64,000 bases of DNA from Candidatus Zhuqueibacterota bacterium (lineage in GTDB: Bacteria; Zhuqueibacterota; Zhuqueibacteria; Oceanimicrobiales; Oceanimicrobiaceae): the NCBI GenBank assembly GCA_029262055.1, contig JAJDAD010000026.1:1-64000 (forward strand), given 5' to 3'. Below the pieces are notes generated by a model that made no database searches, was not told the origin of the DNA, and saw nothing but the letters and a program-made list of their open reading frames with translations. The first letter of the stretch is position 1. Each line of letters begins with the position of its first letter. Shown here in pieces: positions 1 through 64,000 of the stretch. Both the position numbers and the translations under genes were made by a program.

Positions 1-719
1 TTTCTGTATTCTACCTCGAGAATGGAAGTGAGCGAATTACCGTATTCGGCGGAAAAACCACCCAGGTGCAAATATATGTCTTCGGTCAGGTTCGGATTAA
101 TTGTACTCAGTCCGCCACCAAAAGCGAGCCGGAAGCGCGATGGGTTGGGTATGACCACGCCGTCAATAATGACTTGGTTTTGATCCGGACTACCGCCGCG
201 CACTGCCAGAAAGCCACTATAATCGCCGCCGCCGGAAACGCCGCTGAAAACCTGTACTGCTTTGACGGGATCATCAAAGGCGCCCGGGATTTGAATAATC
301 TCACGAGCACGCATGCGTTCAACGCCCACTAGCGAAGCTTCAGTGAGGTATTTGTCCCAAAGGCGCTCGGCGGCGATTTCGACGCTTTTGAGTTCTACGA
401 GTGCAGGCTTGAGGGAAAATTCAACAACGGTGGTTCTTTCGCGATTGAGCACAACCCGCTTTTCTTCTCTGGTTTCATAACCAATCCTTGAGGCTCTGAC
501 CGAATAGGTGCCTGCCGGTAAATCAGCCACATGGAAAAATCCACTGGAGTCGGAAACATCGCCTTTCAAAGTGGCGAGAATCTCAATGTTAGCGTTTGAA
601 ACAGGGAGCCCCGTATTAAAATCTAAAACCCGGCCCTCGATTCTGCCATTCTCTGCTACGATGACAGGTGGTGTCACGGTCAGGTTGAGCAGAATGCAGA
701 AGCTACAAATAATTTTCAT
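1..719 (-). CDS. TonB-dependent receptor-like protein with N-terminal carboxypeptidase-regulatory-like domain (partial, runs off left edge)
   Basis: Reverse-strand reading from CAT at 717-719 gives MKIICSFCILLNLTVTPPVIVAENGRIEGRVLDFNTGLPVSNANIEIL...GVSGGGDYSGFLAVRGGSPDQNQVIIDGVVIPNP..., a CarboxypepD_reg-like domain followed by a plug-like domain. Absent from the ORF track because it is open at the window edge. Confidence 0.85.
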   Translation of the reverse strand, partial: MKIICSFCILLNLTVTPPVIVAENGRIEGRVLDFNTGLPVSNANIEILATLKGDVSDSSGFFHVADLPAGTYSVRASRIGYETREEKRVVLNRERTTVVEFSLKPALVELKSVEIAAERLWDKYLTEASLVGVERMRAREIIQIPGAFDDPVKAVQVFSGVSGGGDYSGFLAVRGGSPDQNQVIIDGVVIPNPSRFRLAFGGGLSTINPNLTEDIYLHLGGFSAEYGNSLTSILEVEYR

Positions 720-731
720 CTCTTCGACCCA

Positions 732-2402
732 TTAGTCTGGTAATGAAAGCAAAATTCTCAACACGTAGATTTGACCCTCAAAAGCATAGGTGAGCAGCGC
801 CGCATCTGGTGACCAGGACGGTCCGCTTCCACCTCTGATCAGGAGTCTGTTGTTGGAGCCGTCCTCAGCGGACAGGGCATGAATGCCGCTGCTGCTTTCA
901 GCCGCGATGCTTTCTCCAAACTCCGGGTGAGAGACCGACCAAACCGGATTCCTGAATCCGCCGGGAATCCGGCGCTCCTCCACCACCAGACTCGAATCGG
1001 TGGCGAAGACTTTGAGTGAGCCGCCGGCGTTGCAGACGAAACCGTTGCCTGCCGGCGACCAGCCCGGTTCACGGACGTTTCCCCCGATGAACGGCGTCAG
1101 GTCGACGACATCTCTACTGGCCAGGGTAGATAGAAATATCCGGGAGCCGTCGCCAAAAATCAACAGACTGCCGTCCGGAGAAACAGCGGGATCGTCTACC
1201 GAAATGAAAGCCGGAAAGTTAGAGAACAGCGGCTCCGCCCGCCGACCGGAATAAGTAGCCGTCATGATCGCGTGGCTTTCCAGGGCCGAGTCGGGACGCG
1301 TGCGCGCAAACACAATCGTCTCGCTATCGGGAAACCAATTCGGCGCAACATCTAACTGCAGCATCACATCCTCGGTTATCTGCCGGGTCGAAGAGTCCGG
1401 TAAGCTGAAGACTTCCAGAACAGAGTTCTCGACTATTCCGGTTTGAACGAGCTGATTCTCGCCCGGCGCCCATACCGGATTCGAGGTCGCAATGGCAGTA
1501 GAGTTTAAGATGTTTCCAGTCCGTGCAGACACCCACACACCGGTTGGCGTCAGGTAGGCAATTCGGGCGCCGTCAGTGGACCAGACCGGATTGACGGCAG
1601 AGGTGAGGGTGGGTGTAATTCTGACTTCCAGTGTGTCGCCGATGGCTCGGGTCCAGATGGCGGTGGTATCATTGCGAGTTGAGTAATAGGCAATTGTGGA
1701 ATCAGTGGGGGACCAGCTCGGGCCCCGGTTGTCTGTGCTGTCAGGCGTCAGGGCCAGGGTGCTGTCGCTGTCGAGGTATATAATTTGGATAATTCTGGTT
1801 GTGTCAGTGCGTAGTTCGATTGCCAGTTGGCGGCCGTCCGGGGCCCAGGACGGATGAGAGGCGTCGTCGTTTGAGGTGACCTGCGACGGACTGCCGCCGA
1901 TGGCCGGTACTGTCCAGATGTCACGCCTTCCCGAAGCTCCCGGCACAGAGTAGGCGATCCACTCGCCATCAGGCGACCAGGCCGGATCGTCGGCTTCACG
2001 ATGGTTGGGGGTCAGTATGAATTCATTTCCGCTCGCAAGGTGTACCAGCCACAAATGGCCACGACTGGCGGAACGATAAACCACGCGCGTTGCATCGGGC
2101 GAGAAGGCGAATTGCGTGCCAGAAATATTGTCGCGAATGGTCCCAAACGGCGGTCCGGCCAGGCCGCCTGCAAGCGGCAGGCTGGTTAGTTGAGTGGACT
2201 CTTTCGTGGCTGAGTAGACAATCCTGTTGCCATCCGGAGACCACGCCGGGTCACGCTTGTTTGAGGGAGTAGAGGTCAGGCGGATGGGACGTTCGTCGAT
2301 AACCCTGGAGTCTGACTCCTGGAACTTCAGGTCACAGCCGGAGAGGGTGACCTGCGCCAGAACTGCGCATAGTGACATCGCAGCAAGGTTGACATTCTGC
2401 AT
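732..2402 (-). CDS. TolB/PD40-type WD40-like beta-propeller lipoprotein
   Basis: Repeated 'PAWSPDGNRIVYS'-type PD40 motifs; signal peptide with lipobox-like LSGC. Confidence 0.85.
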   Translation of the reverse strand: MQNVNLAAMSLCAVLAQVTLSGCDLKFQESDSRVIDERPIRLTSTPSNKRDPAWSPDGNRIVYSATKESTQLTSLPLAGGLAGPPFGTIRDNISGTQFAFSPDATRVVYRSASRGHLWLVHLASGNEFILTPNHREADDPAWSPDGEWIAYSVPGASGRRDIWTVPAIGGSPSQVTSNDDASHPSWAPDGRQLAIELRTDTTRIIQIIYLDSDSTLALTPDSTDNRGPSWSPTDSTIAYYSTRNDTTAIWTRAIGDTLEVRITPTLTSAVNPVWSTDGARIAYLTPTGVWVSARTGNILNSTAIATSNPVWAPGENQLVQTGIVENSVLEVFSLPDSSTRQITEDVMLQLDVAPNWFPDSETIVFARTRPDSALESHAIMTATYSGRRAEPLFSNFPAFISVDDPAVSPDGSLLIFGDGSRIFLSTLASRDVVDLTPFIGGNVREPGWSPAGNGFVCNAGGSLKVFATDSSLVVEERRIPGGFRNPVWSVSHPEFGESIAAESSSGIHALSAEDGSNNRLLIRGGSGPSWSPDAALLTYAFEGQIYVLRILLSLPD

Positions 2403-2886
2403 CTAACCCACCTGCCCAACCGGGCTTTGTTTGACGGACAGCAACTCTCTATGTCTGCAACTCAGCCGAAACATTTGTTGAAATGCAGACTAGTCGCTAT
2501 TAGATATACGAATGAGAGGCCGGCAACCCCCATCTACGCTATGAAAAAAGATCTGTAAGACTGTAAGTCGGTGAAGTGAACGGCACAACCTGGCTTGCTG
2601 TAGAATGTTCTTCTAAAGGTACAAATGATGCTCGGATTTATTTCGCTCTGCATGATCTATTGCACCAGAAGCAACGGCTCATCCTTTCGCCCCAGGTCTT
2701 TGATTTTCGCATGGCTTTTGTTATCTTGGAGGATCAGAAAAAGGCGTTTCCCAATCCTCATGCTTGGTAATCCCAATGGAACAACTCAGTTCCGGAGGCT
2801 GTTGCACTGGTGAAACACGCGGACCGGTTGGCCGTCTCTGCCATAGAGATTGCCGAGCCAATGATGTCAACTGAATGGAATTCTGA

Positions 2887-4143
2887 ATGAAGATAGTGCA
2901 ATACCCCATTTGTGCTGTAATCCCAGTTCTTATTCTCATCGCAAGCCTGGCCTGCAAGGGGCAAGACGCACCGGCAAATAGCGGAAATGTCCAACCACTG
3001 ACCGAACATTGGGAAAAGCCCGTCCCGTTCCAGAAAGTGCCGCGGGGCCTGACCACGCTCTCAGCAGAAGAATGCGGTAAATGTCATGACGAGATCTATT
3101 CGGAGTGGAAAAGCTCTTTTCATGCCCAGGCCTGGCAGGATCCACAGTTTCAGTCAGAGTGGGCGAAAGATGATTCGCTCTGGGTTTGCATAAACTGCCA
3201 CATTCCGATGGTCAATCAGCAGCCGGAGGTCGTTCGTGGAAAGATAGACGGAGACTACTTCCGCCCTGTCAAAGAGAAGAACCCAAGCTTCGATCCGAAG
3301 TTGCGGGGGGAGTCGATCACTTGTGCAGCCTGTCATGTGCGGGACGGGTTCGTCCTGGGACCATACGGAAATCAGGCGGACGCGCCGCATGCCGTGAAAA
3401 AGGACACGGAGCATCTGTCGCGCCAACTTTGCTTCAGTTGCCACAATGTTACCGACGTCTTAAACCCGTCTCTGGTTTGCGTGTTCAACACGGGCAACGA
3501 GTGGCTGGAAGGACCTTACCCAAACGTGCAAAAGGATTGCATCACTTGTCACATGCCCTATGTTGAGCGCCCGCTTTCCACTCTCGGCCCCGCCCGCAAG
3601 ACTCGTAAACATCTTTGGATCGGTTCAGGCATTCCGAAAACCCAGCGGGACCAGATCGAAGGGGGTCCACCGGTGCCCGAATATGTTCGCGGCCTGGATG
3701 TAAAAATAGAAGCTGGTCGAAAAGTGTACCAGCGTGGTAAGCAAGCCTATTTCACGGTTATACTCAGCAACCAGCATGCGGGCCACCTCCTGCCAACAGG
3801 TGATCCTGAGTACTATTATACGCTTCATCTGGACGCGATTGCAGATCGCGAGGATACTCTGGTGACAAAGACGTTCAGGATTGGTCAGGAGTGGGAGTGG
3901 TGGCCCAAAGCCAGGAAGCTGGGCGATAATCGTATCAAGCCCTTGGAGAGTCGCTCTTTTTCCCTGTCATTCGTTATACCATACGAAGCGAACGAGGTGA
4001 AACTGTTGACCCGGTTGATCACGCATCGCATGTCACTTGAGAACGCGAAGTTCAACAGGCTGCTGGCGGGGTATCCGCTGTCTGCGCTCATCTTTGAAGA
4101 TGAGATGGTGGTGTTAAAGAGAAATGGTGGGAATCGACTTTGA
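2887..4143 (+). CDS. Multiheme cytochrome c family protein (probable lipoprotein)
   Basis: Five CxxCH motifs (CGKCH, CINCH, CAACH, CFSCH, CITCH); N-terminal signal with SLAC. Confidence 0.85.
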   Translation: MKIVQYPICAVIPVLILIASLACKGQDAPANSGNVQPLTEHWEKPVPFQKVPRGLTTLSAEECGKCHDEIYSEWKSSFHAQAWQDPQFQSEWAKDDSLWVCINCHIPMVNQQPEVVRGKIDGDYFRPVKEKNPSFDPKLRGESITCAACHVRDGFVLGPYGNQADAPHAVKKDTEHLSRQLCFSCHNVTDVLNPSLVCVFNTGNEWLEGPYPNVQKDCITCHMPYVERPLSTLGPARKTRKHLWIGSGIPKTQRDQIEGGPPVPEYVRGLDVKIEAGRKVYQRGKQAYFTVILSNQHAGHLLPTGDPEYYYTLHLDAIADREDTLVTKTFRIGQEWEWWPKARKLGDNRIKPLESRSFSLSFVIPYEANEVKLLTRLITHRMSLENAKFNRLLAGYPLSALIFEDEMVVLKRNGGNRL

Positions 4144-4150
4144 AATGACT

Positions 4151-4193
4151 CGCCGGCCAGCAGGCGGAAACTCGCTTCCCCTGCTAACCGGCG
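4151..4193. repeat. Long imperfect inverted repeat downstream of the cytochrome gene
   Basis: CGCCGGccAGCAGG...CCTGCTaaCCGGCG with inner GGAA/TTCC; no T-tract follows. Confidence 0.6.
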
Positions 4194-4257
4194 GTGTAGG
4201 CTCCAATACTTGCCAGAAGCATGTTTTCTGACTTAGGTTGTAGCAACGGAGAAGACC

Positions 4258-4563
4258 TCAGGCGCGGACATCGACCGCAGGTTTGTGATGGCCGTCGGCG
4301 ACCTCTCCCTTGTGGTTGAAAACCTGGGCTGGTCGATCGGTTTCTTCAGTTTCACGAGTTTTTGCGCCAGGTTCCAGTGCGGTTGCTGCCGTGCCCGGGC
4401 TTTCAACAGCTTTCTGTTTCGTCTCTACCTGCTTCAGCGAATCGCCACGATTCTTCTGCAAGGCTGCCGCCTTCTCATCGCCGTCGCCGCTGACCTCCTT
4501 TTGAAATCCCACCGCCGTCGCCGTTTGTGATTGCACACCAGAAACATCCATATGAATCTCCAC
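4258..4563 (-). CDS. Hypothetical protein, low complexity and charged
   Basis: 101 aa ORF, E/K/A-rich, upstream AGGTGGAGATTCAT-like RBS; no family recognised. Confidence 0.4.
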   Translation of the reverse strand: MEIHMDVSGVQSQTATAVGFQKEVSGDGDEKAAALQKNRGDSLKQVETKQKAVESPGTAATALEPGAKTRETEETDRPAQVFNHKGEVADGHHKPAVDVRA

Positions 4564-4888
4564 CTTTAGAGTGAGTACTTAAAAAGTTCTTGTTTTGTAA
4601 GTTACGTTTCGGCAATAACTTTCAACATCTTGAATCACGAGAGCCACGGGGCACAGCAGCTCGGTTTTCAGCCCTCCCGCACGTGACAGGCGCATTGAGT
4701 CCGTCAGGTATGTCTGCCAGGGACTGAAGTTGCCAGGAGTCTTCCTGTGTACCAAACCCTCCTCGTCGGCAAAAACACATTCCTGACTTTGCTGAAATAT
4801 TGCGCCTGACAAATGTGTTGACTATGACAATCTGCATCTGAAGCGTTAGCAGAAGTGAGTATGCGTATATCAACCAAGGAGCCAGAAA

Positions 4889-5227
4889 ATGGTCCCAACA
4901 CAGACTTATGTCAATCTAACCCAGGCAAATTTCGAGCAGGAAGTACTAGCAAGCTCGCAACCGGTACTCGTGGATTTCTGGGCTGAATGGTGCGGTCCCT
5001 GCCATATGGTCGCACCGGTCATCGAGGAGCTTGCCGATGATTTTCAAGGAAGGGCAAGAATTGCCAAACTCAATATCGATCAAAGTCAGGAAATTGCGCG
5101 AACCTACGATGTTCGTTCAATTCCAACGCTGCTCTTCTTCAAGAATGGCCAGGTAACGGAAAAGACAATTGGTGTGACTTCCAAACAAGCAATCTCTGAG
5201 AAACTCGAGGCCTTAATAGACAACTGA
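4889..5227 (+). CDS. trxA: Thioredoxin
   Basis: FWAEWCGPCHMVAPVIEELA; 112 aa; RBS AAGGAG upstream. Confidence 0.95.
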   Translation: MVPTQTYVNLTQANFEQEVLASSQPVLVDFWAEWCGPCHMVAPVIEELADDFQGRARIAKLNIDQSQEIARTYDVRSIPTLLFFKNGQVTEKTIGVTSKQAISEKLEALIDN

Positions 5228-5252
5228 TCCGATAGAGCTATTCGTCCAGGTT

Positions 5253-5290
5253 GAGCCCGGTAATCTATTGCTGCCGGGCTCTTTTTATTT
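5253..5290 (+). terminator. Rho-independent terminator after trxA
   Basis: GAGCCCGG-taatctattgctg-CCGGGCTC followed by TTTTTATTT. Confidence 0.85.
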
Positions 5291-5337
5291 CACTCAAACA
5301 GACACGCACTGGCAAGGGATAGTCTCCAGCGAGCACC

Positions 5338-6057
5338 CTAAGCCGAGCTGGAGCAAAATCCCCCGCGCGGCTCCTTAAAAGTGACGGAGACAAAACGCGT
5401 ACCCACAGAAAAGAGCGAGTAGCCTTCAAACTGTATCTTGTGCAGGTTGGTGACACGCGCAACGCCTTTCAATAAAGGACCGCTGATCTTGATCAGCATC
5501 GTGTCCTTCAGGCGCTCACTGCACCGGAACCGCATGCCATCCTTCGACAAGTCAATCATCTCACCATCTTTGCCTTTCTGCGGCCAGGTCGTGTAATAAA
5601 GAAACTTACCCGACCTGCTGATGCGGGGAATAGCACGTCGACAGGCCGCATCAAACACCTTGTCCCTAACATAACTCAAAGGGCTTTTGCAGCTCGGGCA
5701 GGACTCTCCGGCGCGAGCTGTCCGCGCTAGCGGCCGTTTACAAAATGGGCAAAAAATCGTGATCAGCGGAGTTTTGTCCGCTGCGCCATATACTTGCTTT
5801 TTGGTGTATCGTTCAAACAGTTGCCGGTCATATTTCTGGCGCGCTTCTGCATCGACGAGGGTTTCATGTGCTTCGTTAAGCACCTGCGCGTTCCAGAGGT
5901 CTCCCCCCAGGTCAGGATGCTGGCGCAATTCCCGCATAAGCGTTTTGTAGCTTGCCCGGATGACCTCGACCGGCGCATCGGGTTGCACCTGCAGAACCCG
6001 GTAGTAGTTACGTCGATTCTTCATACCTCCTATTATCGGCGCTTGATTCGAACGCAT
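5338..6057 (-). CDS. J-domain protein with zinc-ribbon-like CxxC pairs and a C-terminal PilZ-like domain
   Basis: YYRVLQVQPDAPVEVIRASYKTLMRELRQHPDLGG (HPD); FCPFCKRPLA...CPSCKSP; C-terminal DLSKDGMRFRCSERLKDTMLIKI... resembles PilZ. Start may be the internal MKNRRNYYRVL. Confidence 0.7.
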   Translation of the reverse strand: MRSNQAPIIGGMKNRRNYYRVLQVQPDAPVEVIRASYKTLMRELRQHPDLGGDLWNAQVLNEAHETLVDAEARQKYDRQLFERYTKKQVYGAADKTPLITIFCPFCKRPLARTARAGESCPSCKSPLSYVRDKVFDAACRRAIPRISRSGKFLYYTTWPQKGKDGEMIDLSKDGMRFRCSERLKDTMLIKISGPLLKGVARVTNLHKIQFEGYSLFSVGTRFVSVTFKEPRGGFCSSSA

Positions 6058-6170
6058 GACACTGCAAGTCGCGGCAACCTTGCATTAAACAAAGTGGTTG
6101 TCTATCATTCAAAAATATCACACAGTCAGGCGGTGTCAAGAAACGCTAGAGCGAAAAGGAGGAAACAGTC

Positions 6171-8252
6171 ATGCCATCCCCGCTTACCAGGAATATTGCC
6201 ACTTTTGCGTTGGTCTTTTCTCTGTTCTTGCTGTCGGGCGAGTCGGCCTTTCCACAGGCCGGCAAACATCTGCTCGATCCTAAGATTCGGGACGTTTTGC
6301 ACGAAGAACTCAGTGGCGAGCTAGCAAAGGAACATGTCATTCAAATCACCCGGCATCATCGCATTCAAGGGTCAAGAGGCTATCGCGCCGCAGCGAATTA
6401 TGTACTGGATCAACTTCGCAGCTACGGTTTTTCGGAGCAGGACGCCTACATCGAGTCCTTTAAATCCGATGGTAAGGTTCACTACCAAACGTGGCAGTCG
6501 CCATCCGGCTGGGATATAGAGTCAGGCGAACTGCGGATGATTGAGCCGCATGCGGAGCGCATCGTAGGTTACCCGGAAATAGCCATGAGCGTCATGACCT
6601 ATTCAAACTCCGGCGACGTAACCGCGGAGCTGGTCTGGGTTGGCCGCGGCACGGACGACTCCGATTATGCCGGCAAAGATGTAAAGGACAAGTTTGTTCT
6701 GGCTACCGGTTACGGCGGTTCCGTGCACCGGCTGGCGGTACTCAAATATGGTGCGAAAGCAGTTGTTTGCTATCTCGACGACGACCGTGCCAGGGAGTAC
6801 CCGGACATGCTGCAATACACGGGCATGTGGCCCAAGAGCCATGAACTCGACCGGGTCACCTTTGGTTTCAATCTTACCAATCGTCAGGGCGAAAAGCTGA
6901 AGAACCTGCTCGGAACCGGTACAAAGGTGGTGCTGCGAGGACAAGTACAGGGCATCGGGCTGGAGTCATATTTTATGGACGTGGTGGTCGCTCATGTCCG
7001 CGGGACAGAGTTCCCCGACGAGGAGATTGTCTTTACGTCTCACCTGGATCATCCGAAGGAATCTGCAAATGACAATGCCAGCGGCTCCGCGGCCATTTTG
7101 GACATGGCACGCAGCATGCGGAGCTTAATTCGTGAAAATAAAATGGTGCCGCCGAAGCGCTCTCTGCGCTTCTTGTGGGTTCCCGAGTTCTTTGGAACGA
7201 TGGCCTACATTGACGCTCATCCGGAGCTGAAAGGCGCTATCCTCGGCGGCAAGTTTCTGGCCAACCTTAACCTGGATATGGTGGGCGAAAACACCGAACT
7301 TTTGCACTCAAAACTTATCCTCACGCGCACGCCCGACTCGATGCCGTCAGTCCTGAACGATGTGATTGCAAACATGGCTGACATGGTGGACCAGATGGAT
7401 GTGCGTACACCGCGCGGCAGCCTTTCTGCTTTCAATTACCGGGTTACGCCATACAGTGGCGGCAGCGATCACATGATGTTTAATGAGCGCAAAGTGCCCG
7501 GCATCATGTTTTCGCACAGTCCGGATTACACGCACCACACATCAGAGGATACGCCGGACAAAGTCGATCCGGTCGAACTGGAGCGTTGTGAAATGATTGC
7601 TTCCGGCGCTGCGCTCTACCTCGCAAATCTGACTCCGGCACAGGCGCGGAATTTGACCTATCTCGCCTACAGCCAGGCAGCCGGCCGACTGGCGGAAGCC
7701 ATGGGCCTTGCAAGCCAAATGTCTGAATTTGGCGCGCAAAGCACGGTCGAGCAGATGTGGTTTGAAAGTCAGAACATATTGAATCACGCCCTGCAAAGAG
7801 AGTTGGCGACGGTTGCTTCCGTGCTCAACTTCAACTCAGAAAAATCTACTCAGAGTCTAATTCGGACCCTGCAGGAGGAGTTGCGGAATCATCATCGGTT
7901 CTATTCTCAGCAGCTAACGACAAAAGCACATGCCGCCGGAGCCCCGGCCGAAACCTCACCAAAGGCAGAAACGGAAGACCAGCGGGTGCCGGTTCGTCTG
8001 ACGCGCGGGCCATTGGATTTCGGGTTGCCGCAAGGCAAGCTCCCGGAAGCGGAACGAGTCTGGTATACGGGCAAGCAATTCAATCTCAACGGTGATCTGC
8101 GCTTTGAACTGATCAACTTTGTTGACGGGTCAAGATCTGTTTCGGACATAAGAAATGCGCTGAGTGCAGAGTTTTTCCCGGTTTCGCTCAATGTGGTTGC
8201 ACGCTACATCAGCGACTTGGTGAAGGTGGGGGCTTTGCAGTGGCGGGAGTAA
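6171..8252 (+). CDS. M28 family peptidase (PA-domain type) with C-terminal winged-helix/PqqD-like segment
   Basis: Signal peptide; SHLDHPKESANDNASGSAAILDMAR, NLDMVGEN, YSGGSDHMMF; RBS AGGAGG upstream. Confidence 0.85.
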   Translation: MPSPLTRNIATFALVFSLFLLSGESAFPQAGKHLLDPKIRDVLHEELSGELAKEHVIQITRHHRIQGSRGYRAAANYVLDQLRSYGFSEQDAYIESFKSDGKVHYQTWQSPSGWDIESGELRMIEPHAERIVGYPEIAMSVMTYSNSGDVTAELVWVGRGTDDSDYAGKDVKDKFVLATGYGGSVHRLAVLKYGAKAVVCYLDDDRAREYPDMLQYTGMWPKSHELDRVTFGFNLTNRQGEKLKNLLGTGTKVVLRGQVQGIGLESYFMDVVVAHVRGTEFPDEEIVFTSHLDHPKESANDNASGSAAILDMARSMRSLIRENKMVPPKRSLRFLWVPEFFGTMAYIDAHPELKGAILGGKFLANLNLDMVGENTELLHSKLILTRTPDSMPSVLNDVIANMADMVDQMDVRTPRGSLSAFNYRVTPYSGGSDHMMFNERKVPGIMFSHSPDYTHHTSEDTPDKVDPVELERCEMIASGAALYLANLTPAQARNLTYLAYSQAAGRLAEAMGLASQMSEFGAQSTVEQMWFESQNILNHALQRELATVASVLNFNSEKSTQSLIRTLQEELRNHHRFYSQQLTTKAHAAGAPAETSPKAETEDQRVPVRLTRGPLDFGLPQGKLPEAERVWYTGKQFNLNGDLRFELINFVDGSRSVSDIRNALSAEFFPVSLNVVARYISDLVKVGALQWRE

Positions 8253-8360
8253 GTCAATGCCGGCTGTTTATGGAACATGGTCTCACGCAGTTCAAGTGCA
8301 AACCGGGATTTGAACAGGGAAGAGGATTTGTAAAGTTGTATGAAAAGTGAAGTCTGGACT

Positions 8361-8508
8361 GAGCGGCATGCGGGTGGACCCACCCCTGCTTCAGGCTCTA
8401 AGCGAGCCTGAAGCTGTCCCCTCCGAGGATGGGAAAAATCTCCTCCCGGGAGGAGAAAGCCAACGAGCGAAGCTCGGTTGGTAGAGGTGGGTTCTGCGCT
8501 GTGCTGAC
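8361..8508. repeat. Structured direct repeat, copy 1 (upstream of DUF559 ORF)
   Basis: gagcggcatgcgggtggaccc...ctgcgctgtgctgac, near-identical to 8910-9056; contains hairpins CTTCAGGCTC/GAGCCTGAAG, TCCTCCCGGGAGGA and CCAACGAGC/GCTCGGTTGG. Confidence 0.95.
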
Positions 8509-8552
8509 AGTCGCAATGCACAAAAAAACGCTAAAACAGAAAACCCATTCCC

Positions 8553-8960
8553 ATGAGGCACAAGATCATCCCCTACCAGCCGCATCTGAAAGAAGTAGCG
8601 AGGAAACTCCGGAAGAACATGACTCTCTCCGAAGCCTTGCTTTGGAATAAACTCAAGCGCAAACAAATGCTCGGCTACGACTTCGACCGGCAGCGGCCCA
8701 TCAACCGTTACGTGGTGGACTTCTACTGCAAGACGTTATTCTTGGCCATCGAAATCGACGGGGAAAGCCACAACCTGGACGGCCGTGACCTTAAGGATGC
8801 GAGACGCCAACGGCGCTTGGAAAGCTTGGGAGTCCGGTTCTTGCGATTTCAGAGCCGGGAGGTTGTTGAGGATATGGACAGTGTTTTGCTGAGAATTGAG
8901 GCGTGGCTTGAGCGGCATGCGGGTGGACCCACCGCTGCTTCAGGCTCTATGCGAGCCTGA
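8553..8960 (+). CDS. DUF559 domain-containing protein (Vsr-like/PD-(D/E)XK endonuclease-like)
   Basis: MTLSEALLWNKLKRKQMLGYDFDRQRPINRYVVDFYCKTLFLAIEIDGESHNLDGRDLKDARRQRRLESLGVRFLRFQSREV is a typical DUF559 sequence. The C-terminal tail is encoded inside repeat copy 2. Confidence 0.92.
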   Translation: MRHKIIPYQPHLKEVARKLRKNMTLSEALLWNKLKRKQMLGYDFDRQRPINRYVVDFYCKTLFLAIEIDGESHNLDGRDLKDARRQRRLESLGVRFLRFQSREVVEDMDSVLLRIEAWLERHAGGPTAASGSMRA

Positions 8961-9056
8961 AGCTGTCCCCTCCGAGGATGGGAAAAATCTCCGCCTGGGA
9001 GGAGAAAGCCAGCGAGCGAAGCTCGGTTGGCAGAGGTGGTTCTGCGCTGTCCTGAC
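8910..9056. repeat. Structured direct repeat, copy 2 (overlaps 3' end of DUF559 ORF)
   Basis: Near-identical to 8361-8508 with a few substitutions and a 1-nt indel near the 3' arm. Confidence 0.95.
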
Positions 9057-9106
9057 GTTTGCATTCTACTGAGCAATCCAGAATGGCCGATCTAAACTCA
9101 CCTCCC

Positions 9107-10348
9107 CTAAATCCCGTATTTCTCCGCAAAAGCCACCAGTGCTTCTTCAAAGATCGCCATGGGTGGACGAACCAGTCCTGCGCCAACCTGCCCGATGCCG
9201 GCTCTCTTATGTGCGATGCCGGTGTTCACGCGAGGCGTAGTGCCTAGCTCAACCACCTTGCGCAAATCGATTCCCGTCGGCGTGCCGCGAAAATCAAAAG
9301 CCGGAATGGTAAACGCCTTGTGCTCTGTGAAAGAAATCTCGTACATTTCCATTGAAGCGTCGATCGCATCCTGAGGTTTTCCGCTGACAAAAGTAACGAT
9401 AGCCGGCGCTGCCGCCATAGCGAAGCCACCGATGCCGGCGGTTTCGGTAATCGTACTATCCCCAATGTCAGGGTTGGCGTCTTCATCGCCATAGCCAGGG
9501 AAATAGAGCCCTTTCGGAATTTGCGCGGGCGCGGTAAACCACTGCTCCCCGAGACCGCTTACCCGGATACCAAAATCGGTGCCGTTGCGGGCCATGGTTG
9601 TTACGATCGTACTGCCTTCGACCCCGTGCGCTGCATCGGCCATGGCTTTGCAGGCTGCCATGACAGGGTTGAGAACCGCGAGTGCGTTATCGCCGAGCGC
9701 CGCCAATATTTCTGACGTAGTTTGACTGCTTTCGGATACCTTAGCAATATGTGGCGCCAGCGCCTTGAGAAACAAAATCGAGCCGGCCTTGTTGCGATTG
9801 TGGCCTTCGTCGCCCATGTGCAGGGCTTCGGAAAGCAGGGCTTTGATGTCGATTCCGCCCGAGCTTTCGATGGCCTGTTTTAACACCGGCGCCATGACCT
9901 CTTCCATCCAGCGCAGCCGGGTCTGTACCTCTTCATCGTAAGCGCCGTAACGCAGGACTTTGCCGTATCCTTCGTTCAAGTTGGAATAGGCGCGGTTGCC
10001 GTGCACTTCGTTTTCGATAACATAAACCGACATGGACGGAGAGGTCACACCGGCCATGGGCCCCACGGCCTGGTGGTGATGACAGGGTTCGAGTTCGATC
10101 TCTCCGGATTCCACCAGCGCCTTCGCTTCGTCCTCGTTACTGACTTTGCCCTCAAAAATCAAAGCGCCGGTGATTGCGCCGCGCATGGGGCCGGAGGACC
10201 GTTCCCAAGTAATCGGAGGCCCTGCGTGCAACAGCAGATTCTCCCGCATCCCCGGAATAACGTCGAGCGCTTTGCCGATGCCGACCAGAATGGCACGGGC
10301 TTCGATCATTTTTTCAGTTGCTGCTGTGTTGGCTTTGTCGATGTTCAT
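9107..10348 (-). CDS. DUF1116 / YlbE-AllG family protein
   Basis: GPMRGAITGALIFEG, CHHHQAVGPMAGVTSPSMSVYVIEN, HMGDEGHNRNKAG, TMARNGTDFGIRVSG; adjacent to an FdrA homologue. Confidence 0.85.
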   Translation of the reverse strand: MNIDKANTAATEKMIEARAILVGIGKALDVIPGMRENLLLHAGPPITWERSSGPMRGAITGALIFEGKVSNEDEAKALVESGEIELEPCHHHQAVGPMAGVTSPSMSVYVIENEVHGNRAYSNLNEGYGKVLRYGAYDEEVQTRLRWMEEVMAPVLKQAIESSGGIDIKALLSEALHMGDEGHNRNKAGSILFLKALAPHIAKVSESSQTTSEILAALGDNALAVLNPVMAACKAMADAAHGVEGSTIVTTMARNGTDFGIRVSGLGEQWFTAPAQIPKGLYFPGYGDEDANPDIGDSTITETAGIGGFAMAAAPAIVTFVSGKPQDAIDASMEMYEISFTEHKAFTIPAFDFRGTPTGIDLRKVVELGTTPRVNTGIAHKRAGIGQVGAGLVRPPMAIFEEALVAFAEKYGI

Positions 10349-10380
10349 AGGGTTTCTCTTTATCTGTTTCTACGAAGAAA

Positions 10381-10437
10381 AAGTAGGCCGCATCTTATGC
10401 GGCGACCTGAGCACGGCGGATAAAATCCGCCCTACTT
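10381..10437. repeat. REP/BIME-like palindromic element with two nested hairpins
   Basis: AAGTAGG...CCTACTT outer arms enclosing GCCGCAT-CTT-ATGCGGC and GGCGGAT-AAA-ATCCGCC. Confidence 0.85.
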
Positions 10438-10451
10438 CATGAACAATCCGG

Positions 10452-12158
10452 TTAGCTCTTCTTCATTCGCTCCAAAATCGACATCAACTTTTCATTGCCA
10501 CCGGCAGGCGGCTTCCAGTCTACTTGCAAGACCGAGGCATCCTGATTCTGCAAGCTTTCGAAGAAAGATTCCAAACCGACGTTGATGGCATCTAACGGGC
10601 GTTGCAACACGGAAAGGTCAACCGGCGGTAGGGCGGCTGACTCTGCGGAGTCCGAGAACAGGCGCCCTACATAATCCGCGGCGGCGTTGATGTTGGTTTC
10701 TACATGGGCTCCGGCAGCTTTGAATCGCTCTACTTGAGAACTCATGTCTTGTGGATCCTCATTAGTGCCGACCACCACGACCACAAACTTCAGTTCGCGA
10801 TCCGACGCATTTTCCGGGGCGGACTGAATCGCCGGAACCAACTCGGCAGCCGGGTCCGGGTGTGCTCCGTGTCCGAGTACAACATCGAGCAGAATCACCG
10901 CTACTTCCGGATCGGCGGCCTCCTGGGCTAGGCGTTCCAGGCGCAGCGTGTTGTCCATCATCGGGTGCAAGCGGCCCACGGTAAATTCATCCTCGCCGAG
11001 ATCGATGATCGTATGTTTTTTGCTGGTGGTGGGGTTCTCAAGCTTCTGCTCAGCTTTTAAAGGGACGTTGGAGTATATTTCCGGTAAGTAATTCTGCAAG
11101 GCAAGCAACGCCTCGTATGCTAACGTGCCGCCGGAGAACAGGCCGCGCAGATATTTTTGCCCGGCTGCAAAAGTCGGGAGCTGCGGGGAAGTGTGAGACG
11201 ACGCTTTTTCTTCTGTAAGAGAAACAGCCAGCTTCGCAGCATGCTCCATCGAAGTCGCAAAACGAATATTGGTCTCATCGCTTGTCGCAACCGCAGTCGA
11301 GTAGCCGGTAAAGTAGACGACCACCGGTTTCGCCACCTGCCGGGCGTCTGCAAGCAAAGTCGCCACGATTTTCGGGCTGGGTGGTTTCGAGATGATGACA
11401 ATGACCCCGGTTTCCGGATCGCGACTGAGGAGGTTGAGGCCCTGGCGGGCAGTGATCGCACCGACGCTTTGGCGCAGGTCGCGGCCACCCGTGCCGATCG
11501 CGTGGGTCACGCCGCCGCCCAACTCGTGGATTCGGGTCATGACCTGCTGCAGCCCGGTTCCGGAGGCGCCAACCAGGCCGACAGGACCCCGGCGTACCTG
11601 GTTGGCAAAACCCAGGCCGGCGCCGTTGATGCTTGCCGTTCCGCAATCCGGCCCCATTACCATCAGGCCTTTGCTAGATGCTACAGTTTTGAGCGAAATC
11701 TCATTCTCGAGACTGACATTGTCACTATAGAGGAAAACGTGTTTGCCGAGATCCAGCGCCTCACGAACGACGCCGGCGGCGTAACGACCCGGCACGGAAA
11801 CGAGCACCCAGTCAGCGTCTGGCGCCTGCGCCACTGCTCCTGAAAGACTCTTGGGGCGGTAATCGGTTTGCTCGCTCCCCTGGCGCCGGGTCAGCAACTC
11901 ATCGACCCTGGTAAGTGCGGATGTTGCTGCTTCAGAATCCGTGCCCGCTACAGCAATGATCAAATCATCCGGGTGGGCGGCTGCGACCGAATCGGTTAAC
12001 AGACCGTTCTGCTTCAGCAAATCCTTGTTTGCCACGGTTCCCATCATCACAGCCGCAGTTAACACATTGTCAAGATCCTTGAGCTGAGCCTGTAGTTGCA
12101 TGAGAACGGCTGAGTCGTAGTAAGTGCCACGACGGATCTCTACTTTGGTAACGGGCAT
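10452..12158 (-). CDS. fdrA: FdrA family protein (acyl-CoA synthetase-like; AllF-type)
   Basis: VEIRRGTYYDSAVLMQLQ, VMMGTVANKDLL, VMGPDCGTASINGAGLGFAN, GLVGASGTGLQQV, FTGYS. Confidence 0.88.
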   Translation of the reverse strand: MPVTKVEIRRGTYYDSAVLMQLQAQLKDLDNVLTAAVMMGTVANKDLLKQNGLLTDSVAAAHPDDLIIAVAGTDSEAATSALTRVDELLTRRQGSEQTDYRPKSLSGAVAQAPDADWVLVSVPGRYAAGVVREALDLGKHVFLYSDNVSLENEISLKTVASSKGLMVMGPDCGTASINGAGLGFANQVRRGPVGLVGASGTGLQQVMTRIHELGGGVTHAIGTGGRDLRQSVGAITARQGLNLLSRDPETGVIVIISKPPSPKIVATLLADARQVAKPVVVYFTGYSTAVATSDETNIRFATSMEHAAKLAVSLTEEKASSHTSPQLPTFAAGQKYLRGLFSGGTLAYEALLALQNYLPEIYSNVPLKAEQKLENPTTSKKHTIIDLGEDEFTVGRLHPMMDNTLRLERLAQEAADPEVAVILLDVVLGHGAHPDPAAELVPAIQSAPENASDRELKFVVVVVGTNEDPQDMSSQVERFKAAGAHVETNINAAADYVGRLFSDSAESAALPPVDLSVLQRPLDAINVGLESFFESLQNQDASVLQVDWKPPAGGNEKLMSILERMKKS

Positions 12159-12627
12159 ACCTGATTTCTCCTACTGCAGATGCAAAAATGGGCAGAACAA
12201 CCCCAGTCGTACCGAATTCCGGCATTCAGAATTTTGTTGTTCTGCCAGGAAAACGTCTCAAATCAAATGAACCGCTGCAATCCCGCAGCAGAGGGGAGTC
12301 GTGTTTGCCGTCCACGACCTTGTCCGACAAAGTCCTGTCACCATAACAGCAAGCAGCGCAAGCATGATGCGGGTCCAGCGAGCTCGGGGTAAAAGACTAC
12401 TTAATCGCGGACTGCACAAACCCAAAAAAACCTTTGCAAAAGTGCCAGGACAAAATAAATTGCCTGAGCCATCTGTTGTCTTAAACGAGACAGTCGAAAA
12501 TTCATGAATATATCGAAAATCTCCATGGGTAAAATGCAAAACCATTCTGTGAGTTTCAAGAGAAGAATCTCGGCAGGACCTCCAGCTTCTGTCCAGCCAA
12601 ACGCGGTTACCAGCTCGGAATCACGTA

Positions 12628-14409
12628 GTGTCTGATCGGTCCGGAGGGATTCCCGGCTTTACCATCAGGGCTGCAGTGATTGCGGTGTTCCTGTCGCTTT
12701 TCCTGCTGACTTGTACTACGTACATTGCGCTCAAGCTTGGTATCGCGCCCTGGCCGATCATTTTCTCCGTGGTGGTTTCATCCGGGTTCCTAAAAGTCCT
12801 GTCCCGGGGCGGCACCAGCAACATTCACGAAATCAACGTGGCGCAGGCTGGTGCAAGTATCGGTGGCCTGGTGGCGGCTGGCGTGGCGTTTACGGTGCCG
12901 GGCATTTTATTTCTTAACAGAACCGAGGACCTGAGACTCTCCTGGCCAAACCCGTGGCTGCTGGGTGCTTTGGTCTTACTTGCAGGGGTCCTGGGGATCG
13001 TGCTGTCGGTGCCGCTTAAATACACTTTTATCGATAAAGAAGAACTCCCTTATCCGGCGGGCACAGCCGGCGCGGAGTTGCTCAAGGCCGGCAAGGCCGG
13101 GGGCAAGCAACTCTACCTGGTCATCCTGGTCGGAGCCGCTGCCGCGGTTTTTGCACTGCTGCGGGACACCACTTTTCCGGCTGGATTTTCTGTAGGGTGG
13201 CTCGCCATGCTCGGCATCTTTGTGACCTTGCTGCCTTATCCACTGTTTGTCGCCGGCGGATACATTCTCGGAACAGGGGCGAGCTTTTCATGGTTTTTTG
13301 GAGCGGCGATTGGTTGGCTTGTGGTGGTCCCGATTCTTTTTCAAAAGGGATACAATCTGCAGGAGGCGCAAGGCTTCGCGCGCAACCTCGGCATGGGTAT
13401 CGTGCTTGGCGCCGGCCTCGGCTTCTTTGCGAGCTACGTACTACCGCGTCTCAAAGAGATTTTCGCGCCCATATTTTCGTCCGACCAACATTACTGGAAG
13501 TCTCTGCCTTTACTCGCAGGACTTTCGATTATTCTAATGGTTCTGCAAAACGTCCCCGTTGGAGCTGCGGTTCTCTCTCTGCTCGGGGTTTGGATGATGG
13601 TGGCGGTTGCCGCGAGGATGACCGGGGAGACCAACATAGATCCGCTGGAGCAATTCGGCATTTTTGTGGGGCTGATGATTGCGTTGGTCTACTCAGTCGC
13701 TTCGCTTGAGCTGAGTCCCTCGGTGTCGTTTGTCATCGTGACGTTTGTCAGTGTAGCGTGTGCTGTTGCAGGCGATGCCGGGCATGATTACAAGTCGGCG
13801 CACATTTTGGGGACGCGTTTTTCGGACATCATCAAAGTAGACATAGTGGCGGTGGTGTTTACCGGCATCGCAGCGCCTTTTGTTCTCAAAATCATCACCG
13901 ACGGCTTTCAGGAGCACCTCTTCACACCTGCTATGCCCGCACCCCAAGCCCAAATGGTGGCGGGCAGCATCTTCGGTTTCGATTATCCGCTGGTGTTCGC
14001 CGGCGGTTTTGCTGTCGCTTTTGTTGCGCAGATCCTCTACCGTTTTCTACCGGTCGCACTGAAGAGCAAAGTACTCCTCATGCCGTTCGGAATCGGCCTT
14101 TTTCTGGGCCTGGGCCTGGCTTTACCCCTTGCTCTTGGTGCGGTGATTCGAGTTGTCGTCGACCGGAGGAGACCCGCCTCCTACTATGCGGGCCTGGTGT
14201 TGGCCGCCGGCATAATGGGCGGTGAGGGATTCGCGGGATTCGCCGCCGGGGCATTGACAGTTTTTGGGCTTGATTTCAGCACAGGTGCTTTTATCCTGAT
14301 GGCGATTGCAGGTACAGTTGGGATTGCAGCACTGGTTTTGTGGTTGAGAGCCGGACGGACACCGCCGGAGGCTTGGCATTCTGAGATAAACGCGGGGCAC
14401 GGCGAATAG
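12628..14409 (+). CDS. OPT/YSL family oligopeptide transporter
   Basis: Many TM segments; YIALKLGIAPWPIIFSVV, ELPYPAGTAGAELLKAG, GDAGHDYKSAHILG, MPFGIGLFL. GTG start likely. Confidence 0.85.
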   Translation: MSDRSGGIPGFTIRAAVIAVFLSLFLLTCTTYIALKLGIAPWPIIFSVVVSSGFLKVLSRGGTSNIHEINVAQAGASIGGLVAAGVAFTVPGILFLNRTEDLRLSWPNPWLLGALVLLAGVLGIVLSVPLKYTFIDKEELPYPAGTAGAELLKAGKAGGKQLYLVILVGAAAAVFALLRDTTFPAGFSVGWLAMLGIFVTLLPYPLFVAGGYILGTGASFSWFFGAAIGWLVVVPILFQKGYNLQEAQGFARNLGMGIVLGAGLGFFASYVLPRLKEIFAPIFSSDQHYWKSLPLLAGLSIILMVLQNVPVGAAVLSLLGVWMMVAVAARMTGETNIDPLEQFGIFVGLMIALVYSVASLELSPSVSFVIVTFVSVACAVAGDAGHDYKSAHILGTRFSDIIKVDIVAVVFTGIAAPFVLKIITDGFQEHLFTPAMPAPQAQMVAGSIFGFDYPLVFAGGFAVAFVAQILYRFLPVALKSKVLLMPFGIGLFLGLGLALPLALGAVIRVVVDRRRPASYYAGLVLAAGIMGGEGFAGFAAGALTVFGLDFSTGAFILMAIAGTVGIAALVLWLRAGRTPPEAWHSEINAGHGE

Positions 14410-14556
14410 AGAGACCGGATGTGGACATCAAGTCGGGGGAACGGCTGTTACAGTTCTTAGGGGCGAGCTGGTTTTATGAGGCTTGGGGCGCTGCTCCAGC
14501 AAAATATTTGCTGGACTCCATGGGGAGTTCATAACTGTGTTATTGAAAGATGTACA

Positions 14557-15963
14557 TCAGCGATAGAACTTTGCCACTTTCCTGCCGATGCGTTCGGCAC
14601 TGGCTATGAGCATTTCGTTTACCAGAACAGGCACCGCCCGCGGGTCACGCGGTGCGTCGAGAAGCGGACGCTTTTCTTCCGGCAAATCGTAAATACTGCC
14701 CTGGTAGGCAATCCAGCGCGCCACGTCGGTGATGTCTTCGCTGTAGCGCTCCCGGTCCTGGACCCTGCCTTCATGGGTCTCGATGATCAAATGCTCCAAC
14801 GTCACCCGGACCCGACGCTTGTGCGTATGTTCGCGGAAAAAGACGCCGGTGCCCACCTCTATTTCTTCACCTGTACTGTCGGTCTCGACACGGACCATTT
14901 CGACTTCGATTGGATCCTCCGCCCAGTCGTTTACATCGATGTCCAGGACCGTGCCCCAGACGATGGAATCCAGCTTCTCACGTCTCGCCAAATTGATGAG
15001 TTGCGATTCGTTAAGCAGGCCGTAACGACTATGACCGGCACGTTCGAGAATAACCAGCGTTTCCGGTAGCGGCATGAAGTCCGCGAACGGCAGGTTTTTG
15101 CGTACGAGCTGATCGTGCACGGCGCTAGCCGCGAGATAGCCGTCGGCTTCAATCCGGGTGCGGTTCAGAAACGGAAAGACAGCGACCTGCTGCACGGCAT
15201 GCTGGTAGGCCCGGTCCAGCCACTCGACCAGGTTTTTGTAGCCTGGCTTGATCTTTTCCACTTCTTCAAACTCCTGCAACGACTTACGGTACTGTTTATC
15301 GTCGAAATGTTGGCGTCCCAGGAGGAAGTGCGCTTCGGCCACCTTCTTCTTGCCGACTGGGTGATTCGGTGCTATTTCGAGAACGCGATTAAACGGTTGC
15401 AGAGCCCGTTGATATTCCTTCTTCTTGAGCCAACCATTTCCAGAATTGACCAGACTCTGTATCGCTTTGTCGAAGGAACGGCCAAAGTTTTCCACCAGCT
15501 CGTGTGCGCGCAAATAAGCATTTGCGGCTTTGGTCCAGCGCTTCTTGGCAAAGAGCGCCTCCGCACGCTCAAAGTGCTCACGGGCCGCCAGCTTGCTGGT
15601 TTCGTCCAGCTTCGCCCTGACGTCGATGGTCGCCAAAACGATACCGTGCAGGCCAATGCGGCCGAGAAAGCCATCGAGCTGTTGATAAGCGGCAACTGCT
15701 TCGTCCCAATTCCGTGCCTGCTCTAACTTAGTGCCACGGCCCAGCAGCTCCTCATACGCTTGTGGAGCGACCTTGCGCAGATGGACTTTTGCATCTTTGT
15801 AGTTCCGGTCCTTTTGCAGCGCCCTGAGGTCGGCCTCGGCAGCCTCCACATAGAGACCGGCGGCCTCGTATTCGCGCGCCTTTTTAAATGCTTTCTTTGA
15901 GCCGGAACAAGCAGAAAAGACGGTTAAGAGTGATAAAAGGTAAGCGATGTTTTGTTTTTTCAT
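14557..15963 (-). CDS. TPR-repeat lipoprotein
   Basis: Lipobox VFSACSGSKK; repeated TPR-like helices (AAGLYVEAAEADLRAL..., KKEYQRALQPFNRVLEIAPNHP). Confidence 0.8.
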   Translation of the reverse strand: MKKQNIAYLLSLLTVFSACSGSKKAFKKAREYEAAGLYVEAAEADLRALQKDRNYKDAKVHLRKVAPQAYEELLGRGTKLEQARNWDEAVAAYQQLDGFLGRIGLHGIVLATIDVRAKLDETSKLAAREHFERAEALFAKKRWTKAANAYLRAHELVENFGRSFDKAIQSLVNSGNGWLKKKEYQRALQPFNRVLEIAPNHPVGKKKVAEAHFLLGRQHFDDKQYRKSLQEFEEVEKIKPGYKNLVEWLDRAYQHAVQQVAVFPFLNRTRIEADGYLAASAVHDQLVRKNLPFADFMPLPETLVILERAGHSRYGLLNESQLINLARREKLDSIVWGTVLDIDVNDWAEDPIEVEMVRVETDSTGEEIEVGTGVFFREHTHKRRVRVTLEHLIIETHEGRVQDRERYSEDITDVARWIAYQGSIYDLPEEKRPLLDAPRDPRAVPVLVNEMLIASAERIGRKVAKFYR

Positions 15964-16125
15964 TTTGGTCTCTTTTGGCTATCGCTCCTCGGTTTAGAGT
16001 CTTGCCGTGAAAAAAGATTTTTCTGATGGTCTCAGTTATCATACTTTTGCTCTGTCATTTATTAATAAGCGCGTATCTAACCCTTCCACTCTCGACATCA
16101 ACCCGCACCAGTTTTGCTCGTTTAG

Positions 16126-17043
16126 CTATGGACGTCCCTCACTGCCAAATGTCAATCGCTGCAATTTATCTCCACTGTCAGTGATTGTATAAATTTCCCA
16201 ACGACCATCCCGATTCGATGTAAAGGCAATTTTTAGACCGTCCGGTGACCATGCCGGCCACTTATCATCGTGGTCACCCGCGGTCAGATGTTTTGTGGAG
16301 GAGCCATCGATTTTCATTGTGTAAACATCCCAGAACTCAACACCGGCATTGAACGCCACGCGATCCCCTTTGCGGCTGATCGCGGGGTGCGCGCACGTCA
16401 TTTCGTTGTGGGTTAATCTAATCTCCTCCGCGCTCTCCAGATCAAATAAATAGAGCTGACGAGTATCGCTTCCGCGACTAAAAACAATATTTTGACTCAA
16501 AGGTGACGCTGTGGGATCGACTTCCTTGGCTTCTGAATCGACTAAAACCTTTTGTGACGAACCATCGGAATTCATGACATAGATACCCCAGCTCCCGCTA
16601 CGATCAGAGTCAAACACAATCCTCCTGCCTTCTTCGATCCAACTGGGCCAATCATCGAGTTTTTTGTGATGAGTCAACCGCTTGCTACTTGAACCATCAG
16701 CGTTCATGGTATAAATGTCATAATTGCCATCAACCTCACCAACATAAGCAATCCTGCCGTCGGGAGAAACCGATGGGAACAATTCGTTATGCGGACTCCT
16801 GGTGAGGTTTCTCTGATTTGAGCCGTCAGAAGACATGGCATAAATTTCCCAATTACCATCACGGTTGGTTGCAAAAACGAGAGATTCACCCTCGGGCATC
16901 CAGGCAGGCCTGTCATTGTCACAACTCTCGGCATCATCGCAGGAGCCAATTGAAGCACTACCTCCAGCGCATACGATTGCAATCAAAACAGTAATTCTAA
17001 TGAAAGGGCGCATTCTTCCCTGCTGTTTTCTTGTCCCTTTCAC
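16126..17043 (-). CDS. PD40/TolB-like beta-propeller protein
   Basis: Repeated 'GNWEIYAMSSDGSNQRNLT', 'PAWSPDGLKIAFTSNRDGRWEIYT' motifs; start may be the internal Met at 17013. Confidence 0.85.
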   Translation of the reverse strand: MKGTRKQQGRMRPFIRITVLIAIVCAGGSASIGSCDDAESCDNDRPAWMPEGESLVFATNRDGNWEIYAMSSDGSNQRNLTRSPHNELFPSVSPDGRIAYVGEVDGNYDIYTMNADGSSSKRLTHHKKLDDWPSWIEEGRRIVFDSDRSGSWGIYVMNSDGSSQKVLVDSEAKEVDPTASPLSQNIVFSRGSDTRQLYLFDLESAEEIRLTHNEMTCAHPAISRKGDRVAFNAGVEFWDVYTMKIDGSSTKHLTAGDHDDKWPAWSPDGLKIAFTSNRDGRWEIYTITDSGDKLQRLTFGSEGRP

Positions 17044-17128
17044 GAGTCTTATCGACCGTTCTCATCCTTACTGACTTTCAGGTAGGAGGAGGAGTGAAAC
17101 CCTTATAAGATTGCGAGTTAGTGTGTAG

Positions 17129-17998
17129 TTAACTAGCCTGGTCGGCATGGATTACAATTGAACCTGCTGCAAAATCATGAATGCCCCGTCTTTCTCTTGA
17201 AAAAGGAATTGTAACAAACGATATAACTCCAAGACTAATCTTAGTAATGATACGAACATAAGCTGATAGTATTGATATTCTCCCCATATTTTTACGCTGT
17301 CTGGCTCTAACCCCCATAATTCCTTGGCCAATCGTATGGTATTGGCTAGTGAGCAAGGGCTCGTAAACCAAGAATGCAAAGATTACAATTATTAATCGAA
17401 CAGTTTCTAAAATGTTATGACTACTTTCAAATAGTAGTGCTGCAAAGATGAGAATAAAGAGCATAAATGTTCCGTCTATAAATGTTGCAATGTATCTGCG
17501 AGCTATAGGTGGAGACTCAAAGTATTCGGACTCCCTGTTGACTCTGTCTGCATCCGATGCTGTAAATGTTTTTTCTCGATATGGGCTAATCAGAAAAAGC
17601 AAGGTTGCGCCACAAAAAATCAGGGATAGCTCTTCAAATATTGATGCGATTGGGGTCTCTATCGATGGTCCTAAGTACAAAGAAGCCAACATAGTCAACA
17701 GAAGAGTACTAGAATACCAAACTATCGCCCATTTCCTAAGGAAAAAAAGGCCTATTAGTCCAACCAAATAGCCCAGTACAAGAGGTAAGGAAATAACACC
17801 CCAAAACAAGTCACCGGCTGCAAGGGATTCGTATTGCTCAGCAAGAAAGTTTTGAAGTTCAGAAGGAAGGTAATCCTCCTCAAAGAAGCCTGTGCCAATA
17901 GATAGAAAGTTAAATAGTATTTGGCCAATGATCAGGAACCTAAGCAGAGTAGCTAGGCCCTCCTTTTCAAAGTACTTGTCTATCGCCTTCATATCCAC
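17129..17998 (-). CDS. RDD family membrane protein
   Basis: ARRYIATFIDGTFMLFI...GQGIMGVRARQRKNMGRISILSAYVR; AT-rich gene. Confidence 0.7.
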   Translation of the reverse strand: MDMKAIDKYFEKEGLATLLRFLIIGQILFNFLSIGTGFFEEDYLPSELQNFLAEQYESLAAGDLFWGVISLPLVLGYLVGLIGLFFLRKWAIVWYSSTLLLTMLASLYLGPSIETPIASIFEELSLIFCGATLLFLISPYREKTFTASDADRVNRESEYFESPPIARRYIATFIDGTFMLFILIFAALLFESSHNILETVRLIIVIFAFLVYEPLLTSQYHTIGQGIMGVRARQRKNMGRISILSAYVRIITKISLGVISFVTIPFSRERRGIHDFAAGSIVIHADQAS

Positions 17999-18104
17999 AC
18001 TATGATCCTTCTATTTTACGACATCACGTTGTGAAGACTCATATTCACTTACCTGTCTTCCAATAACTCAAGATGTCAACGAGAGAATTCAAATAACAAA
18101 TACA

Positions 18105-19907
18105 CTATTCAACCTCCGGCACAAATGGCAAGATAGCTGAAATCTCCCCGGGCCGCAGTCGGCTAGCCCGTGCCACCTGGCGCAAGGGGCCAAGCACGTC
18201 CGATGGCAACTGTTGCAAGAGATTGGTTTTGCCAGCGGGAATCCCGGCCAGCCGGGCGGCGCGTACCCCTATCTGGTCGAACAGTGATTGCAGAAAACCC
18301 TTTGGCCGCGGGTAAACCAGCCAGTCGGTTTTCCCGGACGCATCAAGGCCTGCCTTTTCCCTGGCAATCGCCACGGCCACATCGAGTCCACCGAGACTAT
18401 CCACGAGACCGTGCTGCATCGCTTGCGTTCCGGTCCAAACCCGGCCTTGCGCAATCTCATGCACTTCGTCCCACGATTTGGTCCGGCCGGCTGCTACTTT
18501 TTCGACAAAATACCGGTAAAAACTCTCAGTCAGTCGGTTGAGTTGCGCACGCTCTGTTTTCGTCATCGTGCGTTTGTCTGTCGGCATGTCCGCGTGCGGT
18601 CCGGTTTTGACCGTTTCCCAGTTGATTCCCAGCTTTTCGTATGTCCCGGAAAGGTCGTACAAGGCCGTCACCACCCCGATAGACCCGGTGATCGTTAGGG
18701 GTTGGGCCACTATAGCGTCACAATTCATGGAAATCCAGTAGCCCCCGGAAGCCGCAACATCACTCATCGAAACGACCACAGGTTTTTGCTTACGCACTTC
18801 CTCGATCGCCGCCCACATTTGGTCGCTCGCCAAACCGTCGCCACCCGGACTGTCGACTCGCAGCACCACAGCCTTCACCTCGTCGTCATCCTGGGCAGAC
18901 TGTAGTATTCGCTCAAATGACCTTGCGCCCAGGTGGCGGCCCCAGACCGGGTCGAATCCGTCGGATCCGGAAACGATGTCACCGGAGGCATAAATCAATG
19001 CAACTTTGTCGCCGCCGGCCAGACCAACTTCATCCGGGGAGATGCGCGCATAATGGCGGGCGGCAACAACATTCAGTTTCTTGTCTTCCAACTCGGTAGA
19101 GTCCAATCTGTGGACTTTCCTGAGTAAAATCTGCTCAAGCTCAGGCTCAAAGCATAGAGCGTCGAAAAGGTCAGCCGCTAGAGCCTCTTCGGAAGAATAG
19201 ATGCCGCCGTCCAGGAGGTTAGTAAGGTCAGGCTTGTCAATATCCCGCCGGGCACAGATGCTATCCACGAATTCAGTGTAGAATTCACTCAGCAGAGATT
19301 CGGTCTGTTCCCGGTGCGCCGGGCTCATGCTCTCGCGCTTGAAAATATCGCCGGCACTTTTGTATTTGCCGATATTCTCGACTTGCGGATTTACCCCCAG
19401 TTTGGTGAGCAGGCCTTTGACGAACGGAACCTGCACGGCCAGGCCGTTGAACTCAGCGTAGGACTGCGGCTGCATGTAGATTTCATCTGCTACGGATGCC
19501 AGGTAGTAGGACTTTTCATTACAAAATCTCAGGTGTGAGACGACAAACTTTCCACTTTTCTTGAATTGCTCAATCCGGGACCGAATCTCCTGAGCCTTGG
19601 CCCAGCCTAAACCGGGAAAATTGACCGTGAGCCAAATCCCTTTGATCCGCTCGTCCTGGCTGGCGTATGTCAGCGCTTTGCGGATGTCTTCCATCTGCAG
19701 GTTGGCGCCTTCAAGCCCGCGACTAAACGCATCCCGCGGATACTGCTCGGTAATAAAACCGGCCAGGTTCAATTTCAAAACTGAGTCATGCTCAACGACC
19801 GGCTTGTCCTCGAATGCTGCCTTGAGCGCAAAGAGCATCAAGCCAGCAAATGCCAGAAAAAGGCCACAGAATATGAAGAGAATGAGCCAGCCCCTGCCTT
19901 TTACCAT
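18105..19907 (-). CDS. sppA: Signal peptide peptidase SppA, 67 kDa-type
   Basis: VVLRVDSPGGDGLASDQMWAAI, SDVAASGGYWISMNCDAIVAQPLTITGSIGV, YRYFVEKVAAGR, GRVWTGTQAMQHGLVDSLGG; start chosen at MVKGRGW after a GGAGGT RBS. Confidence 0.92.
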   Translation of the reverse strand: MVKGRGWLILFIFCGLFLAFAGLMLFALKAAFEDKPVVEHDSVLKLNLAGFITEQYPRDAFSRGLEGANLQMEDIRKALTYASQDERIKGIWLTVNFPGLGWAKAQEIRSRIEQFKKSGKFVVSHLRFCNEKSYYLASVADEIYMQPQSYAEFNGLAVQVPFVKGLLTKLGVNPQVENIGKYKSAGDIFKRESMSPAHREQTESLLSEFYTEFVDSICARRDIDKPDLTNLLDGGIYSSEEALAADLFDALCFEPELEQILLRKVHRLDSTELEDKKLNVVAARHYARISPDEVGLAGGDKVALIYASGDIVSGSDGFDPVWGRHLGARSFERILQSAQDDDEVKAVVLRVDSPGGDGLASDQMWAAIEEVRKQKPVVVSMSDVAASGGYWISMNCDAIVAQPLTITGSIGVVTALYDLSGTYEKLGINWETVKTGPHADMPTDKRTMTKTERAQLNRLTESFYRYFVEKVAAGRTKSWDEVHEIAQGRVWTGTQAMQHGLVDSLGGLDVAVAIAREKAGLDASGKTDWLVYPRPKGFLQSLFDQIGVRAARLAGIPAGKTNLLQQLPSDVLGPLRQVARASRLRPGEISAILPFVPEVE

Positions 19908-20258
19908 TTTACCTCCATCATTAGCGATGACTCGAATATGTTGTGAGGAACATACAAAACCCGCCAAAGTCTAGCAAGCAAATTGCTCCCAGCCAAAACG
20001 TCCGGCAACACAGGTGCCGAATAGAAATCGGATAGGGTGGATTGTGTAAATGTTACACTGCCTGCACGGTATGTCAGCCAAAGAAACCAGACCCAAAGCT
20101 TTTGGCTGAATACGCTATTCTATTGTACTTCCAGGCTTTACGCGATTTCTGCTAAGGCAGTTTCAATCCTGGCACCGCATTTGTGTACATTCGTGGAAAC
20201 TCAGATTATTCGGCTCCCTTTTCACCTTTACTTGTTAATCACTGGCAGGAGGAATATC

Positions 20259-21008
20259 ATGAAGAGATTTATTTTTACAATTTTGTTGATGAGCTTGGCG
20301 GTTGTGTTCATGGAACCAGCTGAAGTTCTGTTCAGCAAGTTCATTCGGGCCGACCAGCCGGAGGCGCACGAAATTCAATCCGGTGAATGGTTGAGCAAGC
20401 TGGCCCAAAAGTACTACGGCGACCTTTCCTATTGGAAGGAGCTGGCCCTGGTGAATCGTGCGCCAAACAGCAACCTGATCATTCCGGGAGAGAAGGTTAT
20501 CATCCCGAGCTTTGCCGCCGTCGAGAAGATCCGCAAATCGCGCACCCTGAGCGCGGTGAACCGGATTATCGGAAAGCAGGAGAGTATTCTGGCCGGCGCT
20601 CTGCATGAGCCACAAGAACCCGTGGCGAAGGTACAATCTGAAAGACAATCCGCGCCCGTACGCCTTGAGCCAAAAACCAGAACGACAACGGCAGAAGTCG
20701 CCGAATCACGACGCGCTCCCCAGAAAGCTGTTGCCGCGCAGAAGCCGGACGAAAAATTCAGCTTGGCGTCAACCCCGGTCCTGAGCGGCCTGGCGGTCCT
20801 GGTGGTGGTTGCAGCGATCGCAATCTTTATGTATGTCCGCAAGCGGCGGCGCGACGCCGAGATAGCATACTACGGTGACTCCGGTCCGGTCAATACCCCG
20901 GTCGAGGAAGACGGCGACAAGGGGGTCTATTTCTTCGATGACTTTAAGAAGCAAAACCGTGCGACCAAGGACCAAAAGGACAAGGAAGTAGCCGTGGCCG
21001 AAAAATAA
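20259..21008 (+). CDS. LysM domain membrane protein
   Basis: HEIQSGEWLSKLAQKYYGDLSYWKELALVNRAPNSNLIIPGEKVIIP; TM near the C-terminus; start at ATG 20259 with AGGAGG RBS. Confidence 0.85.
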   Translation: MKRFIFTILLMSLAVVFMEPAEVLFSKFIRADQPEAHEIQSGEWLSKLAQKYYGDLSYWKELALVNRAPNSNLIIPGEKVIIPSFAAVEKIRKSRTLSAVNRIIGKQESILAGALHEPQEPVAKVQSERQSAPVRLEPKTRTTTAEVAESRRAPQKAVAAQKPDEKFSLASTPVLSGLAVLVVVAAIAIFMYVRKRRRDAEIAYYGDSGPVNTPVEEDGDKGVYFFDDFKKQNRATKDQKDKEVAVAEK

Positions 21009-21066
21009 TTCCTCCCGACAGAGGGATCCTGCGCCTCTGGTTGGCGTAGCCACCGGTTACCCACCT

Positions 21067-21112
21067 TCTCCAAATGGCCTCCGAAAATGGTTTTCGGGGG
21101 CCACTTTTTTTT
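21067..21112. terminator. Terminator-like hairpin, copy 1
   Basis: TGGCCTCCGAAAA-TGG-TTTTCGGGGGCCA followed by CTTTTTTTT; 41/42 nt identical to 22636-22677. Confidence 0.85.
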
Positions 21113-21229
21113 ATCCGGGTAGAGAGACGGTATGCGCACATAAGGTGTGTTTGCCGCGCGAAAATAGTTCTTGCGTATTTCGATGTATATACATATTTTG
21201 TCAAAACATGCAAGTAGGGTACTTGAGAA

Positions 21230-21679
21230 TTGGATATTAGCGAAGAAATAAAGCAAGAAAAATTCAATAGCGGATATGAGAAGCTGGCTGTCAACATGAT
21301 CTTTACCACTAGTTGGCTCAATACGCTCATTCTGCAGAGACTCAAACCTTTTGATATTTCACCGCAGCAGTACAATGTACTTAGGATTCTCCGGGGTCAG
21401 CATCCTAATCCCGCCACTGTTAATCTACTGCAGGAAAGGATGCTAGACAAGATGTCGAATGCTTCTCGGCTGGTTGAGAAACTGCGGGTGAAAGGATTTG
21501 TAGAAAGAGAGACCTGCGAGTCAGATCGGCGCGCCTGTGATGTCGTAATCACGGAAGAAGGTTTTCGTATCTTAAATGAAGTTGACAAGACACAGACGGA
21601 GTGGGAAGAGAATTTCAAGTCTCTTTCAATACGGGAGGCGAGGGACCTCAATCGCTTACTGGATAAATTGCGCGGATAA
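21230..21679 (+). CDS. MarR family transcriptional regulator
   Basis: SPQQYNVLRILRGQHPNPATVNLLQERMLDKMSNASRLVEKLRVKGFVERETCESDRRACDVVITEEG; TTG start. Confidence 0.88.
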   Translation: MDISEEIKQEKFNSGYEKLAVNMIFTTSWLNTLILQRLKPFDISPQQYNVLRILRGQHPNPATVNLLQERMLDKMSNASRLVEKLRVKGFVERETCESDRRACDVVITEEGFRILNEVDKTQTEWEENFKSLSIREARDLNRLLDKLRG

Positions 21680-21833
21680 AAAAATTTAGAAGAATACGTG
21701 TATAAACATTAAATGTGCAGGCTTTAAGTTTTCCTGGACTAAGTTGACGTCAACCGCACAGATGGAACAGTACTTATCTAATTCACTTAAGACATTCCGT
21801 CAAAGACCAATTAACAAACACAAAGGAGGTTCT

Positions 21834-22421
21834 ATGTTTTCCAAAGTAGTATTGCATGCCGCAGTCCTGGGACTGTTTTTCGCAAGCGCAACTTTCGGCG
21901 GAGACACGTATCAAATTGACCCGTCACACTCCTCGGTAGCTTTTTCCGTACGGCATCTCGTAATCAATAAGGTGCGGGGTAATTTCAAGGAGTTTTCCGG
22001 GACGATCAGCTATGATGAAGCCGACATTGCCAAATCATCAGTAGATGTAAACATCAAGGCCGCCAGCATCAACACCGAGAATGAAGGCCGGGACAATCAT
22101 CTGCGTAGCCCGGAATTTTTCGATGCGGAAAATCATCCGGAAATTACTTTCGTGAGCAAACAAATCTCGAAAAAGGGTGAGGAGCTTGTCGTATCGGGTG
22201 AGTTCACCATGCATGGAGTCACAAAGGAAGTCAGCATTCCTTTCGAGGTTGTGGGAAAGATCGTTGATCCCTGGGGCAAGACCCGCATTGGCATTGAAGC
22301 CAGCCTGACCCTGAATCGGCAAGACTATGGCGTTTCCTGGAGCAATGCTATGGACAATGGTGGATTGGTGGTGGGCAATGAGGTCAGAATTGAGCTCAAC
22401 ATCGAGGCAGTGAAACAATAG
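21834..22421 (+). CDS. YceI family protein
   Basis: YQIDPSHSSVAFSVRHLVINKVRGNFKEFSGTISYDEAD...HPEITFVSKQI; AAGGAGG RBS before ATG 21834. Confidence 0.93.
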   Translation: MFSKVVLHAAVLGLFFASATFGGDTYQIDPSHSSVAFSVRHLVINKVRGNFKEFSGTISYDEADIAKSSVDVNIKAASINTENEGRDNHLRSPEFFDAENHPEITFVSKQISKKGEELVVSGEFTMHGVTKEVSIPFEVVGKIVDPWGKTRIGIEASLTLNRQDYGVSWSNAMDNGGLVVGNEVRIELNIEAVKQ

Positions 22422-22635
22422 TCTCGTCCCGCACATGTCCGAAGAACGGGGCCTACACGCGCTCCTTCGTGCACTCGTGACCCAGGCAGCGAACATCGAG
22501 CTTAGGAGCATTGTGGCACCCACTGATTAGGAAAAGAATGGGTCGGTTCCGTCGTTGACTTCACAAAACAATGTACTTAGAGTCGATGAATGATTGAAAA
22601 GCCTCGCGCCTGGTGGACCGGCCGGAATTGCCTCG

Positions 22636-22680
22636 TCTCCAAATGGCCTCCGAAAATGGTTTTCGGAGGCCACTTTTGTT
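22636..22680. terminator. Terminator-like hairpin, copy 2
   Basis: TGGCCTCCGAAAA-TGG-TTTTCGGAGGCCA (13-bp perfect stem) followed by CTTTTGTT. Confidence 0.8.
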
Positions 22681-22902
22681 ATCTGGAATGAGAACTGGAT
22701 ACAGGCTAAACTTGTTGCGTCTATGCTGTTGTTTATCTAAATTCGGTGCAATTGCAGCTAAACTCGGCCCTCGACGTGAAGATTAGTTGATGGGTATGTC
22801 CATCAATCGGAACCTACTCAAAAAGTGATTCATAGTCCCGGTTGGCGAAGAGTGTTAGCCATGTCGTATCGAATACGGAGTTGAGAGCATGAAGGTGGAA
22901 AA

Positions 22903-25533
22903 ATGACGCAAGACACCCCATCTGTTTTCCAACATGGGAGCGCTTGGGTGCGCACGGATTTTCATCTGCACACGCGAAAAGACAAGGAATTCTCTTATTT
23001 TGGGGAGGATGATTGGTATGACGCGTCCTATATCGAAGGCTTGATGAAGGCCAATGTCCGCGTCGGCGTGATCACGAACCACAACAAGTTCGACCTTGAT
23101 GAGTTCAGGGCGCTGTGGAAGAATGCCTGGAAGGATGAAATTTTTTTGCTGCCGGGGGTAGAACTGTCGGTCAAGGACGGCTCGCATGGCCTGCATGTGT
23201 TGGTTGTTTTTCAGGAAACATGGATTCGCAACCAAGAGAATAAGAACTACATTCAGAGTTTCCTTGACGTTACTTTTGCCGGTCAGAGCAATTTCGAAAA
23301 TGAGAATGGCCGTTCAAACCACGACCTGATCGAAACAATCCGGGAACTCGACAAATTCGAGCGGGACTACTTCATTGTCTATGCCCATGTCGAAGCACAA
23401 AATGGCCTGTGGGGCGGTTTGTCGGGCGGGCGTATCGAGGAACTCGGCAGAAACGATCTCTTCCGCAAGAGAAGTCTCGGTTTCCAAAAAGTGGAGACCA
23501 GAGATCTGCGCGCTAAAGTTGCTGCCTGGCTTGGCGACTGGTATCCCGCCGAAGTCGAGGGCTCGGACTGTAAAACGATTGACCAAATCGGACAGGGAAA
23601 ATCCTGTTTTCTGAGACTCGGCGCCTTCACCTTTGAGGCGGTCAAGTACGCTTTACTCGACTATTCCAATCGAGTTGCCCAGGAGCCCAGGAAGCACGAA
23701 GGGTCCCATATTCTCAGCGTGGCCTTCGAGGGCGGTGTCCTGAGCGGAAAGACGATTCGCTTCTCACCGGAGCTTAACACTCTGATCGGGATCCGCGGCA
23801 GCGGGAAATCTTCAATTCTGGAAGCCGTTCGTTATGCCCTGGATATTCCTTTTGAGGAAAAGACTGTCGATCGCGACTATAAGGAGAGTCTCGCTGGCCA
23901 TACACTCGGGAGCGGAGGCAAAGTGACGATCCAAGCGATCGACCAGCGAGGCCAGCACTATGAGATTCGGCGGATATATAAAGAACAGCCGGATGTCCAT
24001 ATAGACGGCATCCTACAACCCGGCATCTCCATCCGTGATACGGTCATCCACAAACCCATCTATTTTGGCCAAAAGGACCTTTCCAACTCGGGGGAGGGAT
24101 TCGAGAAAGATTTGGTGGAGAAACTGGTTGGGGAAAAACTGCACGATATTCGAGAGAAAATTGACGCGCAGAGACAGTTGGTGACTGATGCGGTTGCTCG
24201 TCTTCAACAGTTATCCATGACGGAGGAAAAGAAAAGAGAATACCAGAGGAAAAAGCAAGACGCAGAATTTAGACTTAAGTTTTTCAAAGATCGTGGCGCA
24301 GAGGACAAACTACAAAAGCAGGTGGACTTCGACGTGGATGTCCGAAAGTGCTCACAGGTTGTATCGTATGCAAAGGTGTACCTGTCCGCTTTGAAGGAAT
24401 TTGTCAACCGACACGAAGACGATCTCAGGAATCAGACGGTTTATAACTCACGTCAAAACGAGGCTTTTTTTAAAGAACTTTTTGCTATCTACGAGAAGTT
24501 GACCGTCTCCTTCCAAAAGATTAAGGGCTTTGTGTCAGAGGGGAACACTGTGCTGTCCGAACTGCAAGACAAAGCAAAGGAATTTGAAGCCAAACGGGAG
24601 GGGCTCAAGGAGGAGTTTGCCGAGATTGAAAGACAATTAGCGGCGGAACTGAAGGATACAGGGGTAGCAGCCATCCGCCCGCAGGAATTCCGAGAGTTGC
24701 GAAAGACTGTTGATCATTCCAAACAAATGCTTGATGCGCTGGACAAGCAGGAGTCACGGCGTGCCGAGGTTGACCGGGAGCTGATCAAGGAACTCGCCGT
24801 TTTGAAAGAACAATGGCGTGAGGAATACAAAATGATCAAGACGGAGTTGGATAAGGTCAACACGAATCACTCTTCCCTGGAGATCAAGGTTGAACACAAG
24901 GGAAATAAAACTGCTTTTACGGGTTTCATGAAGGACATCTTCCGAGGCAGTCGGATTCGTGAGGCAACCCTTTCTTCGCTTGCTGAAAACTTCTCCGACT
25001 TCGGAGATATGTACAGGCAGTTTGATCAAGTCGAAGCCAGTCTTGGGGGATCGGCTCAGGTCTTTGAGCAATACTTCAACGACAACCTTCCGGCGCTGTT
25101 GACTTGGCAAGTCCCCAATCGCTTCACCATCAAGTATCGCGGCAAGGAACTGAAACACCACTCGCTGGGTCAGCGGGCTTCAGCGCTCATTCTTTTTGTC
25201 CTGAGTCAGCGTGAGAATGATGTCATGATCATTGACCAGCCAGAAGACGACCTGGACAATCAGACAATTTACGAAGACGTGATCAAACTGATCCGCGACC
25301 TTAAGCCAAGAACGCAGTTCATCTTCGCAACGCACAACGCAAATGTCCCGGTGCTTGGAGATGCTGAGCAGGTTGTCTCCTGCGCCTATGCGGATAATGC
25401 CATCAGCACGACTGGCGGCAGCATTGATAGCCCGGAGTTGCAACAGAAAATCGTGAACATTATGGAGGGTGGCGAGGAAGCCTTCAACCAAAGAAAAAGG
25501 ATATACGAGACATGGAAACCGCAAAGCTTCTAG
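22903..25533 (+). CDS. TrlF-like protein: N-terminal PHP domain fused to SMC/ABC-type ATPase
   Basis: PHP motifs DFHLHT, TNHN, LLPGVELS; Walker A GIRGSGKSSILEAV; coiled coil; signature LGQRASALILFVL; Walker B MIIDQPEDDLDN; FATHNANVPVLGDAEQ. Confidence 0.88.
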   Translation: MTQDTPSVFQHGSAWVRTDFHLHTRKDKEFSYFGEDDWYDASYIEGLMKANVRVGVITNHNKFDLDEFRALWKNAWKDEIFLLPGVELSVKDGSHGLHVLVVFQETWIRNQENKNYIQSFLDVTFAGQSNFENENGRSNHDLIETIRELDKFERDYFIVYAHVEAQNGLWGGLSGGRIEELGRNDLFRKRSLGFQKVETRDLRAKVAAWLGDWYPAEVEGSDCKTIDQIGQGKSCFLRLGAFTFEAVKYALLDYSNRVAQEPRKHEGSHILSVAFEGGVLSGKTIRFSPELNTLIGIRGSGKSSILEAVRYALDIPFEEKTVDRDYKESLAGHTLGSGGKVTIQAIDQRGQHYEIRRIYKEQPDVHIDGILQPGISIRDTVIHKPIYFGQKDLSNSGEGFEKDLVEKLVGEKLHDIREKIDAQRQLVTDAVARLQQLSMTEEKKREYQRKKQDAEFRLKFFKDRGAEDKLQKQVDFDVDVRKCSQVVSYAKVYLSALKEFVNRHEDDLRNQTVYNSRQNEAFFKELFAIYEKLTVSFQKIKGFVSEGNTVLSELQDKAKEFEAKREGLKEEFAEIERQLAAELKDTGVAAIRPQEFRELRKTVDHSKQMLDALDKQESRRAEVDRELIKELAVLKEQWREEYKMIKTELDKVNTNHSSLEIKVEHKGNKTAFTGFMKDIFRGSRIREATLSSLAENFSDFGDMYRQFDQVEASLGGSAQVFEQYFNDNLPALLTWQVPNRFTIKYRGKELKHHSLGQRASALILFVLSQRENDVMIIDQPEDDLDNQTIYEDVIKLIRDLKPRTQFIFATHNANVPVLGDAEQVVSCAYADNAISTTGGSIDSPELQQKIVNIMEGGEEAFNQRKRIYETWKPQSF

Positions 25534-26681
25534 AAATCATCGCCCGTGACGAAGACAGTACACACCAGTTCAAGGCGAATGTCACGAATGCGCAATCCTT
25601 GTCTGAAGAACTCTGTGCCTTCAGCAATTCGGGGGGTGGTCAGATCTTCATTGGAATAAGCAATGACGGGACATTTTCCGGCTTGGCTCGCGAAGATATG
25701 GGTCGTCTGAATCAGCTCGTTTCTAACACAAGCACGAACAATGTCCGCCCCCCCATCAACCCAAGAACCGAGAATGTTTCGACCTCAGACGGGCTGGTCA
25801 TGGTTGTGACTGTGGCAGACGGCGTATCCAAGCCTTACATGGATAACAATGGTGCGATTTGGGTCAAGTGCGGATCTGACAAGCGCAAAGTAACATCCCG
25901 TGAGGAAATCCAGAGATTATTTCAGAGTGCGGGCTTGATCCACGGTGACGGAGTACCGGCCAACGACTTGACCATTGCCGATCTGGACACGAACTATTTC
26001 AAGGCCTTCTTTGAGAAGGACCGCGGTGAATCCGTCGATAAACAGGACGTGCCGCTATCTGGTCTCCTTGAGAACATGAATCTAATGAAGAACGGGATCC
26101 TAAATATAAGCGGGGCCTTGTTGTTCGCAGAAAACCCTAGTCTTCGGCTACCGATATTCATCGTCAAGGCCATCGCTTATCCAGGCGCGGTAATCGATGA
26201 GGAGAACTACATTGACAGTCAGGACATCAAGGGGAAGATCGCTGACGTTTTCCAGAAAAGCATGAGTTTTGTTGGTGGCAATATCAAACACTTGCAAAAA
26301 GATCAAGGAATCAATGCTCCAGGCGACTGGGAAATTCCAAGGATCGCATTCCAAGAACTGATCGCGAATGCGTTGATTCACCGAGATTACTTCGTGTCTG
26401 CTCCCGTCCGGATGTTTGTTTTCTCTGATCGAGTGGAAATCGTCAGTCCTGGTTGCCTGCCGAACAACTTGACCATTGAGAATATCAAAAGTGGCAACTC
26501 GAATATCCGTAACCCAATTCTTGCGTCATACGCAACGAAGGTCATGCCATACCGAGGTTTGGGCAGTGGGATCATAAGAGCATTGAAAGCCTACCCCAAT
26601 ATCGAGTTCGAGAACGCTACGGATGGCAACCTTTTCAAGGTCACGGTTCTTCGTCAGAGCATTGGAAACGGAAACAGTTAA
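25512..26681 (+). CDS. AlbA_2 (Schlafen-type) putative DNA-binding/ATP-binding protein
   Basis: HQFKANVTNAQSLSEELCAFSNSGGGQIFIGISNDGTFSGL; C-terminal ANALIHRDYF...FSDRVEIVSPG...RNPILASY (HATPase_c_4-like). Overlaps the upstream gene by 22 nt. Confidence 0.88.
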   Translation: METAKLLEIIARDEDSTHQFKANVTNAQSLSEELCAFSNSGGGQIFIGISNDGTFSGLAREDMGRLNQLVSNTSTNNVRPPINPRTENVSTSDGLVMVVTVADGVSKPYMDNNGAIWVKCGSDKRKVTSREEIQRLFQSAGLIHGDGVPANDLTIADLDTNYFKAFFEKDRGESVDKQDVPLSGLLENMNLMKNGILNISGALLFAENPSLRLPIFIVKAIAYPGAVIDEENYIDSQDIKGKIADVFQKSMSFVGGNIKHLQKDQGINAPGDWEIPRIAFQELIANALIHRDYFVSAPVRMFVFSDRVEIVSPGCLPNNLTIENIKSGNSNIRNPILASYATKVMPYRGLGSGIIRALKAYPNIEFENATDGNLFKVTVLRQSIGNGNS

Positions 26682-26889
26682 GTGGATCCGAATAGCATCG
26701 ATCCGCCCGCCTTTTGATCACAAATCGCCTTTTAAGGAACCGAAACGGCGCTTGGAATATAACCCTGAGCAGGCTGCCCGGATGTGGCGGAGGACGCAGT
26801 CCGGCGTGTGGTGCAGGGAACTCCAATCGCGGCTAGAACCTGTCAAGTACGACCAAACCTTCACCCAGCACCCCTTTTCGGAGGACAAA

Positions 26890-28368
26890 ATGAAAGCGTT
26901 CATCGGCACGATTCTCTCTACCTCTTTACTCCTCATGACCATCGCCGTACCTCTGCAGGCGCAGGAAAAAGACGTCGAGCGCCTTGTTGCGGCCATGGCC
27001 GGCGACACGCCCATCGTTGCTGACTTACAGCAACTCTGCGATGAAATCGGTGGCCGGCCAACCGGTTCGCCCGCAAATCTTCAGGCAGTGGAGTGGGCGA
27101 TGCAGAAGTTTCCGGATGCCGGTGTGACTGCCAGGAAGGAAGCTTTCACAATGCCACGTCTCTGGCTCGAACGGTCTACTGCAGCCGTGATCAGCGGCGA
27201 TGTAACCTACGAAGCGAGCGTCGTTGCCATGACATTTTCGGTCGGGACGCCCAAAGAAGGGACAACTGCTCCGCTGGTCGACGGCGGCCACGGTGCAAAG
27301 GAGGATTTTGCGCGGCTCGGCGACGCTGCCCGCGGCGCTTTCATTCTCATCAGCACGGATGTGCTGCTCGACATTGACGGGCTTTTTGCAGAATACATAA
27401 ACGCTGTCGCTATCGAAAAACATGCATTTGCCGCTGGAGCCACTGGCGTGGTCTATATGTCGTCGCGGCCGCAGGGATTGCTTTACCGCCACAACGCATC
27501 GCTGGGCCACGACAACAAGCATCCGATGCTGGTGATGGAACGGGAGGCGGCCAAACGCGCTTTGCGTTTGCTGCGCTCCGGCAAGAAACTGGACCTGACC
27601 GCCAAAATCGATGTTCAGGACGGTGGTGAGTATGAAAGCTACAATGTGATCGGCGAAATTCCGGGTTCAGGACTGGCGGACGAATTCGTGGTCATGGGTG
27701 CGCATCTTGACTCGTTTGGCCTCGGCACAGGTGCAAATGATAACGGCTGCAATGTTTCGATGCTGATCGATATTGCACGCCAGATGAAGCGTCTCGGGAT
27801 TCAACCGCGGCGTACCATCAGATTCATTCTGTGGAACGGCGAAGAGCAGGGCCTGAACGGCTCCTGGCGTTACACGCAGCAGCATGCCGATGAACTCGAT
27901 GGTCACGTCATGGCCGGTTCCATCGATATCGGCAGCGGCCGGATTACGGGCTTTTTCACAAATGGGCGGGCGGATCTGCTCGCGCCCGTGGAACAGGTTC
28001 TGGCGCCGGTGAGCAAGCTGGGGCCTTTCACTCAAATCAACGAACCGGTTGTCGGGACCGACAACTACGACTTTATGGTGCAGGGTGTCGCGAATGTGGT
28101 TGCCAACCACGAGCCCTTTAACTACGGTCCGAACTACCATGCGGTGTCGGATACTTACGACAAAGTGGATACACAGCAGCTCAGGCGAAACGCCGCAGTG
28201 GTCGCCGCGTTCACCCTGGGTGTCGCAAATATGGAGGTCAACTGGAAGCGCCAAACCCGCGCTGAGGTGCAACAACTGGTCGACAACACCAGCCTGCGGG
28301 CACAAATGGACATGTTCTACTTGCAGGGCGGTTGGCTCGACGGTTCGCGCGGACGGGCGGCTGAGTAG
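26890..28368 (+). CDS. M28 family metallopeptidase
   Basis: MGAHLDSFGLGTGANDNGCNVSMLIDIARQM, RFILWNGEEQGLNGSWRY; signal peptide from Met 26890. Confidence 0.87.
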   Translation: MKAFIGTILSTSLLLMTIAVPLQAQEKDVERLVAAMAGDTPIVADLQQLCDEIGGRPTGSPANLQAVEWAMQKFPDAGVTARKEAFTMPRLWLERSTAAVISGDVTYEASVVAMTFSVGTPKEGTTAPLVDGGHGAKEDFARLGDAARGAFILISTDVLLDIDGLFAEYINAVAIEKHAFAAGATGVVYMSSRPQGLLYRHNASLGHDNKHPMLVMEREAAKRALRLLRSGKKLDLTAKIDVQDGGEYESYNVIGEIPGSGLADEFVVMGAHLDSFGLGTGANDNGCNVSMLIDIARQMKRLGIQPRRTIRFILWNGEEQGLNGSWRYTQQHADELDGHVMAGSIDIGSGRITGFFTNGRADLLAPVEQVLAPVSKLGPFTQINEPVVGTDNYDFMVQGVANVVANHEPFNYGPNYHAVSDTYDKVDTQQLRRNAAVVAAFTLGVANMEVNWKRQTRAEVQQLVDNTSLRAQMDMFYLQGGWLDGSRGRAAE

Positions 28369-28426
28369 GTGCCGCCCAGTCATGGGGTGGCCCAAAATGA
28401 CATAACTGAATAATGCAGCGCTCAAC

Positions 28427-29461
28427 ATGAAACGCAGAAGATTCCTGACCAACCTGACGACAGCGGTTTCAGCTTTACTCCTGCAACCTGGTCTCAGCTA
28501 CTCAGCCGCCAAACGTCAAAAGATAATCCGCCCGAAGGCCCTGCAACCGGGAGATACCGTGGGCGTGATCACGCCATGCTCGCCGGTTTTTGATCCCAAC
28601 TCTCTGGCTGAAATAGAACCGACCTTGCGCCACTTCGGGCTGGTGGCCAGAATCGGCAAGCATGTCGGCAAGAGAACGACGTCCTTGCAAGCAGATCTCG
28701 CGGCGCGCCTGGACGATTTGCACACTATGTTTGCAGATCCCGAAGTCAAAGCTATTTTCGCTTCCGGCGGCTATGGTGCTTCACAAATTCTGGACAAAAT
28801 AGACTACGACCTGATCAGGCACAATCCCAAGATATTCATCGGCTTCAGCGATGTGACCGCCCTGCTCCTGGCTATTCACCAGCAGGCCGGTTTGGTGACA
28901 TTTCACGGCCCGACGACGTTTTCGACCCTAAATGAGTACAGCCAGGACAGTTTTAAGCGAGCGCTTTTTTCCACTGAAGCTATCGGCAAGCTAACCAACC
29001 CCGACCCGGAAAACACCTTTCGCCCCGCGCATCGAATACGCACGGTTTATCCAGGCACAGCCAGCGGCCGGCTGGTGGGCGGCAACCTGTCACTTATCGC
29101 CGCGACAATGGGCACGCCGTATGAAATCGAAACCGAAGATCGCATTCTGTTTCTTGAGGACGTGGCGGAAGACAATTACCGCATCGACCGCATGCTGACG
29201 CAGTTATACCTGGCAAACAAGTTTGAAAAAGTGAAGGGGATCATTTGGGGCGAGTGCCGGCGCTGTGACGACAATTTCGATACCAGCATTTACTCCGTGG
29301 GTGAAGTCATCGATAATATTCTGCAGCCCCTGCAGATACCGGTCATTTCCGGGCTGACCATTGGCCATACGGCGGATAAGCTGACCTTACCGCTGGGCGT
29401 TCTGGCAAAATTAGACGCGGACGAAGGTTCGCTGACGATTCTCGAGTCAGCGGTAATCTAA
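28427..29461 (+). CDS. LD-carboxypeptidase, S66 family (exported, Tat-like leader)
   Basis: LQPGDTVGVITPCSP, AIFASGGYGASQILDKIDYDLIRHNPKIFIGFSDVTALLLAI, GRLVGGNLSLIAATMGTPYE. Confidence 0.88.
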   Translation: MKRRRFLTNLTTAVSALLLQPGLSYSAAKRQKIIRPKALQPGDTVGVITPCSPVFDPNSLAEIEPTLRHFGLVARIGKHVGKRTTSLQADLAARLDDLHTMFADPEVKAIFASGGYGASQILDKIDYDLIRHNPKIFIGFSDVTALLLAIHQQAGLVTFHGPTTFSTLNEYSQDSFKRALFSTEAIGKLTNPDPENTFRPAHRIRTVYPGTASGRLVGGNLSLIAATMGTPYEIETEDRILFLEDVAEDNYRIDRMLTQLYLANKFEKVKGIIWGECRRCDDNFDTSIYSVGEVIDNILQPLQIPVISGLTIGHTADKLTLPLGVLAKLDADEGSLTILESAVI

Positions 29462-29659
29462 AGCACAGGTGCCTATACCTCCCTCTGAAGCAAGAGCCCG
29501 CCTTCATGTTTGACATTCTTGTTGTCTGTGGAAATTCCAGGAATGTAATCGCCGATCAGTCAACTCCACCGGTTGTTTTAGGGAAGGCCGGTGGCGACCG
29601 TTTTCGCGGATTGCGCAGGCTGTGGTCTGGCGATGTTCGTCTGATTGTGTAACAGGTGT

Positions 29660-30535
29660 CTAGGCTTTCTGCGCCCGCTCGAAAGCCGTTTGCAGAGCCT
29701 CTTTCAGCAGAACCTTGGTCAGGTGGCGGCGGAAATCGCTTGATGCATGCATGTCGGAAGGCGGGTCGATGTCCTCTGAGGCGGCAGCGGCAGCGGCCAA
29801 ATCCATATTTTCCGCGCTCGCTTTTTTGCCCAGCAGCGCTTGCTGCGCTTGTTCTCCGACGACCGGGCCATTCCCAACACTCATGAAGACAAGGTTGGCA
29901 TCAGTGCAAATGTTCTCCTCGTCGACCGCTAGCAGAACAGCCACACCAACCAGTGCGTAGTCGCCGTGCCTGCGCGCAATTTCCTTAAAGGCGAAGCCCG
30001 TTCTTTTGGGCAGAGCAGGAACCGCGATTTCAGTCAAAAGCTCTTCCGGCTGGAGTTCCGTCATGAAGAGATCGATGAAGAAGTCGCTCGCCTCGACCCA
30101 GCGGGCTTCCGAAGCACTGGCCAGTTTGAACCTTGCCCTGAGAGCGAGCATTGTCGCAGGCAGCTCTGCCGCGGGATCGGCGTGGGCGATAGAGCCACCG
30201 ATGGTGCCGCGGTTTCTTATTTGTGGATGAGCAATATTCGGCATGGTTTCGGTCAGCAGCGGCGCCAGCCTGGAAACCGTGGAGCTGCGTTCAAGAGTGC
30301 GGTGGCGAGTCATGGCCCCAACGCGCAGCTCTCCAGCTTCTTCCCGAACGAAGAACAGATTTTCTATGCGATTGATGTCGATTAAAACAGCCGGTTGCGC
30401 CAGGCGGAAGTTCATGGTCGGGATCAGGCTCTGCCCGCCCGCCAGGATTTTAGCATCGAAGCCATGCTCCGCCAGAAGAGCCAGAACTTCATCGACCGTG
30501 GATGGGGCAAAGTATTTGAATGGGGCTGGTTTCAT
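29660..30535 (-). CDS. FAD-binding subunit of a xanthine dehydrogenase/CO dehydrogenase family molybdenum hydroxylase
   Basis: ILAGGQSLIPTMNFRLAQPAVLIDIN, NRGTIGGSIAHADPAAELPA. Confidence 0.92.
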   Translation of the reverse strand: MKPAPFKYFAPSTVDEVLALLAEHGFDAKILAGGQSLIPTMNFRLAQPAVLIDINRIENLFFVREEAGELRVGAMTRHRTLERSSTVSRLAPLLTETMPNIAHPQIRNRGTIGGSIAHADPAAELPATMLALRARFKLASASEARWVEASDFFIDLFMTELQPEELLTEIAVPALPKRTGFAFKEIARRHGDYALVGVAVLLAVDEENICTDANLVFMSVGNGPVVGEQAQQALLGKKASAENMDLAAAAAASEDIDPPSDMHASSDFRRHLTKVLLKEALQTAFERAQKA

Positions 30536-30572
30536 CTCTTGGTATTTCTATCGCCTGTCTTTCGGTTCGAGG

Positions 30573-32927
30573 CTAAGACTCCTGTTTGGTGGCTGCTTGC
30601 ATATGAACCAGCTCAAACAACCGGTTGGGGCTGAGCGGAATCTCCAGTATTTCCAGATCGTAATCCGATAGCGCATCTTCAATTGCCTGCGCGAACAGTG
30701 CCCCGACCGGTATGGCGCCTGCTTCACCAGCGCCCTTGACACCAAGCGGATTGAGCGGCGACGGCGTCTCGATGTGATCGGTTTCGATGTGCGGCACATC
30801 GGTAGCCGTCGGCAAAAGATAGTCCATCAGCGACGCGTTCAGCAGTTGCCCGCCTTCGTCGTAAACCAGCTCTTCGTAAAATGAGTTGCCGATCCCCTGC
30901 GCGACGCCGCCGTGGATTTGTCCTTCCAGGATCATCGGGTTGATCACTTTGCCGCAGTCGTGTACGACCACGAAGCGTTTTATCTCTACCATCATTGCGT
31001 CGGGGTCGACTTCCACGATCATGGCATGCACGCCGCTGGCGGTTGTGCCACGTTCCGGTCCAAAGTAGTCGGTGGACTCGAGTCCCGGCTCCATGCCCGG
31101 CTTCACTGCTCCGCGTAACGGATTTGAGATCCGGGCCAGTTCACCCAGGCTAACGGATTTCTGCGGCACCCCTTTGACATGAACTGCGCCGTTGTCAAGG
31201 ACGAGGTCGGCCTCAGCGGCTTCCAGGTGCTCGCTCGCGTGTTTGAGAATTTTTTTTCGGACGCCGACCGCAGCCGCATGGATCGCATTGCCGGCCACCA
31301 CCGCGCCACGACTTGCAAAGGTTCCGGTGCCCCAGTGGAATTCGCAGGTGTCTCCCGTAACCACCCGGACATTATCCACGGTCACGCCAAGCTGATCGGC
31401 AACGATTTGAGCAAAAGAGGTGAAGTGTCCCTGGCCTTGCGTCCCAATACCGGTGGCAACATTAACTTTGCCGCTGGCGTCGACCTTTATGCGCGCGCCT
31501 TCGTACGGTCCGATGCCGGTCCCTTCGACATAAGAGACAATCCCGATGCCGAGATGGCGTCCGGCCGTGCGTGCCGCAGGCTGGTCATTTTTGATAAAAT
31601 CGTGAAAGCCGATCATCTCCGCCGCACGTTCGAGTGCGGGCTGGTAGTTGCCGCTGTCATAAACCAACGGCGCAAAATCCTGGTAGACTATTTCGTGGTC
31701 ATGCGGAAACTGGTCAGGCGTCAGGTAGTTTCTTCTGCGGATCTCGACCCGGTCGATGCCGAGTTGTTTGGCTGCGAGATCGAGCAGGCGTTCCATTACA
31801 AAGACGCCGTGCTGCCGGCCCGCGCCCCGGTACGGGGTTACGATGGTCTTGTTGGTAAAGACAGCCTTAAATTCACTGTAGTAGTTGGGAACATCGTACG
31901 GGCCGAGCAGAGTGCACTGGCTGTTGATGGGTACAGTCAGTCCGTAGGGGGCGTAGGCCCCGGCGTCATGCAGAAAAACGTCCTGCACGCCGAGAACCTT
32001 GCCATCCCTGGTCAGCGCAATTTCTGAGTCGTGGATTTGGCTGCGTTCGTGTGTGGTGGCAAAGAAATTCTCCCGCCGGTCCTCAATCCATTTTACCGGT
32101 CGCTGCAGTTGCATAGAAATCCACGGTATCAGGACTTCCTCCGGATAGAACATCATGATCTTGGGGCCGAATCCGCCGCCGATAAAGGGCGCCACGACCT
32201 GCACTTGTGATTCCGACAGGCCGAGCATGGCGGCCAATCCGTTCTGGATCGGAATGGGCGCCTGGGTCGTGTCCCAAATCTTTAGGTGTTGCTCCTTTGC
32301 GTTCCAATGTGCGACGATCCCACGATTCTCCATCGCTGCCGCAATGCCGTGGTCGTAGAAGATCCGGCGCTTGATCAGGACATCCGCCTGGGCCCGGATT
32401 TTTGCGTAATTTCCTTTTTCCTGAACAACGTGGGCCGATAGATTCGAGTCGAGGTCCTCATGGATCACGGGTGCTTCGTCGCTGAGAGCGCTTTCCAGGT
32501 CGGCAACTGCTTCGAGAGGTTCCACGTCAACGATGACGTCTTCGGCCGCGTCCTCGGCAATATAACGACTGGCCGCGACTATCACGGCAATAGGCTCACC
32601 GACATGCTTTAGCCTGTCCTTTGCCAGTGGCACTTGCGTTTTTTGGTTAAAAGTCAGACCGGCAATCGGTGGTGGCGGGACCAGCAGTGGCCCGGGTTGC
32701 CAGTAGTCTCCAAGGTCTTCGGCAGTGTACACGGCGACCACACCTTCGCGTTCTCTTGCTGCGGAGACGTCGATGCTTTTGATTTTAGCGTGGGCGTAGT
32801 CGCTACGCACAAATGCCACATGCAGCATGTCCGGTAAATTGACATCATCCACAAATAGCGCCTGCCCCTTCAGGAGGCGCGGGTCTTCATTGCGCTTGAT
32901 TGGTTTTCCGAAGTATCGTGTTGCCAC
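30573..32927 (-). CDS. Molybdopterin-binding subunit of a xanthine dehydrogenase family protein
   Basis: GKPIKRNEDPRLLKGQALFVDDV, VAPFIGGGFGPKIMMFYPEE, PYRGAGRQHGVFVMERLLDLAA, GVKGAGEAGAIPV. Confidence 0.93.
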   Translation of the reverse strand: MATRYFGKPIKRNEDPRLLKGQALFVDDVNLPDMLHVAFVRSDYAHAKIKSIDVSAAREREGVVAVYTAEDLGDYWQPGPLLVPPPPIAGLTFNQKTQVPLAKDRLKHVGEPIAVIVAASRYIAEDAAEDVIVDVEPLEAVADLESALSDEAPVIHEDLDSNLSAHVVQEKGNYAKIRAQADVLIKRRIFYDHGIAAAMENRGIVAHWNAKEQHLKIWDTTQAPIPIQNGLAAMLGLSESQVQVVAPFIGGGFGPKIMMFYPEEVLIPWISMQLQRPVKWIEDRRENFFATTHERSQIHDSEIALTRDGKVLGVQDVFLHDAGAYAPYGLTVPINSQCTLLGPYDVPNYYSEFKAVFTNKTIVTPYRGAGRQHGVFVMERLLDLAAKQLGIDRVEIRRRNYLTPDQFPHDHEIVYQDFAPLVYDSGNYQPALERAAEMIGFHDFIKNDQPAARTAGRHLGIGIVSYVEGTGIGPYEGARIKVDASGKVNVATGIGTQGQGHFTSFAQIVADQLGVTVDNVRVVTGDTCEFHWGTGTFASRGAVVAGNAIHAAAVGVRKKILKHASEHLEAAEADLVLDNGAVHVKGVPQKSVSLGELARISNPLRGAVKPGMEPGLESTDYFGPERGTTASGVHAMIVEVDPDAMMVEIKRFVVVHDCGKVINPMILEGQIHGGVAQGIGNSFYEELVYDEGGQLLNASLMDYLLPTATDVPHIETDHIETPSPLNPLGVKGAGEAGAIPVGALFAQAIEDALSDYDLEILEIPLSPNRLFELVHMQAATKQES

Positions 32928-33002
32928 GTTAGGAGTTCACCTGGTAAAATGACAATAATAGGCATTCCAAAGCCTGCCCGGTTAGAGAATTTCGTGAACC
33001 GT

Positions 33003-33335
33003 TCAAGTTTTTTTTCTGGCCGCAATATTAAAATGATTGAAATATTTTTCCCAAGAATCTTCGGACGACGAGTGTTCGTTATTGCCGTAGAAATAGTCCA
33101 CAATTACTTCTCTTAACCGGGTGATTTCTTTAATGTGAGACTTGACCGTTACATTTTCAAGAGTTAACGATATAAGTTCCAGAGCCCTGACGGTGGACTT
33201 CAGACAATACTTTTCATTGCCCTTTTTTTTCCACTTCAGGGCCCGGCTGATTTCACTTCCGATATTTGCCATTTGCTCTGACAAAGACATCTGAGCCCAG
33301 CGTCCTTCCGCGAGACTTTTGTGTTGAAACTCCAC
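33003..33335 (-). CDS. Small helical protein, HEPN-like (partner of DUF5674)
   Basis: 110 aa; SLAEGRWAQMSLSEQMANIGSEISRALKWKKKGNEKYCLKSTVRALELISLTLENV; two nt from the DUF5674 gene. Confidence 0.55.
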   Translation of the reverse strand: MEFQHKSLAEGRWAQMSLSEQMANIGSEISRALKWKKKGNEKYCLKSTVRALELISLTLENVTVKSHIKEITRLREVIVDYFYGNNEHSSSEDSWEKYFNHFNIAARKKT

Positions 33336-33336
33336 C

Positions 33337-33678
33337 TTATCTTTTTATCCATCTGTTCGTTATGTCAACAATTTTCTTTCGGATTGATTCGTCTTCCACT
33401 TCACGACTATTATTTTTCTGGGTTGGCCTTATATTGATCATCGAGTCATATTCAATAAAATCCTCTCCCTCTATCTCTGGATAGTAATTTATTCCCCACA
33501 GGCTTGCCTGTTGTGACTGCCTTTCCAGGCAATACGCCTCAAGATCAGAGTGCAATTCTGCGTCTATTGCAACTATCTCCAAATCAACATCGACCACAGC
33601 TTTAACCATTTCTCCAAAACCAGTTTCTGCAATTGATCTCAATTCTTCGAGGGTTATTTCCCGATCCAGTATTTGCAA
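33337..33678 (-). CDS. DUF5674 family protein
   Basis: EITLEELRSIAETGFGEMVKAVVDVDLEIVAIDAELHSDLEA...LWGINYYPEIEGEDFIEYDSMINIRPTQKNNSREVEDESIRKKIVDI. Confidence 0.75.
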   Translation of the reverse strand: MQILDREITLEELRSIAETGFGEMVKAVVDVDLEIVAIDAELHSDLEAYCLERQSQQASLWGINYYPEIEGEDFIEYDSMINIRPTQKNNSREVEDESIRKKIVDITNRWIKR

Positions 33679-33787
33679 TCTTCCTCCTTCTTATGATACA
33701 ACATCGGGCATCCTTGAAGGAAACCCTGGAGATTCAAAGCTCGCCTCCCGATATACAATGGATTATCTCTCTGTCACTCCTCTTGTG

Positions 33788-34285
33788 TCATGCGGGATCG
33801 GAGTTACTCTCTTCGAGTAACATCTTGACCGCCTTGACAATGTTCTGGTACCCCGTGCATCTGCACAAATTTCCAGACAGTGCGGCACGGATTTCCTCTT
33901 CGCTGGCGTCTGGTTTGTCTTGCAGAAAAGGAAGCAGCGACATGAGGAACCCTGGCGTGCAGAAGCCGCATTGCAGCGCATGAGCTTCCCGGAAGGCCGC
34001 CTGCAAAGGGTGTAAGTCCCCGTTTGCGGCGGCCAGACCTTCCACCGTCAGCAGATCCTGTCCATCGGCCTGCACCGCGAACATCAGGCATGAACGCACT
34101 GCCTCTCCGTTCAACAGAACCGTGCAAGCGCCACAGACGCCGTGCTCACAGCCGACATGGGTTCCGGTTAGTCCCAGCTCATGCCGCAGAAAGTCGCTGA
34201 GTAGCAAGCGCGGTTCAGCGGCGGCGCTGTACTGCTTACCATTGATTTTGACACTGATCTCGATTTGGGTATTCATTTCGTGCAA
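33788..34285 (-). CDS. (2Fe-2S)-binding small subunit of a molybdenum hydroxylase
   Basis: HVGCEHGVCGACTVLLNGEAVRSCLMFA, LQCGFCTPGFLMSLLPFL, LCRCTGYQNIVKAV. Confidence 0.95.
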   Translation of the reverse strand: MHEMNTQIEISVKINGKQYSAAAEPRLLLSDFLRHELGLTGTHVGCEHGVCGACTVLLNGEAVRSCLMFAVQADGQDLLTVEGLAAANGDLHPLQAAFREAHALQCGFCTPGFLMSLLPFLQDKPDASEEEIRAALSGNLCRCTGYQNIVKAVKMLLEESNSDPA

Positions 34286-34439
34286 GAATATTTCGGAAAG
34301 TTAAGAATTCATGATATTGATTTCGTAATACTTAATCAAACAAAAAGATATGTGGAAAATCATTTAATGTCTGGGTTTGGTGCCCTACATTGAATAACTC
34401 AGGAAAATCGTATTCGCGAAGAATAGGAGCAAGTTTGAC

Positions 34440-34892
34440 ATGACTCAGCACGGCCGTCTCGAGAAAATTTGGTCAAAGCGCGCACATCGAGGACCCATGG
34501 ACAGCGTGAGCACTGCCCTGCTGGTTGCTGGTCGTGGGCTTACCGGTAGCGCCGATCAGGGTGGCAGGCGACAGGTGACCCTGATTTCTCAGAAGCGTTG
34601 GGAAGAGTTGATGAACCGACTCAGGAGCGCACTGGATCCGTCGGCCCGGCGCGCGAACCTTCTACTCAGCGGGATCGAACTTGCAGAGACGCGCGGCGGA
34701 ATCCTGCAAATTGGTGCTTGCCAACTCAGGATCGCAGGTGAAACCAGACCGTGTGAACGAATGGAGGAAGCTTGTCTGGGCTTGCAGGATCTGATGAAGG
34801 ACAGGTGGGGAGGAGGCGCATTTGCCGAGGTGCTGACCGACGGTGAAATCAGTGTCGGTGACCGCGTCTTCTGGGTAACAGAGCGGGGTTAG
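34440..34892 (+). CDS. MOSC domain protein
   Basis: [48 protein letters not shown]...[42 protein letters not shown]. Confidence 0.82.
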
Positions 34893-36811
34893 GTCGTAGT
34901 GAGTTGGGCCAATGCTTGCGATACTTCTGGCATGGACTGGCAGCGCTGCTCTTTGTCTTTTTGCAGCATGGAACTGACCAGCTTGTCGAGCGCCTCAGGC
35001 AAAGCCGGATTCAGCTCGCGTATGGGCCGGGGTTCTTCATTCAGAATCGCATAAAGGATGGAAAGTTCAAAATCACCCTGAAACGGCAGCTCGCCGGTGA
35101 ACAACTCGAAAAAGACGACGCCGAGTGAAAAAATATCTGTCCGGTGATCGGTTTCCAGACCACTGGCCTGCTCCGGTGACATGTAGGCGAGAGTGCCGAG
35201 GGTCGTACCGGTTTTTGTGATATGCTGACTTGCCTTGACCAGCGTTTTGGCCAGGCCAAAATCCATGACCTTGAGATGGCCCTCAGTCGTGACCATTATG
35301 TTGTCGGATTTGATGTCCCGGTGCACGATTCTCTTGTTATGGGCATGGCCCAGCGCCTCGGCTGCCTCCCGGGCCAATTCGACTTGCTTGTTGAGATTGT
35401 CGGTGTTCGCCATGCGCCAGTTGCGCAGATTCGCTCCCCGGATCAACTCCATCGAGATAAAGAGCAGTTCCTGCTCCTCCCCGATCTGGTAGATGGTCGC
35501 AATGTTTGGGTGGTTCATCGTTGAGGCCGCGCGGGCCTCGAGGAGAAACCTGTCCTTGAACTCGGCGTCTTGCGTCAGGCCGGGGAGAAGCACTTTGATT
35601 GCGACCAACCGATCCAACTGCCGGTCGCGGCCTTTGTAGACCATGCCCATGCCGCCGGATCCGATTTTTTCGAGGATTTCATGCTGACCGAGGTGTTGCC
35701 CAATCTGCGGTGTATAGTCATCCCCGATTCTCCGGCCTTGCCGCCGTGCCACCGGTTCCGCCCGCTGCAGCGAGGACTCGGTGAACAGCTTTTCTTTCTC
35801 CCGCTGCAGCCATTCCTTGAAGAAATAATTGGAGACCGCGTAACGGTTATCGATCTGGTTGATGAAGCCAAGTTGTGTCAGCTCAAACAACATCTTCACC
35901 AAATTTGCCTGGGTCGTGTTGAATTGGCCTTGCAGATCCCTGAGCTTGATCTTCTCCTTTTGCAGGATGTGCAGCAGGATTTCTTTCTCTCCGGCCTCCA
36001 GGTATTGGAAGTCCACGGAGAAGAACTGGCTTATCATCTCGTCCGCACTGACCTCGTCTATGACTTTTTGCAGGTCGCCGGACTCCAGAAAGCGTTTGCA
36101 GATCAGTTGGATGAGAAACGGGTGGTTGTTGGATTTTATGATGATCTCGTCGGCGACGGACTCAAAAATGTCGGCACGTGCCACCAGGCGGTGCGCTTCA
36201 TGGTCCGCAAGTCTGGTCAGGTAGGAGGGTGGCACAAAACCATGCAGGAAGGGCGACGTTTCCGGGATTGCACTCGTCTCCAGCTTCGCCAGTCGCTTGG
36301 TGGCGGTTAAAACCGTAACAACATTTTCACCGCGCTGAAAGGCACGTCGCAGCTTCGGCAGCGCCTCCGGGTTGGTTTTTTCGATATTGATCAATTCCTC
36401 TGCTTCGTCGCAAAGCAGCAGCAGTGTCAAACCGCTGTCTTTTACCCGGCGCCGCAACTGCCTTAGGATGGCAAAAAAGTCCATCTCCTCCAGCGCATCG
36501 ATATCCAGCCCAATTTGGCTGAATCGCTCCTCAGCATCTTCGAGGCTTTCCAGCAAAGATTCCTTGAGCCCGGGCAGGTTCAGGCTGCCTTGCATGTCCC
36601 AGAACAGGGAAATGAATTTTTCAGAGTATTGGCCTTCGGTCGTCAGAAACTCGACCTGCTTCAACAGAGACGTTTTGCCGAAGCGCCGGGTGCCGGCAAC
36701 CCAGAGGTGGCTTCGCTCCCCACTCAGGATTTCCTGAATGAGCGCTTCACGCCCAAAAAAATTGTCGCCTCTGACCCAACTGCCGGCGATAAAGGGATTC
36801 TTCATTTTCAA
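34889..36811 (-). CDS. AAA/STAND-like ATPase fused to C-terminal Ser/Thr protein kinase
   Basis: [25 protein letters not shown], Walker [14 protein letters not shown], Walker [15 protein letters not shown]; kinase motifs [52 protein letters not shown]. Confidence 0.9.
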
Positions 36812-36883
36812 CCTTATTTGAATAGAACCGGGCCGGAAAATCCCGACGTCTCTCGCTCCGGAAGCTCCAAAACCGCGGTCGGC

Positions 36884-38995
36884 TTACTGCGCATGTGCGT
36901 AGCGAAACACCTGATCCGCCACTGCGTCGACATCCCCTTCGTTCACCCGCCGCCGCTTGTGTTCAATAATGCGGTTGATCACCTGCACGCACAGCTTCTG
37001 GATGATGTAGGGTTCGCAGTCACTTCTTTCGATTATTCTCTGAACAGCTCTGTCGTCGTACGAATAGATACCAACCACCGGTTGCTTGATGAGCTTTTCA
37101 GCATCCTCATCATTGAATGGCGGCACCTCGACCTCTTCAAAGAAGTTGTACCACGGACTGCCTTCGCTTTCCCAGTTTTTCTTGATATGGGCGCCGGACA
37201 TGACCGCGACCAGATGCTCCGCGAAAGTCTTCATGAAGACGCTGCGCAGTTTTTGATTTACCTGCTCGCTGTACTTGTTCAGCTCGTCGACTTCGTCAAG
37301 CTGCAGGACTAACTTCACCTTCTTGTCGGTACCTTCCCCGAGGTTGCGCAGCAAGGTTTTCAGGTCCCAGGAGAGGTCGCGGCCGGAATAGTCATGTTTT
37401 TTTTGTTCAAATCTAAATTGAGTGTCGTTGTTTAACCTGGGTTTACAGGTCTCAATGATCTCTTCCATCAAATGGTAGAAAAAGTGTCCTTCGGACGTGC
37501 CCTGCAGATCGATCATGACCGGAATAAACTCGTAATCCGGATCCGTACTGTTTTCGAGACAGACTTTGAGCTGATGCTGTAAGGAAGTTTTTCCGATTCG
37601 GCGTGGCCCATGAATCATCAGACTGTTATTGTGTACCGTATTGAGAATTCTTTTTAGGAGCTTGTCTCTGCCAAAAAACATCTCTTGGTTGCGAATCGGC
37701 GCCCCGGCAATGTACGGGTTGTACTTGCTCACAATCGCTATTTTGTATTTGATGTATTTCGAGAGAAAAACGCCCCCCACTGCCAGGAGCACGAGTGCAG
37801 CGACCGAAATGCCGAAGCTTGTGGTTTTATACAGGGGCGCTTTGCGGATCACAGTCAGGTGTTCAACGCTACGGTTTTGCATGGAGTCCACATCGTGGGC
37901 AGTCAGGATGATTTGGTTTTCTCCCATTTGCAACGGCACCGCCAGGGAAAACGAAAACTTTCTGGCATCCTCACCGGACGTCGGCCGGATTTGAACTTGC
38001 TTCCCCGTGGAGTCGATCAATTGCTGGCCATTTACAGACAGGGCGATGTACGAGATGCCCTCATCGTCGCCGGCCCGGCCCGACAACCTCAGGGTGCCGT
38101 CACTGGTTTCAGTGACGCTTTCGATGGGTATGGCGAAGACCGGGGCTGTTGTATGCGTAATGATGCGCTCGATGATCTCCGGCTCGGCTAACGGCTGCGG
38201 TTCCTCTGGCTTTCGGTCTGCACGAAGCCGGGCTACTTCCGTTTCGGCCCGTGCTATCCACGCTTGCGCCGCAATCAGCTCGGGATCGATGGTCAATGCC
38301 TGCCGAAAGGAGGTCATCGCTCTGTCATACTGGCCGGACAAGAAGTGGTCCAGCCCGCTCTCAAAAGCGAGGTTGGCCTCACTTTTTCTCCTGGTTAGTT
38401 GCGCGGCCTTGGCGACTCTTTGCTGCTCTTTCTGCAGCCACACCTTAAAGACGTCTAACCGGCTATCCCCCGGATATTCTTCTTGCAGGACTGCCAACTG
38501 GCTGGCCGTAGCCACAAGTTGACCGCTGAGCATAAGCTGTTCCACTTGCACGATTTCAAGGGGAGAAGCGTCTTTGGCGGGATCCTCTGCAGATCCCGGC
38601 CCCGACAGTTTTGACAATTGTCCGGCCATGGCCTGCATTTGATGTAAACTGCGTAGTTGCGCTGAGCGTATGACGGCGCCGGCCTCGCTGGATTTCTGGA
38701 AGCTGGAAAGCGCCGCTCCGTAGTTGCCGGAGAAAAAGTACGCCTTGCCCAGATGGAAAAAGGGGAGGTACTGAATCAGTTTAAGGTTTGATGTTGCCGC
38801 TTGCACATCCGGAAGCGGTCTTAGCTGGACAGCCATCTCCAAAAATGGGATGGCGAGCTCCCATTCGCCACGCTCCATGAGCGCGATGCCGCGCTCGTAG
38901 TTTTCATCCCATTCGTCCGCGCTCAGGGGATTTGCGCCAACCAGGCTTAGTAGCAGGAAAAATAAAGCCCATCGATGCATGAGTCTATATCTCAT
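36884..38995 (-). CDS. TPR / Ig-like / TM protein with C-terminal AAA/STAND-like ATPase
   Basis: Signal peptide and TPRs; NPYIAGAPIRNQEMFFGRDKLLKRIL, Walker A GPRRIGKTSLQHQ, Walker B VKLVLQLDEVDEL; TM TTSFGISVAALVLLAVGGVFL. Confidence 0.85.
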   Translation of the reverse strand: MRYRLMHRWALFFLLLSLVGANPLSADEWDENYERGIALMERGEWELAIPFLEMAVQLRPLPDVQAATSNLKLIQYLPFFHLGKAYFFSGNYGAALSSFQKSSEAGAVIRSAQLRSLHQMQAMAGQLSKLSGPGSAEDPAKDASPLEIVQVEQLMLSGQLVATASQLAVLQEEYPGDSRLDVFKVWLQKEQQRVAKAAQLTRRKSEANLAFESGLDHFLSGQYDRAMTSFRQALTIDPELIAAQAWIARAETEVARLRADRKPEEPQPLAEPEIIERIITHTTAPVFAIPIESVTETSDGTLRLSGRAGDDEGISYIALSVNGQQLIDSTGKQVQIRPTSGEDARKFSFSLAVPLQMGENQIILTAHDVDSMQNRSVEHLTVIRKAPLYKTTSFGISVAALVLLAVGGVFLSKYIKYKIAIVSKYNPYIAGAPIRNQEMFFGRDKLLKRILNTVHNNSLMIHGPRRIGKTSLQHQLKVCLENSTDPDYEFIPVMIDLQGTSEGHFFYHLMEEIIETCKPRLNNDTQFRFEQKKHDYSGRDLSWDLKTLLRNLGEGTDKKVKLVLQLDEVDELNKYSEQVNQKLRSVFMKTFAEHLVAVMSGAHIKKNWESEGSPWYNFFEEVEVPPFNDEDAEKLIKQPVVGIYSYDDRAVQRIIERSDCEPYIIQKLCVQVINRIIEHKRRRVNEGDVDAVADQVFRYAHAQ

Positions 38996-39014
38996 CTCAG
39001 AAACAGTGTGAGGG

Positions 39015-40421
39015 TCAAAACGGAATCGTCACGAGCGTTGATCCGAAAAACTCCAGACCGTACTCAGACACATCAGCGCTGCCGTCAAACTTGAGATAAC
39101 TGCTAAAGACGATTCCAAGGCCAAAAGTATATTGAGTTCTGTCTCTTTGCCTGGGGAAAAGCCGTTGTAAGTCGGGATCGTCGTTGGCGGAGTAGATGCG
39201 GTGGCCCGGCACAGTATGAATTCCAAACCTGAGAGGAATCAGTCCCAGCTCCGGTACCTTCAACAGGTACTCCATACCAAAACGTACCTCCAAGGCATTG
39301 TCTATCGTGAGATCGGGCATATCGTCAGGGTCCGAAAACTCCCCCGTTGGCGACAATTCATCATCAGCCGTAAGATTGAGATCATTGCCGGTCAGCAAAT
39401 CGGTATACTCAATCTGCACCAGGTCGAAGGTAAAACGCAGCCGGTTATGAACAAGATAGTACAACCCCAATCCGTAGGTATCCGGAATCCCCATTCTGAA
39501 GCTGCGGTTTGGTGGGGACTCTTTCGGGAGAACTTCTCCTGTCTCGAATTGAAATTGTGGCAAGAAGGTGTTGGTGGTCAATTTGAAAGTCGGATTAAGG
39601 TTGAGCACACCGCCCAGGAAGAGCTTGTCGACTATCAAAGCGCTATTGAACCCGAAGCTAAAACTAGGCTGGACGTTGCGCTCCTCAATGGTTGTGATCG
39701 AATAGGTCGTTTCTGCAGTATTGCCTTGGGGCAGTCGCCCCGCGTGCGCAACCGCGGGGTCCAGAAAAGTCCTCTCGTTCAGACTGAAGTTCATGACCGA
39801 GATCTTGGCCGTGGCGCCAATACTGAGGCGCCGATTGAGTTTAACCGCAGCCGCAACACCGTCGTTCACCATTTCAAGATCCAGATCCACCGACTTGCCC
39901 GGAAAGTTTCCGGAACCTGCCAGGACCTGCCGGTTGGTCAGTGGCTGCGGTATGGTCAGGAACTGGCCAGTTTCAAAATTGAACCTCGAATCGAAGGCGA
40001 CGTTGCGAAATGCCGCAAAGGTGACTCTTTTTAGGGGGACAAATATGCCGGCCATGGTTTGATTGAAGTTGATGGTCTGGAAATTTGCTCTGGCATCGGG
40101 GTCTTCAAAAGAGCCGGATGGCTCATCAAAGTCACTGCGGGCGTGCCGCTGGTGCAATGAGGCCCCGGCACTTTTCAAAAAAACAAGTCCGGCTGGATTG
40201 ACTGGGGCGGCTGTTTCGTCCTGGGCAGCGCCGATAAAAGCGCCTCCCAATGCGGCCGGACGCGCACCGGGTTGAATAAAATCGACGCGCAGATAGTTTA
40301 GATTAATAGGCGGTGTCGGTGGACGCTGCGCCCAGCTCTGGCTAACGAGTATGAGAAGGATTGGCGCGAGACTCAGGAGCTGAAAGTGAGGTCGCCGGGT
40401 GCAGGGTGTGTCTTCAGTCAT
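39015..40421 (-). CDS. Outer-membrane beta-barrel protein (PorV/FadL/UPF0164-like)
   Basis: YLRVDFIQPGARPAALGGAFIGAAQDETAAPVNPAGLVFLKSAGASLHQ; repeated alternating strands; aromatic C-terminus. Confidence 0.72.
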   Translation of the reverse strand: MTEDTPCTRRPHFQLLSLAPILLILVSQSWAQRPPTPPINLNYLRVDFIQPGARPAALGGAFIGAAQDETAAPVNPAGLVFLKSAGASLHQRHARSDFDEPSGSFEDPDARANFQTINFNQTMAGIFVPLKRVTFAAFRNVAFDSRFNFETGQFLTIPQPLTNRQVLAGSGNFPGKSVDLDLEMVNDGVAAAVKLNRRLSIGATAKISVMNFSLNERTFLDPAVAHAGRLPQGNTAETTYSITTIEERNVQPSFSFGFNSALIVDKLFLGGVLNLNPTFKLTTNTFLPQFQFETGEVLPKESPPNRSFRMGIPDTYGLGLYYLVHNRLRFTFDLVQIEYTDLLTGNDLNLTADDELSPTGEFSDPDDMPDLTIDNALEVRFGMEYLLKVPELGLIPLRFGIHTVPGHRIYSANDDPDLQRLFPRQRDRTQYTFGLGIVFSSYLKFDGSADVSEYGLEFFGSTLVTIPF

Positions 40422-40715
40422 TCGGACTCCGTAATGCGTGGGTTCAACTAAGCAACTTAAAAGGGAATCGGGTAAAAGTCAATGACGAAAACCCCGGCTG
40501 TACCGGCGCAAAGAGTGCACATACGTTCAGGTGGTCGACCCGAAACAGGTCTTGACTTGGACGTGCCTGAGCGCTATATTAACAATTACGTCATAAGTCG
40601 GCGCGAACCCTTCGTTCGTGCTGCAAAGAAGTCTACCAGCCAGCGAAAAATCAAACCTACAAGTTAGTTTTGACGACAACGTGCTGATGGTTGAATTAGC
40701 AACGCAGGAGCCAAT

Positions 40716-41744
40716 ATGCCTTTTTGGACAGATATTATAAAAAGAGAACTCGATGACAAGCCGATCGCAAGTCATCTTTATGTGACCGACCAGTGCAACC
40801 TGGATTGCCACTACTGTACCGAGTACGACAACAGCGTGCCGCATCCGAGTTTGGATGACCTCAAGATGTGGATCGAGAAGATCAAGAACCTAGGCTGCAT
40901 CCGTATCGGACTGCAGGGTGGCGAGCCGTTACTGCACCCGGACATTGTGGAAGTCGTCAGGTTCTGCAAAAAGATGGATCTGAAAACCAGCATGTCCACC
41001 AACGGGTTCAAGTTGACCCGTTCCCTGATTGCCGGCTTGCAGGAGGCAGGACTGGATTCACTGCAGCTTTCGGTCGATCGCATGACCCCGATTCCCTCAA
41101 CGCGAAAATCTGTCAAGACCATCATTCCCAAAATCAAGATGTTGAAGGAATCCAACCTGCGCTTCAACATCACGGGCGTGCTGTTCAAAGAGTCTCTGAC
41201 AGAAGCACAAGAAGTCCTGGACTACGGCTTGTCAAATGACATACCGACGCACGTTCGTTTGATCCATTCCGGCCCCAACGGCGAATACGCCGTCGATCGC
41301 GGCGAAAGAGACGCTCTGCGAAAAATGATCGATTTTCAGATCGCGGAAAAGAAGAGGGGCGGCCGTATCCATTCCACCGCCCACTTGTTGCAGTATCAAA
41401 AATCCCTGCTGAATGGCGGCGGGCAGGATTGGACCTGTGTCGCCGGCTACAAGTATTTCTTTGTTTCTGCCAAGGGGGAGTTCTGGCTCTGCAGCATGAA
41501 CCACGGACCAAGCCCCCACATCATGGACGTGACACCGGAGCTTTTGCGCAGCTACTTCCACAAAAAAGACTGTCAGGACGGTTGTGGCGTCTATTGTGTC
41601 GTGACCGAGTCCATCGCAAACAATAGCCCCCTAAAATACGCGGCGGTGGAAGCCTGGGATCTGGTGCAGCAGAAAGCGGGCAAAGCAAAGCGCAACCTGC
41701 TCGGGGAGCCTCGCGCTCTCACGGAAGATCCCCCGCAAGACTAG
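40716..41744 (+). CDS. Radical SAM protein with SPASM-like C-terminal Cys cluster
   Basis: VTDQCNLDCHYCTEY, IGLQGGEPLLHPDIVEVV; C-terminal CVAGYKYFFVSAKGEFWLCSMNHG...CQDGCGVYC. Confidence 0.87.
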   Translation: MPFWTDIIKRELDDKPIASHLYVTDQCNLDCHYCTEYDNSVPHPSLDDLKMWIEKIKNLGCIRIGLQGGEPLLHPDIVEVVRFCKKMDLKTSMSTNGFKLTRSLIAGLQEAGLDSLQLSVDRMTPIPSTRKSVKTIIPKIKMLKESNLRFNITGVLFKESLTEAQEVLDYGLSNDIPTHVRLIHSGPNGEYAVDRGERDALRKMIDFQIAEKKRGGRIHSTAHLLQYQKSLLNGGGQDWTCVAGYKYFFVSAKGEFWLCSMNHGPSPHIMDVTPELLRSYFHKKDCQDGCGVYCVVTESIANNSPLKYAAVEAWDLVQQKAGKAKRNLLGEPRALTEDPPQD

Positions 41745-41791
41745 ACGCTTGCTGCCCGGCGTTTTCCCCCTGTTTTCGGTGGGCTCGTGAT

Positions 41792-42973
41792 TTATGCCAG
41801 TGTTGAGCCTGCACCCGATTCAATCAATTCCAGATAAATGGACTCGAGTTGGGCCACGTGCTCGTCGATATCGTACTCCTTCTCCATCTTTGCGCGTGCG
41901 GCTTGCCCCAGGTGGCGCCGTAGGTTCTCGTCCGTCACCAGTTGCGCCAGCCGCTCTGCGAGAAGGCGAAAATCTCTTTCCGGTACCAAATAGCCGGTCT
42001 TGCCATCGTCGATAATGTCAGGAATCCCTCCGTGGCGAGAGCCGATCACCGGCAGGCTGCAGGCCGCTGCCTCTTTTGCTACCATCAATCCGGAGTCACG
42101 GTCTTTGTTACGTGCAACAACACTGGGAGCGAGCAGGATGTCGGCCGTGTTCTTTAATGCATCCCTGATTTGTTCATGCGAGAGGGTCCCGACAAAGGTT
42201 ACGTTCTCACTCAAGCCTATGCGGGCAACCAGAGCTTTTAATTTGTGCTCCAGAGGGCCACTGCCAACTATCTTCATCGTGATTCCCGCTGTCGTGAGTT
42301 GCTTCACTGTTTCGGCAAAAGCCCTGATGCCGTACTCAAAGCCCTTCTTTTCGACCAGCCTTCCTATCATCATGATAGTTACCGTTTTTTCGCTTGCAGC
42401 GGGACGAGGGTGGCTCTTGAACAGGCTGAGGTCGATCCCCAAACGATGCACTCTTATCTTTTCAGCAGGACAGCCCAGTTCGACAAATCTGTCTTTTAAC
42501 TCATTGGAAGCAGCGAGAAACAGTGATGTGCCCCTGACCAATCGACGCAGCGATAGCCAATAGACCCAATTCGTCGGTTTCAGCTTTTGGTTGCCAAGTA
42601 AGGTGCCAACATCATTGCCGTGCAGACTGACAACCAGCGGCACGCGAAACTTCTTGATGTAAGGTAGCGCCAGGATTCCGCTTTGCCCAAAGTGGGCATG
42701 AGCCAGCTTCGGCGCAATGTGCGCAAACTGGCGCGCAATAGCCGAAGACTTTATGCCTTTGGCAAACAACCACGCCTCGAGTTTGCGACCTTTTAGATTT
42801 CCGGGGACAAAGACATTATCGAAAGGAAAGAGGTTGTGATTGATTCTTTTTTTTGTAAATACAAAGGGGGTAAAATTCTCGTATTTTCTGATGGTTTCAT
42901 AGACAAATGTCTCCGAATAGGCCGCGAATGTATCCCGGAATATGACGATGCTTGGTTTGACTTGTTTGTTCAT
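41792..42973 (-). CDS. Glycosyltransferase family 4 protein
   Basis: VSLHGNDVGTLL, MMIGRLVEKKGFEYGIRAF, LAPSVVARNKDRDSGLMVAKEAAACSLPVIGSRHGGIPDIIDDGKTGYLV; ATGA overlap with the upstream flippase gene. Confidence 0.9.
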   Translation of the reverse strand: MNKQVKPSIVIFRDTFAAYSETFVYETIRKYENFTPFVFTKKRINHNLFPFDNVFVPGNLKGRKLEAWLFAKGIKSSAIARQFAHIAPKLAHAHFGQSGILALPYIKKFRVPLVVSLHGNDVGTLLGNQKLKPTNWVYWLSLRRLVRGTSLFLAASNELKDRFVELGCPAEKIRVHRLGIDLSLFKSHPRPAASEKTVTIMMIGRLVEKKGFEYGIRAFAETVKQLTTAGITMKIVGSGPLEHKLKALVARIGLSENVTFVGTLSHEQIRDALKNTADILLAPSVVARNKDRDSGLMVAKEAAACSLPVIGSRHGGIPDIIDDGKTGYLVPERDFRLLAERLAQLVTDENLRRHLGQAARAKMEKEYDIDEHVAQLESIYLELIESGAGSTLA

Positions 42974-44523
42974 TTTGTCGTAACTTGCGCTGGTTTGAGT
43001 TTTACGGCGACCAGTAACCTGACCCACTGATCTCTGCGGACAACACCTGTCAGGCTGGCCACGATTGCGTAGGTGACAAAATAGGCCGGAGTCAGCAGCA
43101 ATAGCCTGACATGGTATGAAAAGTCAAGTTGGTACTTGAGCAGCAAAATGGGAAGGGCAGCCAGCGTGGCGACGAGCAATGTGCGAATATAAAACGGAAA
43201 CGGGAACACTTGACCGAGACGCACGTTCAACCGATTCTTGATTTTGGTCAAAGCATAGCCCCACGAGAAAAGGTTAGCGATCAAAGTTGCGAGCGGAGGC
43301 CCTACAACACCCAACATGAATATCAATGGGAAGTTCAAGACAGTGTTCACTATTAGAAGGTAGATGGCTGACCTGGTCACTGTCTTGGTGTCGTTCACCG
43401 CTTTCATCAGGGAGCTGTAGGTCGCCACTCTCTGAATGATGATGACGGTATAGATGCGAAAAGGCACCGCAGCGGCAAGATACTTTTCCGAGGCTAGCAA
43501 CACGATGAATTCTTCCGCAACGATCAGGAAGAGAACCACCAGTGGCAGGACAATGACGGAGACTTTCCTGATGCTGTCGTTCCAAAGCTCCAGCAATTGC
43601 TGCTTCTGTTCTTTGAGATAAAAGGAAACCAGTTTAGGCATCATGACCGCCGCGAACGAGGAGGCCACAATCCCGATGAGCGGGATTTCCCAGGCACCGA
43701 CAATGTATTCCGCAAAAACGACCGGTGTAAAGAAGAACTCGACCATATACTTGTCGATTTGACGGTTCAGGCCCCAGGTAATCTGGGCGATGCTGAGCGG
43801 GATCGCGTACTTTAGTTGCTCCAGCAACATGCCTTTGGGAACCGTGGCGCGGGCATGACGGTCGAACGCCTTCAGGAACAGGTAGCCGCTAACGAGAAAG
43901 CGAACCGTTCCGTAGGCAAGCAGAGAGTAGATGACAAACGCCAGCGGATATCCGAGAAGGACCGGCAGCACCAGGGCCAAGAGCTGGCTGACGCCGACGG
44001 TGATATTCAGGAGACCCGCTGCCTTGGTTTTGTCGAGGGCGATCAGGATATTGGGCATGGGCAAAGTCGGGAGCTCCAGCACGACCAGCAGCACAAATGG
44101 CCAGAGCAGGCCTTGCAGGTCTCTGCCCCATAATTGTGCGGCATACCTGAACCCGACCAGGGCCAGCGCACAAAAGATACTGATAAGAAAAAGCGTCTTT
44201 CCCGTCTGCAGGGCTACGGCCTTGCGCGAGTCGGACGATACTTTTTCAAAGAAGTAAAAAACACTCTCCGGCAGGCCAAGTTGCCCAACGGTGAGAACGG
44301 TCGAGTAAACCAGAAGCAGAAAGGAAATCAGACCGAAAGCTTCCTTGCTCAGCAAGCGGGTCAGGACCACGAGAGCCAGGAGTTGCGAAATGACCCCGAT
44401 GGCCCGGCTGACCATGATGACACTTACTTTTTTGCCGAAGCCGCCGCGACTTTCCGGCGGCTTCTTCGAGCCATGTGAATCACTCACGTGTAAATATTCC
44501 TTTCCCGAATCCGTTAATGCCAA
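42970..44523 (-). CDS. Oligosaccharide flippase / polysaccharide biosynthesis membrane protein
   Basis: About 12-14 TM segments; SRAIGVISQLLALVVLTRLLSKEAFGLISFLLLVYSTV; Wzx/MATE-like. Confidence 0.87.
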   Translation of the reverse strand: MALTDSGKEYLHVSDSHGSKKPPESRGGFGKKVSVIMVSRAIGVISQLLALVVLTRLLSKEAFGLISFLLLVYSTVLTVGQLGLPESVFYFFEKVSSDSRKAVALQTGKTLFLISIFCALALVGFRYAAQLWGRDLQGLLWPFVLLVVLELPTLPMPNILIALDKTKAAGLLNITVGVSQLLALVLPVLLGYPLAFVIYSLLAYGTVRFLVSGYLFLKAFDRHARATVPKGMLLEQLKYAIPLSIAQITWGLNRQIDKYMVEFFFTPVVFAEYIVGAWEIPLIGIVASSFAAVMMPKLVSFYLKEQKQQLLELWNDSIRKVSVIVLPLVVLFLIVAEEFIVLLASEKYLAAAVPFRIYTVIIIQRVATYSSLMKAVNDTKTVTRSAIYLLIVNTVLNFPLIFMLGVVGPPLATLIANLFSWGYALTKIKNRLNVRLGQVFPFPFYIRTLLVATLAALPILLLKYQLDFSYHVRLLLLTPAYFVTYAIVASLTGVVRRDQWVRLLVAVKLKPAQVTTK

Positions 44524-44634
44524 AACGGGTGAAGTTAAGGAATAGAACTCAGACTTTCTACATAGTTTTCAGAAATATGAGATTTTGAATAACCCTTTGC
44601 GAGGCAGACTCTGAATAACAAGCCAACACGAGTT

Positions 44635-45828
44635 TTGTTTTTTTCTTCATGTGTCCGTGGTGGCGGCGCCGGCTGGAGCCTCTATTATTTGCTCAAACAC
44701 CTGAACCGCGACGCTATCGAACCATTGGTTGCTGTCCCGGCCAAGGGTATTTTTGAGAGTCGTTTCAAGGAGCTTGGAATAAAGGTGATGGTTTTACCCG
44801 GCATGCCGGAACGAACCTCAGAAATGCGCTTTAAGCGCAGGAGCCGGGTGACAGCCGTGGCAAGCTATGCTCTCAACCTGTGGGATTCTCTCACTCTGGT
44901 TCCGCGCCTGGCACGATTGATTACAAATGAAAAAGCACAACTGGTTTATTGCAACAACATGATGGTTAAGTCTACGGGCGCACTGGCTGCTCAACTTGCG
45001 GGTGTTCCATGTGTGCTACATGCTCGCAACCTGCATGAAGCGTTCGGGAAGGTACTATTCTATTGTAAGGGAATTGCCAGGCTGGGATCAGTGCGAACAG
45101 TGATTTCTAACTCACATGCCTCGGCCATTCCATATATGAGATCAGTTCCTGGCAAGATGCAGGTCGTGCACAATGGCATCGATCTAGAAGATTACCAAAC
45201 GACAAAGATCCCCAAGGGCCAGTGGCGCGCGGAATACGGGTTCGGTCAGGATGATTTCCTGGTCGGATTTACGGGCAACCTGATTCCCCGCAAAGGCCTG
45301 GACACGCTGATTCGTGCTGCCGCTCTGGCGCTGGAGCAGCAGCCAAGCCTGACCTTCGTGATCGTCGGTAGAGTTCCGGTGGGCAGCAGGACGGATCATT
45401 CCGCCGGTTACAAAGCGTTGGCAGCACAGTTGGGCATCGCCGACAAAGTCCGGTTCATCGGCTTTCTCGACGATGTCCGCCCTGCCGTAAAGGACTTCGA
45501 TATTCTGGCTTTGCCGTCGCTGCAGGAACCCTTCGGGCGATCGATTATCGAGGCCATGGCTCTCGGCACGCCGGTCGTGGCCAGCCGTGTTGGCGGCATC
45601 CCTGAAATCATTGACGACGGCAGCGATGGTCTGCTTGCGACACCCGGGGATCCGGAGGCACTGGCCGGAGCCATCTGCCGGATGGCCGAGGACGCGGTTT
45701 TGCGATCCGGTATTTCCGCGGCTGCCGCGGACAAGGTTGCCAGCCAATTCAACGTGGCGCGGCTCAACCGTAAAATGGAGGAGTTGCTCCTGCAGGCGGC
45801 GGGGCGTCCACGTTCGGAAGAGCGGTGA
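44635..45828 (+). CDS. Glycosyltransferase family 4 protein
   Basis: GGGAGWSLYYLLKHL, VGFTGNLIPRKGLDTLIRAAAL, LPSLQEPFGRSIIEAMALGTPVVASRVGGIPEIIDDGSDGLL. The true start may be slightly upstream. Confidence 0.9.
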   Translation: MFFSSCVRGGGAGWSLYYLLKHLNRDAIEPLVAVPAKGIFESRFKELGIKVMVLPGMPERTSEMRFKRRSRVTAVASYALNLWDSLTLVPRLARLITNEKAQLVYCNNMMVKSTGALAAQLAGVPCVLHARNLHEAFGKVLFYCKGIARLGSVRTVISNSHASAIPYMRSVPGKMQVVHNGIDLEDYQTTKIPKGQWRAEYGFGQDDFLVGFTGNLIPRKGLDTLIRAAALALEQQPSLTFVIVGRVPVGSRTDHSAGYKALAAQLGIADKVRFIGFLDDVRPAVKDFDILALPSLQEPFGRSIIEAMALGTPVVASRVGGIPEIIDDGSDGLLATPGDPEALAGAICRMAEDAVLRSGISAAAADKVASQFNVARLNRKMEELLLQAAGRPRSEER

Positions 45829-45893
45829 GTTGAAGTGGGTCTCCCTTTGCCAACTGTGACACGAGCACGAATTTGTCAAACAGGAAAATCATC

Positions 45894-46592
45894 ATGAAGG
45901 CCATGATCCTGGCGGCAGGACTCGGAACGAGGTTGCGACCTCTGACCAATACAAGGCCAAAAGCACTGGTCGAAATTGACGGTAAGCCTCTGCTTGAGCT
46001 GGTACTCGAGACGCTGATCGCTGCTTCGGTCACCGATGTGGTCATTAATTTGCACCACTTCCCCGAACAAATCCGCCGTTTTCTCGAATCCCGCCAGAAC
46101 TTCGGAATCAACATCTCATATTCCGAGGAGCCCGAGCTGCTGGATACAGGTGGCGGTCTAAAGAAAGCGAGCTCATTCCTGGCAGGCGAGGAGGCGTTTA
46201 TCCTGCATAATGTGGACGTGCTCAGCAACATCGATCTGCAGCAGATGGTAGCCGAGCATCGGGCGAGCAAGAGTCTGGCCACATTGGCCGTTAAGCAACG
46301 AAAAACGTCACGCTATTTCTTGTTTGATGAAGAAGGTGTGCTTTGCGGTTGGAAGTCAGTGTCGGGAAATCAGACGAAGATGGCACGCAAAGCCAAAGGC
46401 GCGTTGCTGGAGCGGGCATTCTGTGGTATCCATGTCATCTCTCCTGAGATTTTTGAAAAACTGCATGAGGAGGGCGCGTTCTCGATTGTGGATAGCTACT
46501 TGCGCCTGGCGGGTGCAGGCGAGCAAATAAAAGCATTTCGGGCAGATGACTATGATTGGCGGGATGTTGGCAAACTTGAAGAACTGAAGTGA
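45894..46592 (+). CDS. Nucleotidyltransferase (sugar-1-phosphate nucleotidyltransferase-like)
   Basis: MKAMILAAGLGTRLRPLTNTRPKALVEIDGKPLLELVLE; LLDTGGGLKKA; HNVDVLSNIDL. Confidence 0.92.
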   Translation: MKAMILAAGLGTRLRPLTNTRPKALVEIDGKPLLELVLETLIAASVTDVVINLHHFPEQIRRFLESRQNFGINISYSEEPELLDTGGGLKKASSFLAGEEAFILHNVDVLSNIDLQQMVAEHRASKSLATLAVKQRKTSRYFLFDEEGVLCGWKSVSGNQTKMARKAKGALLERAFCGIHVISPEIFEKLHEEGAFSIVDSYLRLAGAGEQIKAFRADDYDWRDVGKLEELK

Positions 46593-46630
46593 AGTGGCTT
46601 TACCCCCAGCTGAGCGGTCCGACAAAAAAA

Positions 46631-46660
46631 GCCGGGTGTTGTTTACACCCGGCTCTATTT
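46631..46660. terminator. Bidirectional rho-independent terminator
   Basis: AAAAAAA-GCCGGGTGT-tgttt-ACACCCGGC-TCTATTTT between convergent genes. Confidence 0.88.
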
Positions 46661-46663
46661 TGA

Positions 46664-46870
46664 TTAAAGCCGCTCGGTCGCCTTCGCGATAGCAGCTTCC
46701 AGAACCTGTTCCCGCGAGTCTCCCTCGCAGCGTACGAAAACTGCACCGGGATCTTCATTTGCGACGTGGCAGTAATAAATGTTGCCAATCTGGTAGCTTG
46801 TGATTTTTACCGGCGTACCTTTGATTGTTTGGCGCTCGACTTCATAACCCTCGGCCTGTGTCATAATCAC
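46664..46870 (-). CDS. Small conserved-looking hypothetical protein, coupled to the sulfurtransferase
   Basis: 68 aa; overlaps the upstream sulfurtransferase by 4 nt (ATGA). Confidence 0.6.
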   Translation of the reverse strand: MIMTQAEGYEVERQTIKGTPVKITSYQIGNIYYCHVANEDPGAVFVRCEGDSREQVLEAAIAKATERL

Positions 46871-47712
46871 GCTCCTCGCTCTATTGGCGCCCCGACCAGG
46901 TTACCCCACTCGGTCCAGGACCCGTCGTAGTTTCTGACGTTAGGGTATCCGAGAAGATATTTTAGAACAAACCACGACAAGCTTGAGCGCTCCCCAATTC
47001 TGCAGTAGGCGACCACATTTTTGTCGGCTGTGACTCCCTTACTCTCGTACAAGCTCTTTAATTCTTCAAACGTTTTGAACGTACCGTCTTCGTTACACGC
47101 TGTGCCCCAGCCAATATTTTGAGCGCCGGGAATGTGCCCCGGACGCTGACAAGTTTCGGGCAAGCCTGGGGGTGCGAGAATCTTCCCGGTGAACTCATCC
47201 GGTGAGCGCACGTCGACCAACGCAGTTGAGTCCAAATTGTGAGATTGCAACAGTTCCGCCAGTTTGATGCGCTCTGTTTCGTCCAGGGCCTTAGCAGTAT
47301 ATGCGGTGGCTCCAGGTGTTGCCTTTTCCGTAGTCACTTCCCGTCCCTCGGCAAGCCATTTTGCCCGGCTGCCATTCATTAGCCGGACATCGCCGTGGCC
47401 GTACATTTTTAACTGCCATAATGCCCAGGCCGCAAACCAATTATTGTTGTCACCGTAGAGCACAACAGTTGTATCGTCCGAGATGCCGCTGTTACCCAGT
47501 AGTTGTTCCAGGTCTTCCTTTTTTATGATATCCCTCTGTACGGTATCGCAAAGCTGAGTTTGCCAATTCCAGCCAATAGCACCTGGTACGTGGCCTTCTT
47601 CGTACGCCTTGGTGTCGACATCGACTTCTACTACCCTGACGTTTGCGTCATTTCGGTGTTGGTCAACCCAATCCGTTGAAACCAAGACCCCTGGATTTGC
47701 GTAATCCGCCAT
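46867..47712 (-). CDS. Sulfurtransferase (tandem rhodanese)
   Basis: STDWVDQHRNDANVRVVEVDVD, GHVPGAIGWNW, VAYCRIGERSSLSWFVLKYLLGYPNVRNYDGSWTEW. Confidence 0.93.
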   Translation of the reverse strand: MADYANPGVLVSTDWVDQHRNDANVRVVEVDVDTKAYEEGHVPGAIGWNWQTQLCDTVQRDIIKKEDLEQLLGNSGISDDTTVVLYGDNNNWFAAWALWQLKMYGHGDVRLMNGSRAKWLAEGREVTTEKATPGATAYTAKALDETERIKLAELLQSHNLDSTALVDVRSPDEFTGKILAPPGLPETCQRPGHIPGAQNIGWGTACNEDGTFKTFEELKSLYESKGVTADKNVVAYCRIGERSSLSWFVLKYLLGYPNVRNYDGSWTEWGNLVGAPIERGA

Positions 47713-47907
47713 TTTTAGCCCTCCTGGTTATGGTATTTATGTGGATGCGGGATCTCAAGAATGGTTACAAATCAAACATTCTCCTGGACGAGATACCGCT
47801 GATGGTGAGTTTATCAGATATAGTAGCAAATCAGGTAGATGACAGCAAGCAAAAAAGCATGTTTCCCTCTTTTTGGGAATGTGTGCCGCCTTGATTTATG
47901 AGTTGCC

Positions 47908-48645
47908 TTAATTGTCTTCGGAAACGAGTAACGGTACAATCGACTCCCAAACTGTCTTGGCGATGATCTTGTGCCCGGCGGCGGTCGGATGAATGCCGTC
48001 GGGTTGATTCAGTTCTGTAACGCCGCCGACGTCGCGCAGCAGAAAGGGGATTAAGGTAGCATCATCCTCTCTCGCGAGTTGTTGATAAATCTCCCGGAAC
48101 TTGTCTGCATATTGTTTCCCGAAATTAGGGGGGACCTGCATGCCGGCAATAACTACTTTCACGCCGGGATACCGGGCCCGCGTTTTCATAATGAGCCCTT
48201 CAAGGTTTCTTTTTGTCACATCGAGATCTATCCCTCGCAAAGCGTCATTGCCACCCAACTCCAGAACCAGAATATCAATCTTGCGCTTGAGGAGCCAATT
48301 GATCCGGCGCAGGCCACCCGCGCTGGTTTCGCCGCTGAGTCCGGCATTGATGACCTCAAAAGGCAGGCCGAGGGAATCTATCTTATTTTGGATCAAATGG
48401 GGGAAAGCCAGTCGCGGGTCGAGCCCGTACCCGGCAGTGAGACTGTTTCCGAAGAACAGAATTGTTTTGGAAAGTGTAGGTTTTTTCGTACTTTTATTAT
48501 TGTTGCTTTTGTGGCTTGGATGATTCTGCGCCAGAGCAGCGGTTATACAGACTAGAAGCAGAACCACAGTTGCGAAGAGTGTGGGAATCCGTGTTGAAAA
48601 ACGTGGCGTCATGGAGCCTAACCTCATTTGAAACCAATTTTGCAT
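47908..48645 (-). CDS. Arylesterase / SGNH hydrolase, TesA-like
   Basis: ILFFGNSLTAGYGLDP, LELGGNDALRGID, QPDGIHPTAAGHKIIA. Confidence 0.9.
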   Translation of the reverse strand: MQNWFQMRLGSMTPRFSTRIPTLFATVVLLLVCITAALAQNHPSHKSNNNKSTKKPTLSKTILFFGNSLTAGYGLDPRLAFPHLIQNKIDSLGLPFEVINAGLSGETSAGGLRRINWLLKRKIDILVLELGGNDALRGIDLDVTKRNLEGLIMKTRARYPGVKVVIAGMQVPPNFGKQYADKFREIYQQLAREDDATLIPFLLRDVGGVTELNQPDGIHPTAAGHKIIAKTVWESIVPLLVSEDN

Positions 48646-48720
48646 GGAGCCGTCTTTGTTGTTACCTGTTCAAGCCTCTAAAGTTGCGTTGATTTACTGC
48701 TGCTGCCAAATTAGGATACG

Positions 48721-49443
48721 ATGACGAAAATTCTTTCCGTTCGCAACCTCACAAAATGCCATCAAAGCGGTACTCGTGTTTTGACGGTCCTGAATGACGT
48801 TTCTCTCGAAGTTGAGTCCGGCACCAGTTGTGCTATTGTCGGGCCGTCCGGCAGTGGCAAGACAACGCTGCTTGGCTTGAGTGCAGGCCTGGACCTGCCC
48901 ACCCACGGATCGGTGCTACTGAAAAACGTACACCTGGAGGAGTTAGGCGAAGATGAGCGAGCCCGGTTTCGGAATCAGACCATTGGGTTCGTGTTTCAGA
49001 ACTTTCAACTGATTCCTACTTTGACCGCTCTGGAGAACATTATGGTGCCACTTGAACTGCGGGGAGAAAAAAATGTGCGCGCACAAGCGTTGATGCTTGC
49101 GCATGAAGTGGGCCTGACGGATCGTGTGGACCACTATCCGGTGCAAATGTCAGGGGGTGAGCAGCAACGAGTCGCCCTGGCGCGTGCATTCATAAATCGT
49201 CCAGCAATCTTGTTTGCGGATGAACCCACGGGCAATCTCGATTCGGAAACCAGCGAGCGGGTCGAAGACCTGCTTTTTGCACTCAATCGTACCCACGGTA
49301 CAACTTTGCTCATCGCCACGCACGATCGCGATTTTGCAGCAAAAACCAACCGAATCGTCACACTGCAAGGGGGGCGGCTTGTTTCCGATGAGAGTAACGT
49401 GGTCACTGAATCCGCGCAAGAGTTGCAGGTGCCAGCGCCATGA
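48721..49443 (+). CDS. ABC transporter ATP-binding protein (YbbA/LolD-like)
   Basis: VGPSGSGKTTLLGLSAGLD, QMSGGEQQRVALARAF, ILFADEPTGNLD. Confidence 0.95.
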   Translation: MTKILSVRNLTKCHQSGTRVLTVLNDVSLEVESGTSCAIVGPSGSGKTTLLGLSAGLDLPTHGSVLLKNVHLEELGEDERARFRNQTIGFVFQNFQLIPTLTALENIMVPLELRGEKNVRAQALMLAHEVGLTDRVDHYPVQMSGGEQQRVALARAFINRPAILFADEPTGNLDSETSERVEDLLFALNRTHGTTLLIATHDRDFAAKTNRIVTLQGGRLVSDESNVVTESAQELQVPAP

Positions 49444-50525
49444 CGGTCCTGACGCAACTCGGGTGGTCAGAGTTTTTTGCAAATGCCTACAAACCTTTGC
49501 AAGCGCAGGGATTTGGGGTCGGCAGGGTTTCGGTAGAAAACCGTGACTGCTACTCTGTCCTGACCGAGCAGGGTGAAATTATCGCCGAAGTCGCGGGCCG
49601 GCTGCGGTACGCCCGCGAGTCTTCAGCAGATCTGCCGAAAGTCGGTGACTGGGCGGCCCTGCAAATTTTTGAAGAAGGGACCCGGGCAATCATTCACGAG
49701 CTGCTGCCACGCAGGACAAAGTTTTCCCGAAAAGTCGCGGGCAAGACGTTTGACGAGCAAGTCCTGGCTACCAACATCGATGTGGTTTTTATTGTACAAA
49801 GTCTTGACGGCAACTACAATCTCCGGCGTTTGGAAAGAAGCTTGGTCATGGTAAATGAAAGTGGCGCCCGCCCGGTTTTCATTCTAAACAAGACCGACCT
49901 GTGCGACGACCTCGAGAACAAGCTGGCCGAAGTGAGCGCATTGCGACAAGATGTTCCGGTCGTCGCTGTCAGCGCTAGGCACGATCCGCTGGTGACGGAA
50001 TTGAAAAGCTACATCAAAGCTTGTGAGACGTTTGCATTTATCGGGTCGTCCGGCGTGGGCAAGTCTACGTTGATCAACCGGATTGCCGGCAAGGAAATTC
50101 AAAAAACCAGCGAAGTCCGTGCAGTGGACTCCAAAGGACGACATACGACGACGCGCCGCGAGCTGTTTTTGCTGGAAGAAGGTGGCTGCCTAATCGATAC
50201 ACCCGGCATGCGCGAGCTACAGCTCTGGCATGCCGACGAGGGACTGACGGAAACGTTTCCCGACATCGACGCCCTGGCTGAACAGTGCCACTTTTCAGAC
50301 TGCTCACATACCAAGGAGAAGCGCTGCAGCGTGTTGGCAGCGCTCGACACAGGAGAGTTGGAGCAGGAGCGCTACACCAGCTACATGAAGCTACAAAAGG
50401 AACTTGAATTTTTGGCAAGCAAGGATTCGCGCAGCAGTTACGAAGCGCGCAAGAAGGATCGGGAGCTGGGGAAAATGTACAAGCAGATCCAACAGCAGCA
50501 AAGAAGAACAAAGAAGCAATCTTAG
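49440..50525 (+). CDS. rsgA: Ribosome small subunit-dependent GTPase A
   Basis: Circularly permuted GTPase: LNKTDLCDD, FIGSSGVGKSTLINRI, DTPGMRELQLW; C-terminal zinc site CHFSDCSHTKEKRCSV. Confidence 0.93.
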   Translation: MTVLTQLGWSEFFANAYKPLQAQGFGVGRVSVENRDCYSVLTEQGEIIAEVAGRLRYARESSADLPKVGDWAALQIFEEGTRAIIHELLPRRTKFSRKVAGKTFDEQVLATNIDVVFIVQSLDGNYNLRRLERSLVMVNESGARPVFILNKTDLCDDLENKLAEVSALRQDVPVVAVSARHDPLVTELKSYIKACETFAFIGSSGVGKSTLINRIAGKEIQKTSEVRAVDSKGRHTTTRRELFLLEEGGCLIDTPGMRELQLWHADEGLTETFPDIDALAEQCHFSDCSHTKEKRCSVLAALDTGELEQERYTSYMKLQKELEFLASKDSRSSYEARKKDRELGKMYKQIQQQQRRTKKQS

Positions 50526-50565
50526 TTGTCCTACCAATCCACTCACCCCCTTTCTTTGGCCATTC

Positions 50566-53115
50566 ATGGAGAATAAACACAGTCGGATTTTTAACCCCTG
50601 GCTTTTGAAAATGGCTTGGCGCGACAGTCGCAGTCACCGGCGGCGTCTGCTTCTGTTTGTGTCCTCCATCGTGTTAGGCATTGCGGCTTTGGTGGCGATT
50701 GGGTCTTTTGGGGTAGCGCTGGAACAAGCAATTGACGAACAGGCGAAAACCCTGATGGGGGCCGATCTCATGTTTTCCAGCCTGCGTCCTTTTCCCGACC
50801 AAATGGAAGCGATCATCGATTCGCTGGCGGGGGAGCAGGCCAGGGCGCTGGTGTTCAGCTCCATGGCTTATTTTCCCAAAACACAGGATGCTCGCCTGGT
50901 GCAGGTTAGAGCCCTGGACGGGCCGTACCCCTTCTATGGCGCCATCGAAACCGAGCCACAAGGGGCCGCCCTCAGCTATTTGAACGGACCGTTTGCCTTG
51001 GTCGACGCTGCGCTGCTGCTGCAGTACGGCGCCCAGCCCGGCGACTCGATGCAGATTGGCACCACAAAATTCGTGATTGCAGCCCGCATCAAAAAGTTGC
51101 CCAGCAGCCCGCCGGTTGCGAGCAGTTTCAACCCGAAAGTCTACGTGCCGGTCAGCCATCTCGATACGGCCTATTTGCTGGACCGGGGCAGTCTGGTCAG
51201 CCACCGGGTTTATTTCAAATTCGACGACAACCGCGATGTCGAACAGACGGTTACGGTATTACAGAGCACTCTCAACCGGCACAGAATTCGAACCGATACC
51301 GTCGAAAACAGAAAGCAGCAAGTCGGTGACACCTTGAAGAACCTGTACCGGTTCCTGAATCTGGTCGGGTTCGTTGCGCTCGTTCTGGGTGGCATCGGTG
51401 TTGCCAGTGCAGTGCATGTTTACACCAGACATAAACTGGGCAATGTCGCAATCCTGCGTTGTGTCGGTGCACGCGCAAGGGAGGCCGTGCTGATTTATTT
51501 GCTGCAAGTTGTGGTAATGTCTGTTGCGGGCTCCCTCGCCGGAGCAGGTCTGGGCATTGTGCTGCAGGCTGCTTTGCCGGCCGTATTTTCCGACTTTCTG
51601 CCGGTGACAGTGCGGAGCTTTGTATCTTGGGGCGCGGTTGTGCAGGGATTCGGCATCGGTCTGTCCATGTCTCTTTTGTTTGCCCTCCTGCCATTGCTTT
51701 CACTGCGCAAAGTGTCCCCTTTGCTCGCTTTACGCGCCTCGTTTGGTGGCGCTCAAGGCACACGGGACCGGGTCCGGTATCTGCTCTATTTTCTGATTAT
51801 TCTGTTCGTGACGCTGTTCGCCATCACGCAATCCGCAGACTGGCAGTTTGGCGCTGCCTTTGCACTCGCGCTTCTGACTGCGTTGCTGGTTTTGGCAGGC
51901 GTTGCCAAGCTTCTGACATTTTCCTGCAAGAGGTTCTTTCCAAAATCGTGGAGCTATGTTTGGCGTCAGGGATTGGCTAATCTGTACCGGCCGAACAATC
52001 AGACCCTGGTGTTGATGCTTGCGGTTGGTTTGGGCACATTTCTAATTACGACCCTATACCTGACCCAGAATATTTTGATACGGAAAGTGAGTTTCTCGGG
52101 AGGAGGACAGAGGCCCAATCTGGTTTTTTTTGACATCCAAACGGACCAAAAGGAAAAGATTGGCGAGCTGGTGCAAGCGAATAATCTGCCCGTAGTGCAA
52201 GAGGCGCCGATTGTCACGATGCGGCTGGCAGCGATTAACTCTGTGGGCGTCGAGGAGATTCTGAGTGACAGCACGGCCGGAGCCAACCGTGGACTGCTGC
52301 GCTGGGAGTTTAGGACCACGTACCGCGACTACCTGTTTGACTCGGAGGAAATCGTGGCCGGCGAGTGGATTGGCAGGCTTGAAAATGAACCGGGAGTCAT
52401 TCCGATTTCCCTGGAAGAGGGCACCGCTGCCCGTATGAACATAGAGCTGGGCGATACCCTGGTTTGGAATGTCCAGGGGGTAGCGGTTACGACCCGGGTC
52501 GCCAGTCTGCGCAAGGTAGACTGGCAACGTGTTCAGGCAAATTTCATGGTTGTTTTTCCGGTGGGCGCTTTGGATTATGCGCCACAGGTCTTCATCCTGG
52601 CCACCTGGGTTCCATCGGCCGAGGCGTCTGCCAGTCTGCAAAGAGAGGTCCTGGCGGCGTTCCCGAATGTCTCCATGATCGATCTTGCTCTGGTTCTCAA
52701 TACGCTTGATTCGTTTCTGAGCAAAGTTTCTTTTGTCATCCGCTTTATGGCGTTTTTCAGCATCTTTACAGGTATGGTCGTTTTAGCGGCCGCAGTTATT
52801 ACCAGCAGATTTCAACGGATTCAGGAGAGTGTGCTTTTGCGCACGCTGGGCGCTTCACGGAAACAAATAAGCACGATAATGGTCGTGGAGTACATTTTCC
52901 TGGGTGGGCTGTCTGCCCTGACAGGCCTCGTTCTTGCCTATATTGCCGGCTGGGCATTGGCCTATTTTGTTTTTGAGTCCGTATTCTTGCCGAGTATCCT
53001 GCCTTTTGTTGTGGCATTCACCTCCGTTGTAGGCCTGACTGTCCTCATCGGCTTGCTCAACAGCCGCGGTGTGCTGGACCGCCCACCTTTGGAGGTCCTG
53101 CGCCTGGAGAACTGA
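50566..53115 (+). CDS. ABC transporter permease, FtsX-like (YbbP-type)
   Basis: MAWRDSRSHRRRLLLFVSSIVLGIAALVAIGSFG; VASAVHVYTRHKLGNVAILRCVGA; two FtsX cores; start chosen at ATG 50566. Confidence 0.9.
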   Translation: MENKHSRIFNPWLLKMAWRDSRSHRRRLLLFVSSIVLGIAALVAIGSFGVALEQAIDEQAKTLMGADLMFSSLRPFPDQMEAIIDSLAGEQARALVFSSMAYFPKTQDARLVQVRALDGPYPFYGAIETEPQGAALSYLNGPFALVDAALLLQYGAQPGDSMQIGTTKFVIAARIKKLPSSPPVASSFNPKVYVPVSHLDTAYLLDRGSLVSHRVYFKFDDNRDVEQTVTVLQSTLNRHRIRTDTVENRKQQVGDTLKNLYRFLNLVGFVALVLGGIGVASAVHVYTRHKLGNVAILRCVGARAREAVLIYLLQVVVMSVAGSLAGAGLGIVLQAALPAVFSDFLPVTVRSFVSWGAVVQGFGIGLSMSLLFALLPLLSLRKVSPLLALRASFGGAQGTRDRVRYLLYFLIILFVTLFAITQSADWQFGAAFALALLTALLVLAGVAKLLTFSCKRFFPKSWSYVWRQGLANLYRPNNQTLVLMLAVGLGTFLITTLYLTQNILIRKVSFSGGGQRPNLVFFDIQTDQKEKIGELVQANNLPVVQEAPIVTMRLAAINSVGVEEILSDSTAGANRGLLRWEFRTTYRDYLFDSEEIVAGEWIGRLENEPGVIPISLEEGTAARMNIELGDTLVWNVQGVAVTTRVASLRKVDWQRVQANFMVVFPVGALDYAPQVFILATWVPSAEASASLQREVLAAFPNVSMIDLALVLNTLDSFLSKVSFVIRFMAFFSIFTGMVVLAAAVITSRFQRIQESVLLRTLGASRKQISTIMVVEYIFLGGLSALTGLVLAYIAGWALAYFVFESVFLPSILPFVVAFTSVVGLTVLIGLLNSRGVLDRPPLEVLRLEN

Positions 53116-53172
53116 TTTTGGTTGCCTTAATGCCGAGGCCATCATAAGAACCAGCAGCCGTCACAATCTCTT

Positions 53173-54504
53173 TTAGCTCGGGAAGCATTTTCCAAAAGCC
53201 AGCAGCAATTTGGGCGAGCCTTTTATTCTAATTTTCATGGTTAGCAAGGCCCGGACAATGTGCGTTTCTTTGGCGAGAAAGCTTAACCAGGTACGACTGT
53301 CTGCCCTCACCGTCAAATCGGCTTTTCCCTGAAGACCGGTTTGTACTTGCAGCGTTTCAGCGCTGATGTGGACGGTTGCGGTCGCTTCTTCCTTGCCCGT
53401 AAAAATGAAATGGTATGTTGCGGCTAGTCCTTTCGAGTGGCCTCGCTGAAAGGTCAACGGGAGGCCCTCCAGAAATCCGTCGATTGAACTTGGGCGAAGC
53501 CCATTTCCGACTGTCCGCACTGCTTTAGATTTGAACCGTCGTTTTACATAGGATTCGGCGTCAGACCCGGGTACCGCGTAGACAATTTCCTCTTTCTGTT
53601 GCAAGGGCTTCACCGTTTCGTTCAGAAACTCCTTTTTGTCCAGTTGATAGGCGCCGATTACGTCCTCTCCTGCCGGGCAGACAGACATGCAGTAGGCTGC
53701 TTTGTAATTGGCGCCAAAGGATAGACTCTGCCACATGGAGACGGTTTCGGAATCTGTAACCTTGCCACGATACGAGCGCGAATCTTTGCTGCCGGCGATA
53801 TTTTCAACCCAGTCCGAAAAACCACCCATAAACTCACGGTAATTGTGCGTGTAACAGGCTGAAAAGTCGAAGTAGCCGTCGGAACCGATGGCGCCCGTTG
53901 GGCAGGCCGCGACGCATAGTTTGCATTCGAGACACGGGTTGAAGTCGATCGGCCGGTTGTACTCGCTGACCTCGGCATCTATGACCACCGTACCGAGGAG
54001 AATGAAGTTGCCGAACTTCGGATGAATCACATTGCGATGGATTCCCATAATTCCGAGTCCGGCCGCCTCGGCCACCGGTTTGTGCGAGACGACCCACATC
54101 TTACCGGGCCATTTATCGGCTTCCATCGGAAAGCCCATGGCGGGATTTATCGCCTTTACGCCGCGCTGCTCCAGTTCGGCGACAATCTTGTGCCCCACTT
54201 CATTGACCTCTTCACCCACGTGATGAAACTCGATATTCGCGATGGACCGGGCGGGACTGCGAATAGGCTCCCTGTTCATTTTGCACAAAAAACTGATGAG
54301 AGTCTTTGCACGCGGAAAACTGGAGAGGATGTCCTGTTTCTGCTCAGCCAGTGCGGGCCTGCTGATTTCTACAAAACCGACGTCGTCAGCGCCGGATTCC
54401 AGACAGATTGTTGTAAGTACCTCTGCCGCGATGCGAAGGTTGCCATTTCTGGCTTTGGAAGCAACGTTTGTCGTTACGGCTTCCGGGGCGATTGGCGGAT
54501 TCAT
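53173..54504 (-). CDS. 4Fe-4S ferredoxin-domain (QueG-like) protein with C-terminal SCP2-like domain
   Basis: CLECKLCVAACPTGAIGSDG, CMSVCPAGEDVIGAYQ; C-terminal YHFIFTGKEEATATVHISAETLQVQTGLQGKADLTVRADSRTW. Confidence 0.82.
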   Translation of the reverse strand: MNPPIAPEAVTTNVASKARNGNLRIAAEVLTTICLESGADDVGFVEISRPALAEQKQDILSSFPRAKTLISFLCKMNREPIRSPARSIANIEFHHVGEEVNEVGHKIVAELEQRGVKAINPAMGFPMEADKWPGKMWVVSHKPVAEAAGLGIMGIHRNVIHPKFGNFILLGTVVIDAEVSEYNRPIDFNPCLECKLCVAACPTGAIGSDGYFDFSACYTHNYREFMGGFSDWVENIAGSKDSRSYRGKVTDSETVSMWQSLSFGANYKAAYCMSVCPAGEDVIGAYQLDKKEFLNETVKPLQQKEEIVYAVPGSDAESYVKRRFKSKAVRTVGNGLRPSSIDGFLEGLPLTFQRGHSKGLAATYHFIFTGKEEATATVHISAETLQVQTGLQGKADLTVRADSRTWLSFLAKETHIVRALLTMKIRIKGSPKLLLAFGKCFPS

Positions 54505-54558
54505 AAGACCTCCCTCAAGAGTGTATATGCACGTAATTGGGTAAATTTTTTCTCTTTG

Positions 54559-55011
54559 CTATCGGTTGCCGGCCACCTGAATAGTCTCGGTTAACTTTGA
54601 AAACAGGATCGCAACAGAATCACGCCCAAGCCCTTCAATGAAATGCGCTTGTGCTGAGCGCCACAGGGTTTCAGCGCGCTCCATTTTTAGTCGACCTTTC
54701 TTGCTCAGGGTCAAAATGCGTGTCCGCTGGTCGCTTCCCGGCATCATTTCGATGAGATCTTGTTTTATCAGCGGCCGGAGGTTACGGGTCAGGGTTGTCC
54801 GGTCCATGACCAGCCGTTTGGCCAGTTGCGATATCCCGATCTCTCCGGTATTTGCTGCTGCCGCAAGAATTGTGAATTGCGTAGCGCGCAAACCGCTTGG
54901 CTGTAGACATTGATCAAAATATTGGGTCACGGCACGCGATGCCTTGCGCAAATTCATGCAGGTACAGAGTTGCACATTTGAAAAATCAGTCTTGGGATCT
55001 GTCATAGTCAT
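54559..55011 (-). CDS. MarR family transcriptional regulator
   Basis: LRATQFTILAAAANTGEIGISQLAKRLVMDRTTLTRNLRPLIKQDLIEMMPGSDQRTRILTLSKKG. Confidence 0.92.
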   Translation of the reverse strand: MTMTDPKTDFSNVQLCTCMNLRKASRAVTQYFDQCLQPSGLRATQFTILAAAANTGEIGISQLAKRLVMDRTTLTRNLRPLIKQDLIEMMPGSDQRTRILTLSKKGRLKMERAETLWRSAQAHFIEGLGRDSVAILFSKLTETIQVAGNR

Positions 55012-55059
55012 TTATGTGAATATACACCTATTTATATTGTTTGTCAAGCTTTTCTTAAA

Positions 55060-55536
55060 GTGTTTGCAGTTATGCTGAGTATGGGGCTATATTACATGCT
55101 TTGCCTCCTTCGCGTGTCGAAGAATTCAAAGCCATCAGCCAGGAACCGCTTGTTGCCTTTTAGAAAGATAATTGTGGGTGTTGTTTTAGGGCTATTTGTG
55201 GCCCACCAGCAACCCTTTACTATTTCGATGCCGTCCACGGACACCGGTGTGGCCGAATGCGGTTGTGCAGCAGATAGCTGTGCCTGCGACCACTCGGCCG
55301 AGGGGATGGCCTGCCATTCGCATGCCGTGGATGTTGGCTCTGACCTTTGTTATGCTGCGGCAACGAGCCCCATCTCCAGCACCATGCCTTTGCGATTTGT
55401 TTTCGAACCCTTCTTGCTGTTTGCCGGAGACTCCGGCTTGTCTGTGTCCGTCAGAGATATTGACTATTTCGTCTCGCCCTTTACCTACTCGGATATAACC
55501 GTAACGCCTCCCGAGAAACCTCCTCGAGTTGTTTGA
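55060..55536 (+). CDS. Hypothetical Cys/His-rich exported protein
   Basis: ECGCAADSCACDHSAEGMACHSHAVDVGSDLCYAA; the start codon is uncertain. Confidence 0.55.
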   Translation: MFAVMLSMGLYYMLCLLRVSKNSKPSARNRLLPFRKIIVGVVLGLFVAHQQPFTISMPSTDTGVAECGCAADSCACDHSAEGMACHSHAVDVGSDLCYAAATSPISSTMPLRFVFEPFLLFAGDSGLSVSVRDIDYFVSPFTYSDITVTPPEKPPRVV

Positions 55537-55592
55537 GCAAAACCCGTAGGGCTACACTGGTTTACGCAACTCTTAAAATGGAGGTTTTACGT

Positions 55593-56630
55593 ATGAATCG
55601 ACTTGTATTTTGGGCCGGCCTTGCTCTTGCTTTGCTATTGGGCGGTACGGAGAATTCAAGGTTTTCGCTTTTGCCGACCAAAGCATCGGCATGCGACTAT
55701 TGTCTGCTAACACAAGGACTTTCCCCTTTGGAGACAACACATGGGTTTGGTTTTCGGGTTGACGGCAGATACACGCGATTGAACTCGGTCTTTTCCGGCA
55801 GCAGTGAGGTGGAAAATCATGACAATGAAAAGGAAACTCATTTCACCACGCAATTTACCGGATTTTACAACGCGTCTGACAGGTTGACATTGATCGCAAT
55901 CATGCCAATTCCGCGGCGTTCAGTGTCCCTGACTTTGGAGAATGAACCGGGCCACGATGACGGCGAGGCTGGGGATGGGCACGCGGATGAACATACTGAC
56001 GAGCTTGTCCACGGGCATAGCGCGCCAGGCACGGCGTTTAGCGCTGGTGACTTGAATTTGCTCGGACGGTACACTTTCTTCAGTAAACACAACTATCAGC
56101 AGTCGACTCTGCTGGCAGTGCAGGGTGGTGTTAAAATTCCCACGGGAGCGACTGATAAACTGGACGACACCGGGGAGTTTTTGGACGCGCATATTCAACC
56201 CGGCACCGGATCCTGGAATTTCCTGGCGGGGTTGACTTTCAACTATGTCAAGAATCGTTTCGGACTGACCAGTAGTTTACTCTACTCGATAAATACCACT
56301 GGTGAATCCGGCGATGATGACTATAGGTTTGGCAACTGGTTGAATGCGGAAGTCACGGCCAAGTATCCGATCGTATCCGGCAAACGGAATCTATTCCTGT
56401 CCCTGGGGTTGAATGGAGAATTCCGCGGCAAGGAAGAGATCAACAATGTAACGCTCAGCAACACCGGCGGAGAGGTCTTATACCTTGCTCCGGGTTTACA
56501 ATTCATGTTTTCTCGCCGATTTGTATTGGAAGCATCTGTCTTTTATCCCTTTTATCATAATTTAGATGGCAGCGAGCAGCTCGGTGAGGATTTCAAATCG
56601 TTCTTTGGCATCAACTATGTCTTGAACTAG
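55593..56630 (+). CDS. Outer-membrane beta-barrel protein with His/Asp-rich loop
   Basis: Signal peptide, SACDYCLLTQGLSPLETTHGFGFRVDGRYTRL, His-rich DDGEAGDGHADEHTDELVHGH, aromatic/Asn C-terminus. Confidence 0.65.
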   Translation: MNRLVFWAGLALALLLGGTENSRFSLLPTKASACDYCLLTQGLSPLETTHGFGFRVDGRYTRLNSVFSGSSEVENHDNEKETHFTTQFTGFYNASDRLTLIAIMPIPRRSVSLTLENEPGHDDGEAGDGHADEHTDELVHGHSAPGTAFSAGDLNLLGRYTFFSKHNYQQSTLLAVQGGVKIPTGATDKLDDTGEFLDAHIQPGTGSWNFLAGLTFNYVKNRFGLTSSLLYSINTTGESGDDDYRFGNWLNAEVTAKYPIVSGKRNLFLSLGLNGEFRGKEEINNVTLSNTGGEVLYLAPGLQFMFSRRFVLEASVFYPFYHNLDGSEQLGEDFKSFFGINYVLN

Positions 56631-56716
56631 ACTTTTGGCCCGGCCATTTGCTGATGCATTTGGCCGGGAACCAAATTCACTTTACAGTAGTGAGCTTTTT
56701 GTTCTAAATGATTCAT

Positions 56717-57073
56717 GGGGACGACATGGCTTCGACGGGGGTCGAGGAGCCAAGAACTGCATGCCGAGGTTTTTTCAGGTCCTCGTAAAACAACTGGAAA
56801 ACCTAATTAAACGCAGACAATTATGCGTATGCTTTGGCTGCCTAACTAGACAGCCCGCTTGCTTAGGCGCGGCCACGAAGTCTAAGCTAAGTGTCGATGC
56901 TTGTGGCTATATCACCCGCTCTGCTTGAGGGCAGGTGACGAATCCTTTCAAGCTGGTTTCGACGGGTTTTGTTTGTTGCACCTTTCGGAATGAGACCAAA
57001 CAATAAACTAAGCATGTAGATGTTTTTGGGGACTGTCCTTCGGACGTGGGTTCGATTCCCACCGTCTCCACCA
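56717..57073 (+). ncRNA. ssrA: tmRNA (ssrA), proteolysis tag ADNYAYALAA
   Basis: 5' GGGGACGACATGGCTTCGACGGGGG; 3' GGTTCGATTCCCACCGTCTCCACCA; tag frame GCAGACAATTATGCGTATGCTTTGGCTGCC-TAA at 56813-56845; acceptor stem GGGGACG/CGTCTCC. Confidence 0.97.
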
Positions 57074-57243
57074 TTTGTTACGCACCTCTTCCCAAGAGTA
57101 CTGCCTAAGGGTTGTACATTATTTTATGTCAGCCCTTGGTTGGCTCATCCCGTCAACTTCATCCAATAGGCTATCATCGCTTTTGCCGGTTCCCTGGTAG
57201 ATGACTCGTTACTGTTACTTACCTAATTCTCATCGGAGGCTTA

Positions 57244-57798
57244 ATGTTTATTCGGCGACAACTGATTCTGTTGCTACTTAGTGGTCTTGCTGTGACCGCC
57301 TCCACCCAGGGGAAAAAGTCTTCGCTACCGGACAGCGTGCGCTATCCCTGCAGGTATGATTCCAACTACAGTACGTTGGATTTTTGGGTCGGAACCTGGG
57401 ACGTTTTTGACAAGAAAGGAGATAAAGTCGGTACGAACATGATCGAAAAAATTCTTTCCGACTGCGCGGTGATAGAGAACTGGGAGGGCAGTAGCGGCTA
57501 TAAGGGAAAAAGCCTGTTCTACTACCATCAATCCGAAGCTGTCTGGAAGCAAGTTTGGGTGACGGAATATGCTACAAGTCCGCGAGGCCTGAAGGAAAAA
57601 GTGCTGGTTAAGCGCTTTGCCGGCGGCAGGACTCGTTTTCAGGGAGAACTAGAGGGTCCCAAGGGCACGATTCTCGATCGCACAACGTTGACGCCGCTAC
57701 TGGACGGTCGTGTAAAGCAGGTTATCGAGGTGTCCGCGGACGACGGCGAAACGTGGAATATGACTTTCGAAGCGTACTACGTGCGGCAGGGAGGGTGA
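57244..57798 (+). CDS. Exported hypothetical protein (DUF1579-like)
   Basis: DFWVGTWDVFDKKGDKVGTNMIEKILSDCAVIENWEGSSGYKGKSLFYYH. Confidence 0.65.
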   Translation: MFIRRQLILLLLSGLAVTASTQGKKSSLPDSVRYPCRYDSNYSTLDFWVGTWDVFDKKGDKVGTNMIEKILSDCAVIENWEGSSGYKGKSLFYYHQSEAVWKQVWVTEYATSPRGLKEKVLVKRFAGGRTRFQGELEGPKGTILDRTTLTPLLDGRVKQVIEVSADDGETWNMTFEAYYVRQGG

Positions 57799-57823
57799 GC
57801 AGAGTCAAGAAACCGCCCAGGCC

Positions 57824-58858
57824 TCAATCCAGGGTCAGAATCACCTTGCCGATACTCTTTCTGCTCTGCAGGTAGTCGTGTGCTTGAGCGGCCTGCTCAA
57901 ACGGGAAGGTCCTGCCAATAATTGGCCGCAGTTTGCCGGCATTGGCCCACTCGAGCAATTGCGCAAAAGCTTTTCCCAGCCGGTTGACACTTTCAAACAT
58001 GTATGCCAGATGAAAGGCTGCGATGGTCTTGTTGTCCGGCATCATTTTGAAGGGGTTAAATCGCGGCAGGGTCAGATACCTGTAAGCGAGTTTGAGCCAG
58101 TTCCGCCTTCTTCCGCTCGGCATCATGTCGCCTAAGCCGAAAATAATCAAACGGCCCATGGGATTGAGCAGCCGGTAGCCCTTACGAAATGACCTGCCGC
58201 CAATGGAGTCCATGATTAGATCCACGCCCTTACCGGAATTCAGTCGCCGAATCTCCTGTTCAAAATCCTGGGACTTGTAATTGATGGCATGCAGGTCGGC
58301 TATGGATTTGATGAACTCGATCTTGGCGGGCGAACCACAAGTTGCAAAGATCTCGGACTGGAAGATTTTCGCTATTTGCAAGGCGGCCGTCCCGACTCCA
58401 CCGGCAGCAGCATGAATCAACACTTTCTCCCCGACCGCAATGTGTCCGAGGTTGATCATGCCGTGATAGGCGGTCAAGTAGGTGGTGGGAAAGCCTGCCC
58501 CTTCTTCATAGGAGAATCCATCCGGCAACGGTTTGACGAGAGCCTGGTCGGTTTTCACATAAGATTTGTAACCGCCGAACCGGGTGACGGCAAATACTCT
58601 TTGACCGACCGTCAGATTCTTGACTCCGAGTCCAACTTCTGCGACCGTTCCCGCGACCTCGAACCCCGGCACAAAAGGAGCCTTGGGCGCTGCCGCGTAC
58701 AGCCCCATCCGTTCAAAGATATCCGCGAAATTCAGGCCGACCGCCTTGACTTCGACCAGAACCTCCCCGTCGGATAGGGCAGAGATCGGTTCTTCTCTGA
58801 TTTTCAGGACCTCGGAGGGTCCAAAGCGCGTAATTTCTATTATTTGAGCCGATTTCAT
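57824..58858 (-). CDS. Zinc-type alcohol dehydrogenase-like / quinone oxidoreductase (MDR family)
   Basis: VEVKAVGLNFADIFERMG, VPGFEVAGTVAEVG, VLIHAAAGGVGTAALQIAK. Confidence 0.9.
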   Translation of the reverse strand: MKSAQIIEITRFGPSEVLKIREEPISALSDGEVLVEVKAVGLNFADIFERMGLYAAAPKAPFVPGFEVAGTVAEVGLGVKNLTVGQRVFAVTRFGGYKSYVKTDQALVKPLPDGFSYEEGAGFPTTYLTAYHGMINLGHIAVGEKVLIHAAAGGVGTAALQIAKIFQSEIFATCGSPAKIEFIKSIADLHAINYKSQDFEQEIRRLNSGKGVDLIMDSIGGRSFRKGYRLLNPMGRLIIFGLGDMMPSGRRRNWLKLAYRYLTLPRFNPFKMMPDNKTIAAFHLAYMFESVNRLGKAFAQLLEWANAGKLRPIIGRTFPFEQAAQAHDYLQSRKSIGKVILTLD

Positions 58859-59153
58859 CGTTTTCCCAAACCTCTCTGTCTGATTCTAACATGACTGCTC
58901 AGAGCATGATTCTGCTTGTTCTGGTGGCACGAGCGACTGGCGCTGCGTCCTGCAAACAACGAACGGAATTATTCCGGCCAACATCAAGGACTCTGTTAGC
59001 TCAACAAAAACTTGACAATTTGCAATAAAGGATGTTTCTTTCTTGTTATGAGATTAAGTTGTCCGATTTTGCTTGTCGGCTACTGTAGACGCGCATCCTT
59101 TGTCAGGTTCGGAAAGATGTGTGAATTATTCCATAAGGAAGGAGAGAAAAGGC

Positions 59154-60398
59154 ATGGCCATCAATCTGGATCCCAAAGATTACTATCGTCTGCCGTGGAG
59201 TTTGACTGACAACGCGATTTGTTGGCTGGAGCCAACCTGGAAATGTAACATCTACTGTCAGGGCTGTTATCGAATCAACGATCCCAGAGGGCACAAATCA
59301 CTCGAACAAATCAAGACGGAACTGGACGTTTTTCGCAAGTTTCGGATTACGGATGGGATTTCGATAGCCGGGGGCGAGCCACTCATTCATCCCGACATCG
59401 TGGAAGTAGTACGCATGGTTGCTTCCGATGGCACCAAGCCGGTCATCAACACAAACGGCGTAGCGCTCACCGAGGAGCTCTTGATGGAGTTGAAGCAGGT
59501 CGGCGCAAAAGGATTCACCTTTCACGTGGACAGCAAGCAGCAGCGCGCGCATTGGAAGGACAAGAGCGAAATGGAGCTGTGCGAACTGCGGGAGCAATTG
59601 GCGGAAATGGTGCATCGTGCCGGTGGGTTGTCCTGTGCGTTCAACTCGACTGTTTATGACGACACACTGCAATACGTGCCGGACTTAGTAGAATGGGCGC
59701 AGAAGCACATCGACAAGGTACACGTGATGGTCTTCATCGCCTACCGCGCTGCGGACGCCGACGGGCGTTTCGACTACTATGCCGGGGGCGAAAAGGTCGA
59801 GATGGATGAGGTTCCGTACGTAGTGGAAGACGAAGTCAGGAAAGAAATCCAATCGACCGATATTTACGAACGCTTGCAGGAACGTTTCCCGGACTTTGAC
59901 ACTGCGGCCTATCTTAACGGCACTCATAAGCCCGATTCGTTCAAGTGGTTATTGAGTGGCCGTATCGGTACCAAAGACCGGATTTACGGTTACGTCGGGC
60001 CACGGTTTATCGAAGCGTCCCAGGCCTTGCACCATTTACGCCATGGTCACTACCTGGCTTACACGGACCCGAAAGTCCACCGGCGCGGCAAGGCAATGTT
60101 ACTCGTGTCGCTTATCGACAAGAAACTCAGAAAGGTGGCCAGGAAGTATTTGTTGGCGGCCTTGAAGAATCCTCTGCGTTTATTCAAGCGGCTGCATTAT
60201 CAATCGATCATGATGATTCAACCCATCGACGTGCTCGATGACGGGTCGCAGAACATGTGCGACGGCTGCCCGGATATGACGGTTCTGGATGGCAAGTTGG
60301 TCTGGTCGTGCCGCATCGAAGAGCCGTTGCAGTATGGTTGCTTTGTGCAATCAATTCCAAAGAAGAACCGTTCGCTCGAATCGGAAACGGCAAAGTAA
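59154..60398 (+). CDS. Radical SAM protein
   Basis: LEPTWKCNIYCQGCYRIN, ISIAGGEPLIHPDIVEVV, INTNGVAL; C-terminal CDGCPDMTVLDGKLVWSCRIEE; start at ATG 59154. Confidence 0.87.
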   Translation: MAINLDPKDYYRLPWSLTDNAICWLEPTWKCNIYCQGCYRINDPRGHKSLEQIKTELDVFRKFRITDGISIAGGEPLIHPDIVEVVRMVASDGTKPVINTNGVALTEELLMELKQVGAKGFTFHVDSKQQRAHWKDKSEMELCELREQLAEMVHRAGGLSCAFNSTVYDDTLQYVPDLVEWAQKHIDKVHVMVFIAYRAADADGRFDYYAGGEKVEMDEVPYVVEDEVRKEIQSTDIYERLQERFPDFDTAAYLNGTHKPDSFKWLLSGRIGTKDRIYGYVGPRFIEASQALHHLRHGHYLAYTDPKVHRRGKAMLLVSLIDKKLRKVARKYLLAALKNPLRLFKRLHYQSIMMIQPIDVLDDGSQNMCDGCPDMTVLDGKLVWSCRIEEPLQYGCFVQSIPKKNRSLESETAK

Positions 60399-60410
60399 GG
60401 TGGGTGCGAT

Positions 60411-61715
60411 TTGCCGGTGACACATCCCTGGGCAGGCAATTATTTTGTATCAACCTATCCGCCGTTTTCAGCGTGGGATAGAAGCACTGCTGCGCGGCCC
60501 CATCCTCAGTTAGAGCGATTTAGGGCGGACGCTGCCGGGGTTCCTCTAGGGCTCTACGTCCACATTCCCTTCTGTACGGTGCGCTGCCTGTATTGCTACT
60601 ATCTTTCATCAGCGGGCAGGTCGGAGTTGGAAATCGACAGCTACGTCGATGCGCTGGTCCGGGAGTTTACACTTCTGCTTGATGGTCCTGGAATCGGAGA
60701 GAGGGAGCCGGAGTTTGTCTACTTCGGCGGTGGCACGCCATCGATCTTGTCGGCCCCGCAAATCCAAAAGCTTCTCTGCAAGCTCAAAGCACTCTTGCCC
60801 TGGACATCTCTGCAGGAGGCTACCTGGGAGGTTGCGCCAACCACGGTTACGAAAGGGAAGCTCGACGTTCTTCGCAAGGCCGGGATTACGCGCATCAGCA
60901 TGGGCATTCAGCAGCTCGACGATGACGTTCTTAAGACAAACGGCCGGGTTCATTTGAGCCAGGATGTTGACCGCGCTCTCAAATTGCTCCGGCAATTTGA
61001 TTTTGATGTCGTTAACCTCGACTTGATCGTCGGCTTGATCGGAGAAAGTGAGGAGACGTTCAGCACCAGCCTCGACCGGGTTATCGGGATGAACCCGGAT
61101 AGCGTTACGATTTATCAATTGGAGATTCCCGAGAATACGCCCCTGTTCCGCTTGTATTCTGAGGGCAAACTTGACGATGTTCCACCGTCCTGGCGGCTGA
61201 AGCGAGCCCGGTTGGCCAGAGGATTTGAAACACTGGAGGCAGCAGGCTACCAGATCAGAAGTGCCTACACTGCCGCAAGGCCCGCAAAAAACCAATTCGT
61301 TTACCAGGATGCCCAGTATCACGGCGCTGATCTCCTGGGGATTGGTGCATCTGCCTTTTCTTATTATAGCGGACTTCATTATCAAAACGTGACTTCGCCG
61401 AAGGAATATCTCAACCGTATCAACCGGGGCGACCAGCCGATCGAACGGTCGTACTCCCTGAGTCCGGACGAACGCCTGGTGCGCGAGTTTGTGCTGCAGT
61501 TGAAATTGGGCTACGTGAGTGAAAGCGACTTCACGAAGAAATTTGGCGTTTCCATCTTCGACCGTTTTTCCGACACAATTAGCGACTTTGAACGGCGGGG
61601 TCTATTGACTAAGAGTCGTGACGATCTTATTTTGACCCGGGAAGGCCTGTTGCAGGTAGATGAACTGTTGCCGGTTTTTTATCTGCCCGAGCACCAGGGC
61701 ATCCGATATTCGTAG
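60411..61715 (+). CDS. Coproporphyrinogen III oxidase-like (HemW/HemN family) radical SAM protein
   Basis: LGLYVHIPFCTVRCLYCYYLSSAG, EFVYFGGGTPSILSAPQIQKLL, RISMGIQQLDDDVLKTNGR, LDLIVGLIGE; start uncertain. Confidence 0.85.
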   Translation: MPVTHPWAGNYFVSTYPPFSAWDRSTAARPHPQLERFRADAAGVPLGLYVHIPFCTVRCLYCYYLSSAGRSELEIDSYVDALVREFTLLLDGPGIGEREPEFVYFGGGTPSILSAPQIQKLLCKLKALLPWTSLQEATWEVAPTTVTKGKLDVLRKAGITRISMGIQQLDDDVLKTNGRVHLSQDVDRALKLLRQFDFDVVNLDLIVGLIGESEETFSTSLDRVIGMNPDSVTIYQLEIPENTPLFRLYSEGKLDDVPPSWRLKRARLARGFETLEAAGYQIRSAYTAARPAKNQFVYQDAQYHGADLLGIGASAFSYYSGLHYQNVTSPKEYLNRINRGDQPIERSYSLSPDERLVREFVLQLKLGYVSESDFTKKFGVSIFDRFSDTISDFERRGLLTKSRDDLILTREGLLQVDELLPVFYLPEHQGIRYS

Positions 61716-61964
61716 TGATTCTGAAATAGTCTAATCTGAGTTTTCAAGAATCTGTGGTGGCATGAATCTAACATGCCTGTCATTCAGGAGGAATCCTTTC
61801 TGAATAGGCCGGGAGGCTTCGACCGGCTGGGATCCAATCTAAGAGAGCCTTCCGGGGTGACCGCAAAGTAATTCAAGAGCAATACGGAATGATTGCGGCT
61901 TACAAAGGAGGGGCTATGCTGATCCGATTCCTGCCAGTACTTTTCCGAAAAGGTGAGCATCGCA

Positions 61965-63158
61965 ATGGATAATTTATCCGACATCGTCGCTTTGTCTGCC
62001 GTTCGTACTCCCATCGGCAGGTTCGGGGGTACGTTGCGCTATGTGCCTTCATTTGACCTCGGTGCAGTTGCGATCAGGCAGGCAGTGCAGCGCGCGGGTG
62101 TCCCGCCCGAACAGGTCGACGAGGTCATTCTCGGGAGCTGCAGGCAAGCAGGCAACGGGCCAAATCCGGGACGTACCGCGGCCGTGCGTGGCGGCATTCC
62201 GATTGCGGTCCCCGTGTCCACGATAAACATGGCTTGTCCTTCGGGAATGAAGACGGTCGCTTTGGCGGCGCAGTCGCTGCGCCTGGGCGAGGCAAATATT
62301 GTTATTGCCGGTGGTTTCGATAGCATGAGTACCATACCGTACCTGCTTAAAGGCGCGCGCTGGGACGGCCTGAAACTGGGAGACAAGAAGCTCGAAGACG
62401 GCTGGAGTGACAGCGTGGATCCGCTCATCGGCCAGGGTATGGGAGAGACCGCGGAGAACTTGTTTGACAAGTACGGAATCCCACGACAGGAACAGGACGT
62501 GTTTGCTGCCGAAAGTCATGGCAAGGCGTCGCATGCACAGAGGAGCGGGTGGTTCAAAGACGAAATTGTTCCCGTTGATGTGCCGCCGGTGGGCAAAGGC
62601 GGGGCGACACTTTTTGAGCAGGATGAAACCATTCGGCATAGCGTTGACCCGGATAAGATGAAACGGCTGCCACCGGTCTTCCGAAAAGGTGGTACCGTGA
62701 CTGCGGGCAACACCTGCCAGATGAGTGATGGCGCGTGCGCGCTGGTTTTGACTAGCCGGGAGACGGCGAAGACGCTGGGGGTGGCCCCGCTTTTTTCTAT
62801 GGTTTCCTACAGCCAGATGGCGGTGGACCCGGCCACAATGGGCGAAGGCCCTGCACTGACCATTCCCGCTGCCCTGCAACGCGCGCAGCTAACCCTCGCT
62901 GATATGGATTTAATCGAGGTCAACGAGGCCTTCGCAATCCAGGTGCTTGCCAATGAAAAAGCGCTGCAGTGGGATCGCGACAAACTAAATGTACACGGCG
63001 GCGCCATCGCACTCGGCCATCCAACCGGAATCAGCGGCGCCCGCATCCTGGTAACTCTTTATTACGCGCTGAAACGTCTCGACAAAACGCTTGGTATTGC
63101 AAGTATTTGTGGTGGTGGTGGTGTAAGTATGGCGATGGTGATCAGGCGGGAGGTGTGA
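61965..63158 (+). CDS. Thiolase (acetyl-CoA acetyltransferase family)
   Basis: DIVALSAVRTPIGRFGGTL, STINMACPSGMKTVALAAQSL, VNEAFAIQVLA, NVHGGAIALGHPTGISGARILV, ASICGGGGVSMAMVI. Confidence 0.95.
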   Translation: MDNLSDIVALSAVRTPIGRFGGTLRYVPSFDLGAVAIRQAVQRAGVPPEQVDEVILGSCRQAGNGPNPGRTAAVRGGIPIAVPVSTINMACPSGMKTVALAAQSLRLGEANIVIAGGFDSMSTIPYLLKGARWDGLKLGDKKLEDGWSDSVDPLIGQGMGETAENLFDKYGIPRQEQDVFAAESHGKASHAQRSGWFKDEIVPVDVPPVGKGGATLFEQDETIRHSVDPDKMKRLPPVFRKGGTVTAGNTCQMSDGACALVLTSRETAKTLGVAPLFSMVSYSQMAVDPATMGEGPALTIPAALQRAQLTLADMDLIEVNEAFAIQVLANEKALQWDRDKLNVHGGAIALGHPTGISGARILVTLYYALKRLDKTLGIASICGGGGVSMAMVIRREV

Positions 63159-63185
63159 AGGCTCGTTTGCTGGTTTTATTGTCCA

Positions 63186-63498
63186 TCAGAGTGTTTTCCC
63201 TTCGGTCGAAATTCTATATTCCAATGTCGACTTAAGACCGGCCCGATCTGCAAATTCTTTTTCATCATACACGAGTAAATCTAGGGCGTTCGAAAAAACA
63301 TGACGTACTTTTCGCCTGATTGCCCTCTATGACATCTAGTTTCCTTTTGTCTCCCAGGTCGGTGATCACGCATAAATCGATATCGCTATCACTATCGGGA
63401 TGGCCGTGAGCCCGTGAGCCGAAGAGGATGATTCTCTTGACGGAAAACTTCTCCTTGATAGCGTTGGCCAGATGAGCGATTTGGTCTTGTGTTTCCAT
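63186..63498 (-). pseudogene. MNT-type nucleotidyltransferase, frameshifted
   Basis: METQDQIAHLANAIKEKFSVKRIILFGSRAHGHPDSDSDIDLCVITDLGDKRKLDVI | frame change near 63322-63330 | RAIRRKVRHVFSNALDLLVYDEKEFADRAGLKSTLEYRISTEGKTL*. Confidence 0.75.
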
Positions 63499-63821
63499 CA
63501 AGACTCTCCTTTGCTTCTGCTGTTCAAAACGGAGCTCGTGGTGATGGTTTATCACTACGCACCAAGTCTAATATCTTGAAAACATTATCAAGCTAACTAA
63601 AATATTATGGCAATCGAAAGCAAGTAAGCATTTCGATTTGCACCCCCAGCTTCATTTCAATCCAGCTTCGAAAGCGCGGTGAAGTCACAGCCGAAGGCGG
63701 GAGACCAGTTAGTTGAGGGAACTGCTAAATAGCCCTGGGAAAGCCGAATCATGAAATTGACGATGCTTGTGAGTGGAAGAGACCTTGGTGCGGCAATGAT
63801 AAGGGTAGATGTAACTGCAAG

Positions 63822-63950
63822 TCAAACCACTGAGACCGCAGAGTTGGGACTAAATGATTCTTCGAATTCCATGTTTTCCACCAACCCATAATACTTAATC
63901 TTCTTGTGTAAATTCGTTCGGTCTATGTCCAGCTCTCTGCCTGACTGACG
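63822..63950 (-). pseudogene. C-terminal Fis-type HTH remnant of a sigma-54-dependent (NtrC-family) regulator
   Basis: Reverse-strand GRELDIDRTNLHKKIKYYGLVENMEFEESFSPNSAVSVV*; in-frame stop immediately upstream, with VSQA in another frame, suggesting a frameshift. Confidence 0.55.
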
Positions 63951-64000
63951 TCAAACTGTCCGAACTTTGGCAAATCACCCCATGTAGAGCAGCATTTAGT

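Follow-up and report, generated by a model that had tools for sequence, protein, structure and literature searches.

The window analysed here is the whole stretch of 64,000 nucleotides from a Candidatus Zhuqueibacterota bacterium (contig JAJDAD010000026.1, positions 1 to 64,000). It possesses a DUF559 nuclease gene placed between two copies of a structured element, the first of which overlaps the decayed remnant of a second DUF559 gene. The features of the locus are as follows.

8322-8411, plus strand: remnant of the 3' part of another DUF559 gene, now decayed; it retains codons for about residues 106-135, has one internal stop and continues into element copy 1.
8378-8492, no strand assigned: element copy 1, of BoxC type and complete with two halves as judged from sequence and DNA fold, 95% identical to copy 2. 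Left half: arm ACCCACCCC 8378-8386, linker hairpin 8388-8414, stem-loop 8415-8434. Right half: stem-loop 8439-8456, linker hairpin 8457-8482, arm AGAGGTGGGT 8483-8492.
8553-8960, plus strand: DUF559 / PD-(D/E)XK (Vsr-like) endonuclease ORF of 135 amino acids, matching PF04480.
8927-9039, no strand assigned: element copy 2, with the architecture of copy 1, by repeat search, alignment and DNA fold. Left half: arm ACCCACC 8927-8933, linker hairpin 8937-8963, stem-loop 8964-8983. Right half: stem-loop 8988-9005, linker hairpin 9009-9030, arm AGAGGTGG 9032-9039.
8439-8983, plus strand: putative minimal unit, composed of the right half of element 1, the DUF559 gene and the left half of element 2, proposed by analogy with the orientation in other genomes and from homology boundaries.

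The near-identical direct repeats around the DUF559 ORF, pointed out in a first-pass annotation of this DNA, were recovered by repeat search and gapped alignment. They cover 8341-8490 and 8890-9039 with 91% identity and continue through 8490-8515 and 9038-9063; the gapped alignment widened the homology to 8322-8515 and 8868-9063. Identity between the copies differs by segment, being 25/36 (69%) in the coding tail, 18/20 in 8358-8377, 108/114 (95%) in the element proper and 19/23 in the stretch after it. In the DUF559 register, copy 1 is translated as EDL*SCMKSEVWTERHAGGPTPASGSKRA*, and this remnant showed 66% identity with residues 106-135 of the intact protein. Since the match lies in the same register, copy 1 was rightly read in that annotation as what remains of the 3' end of a previous DUF559 gene with its element. 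The decayed 3' end is the sole other DUF559 match in the host genome, where the gene is single-copy, while the element has dispersed relatives there, counted as about 20 partial ones in one scan and about 30 in another. The window would have held two tandem modules of gene plus element, of which the first gene decayed and the elements stayed more alike than the coding tails. No orthologous empty site could be set for the window locus, because its two neighbour genes are not adjacent in relatives. Comparable to the tandem remnant of the window, arrays of direct repeats or another, partial DUF559 copy were also observed close to some DUF559 genes elsewhere (L016, L024 and L039).

The ORF belongs to DUF559, as it matched PF04480 with an E-value of 3.6e-30 and 104.5 bits (cut-off 20.6), and it also matched the MTES_1575 REase family (E 1.8e-9). 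Its closest solved relative is a Neisseria endonuclease-like protein (PDB 3hrl, E 3e-14), and the match to the mobile-intron endonuclease 3r3p is weak (E 0.66). Among 18 homologues, D56, E67-x-D69 and H73 are invariant. The AlphaFold2 model is of high confidence (mean pLDDT 86.5) except for the tail at residues 125-135, which is below 50 and predicted to be disordered; it is element copy 2 that encodes these last 11 residues. A reading frame running into the element was found in 28 of 99 DUF559 loci and results in tails such as PTPSPSQEGN. PADLOC gave weak restriction- or homing-type matches only. In a 2005 study (PMC1189080) the E. coli member, YcjD, was assigned to the PD-(D/E)XK superfamily close to Vsr, which it finds at 1e-5.

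Each copy of the window element is a palindrome of two halves. In the left half, the arm ACCCACC(CC) is joined through a 27-nt linker hairpin (GCTTCAGGCTC...GAGCCTGAAGC) to the stem TCCCCTCC-GA-GGATGGGA, which has one mismatch; the right half is composed of the stem TCTCCTCCC/GGGAGGAGA, a linker hairpin and the arm AGAGGTGGGT. The element forms a much better fold than shuffled sequences, with a z of about -5 (DNA parameters, mononucleotide shuffles). Arm and stem follow a simple rule, in which the arm is the mirror of the C-rich strand of the stem with T replaced by A. In copy 1 the right arm, ACCCACCTCT, is the mirror of the stem strand TCTCCTCCC apart from a single T-to-A change, and the left arm CCACCCC likewise mirrors CCCCTCC with T-to-A. 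Of 220 half-elements, 50% obey the rule without any deviation, compared with 7.7% when a plain mirror without the swap is required, and the mean match between arm and stem in these halves was 0.872 compared with 0.797 (sd 0.005) when arms were shuffled among elements. Mirroring with a T-to-A replacement is the rule for a purine-motif intrastrand triplex, built of G.GC and T.AT triads. Seven arm types were distinguished, including ACCCACCCC, ACATCCCCC, ACAACCCCC and ACACCCC, and all obey the rule by inspection. On the basis of this rule the elements were identified as BoxC, PIT or 'TM' repeats.

The window elements possess the hairpin and the stem-mirroring arm of this class but not its short loops (1-6 nt in the published search), the second loop being formed by hairpins of about 26-27 nt. 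As most other DUF559 loci have a short linker (TAA, TGA or TGG) at this position, the window copy represents an extended variant of the BoxC/PIT class. A first pattern scan of 60 relatives, with the linker gap capped at 30 nt, overlooked the majority of elements of the window class, whose linkers measure at least 31 nt. An Rfam scan of 8200-9200 revealed no family, only a sub-threshold SAM-II match (E 1.3); a group I or II intron and an IS200/605 or IscB-HEARO arrangement were rejected, as no Rfam RNA family matched.

Intrastrand triplex repeats of the BoxC, PIT and 'TM_ECO' kind were described by Holder et al. 2015 (PMC4666352) and in earlier work cited there from E. coli, cyanobacteria and more than 260 genomes, and triplex formation in vitro is reported for TM_ECO only. 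According to that paper no mobility gene was found around TM_ECO sites, and nuclease and DUF559 are unmentioned. The first-pass description of the unit as undescribed has therefore to be narrowed: the repeat class is known, and what is absent from the literature searched is its link to DUF559, the titles and abstracts of the DUF559 papers making no connection with repeats or mobility.

To analyze the surroundings of DUF559 genes, 80 loci with flanks of up to 10 kb were fetched by protein pattern alone from 85,462 species genomes, and 76 of them were tested; other ORFs or genes in the same 20-kb loci served as controls (728 in the flank test and 736 in the hairpin test). The hosts belong to more than 10 phyla, among them Bacteroidota, Cyanobacteriota, Planctomycetota, Acidobacteriota, Nitrospirota, Ignavibacteriota, Spirochaetota, Bacillota, Chloroflexota, Balneolota and Fidelibacterota. 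Upstream and downstream flanks were similar to each other in 44 of 76 DUF559 loci and in 19 of 728 control ORFs (Fisher p 1e-36). A C-rich hairpin was situated within 300 nt on at least one side in 67/76 loci (88%) and 53/736 controls (7%), and on both sides in 35/76 and 3/736, respectively; hairpin density was 1.85 per kb near the DUF559 gene and 0.06 per kb away from it. No hairpin was detected within 300 nt in 9 of the 76 loci, some of which have type F arms missed by the detector. Flanks of DUF559 genes were also compared in 23 of 60 relatives, where the same architecture with different sequences lies beside most of the genes, and named plasmid-borne DUF559 genes of Sinorhizobium, Azospirillum, Sphingobium, Picosynechococcus and Deinococcus are flanked by such elements as well. 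The association of DUF559 genes with BoxC-type elements is thus hardly open to doubt.

Upstream of the gene, the nearest half-element has its arm on the gene side in 58 of 69 cases; downstream, this is so in 47 of 58, and in paired cases the count is 32 to 3. As the arms face the gene on both sides, the core order is hairpin-arm-gene-arm-hairpin with the half-elements inverted; Deinococcus is an exception with reversed half-elements. Between non-syntenic units, homology covers no more than 83 nt on the upstream side of the gene and 61 nt on the downstream side, and since it ends there the unit is taken as half-element, gene and half-element. The first-pass view of the unit as a gene with a 3' element only did not hold, because inverted elements with arms toward the gene occur on both sides across phyla. 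Many units are flanked by no more than a half-element on either side; others, as in the window, often lie between two complete elements. No target-site duplication could be defined for the DUF559 unit.

To understand the relationship between element type and nuclease, a tree of DUF559 proteins was built without the element-encoded tail (112 columns, many forks being weak). The element type changes 17 times on this tree, compared with 43.6 times with shuffled labels. When labels were shuffled within host phylum, 38.2 changes were expected and none of 1000 shuffles was as low as 17; within Bacteroidota alone, 6 changes were observed against 20.7. A single DUF559 clade (96 SH-aLRT), all of the ACAACCCCC type, spans Acidobacteriota, Nitrospirota and Fidelibacterota. 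In these sequence comparisons, then, the seven arm types follow the DUF559 tree and not the host phylum. That gene and structured element travel together, as proposed in the first-pass annotation, is supported by the flank similarity, the hairpin enrichment and this tracking of the tree.

The exact 19-mer ACCCACCCCTARCCCCTCC was present in 3 of the 5 cyanobacterial genomes that encode a close type-A DUF559, compared with 4 of the remaining 111 (116 genomes, p 0.001). Among the former, one Okeania genome of 10 Mb (G066, L057) contains 436 exact copies of this BoxC-type arm-stem sequence of 19 nt, which makes it a good system for catching recent movement, and in another (G083) one copy is situated about 90 nt from the DUF559 gene. 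Ten exact arms also occur in a cyanobacterium in which nothing matched DUF559 at E<=1e-15. The first-pass annotation had counted repeats beside unrelated genes lacking DUF559 against a mobile unit; such repeats were found, but they are expected of gene-less derivatives.

Site states were analyzed with the joined flanks of one Mucilaginibacter unit, which were searched in 61 genomes of the genus for a single site between a carboxylase CDS and a GNAT CDS. This site is empty, with no element, in four cases (L204, L205, L220 and L225), holds a gene-less pair of half-elements in two (L223 and L229) and is filled, with the gene present, in two (L202 and L209). The motif AGCGATA, situated just 5' of the gene in filled copies, is retained in the gene-less ones. 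The site thus shows presence and absence of the whole unit, with the gene-less element as a shortened unit. The gene-less copies may be deletions in situ, since AGCGATA stands beside an arm at only one other site in 20 Mucilaginibacter genomes. Near-identical units at two separate sites of one genome were searched for and none was found, the best same-genome pair being 94% identical and 1.7 kb apart in Brocadia pituitae. Between paaD and paaZ of Deinococcus the DUF559 gene is present or absent, and the intergenic DNA aligns too poorly to set the ends. Other repeats were also seen in Mucilaginibacter: a dispersed polypurine repeat GAGAGTCAAGAATCAAGAGCCAAGAAACAAGAC (L063, about 9880-9940) and GGTAAAAGGCGAAAGG-type inverted repeats, some of them at the same intergenic site.

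In E. coli, ycjD is a DUF559 gene between sapF and fabI with a BoxC element directly downstream. The ycjD region with its flanks was found in 3338 of 5426 E. coli genomes, about 38% being without ycjD, while BoxC matches occur in 5403 of the 5426; the elements thus outlive the gene. Genomes without ycjD have efflux genes at the sapF-fabI site, so that ycjD and eefRABCD form a presence/absence polymorphism with no clean empty site. A 2026 paper describes this alternation of ycjD and eefRABCD, the repeats not being noted (PMC12817139). Among the loci collected here, strains carry either ycjD with a BoxC element or the efflux genes (L199 990-1710; L196, L197 and L198). Recombination between BoxC elements could take part in the eef loss reported for the eefRABCD site (PMC12817139).

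Taken together, the locus is probably a REPtron-like mobile unit, in which a PD-(D/E)XK nuclease gene lies between BoxC-type ends on which the nuclease would act; the mobility of the unit is deduced from the comparison of sequences. The family of small mobile units to which it would belong is very widespread, each unit having a DUF559 gene between two inverted BoxC-type half-elements made of a C-rich hairpin and an arm; by folding back, the arm could supply the third strand of an intrastrand triplex. The nuclease would recognise and cut its own element. By analogy with RAYT, it may act on the folded single strand and nick the arm-hairpin; alternatively, it may cut the element at a target, followed by recombinational repair, which would be homing into repeats. 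The gene-less elements are best read as derivatives of the DUF559 unit, and the scattered paired ones would be non-autonomous forms that relate to it as REPs and REPINs do to RAYT transposases. The balance is even on a wider proposal, that in bacteria at large the BoxC/PIT triplex repeats are mobilised by DUF559 proteins dedicated to this task; this would be a kind of transposition or homing in which a lone Vsr-like PD-(D/E)XK nuclease processes triplex-forming DNA ends without an HUH, DDE, serine or tyrosine transposase.

A different account, in which the repeats spread by other means (replication slippage, template switching or a DDE transposase) and DUF559 is a selfish homing gene, appears rather unlikely. 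Here the nuclease would cut the repeats and be copied into them by repair, with the flanking repeats as homology arms. The Vsr-like character of DUF559 (PMC1189080) and the weak 3r3p match fit with it, as do the units lying between two complete elements, including that of the window, and the occurrence of elements without the gene; the greater likeness of the window elements than of the coding tails is what repeated conversion would give. By itself, however, homing leaves unexplained why gene-less elements share their type with a nuclease clade across phyla, and many units have half-elements only. The gene-less Mucilaginibacter copy that retains the motif from 5' of the gene also suggests loss from a unit and not an untouched target.

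It is very improbable that BoxC-type elements are common intergenic folds (terminators or attenuators) neighbouring DUF559 genes by chance in repeat-rich DNA: they are indeed intergenic and abundant in some genomes (PMC4666352), and terminators do occur downstream of genes, but control ORFs of the same 20-kb loci had hairpins far less often, the elements are as frequent upstream as downstream and oriented toward the gene, their type tracks the protein tree within phylum, and earlier work recounted in PMC4666352 found no promoter or terminator activity for these repeats.

The dispersed element relatives in the host genome raise a last alternative, as they sit inside MITEs of about 265 bp with the 14-bp TIR AACATTTCTCACTT and target duplications of about 8-9 bp. 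This MITE family has two interiors, one of about 210 bp without and one of about 265 bp with a paired BoxC-type element (L150-L157, e.g. G000:C3:66357-66618); in the host genome the element is therefore also carried by another mobile family. A DDE transposase could accordingly have moved the repeats as MITEs, with DUF559 as a domesticated repair or anti-repeat nuclease clearing structured repeats. This is most unlikely, as the TIR is absent from both window elements, other MITEs with the same TIR lack the element, and no such TIRs surround DUF559 units in the other loci read. The window repeats themselves were rejected as a MITE for their lack of TIRs. The unit was also not assigned to DDE insertion sequences or MITEs, since it has inverted ends but no transposase and no target duplication identified.

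What is new here is the DUF559 nuclease as the first candidate partner enzyme of BoxC repeats, the repeat class itself being already known. BoxC/PIT repeats have long been known from E. coli, cyanobacteria and hundreds of genomes without an origin or a partner gene, and the link to a nuclease makes their spread open to simple assays in which ycjD is paired with its BoxC element. A function is also suggested for this DUF family, which most phyla possess; the odd ...PTPSPSQEGN tails seen on many predicted proteins are explained as translated repeat, and an enzyme of the PD-(D/E)XK type joins the few candidates for mobilising repeats.

Compared with known systems, the elements resemble BoxC/PIT repeats in the G/C-rich stem and the mirror-symmetric third-strand arm. 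Those repeats have TTA (type A) or CCG (type B) as the second loop, often occur as inverted A+B pairs in intergenic regions and in E. coli include a copy downstream of ycjD; the window elements differ in that long hairpins take the place of the TTA linker and that the stems are in part imperfect. Like MITEs with TIRs, there are gene-less inverted-repeat elements related to a gene-bearing unit, whereas the DUF559 unit is without a DDE transposase, its ends are a hairpin and an arm, and no target duplication was found. With YcjD and other DUF559 PD-(D/E)XK nucleases, Vsr and Vsr-like homing endonucleases, the protein shares the family, the predicted fold and the D, E-x-D and H residues; unlike the Vsr-like homing endonucleases, DUF559 units are not situated within introns or inteins. 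CGTC- and GTAG-tagged REPs (PMC3733652) were rejected, the tags being absent from the ends here. The likeness to REP/REPIN-RAYT 'REPtrons' (PMC8266576, PMC3733652) lies in one small gene between inverted palindromic repeats that also occur as dispersed gene-less copies, an arrangement found here too, and in a repeat type that co-evolves with the enzyme. RAYT and REP pairs co-evolve, and RAYT acts on folded single strands (PMC8266576). The DUF559 unit differs from REPtrons in that its enzyme is a PD-(D/E)XK nuclease and not an HUH tyrosine transposase, and that its ends, instead of carrying a GTAG motif, are triplex-type folds.
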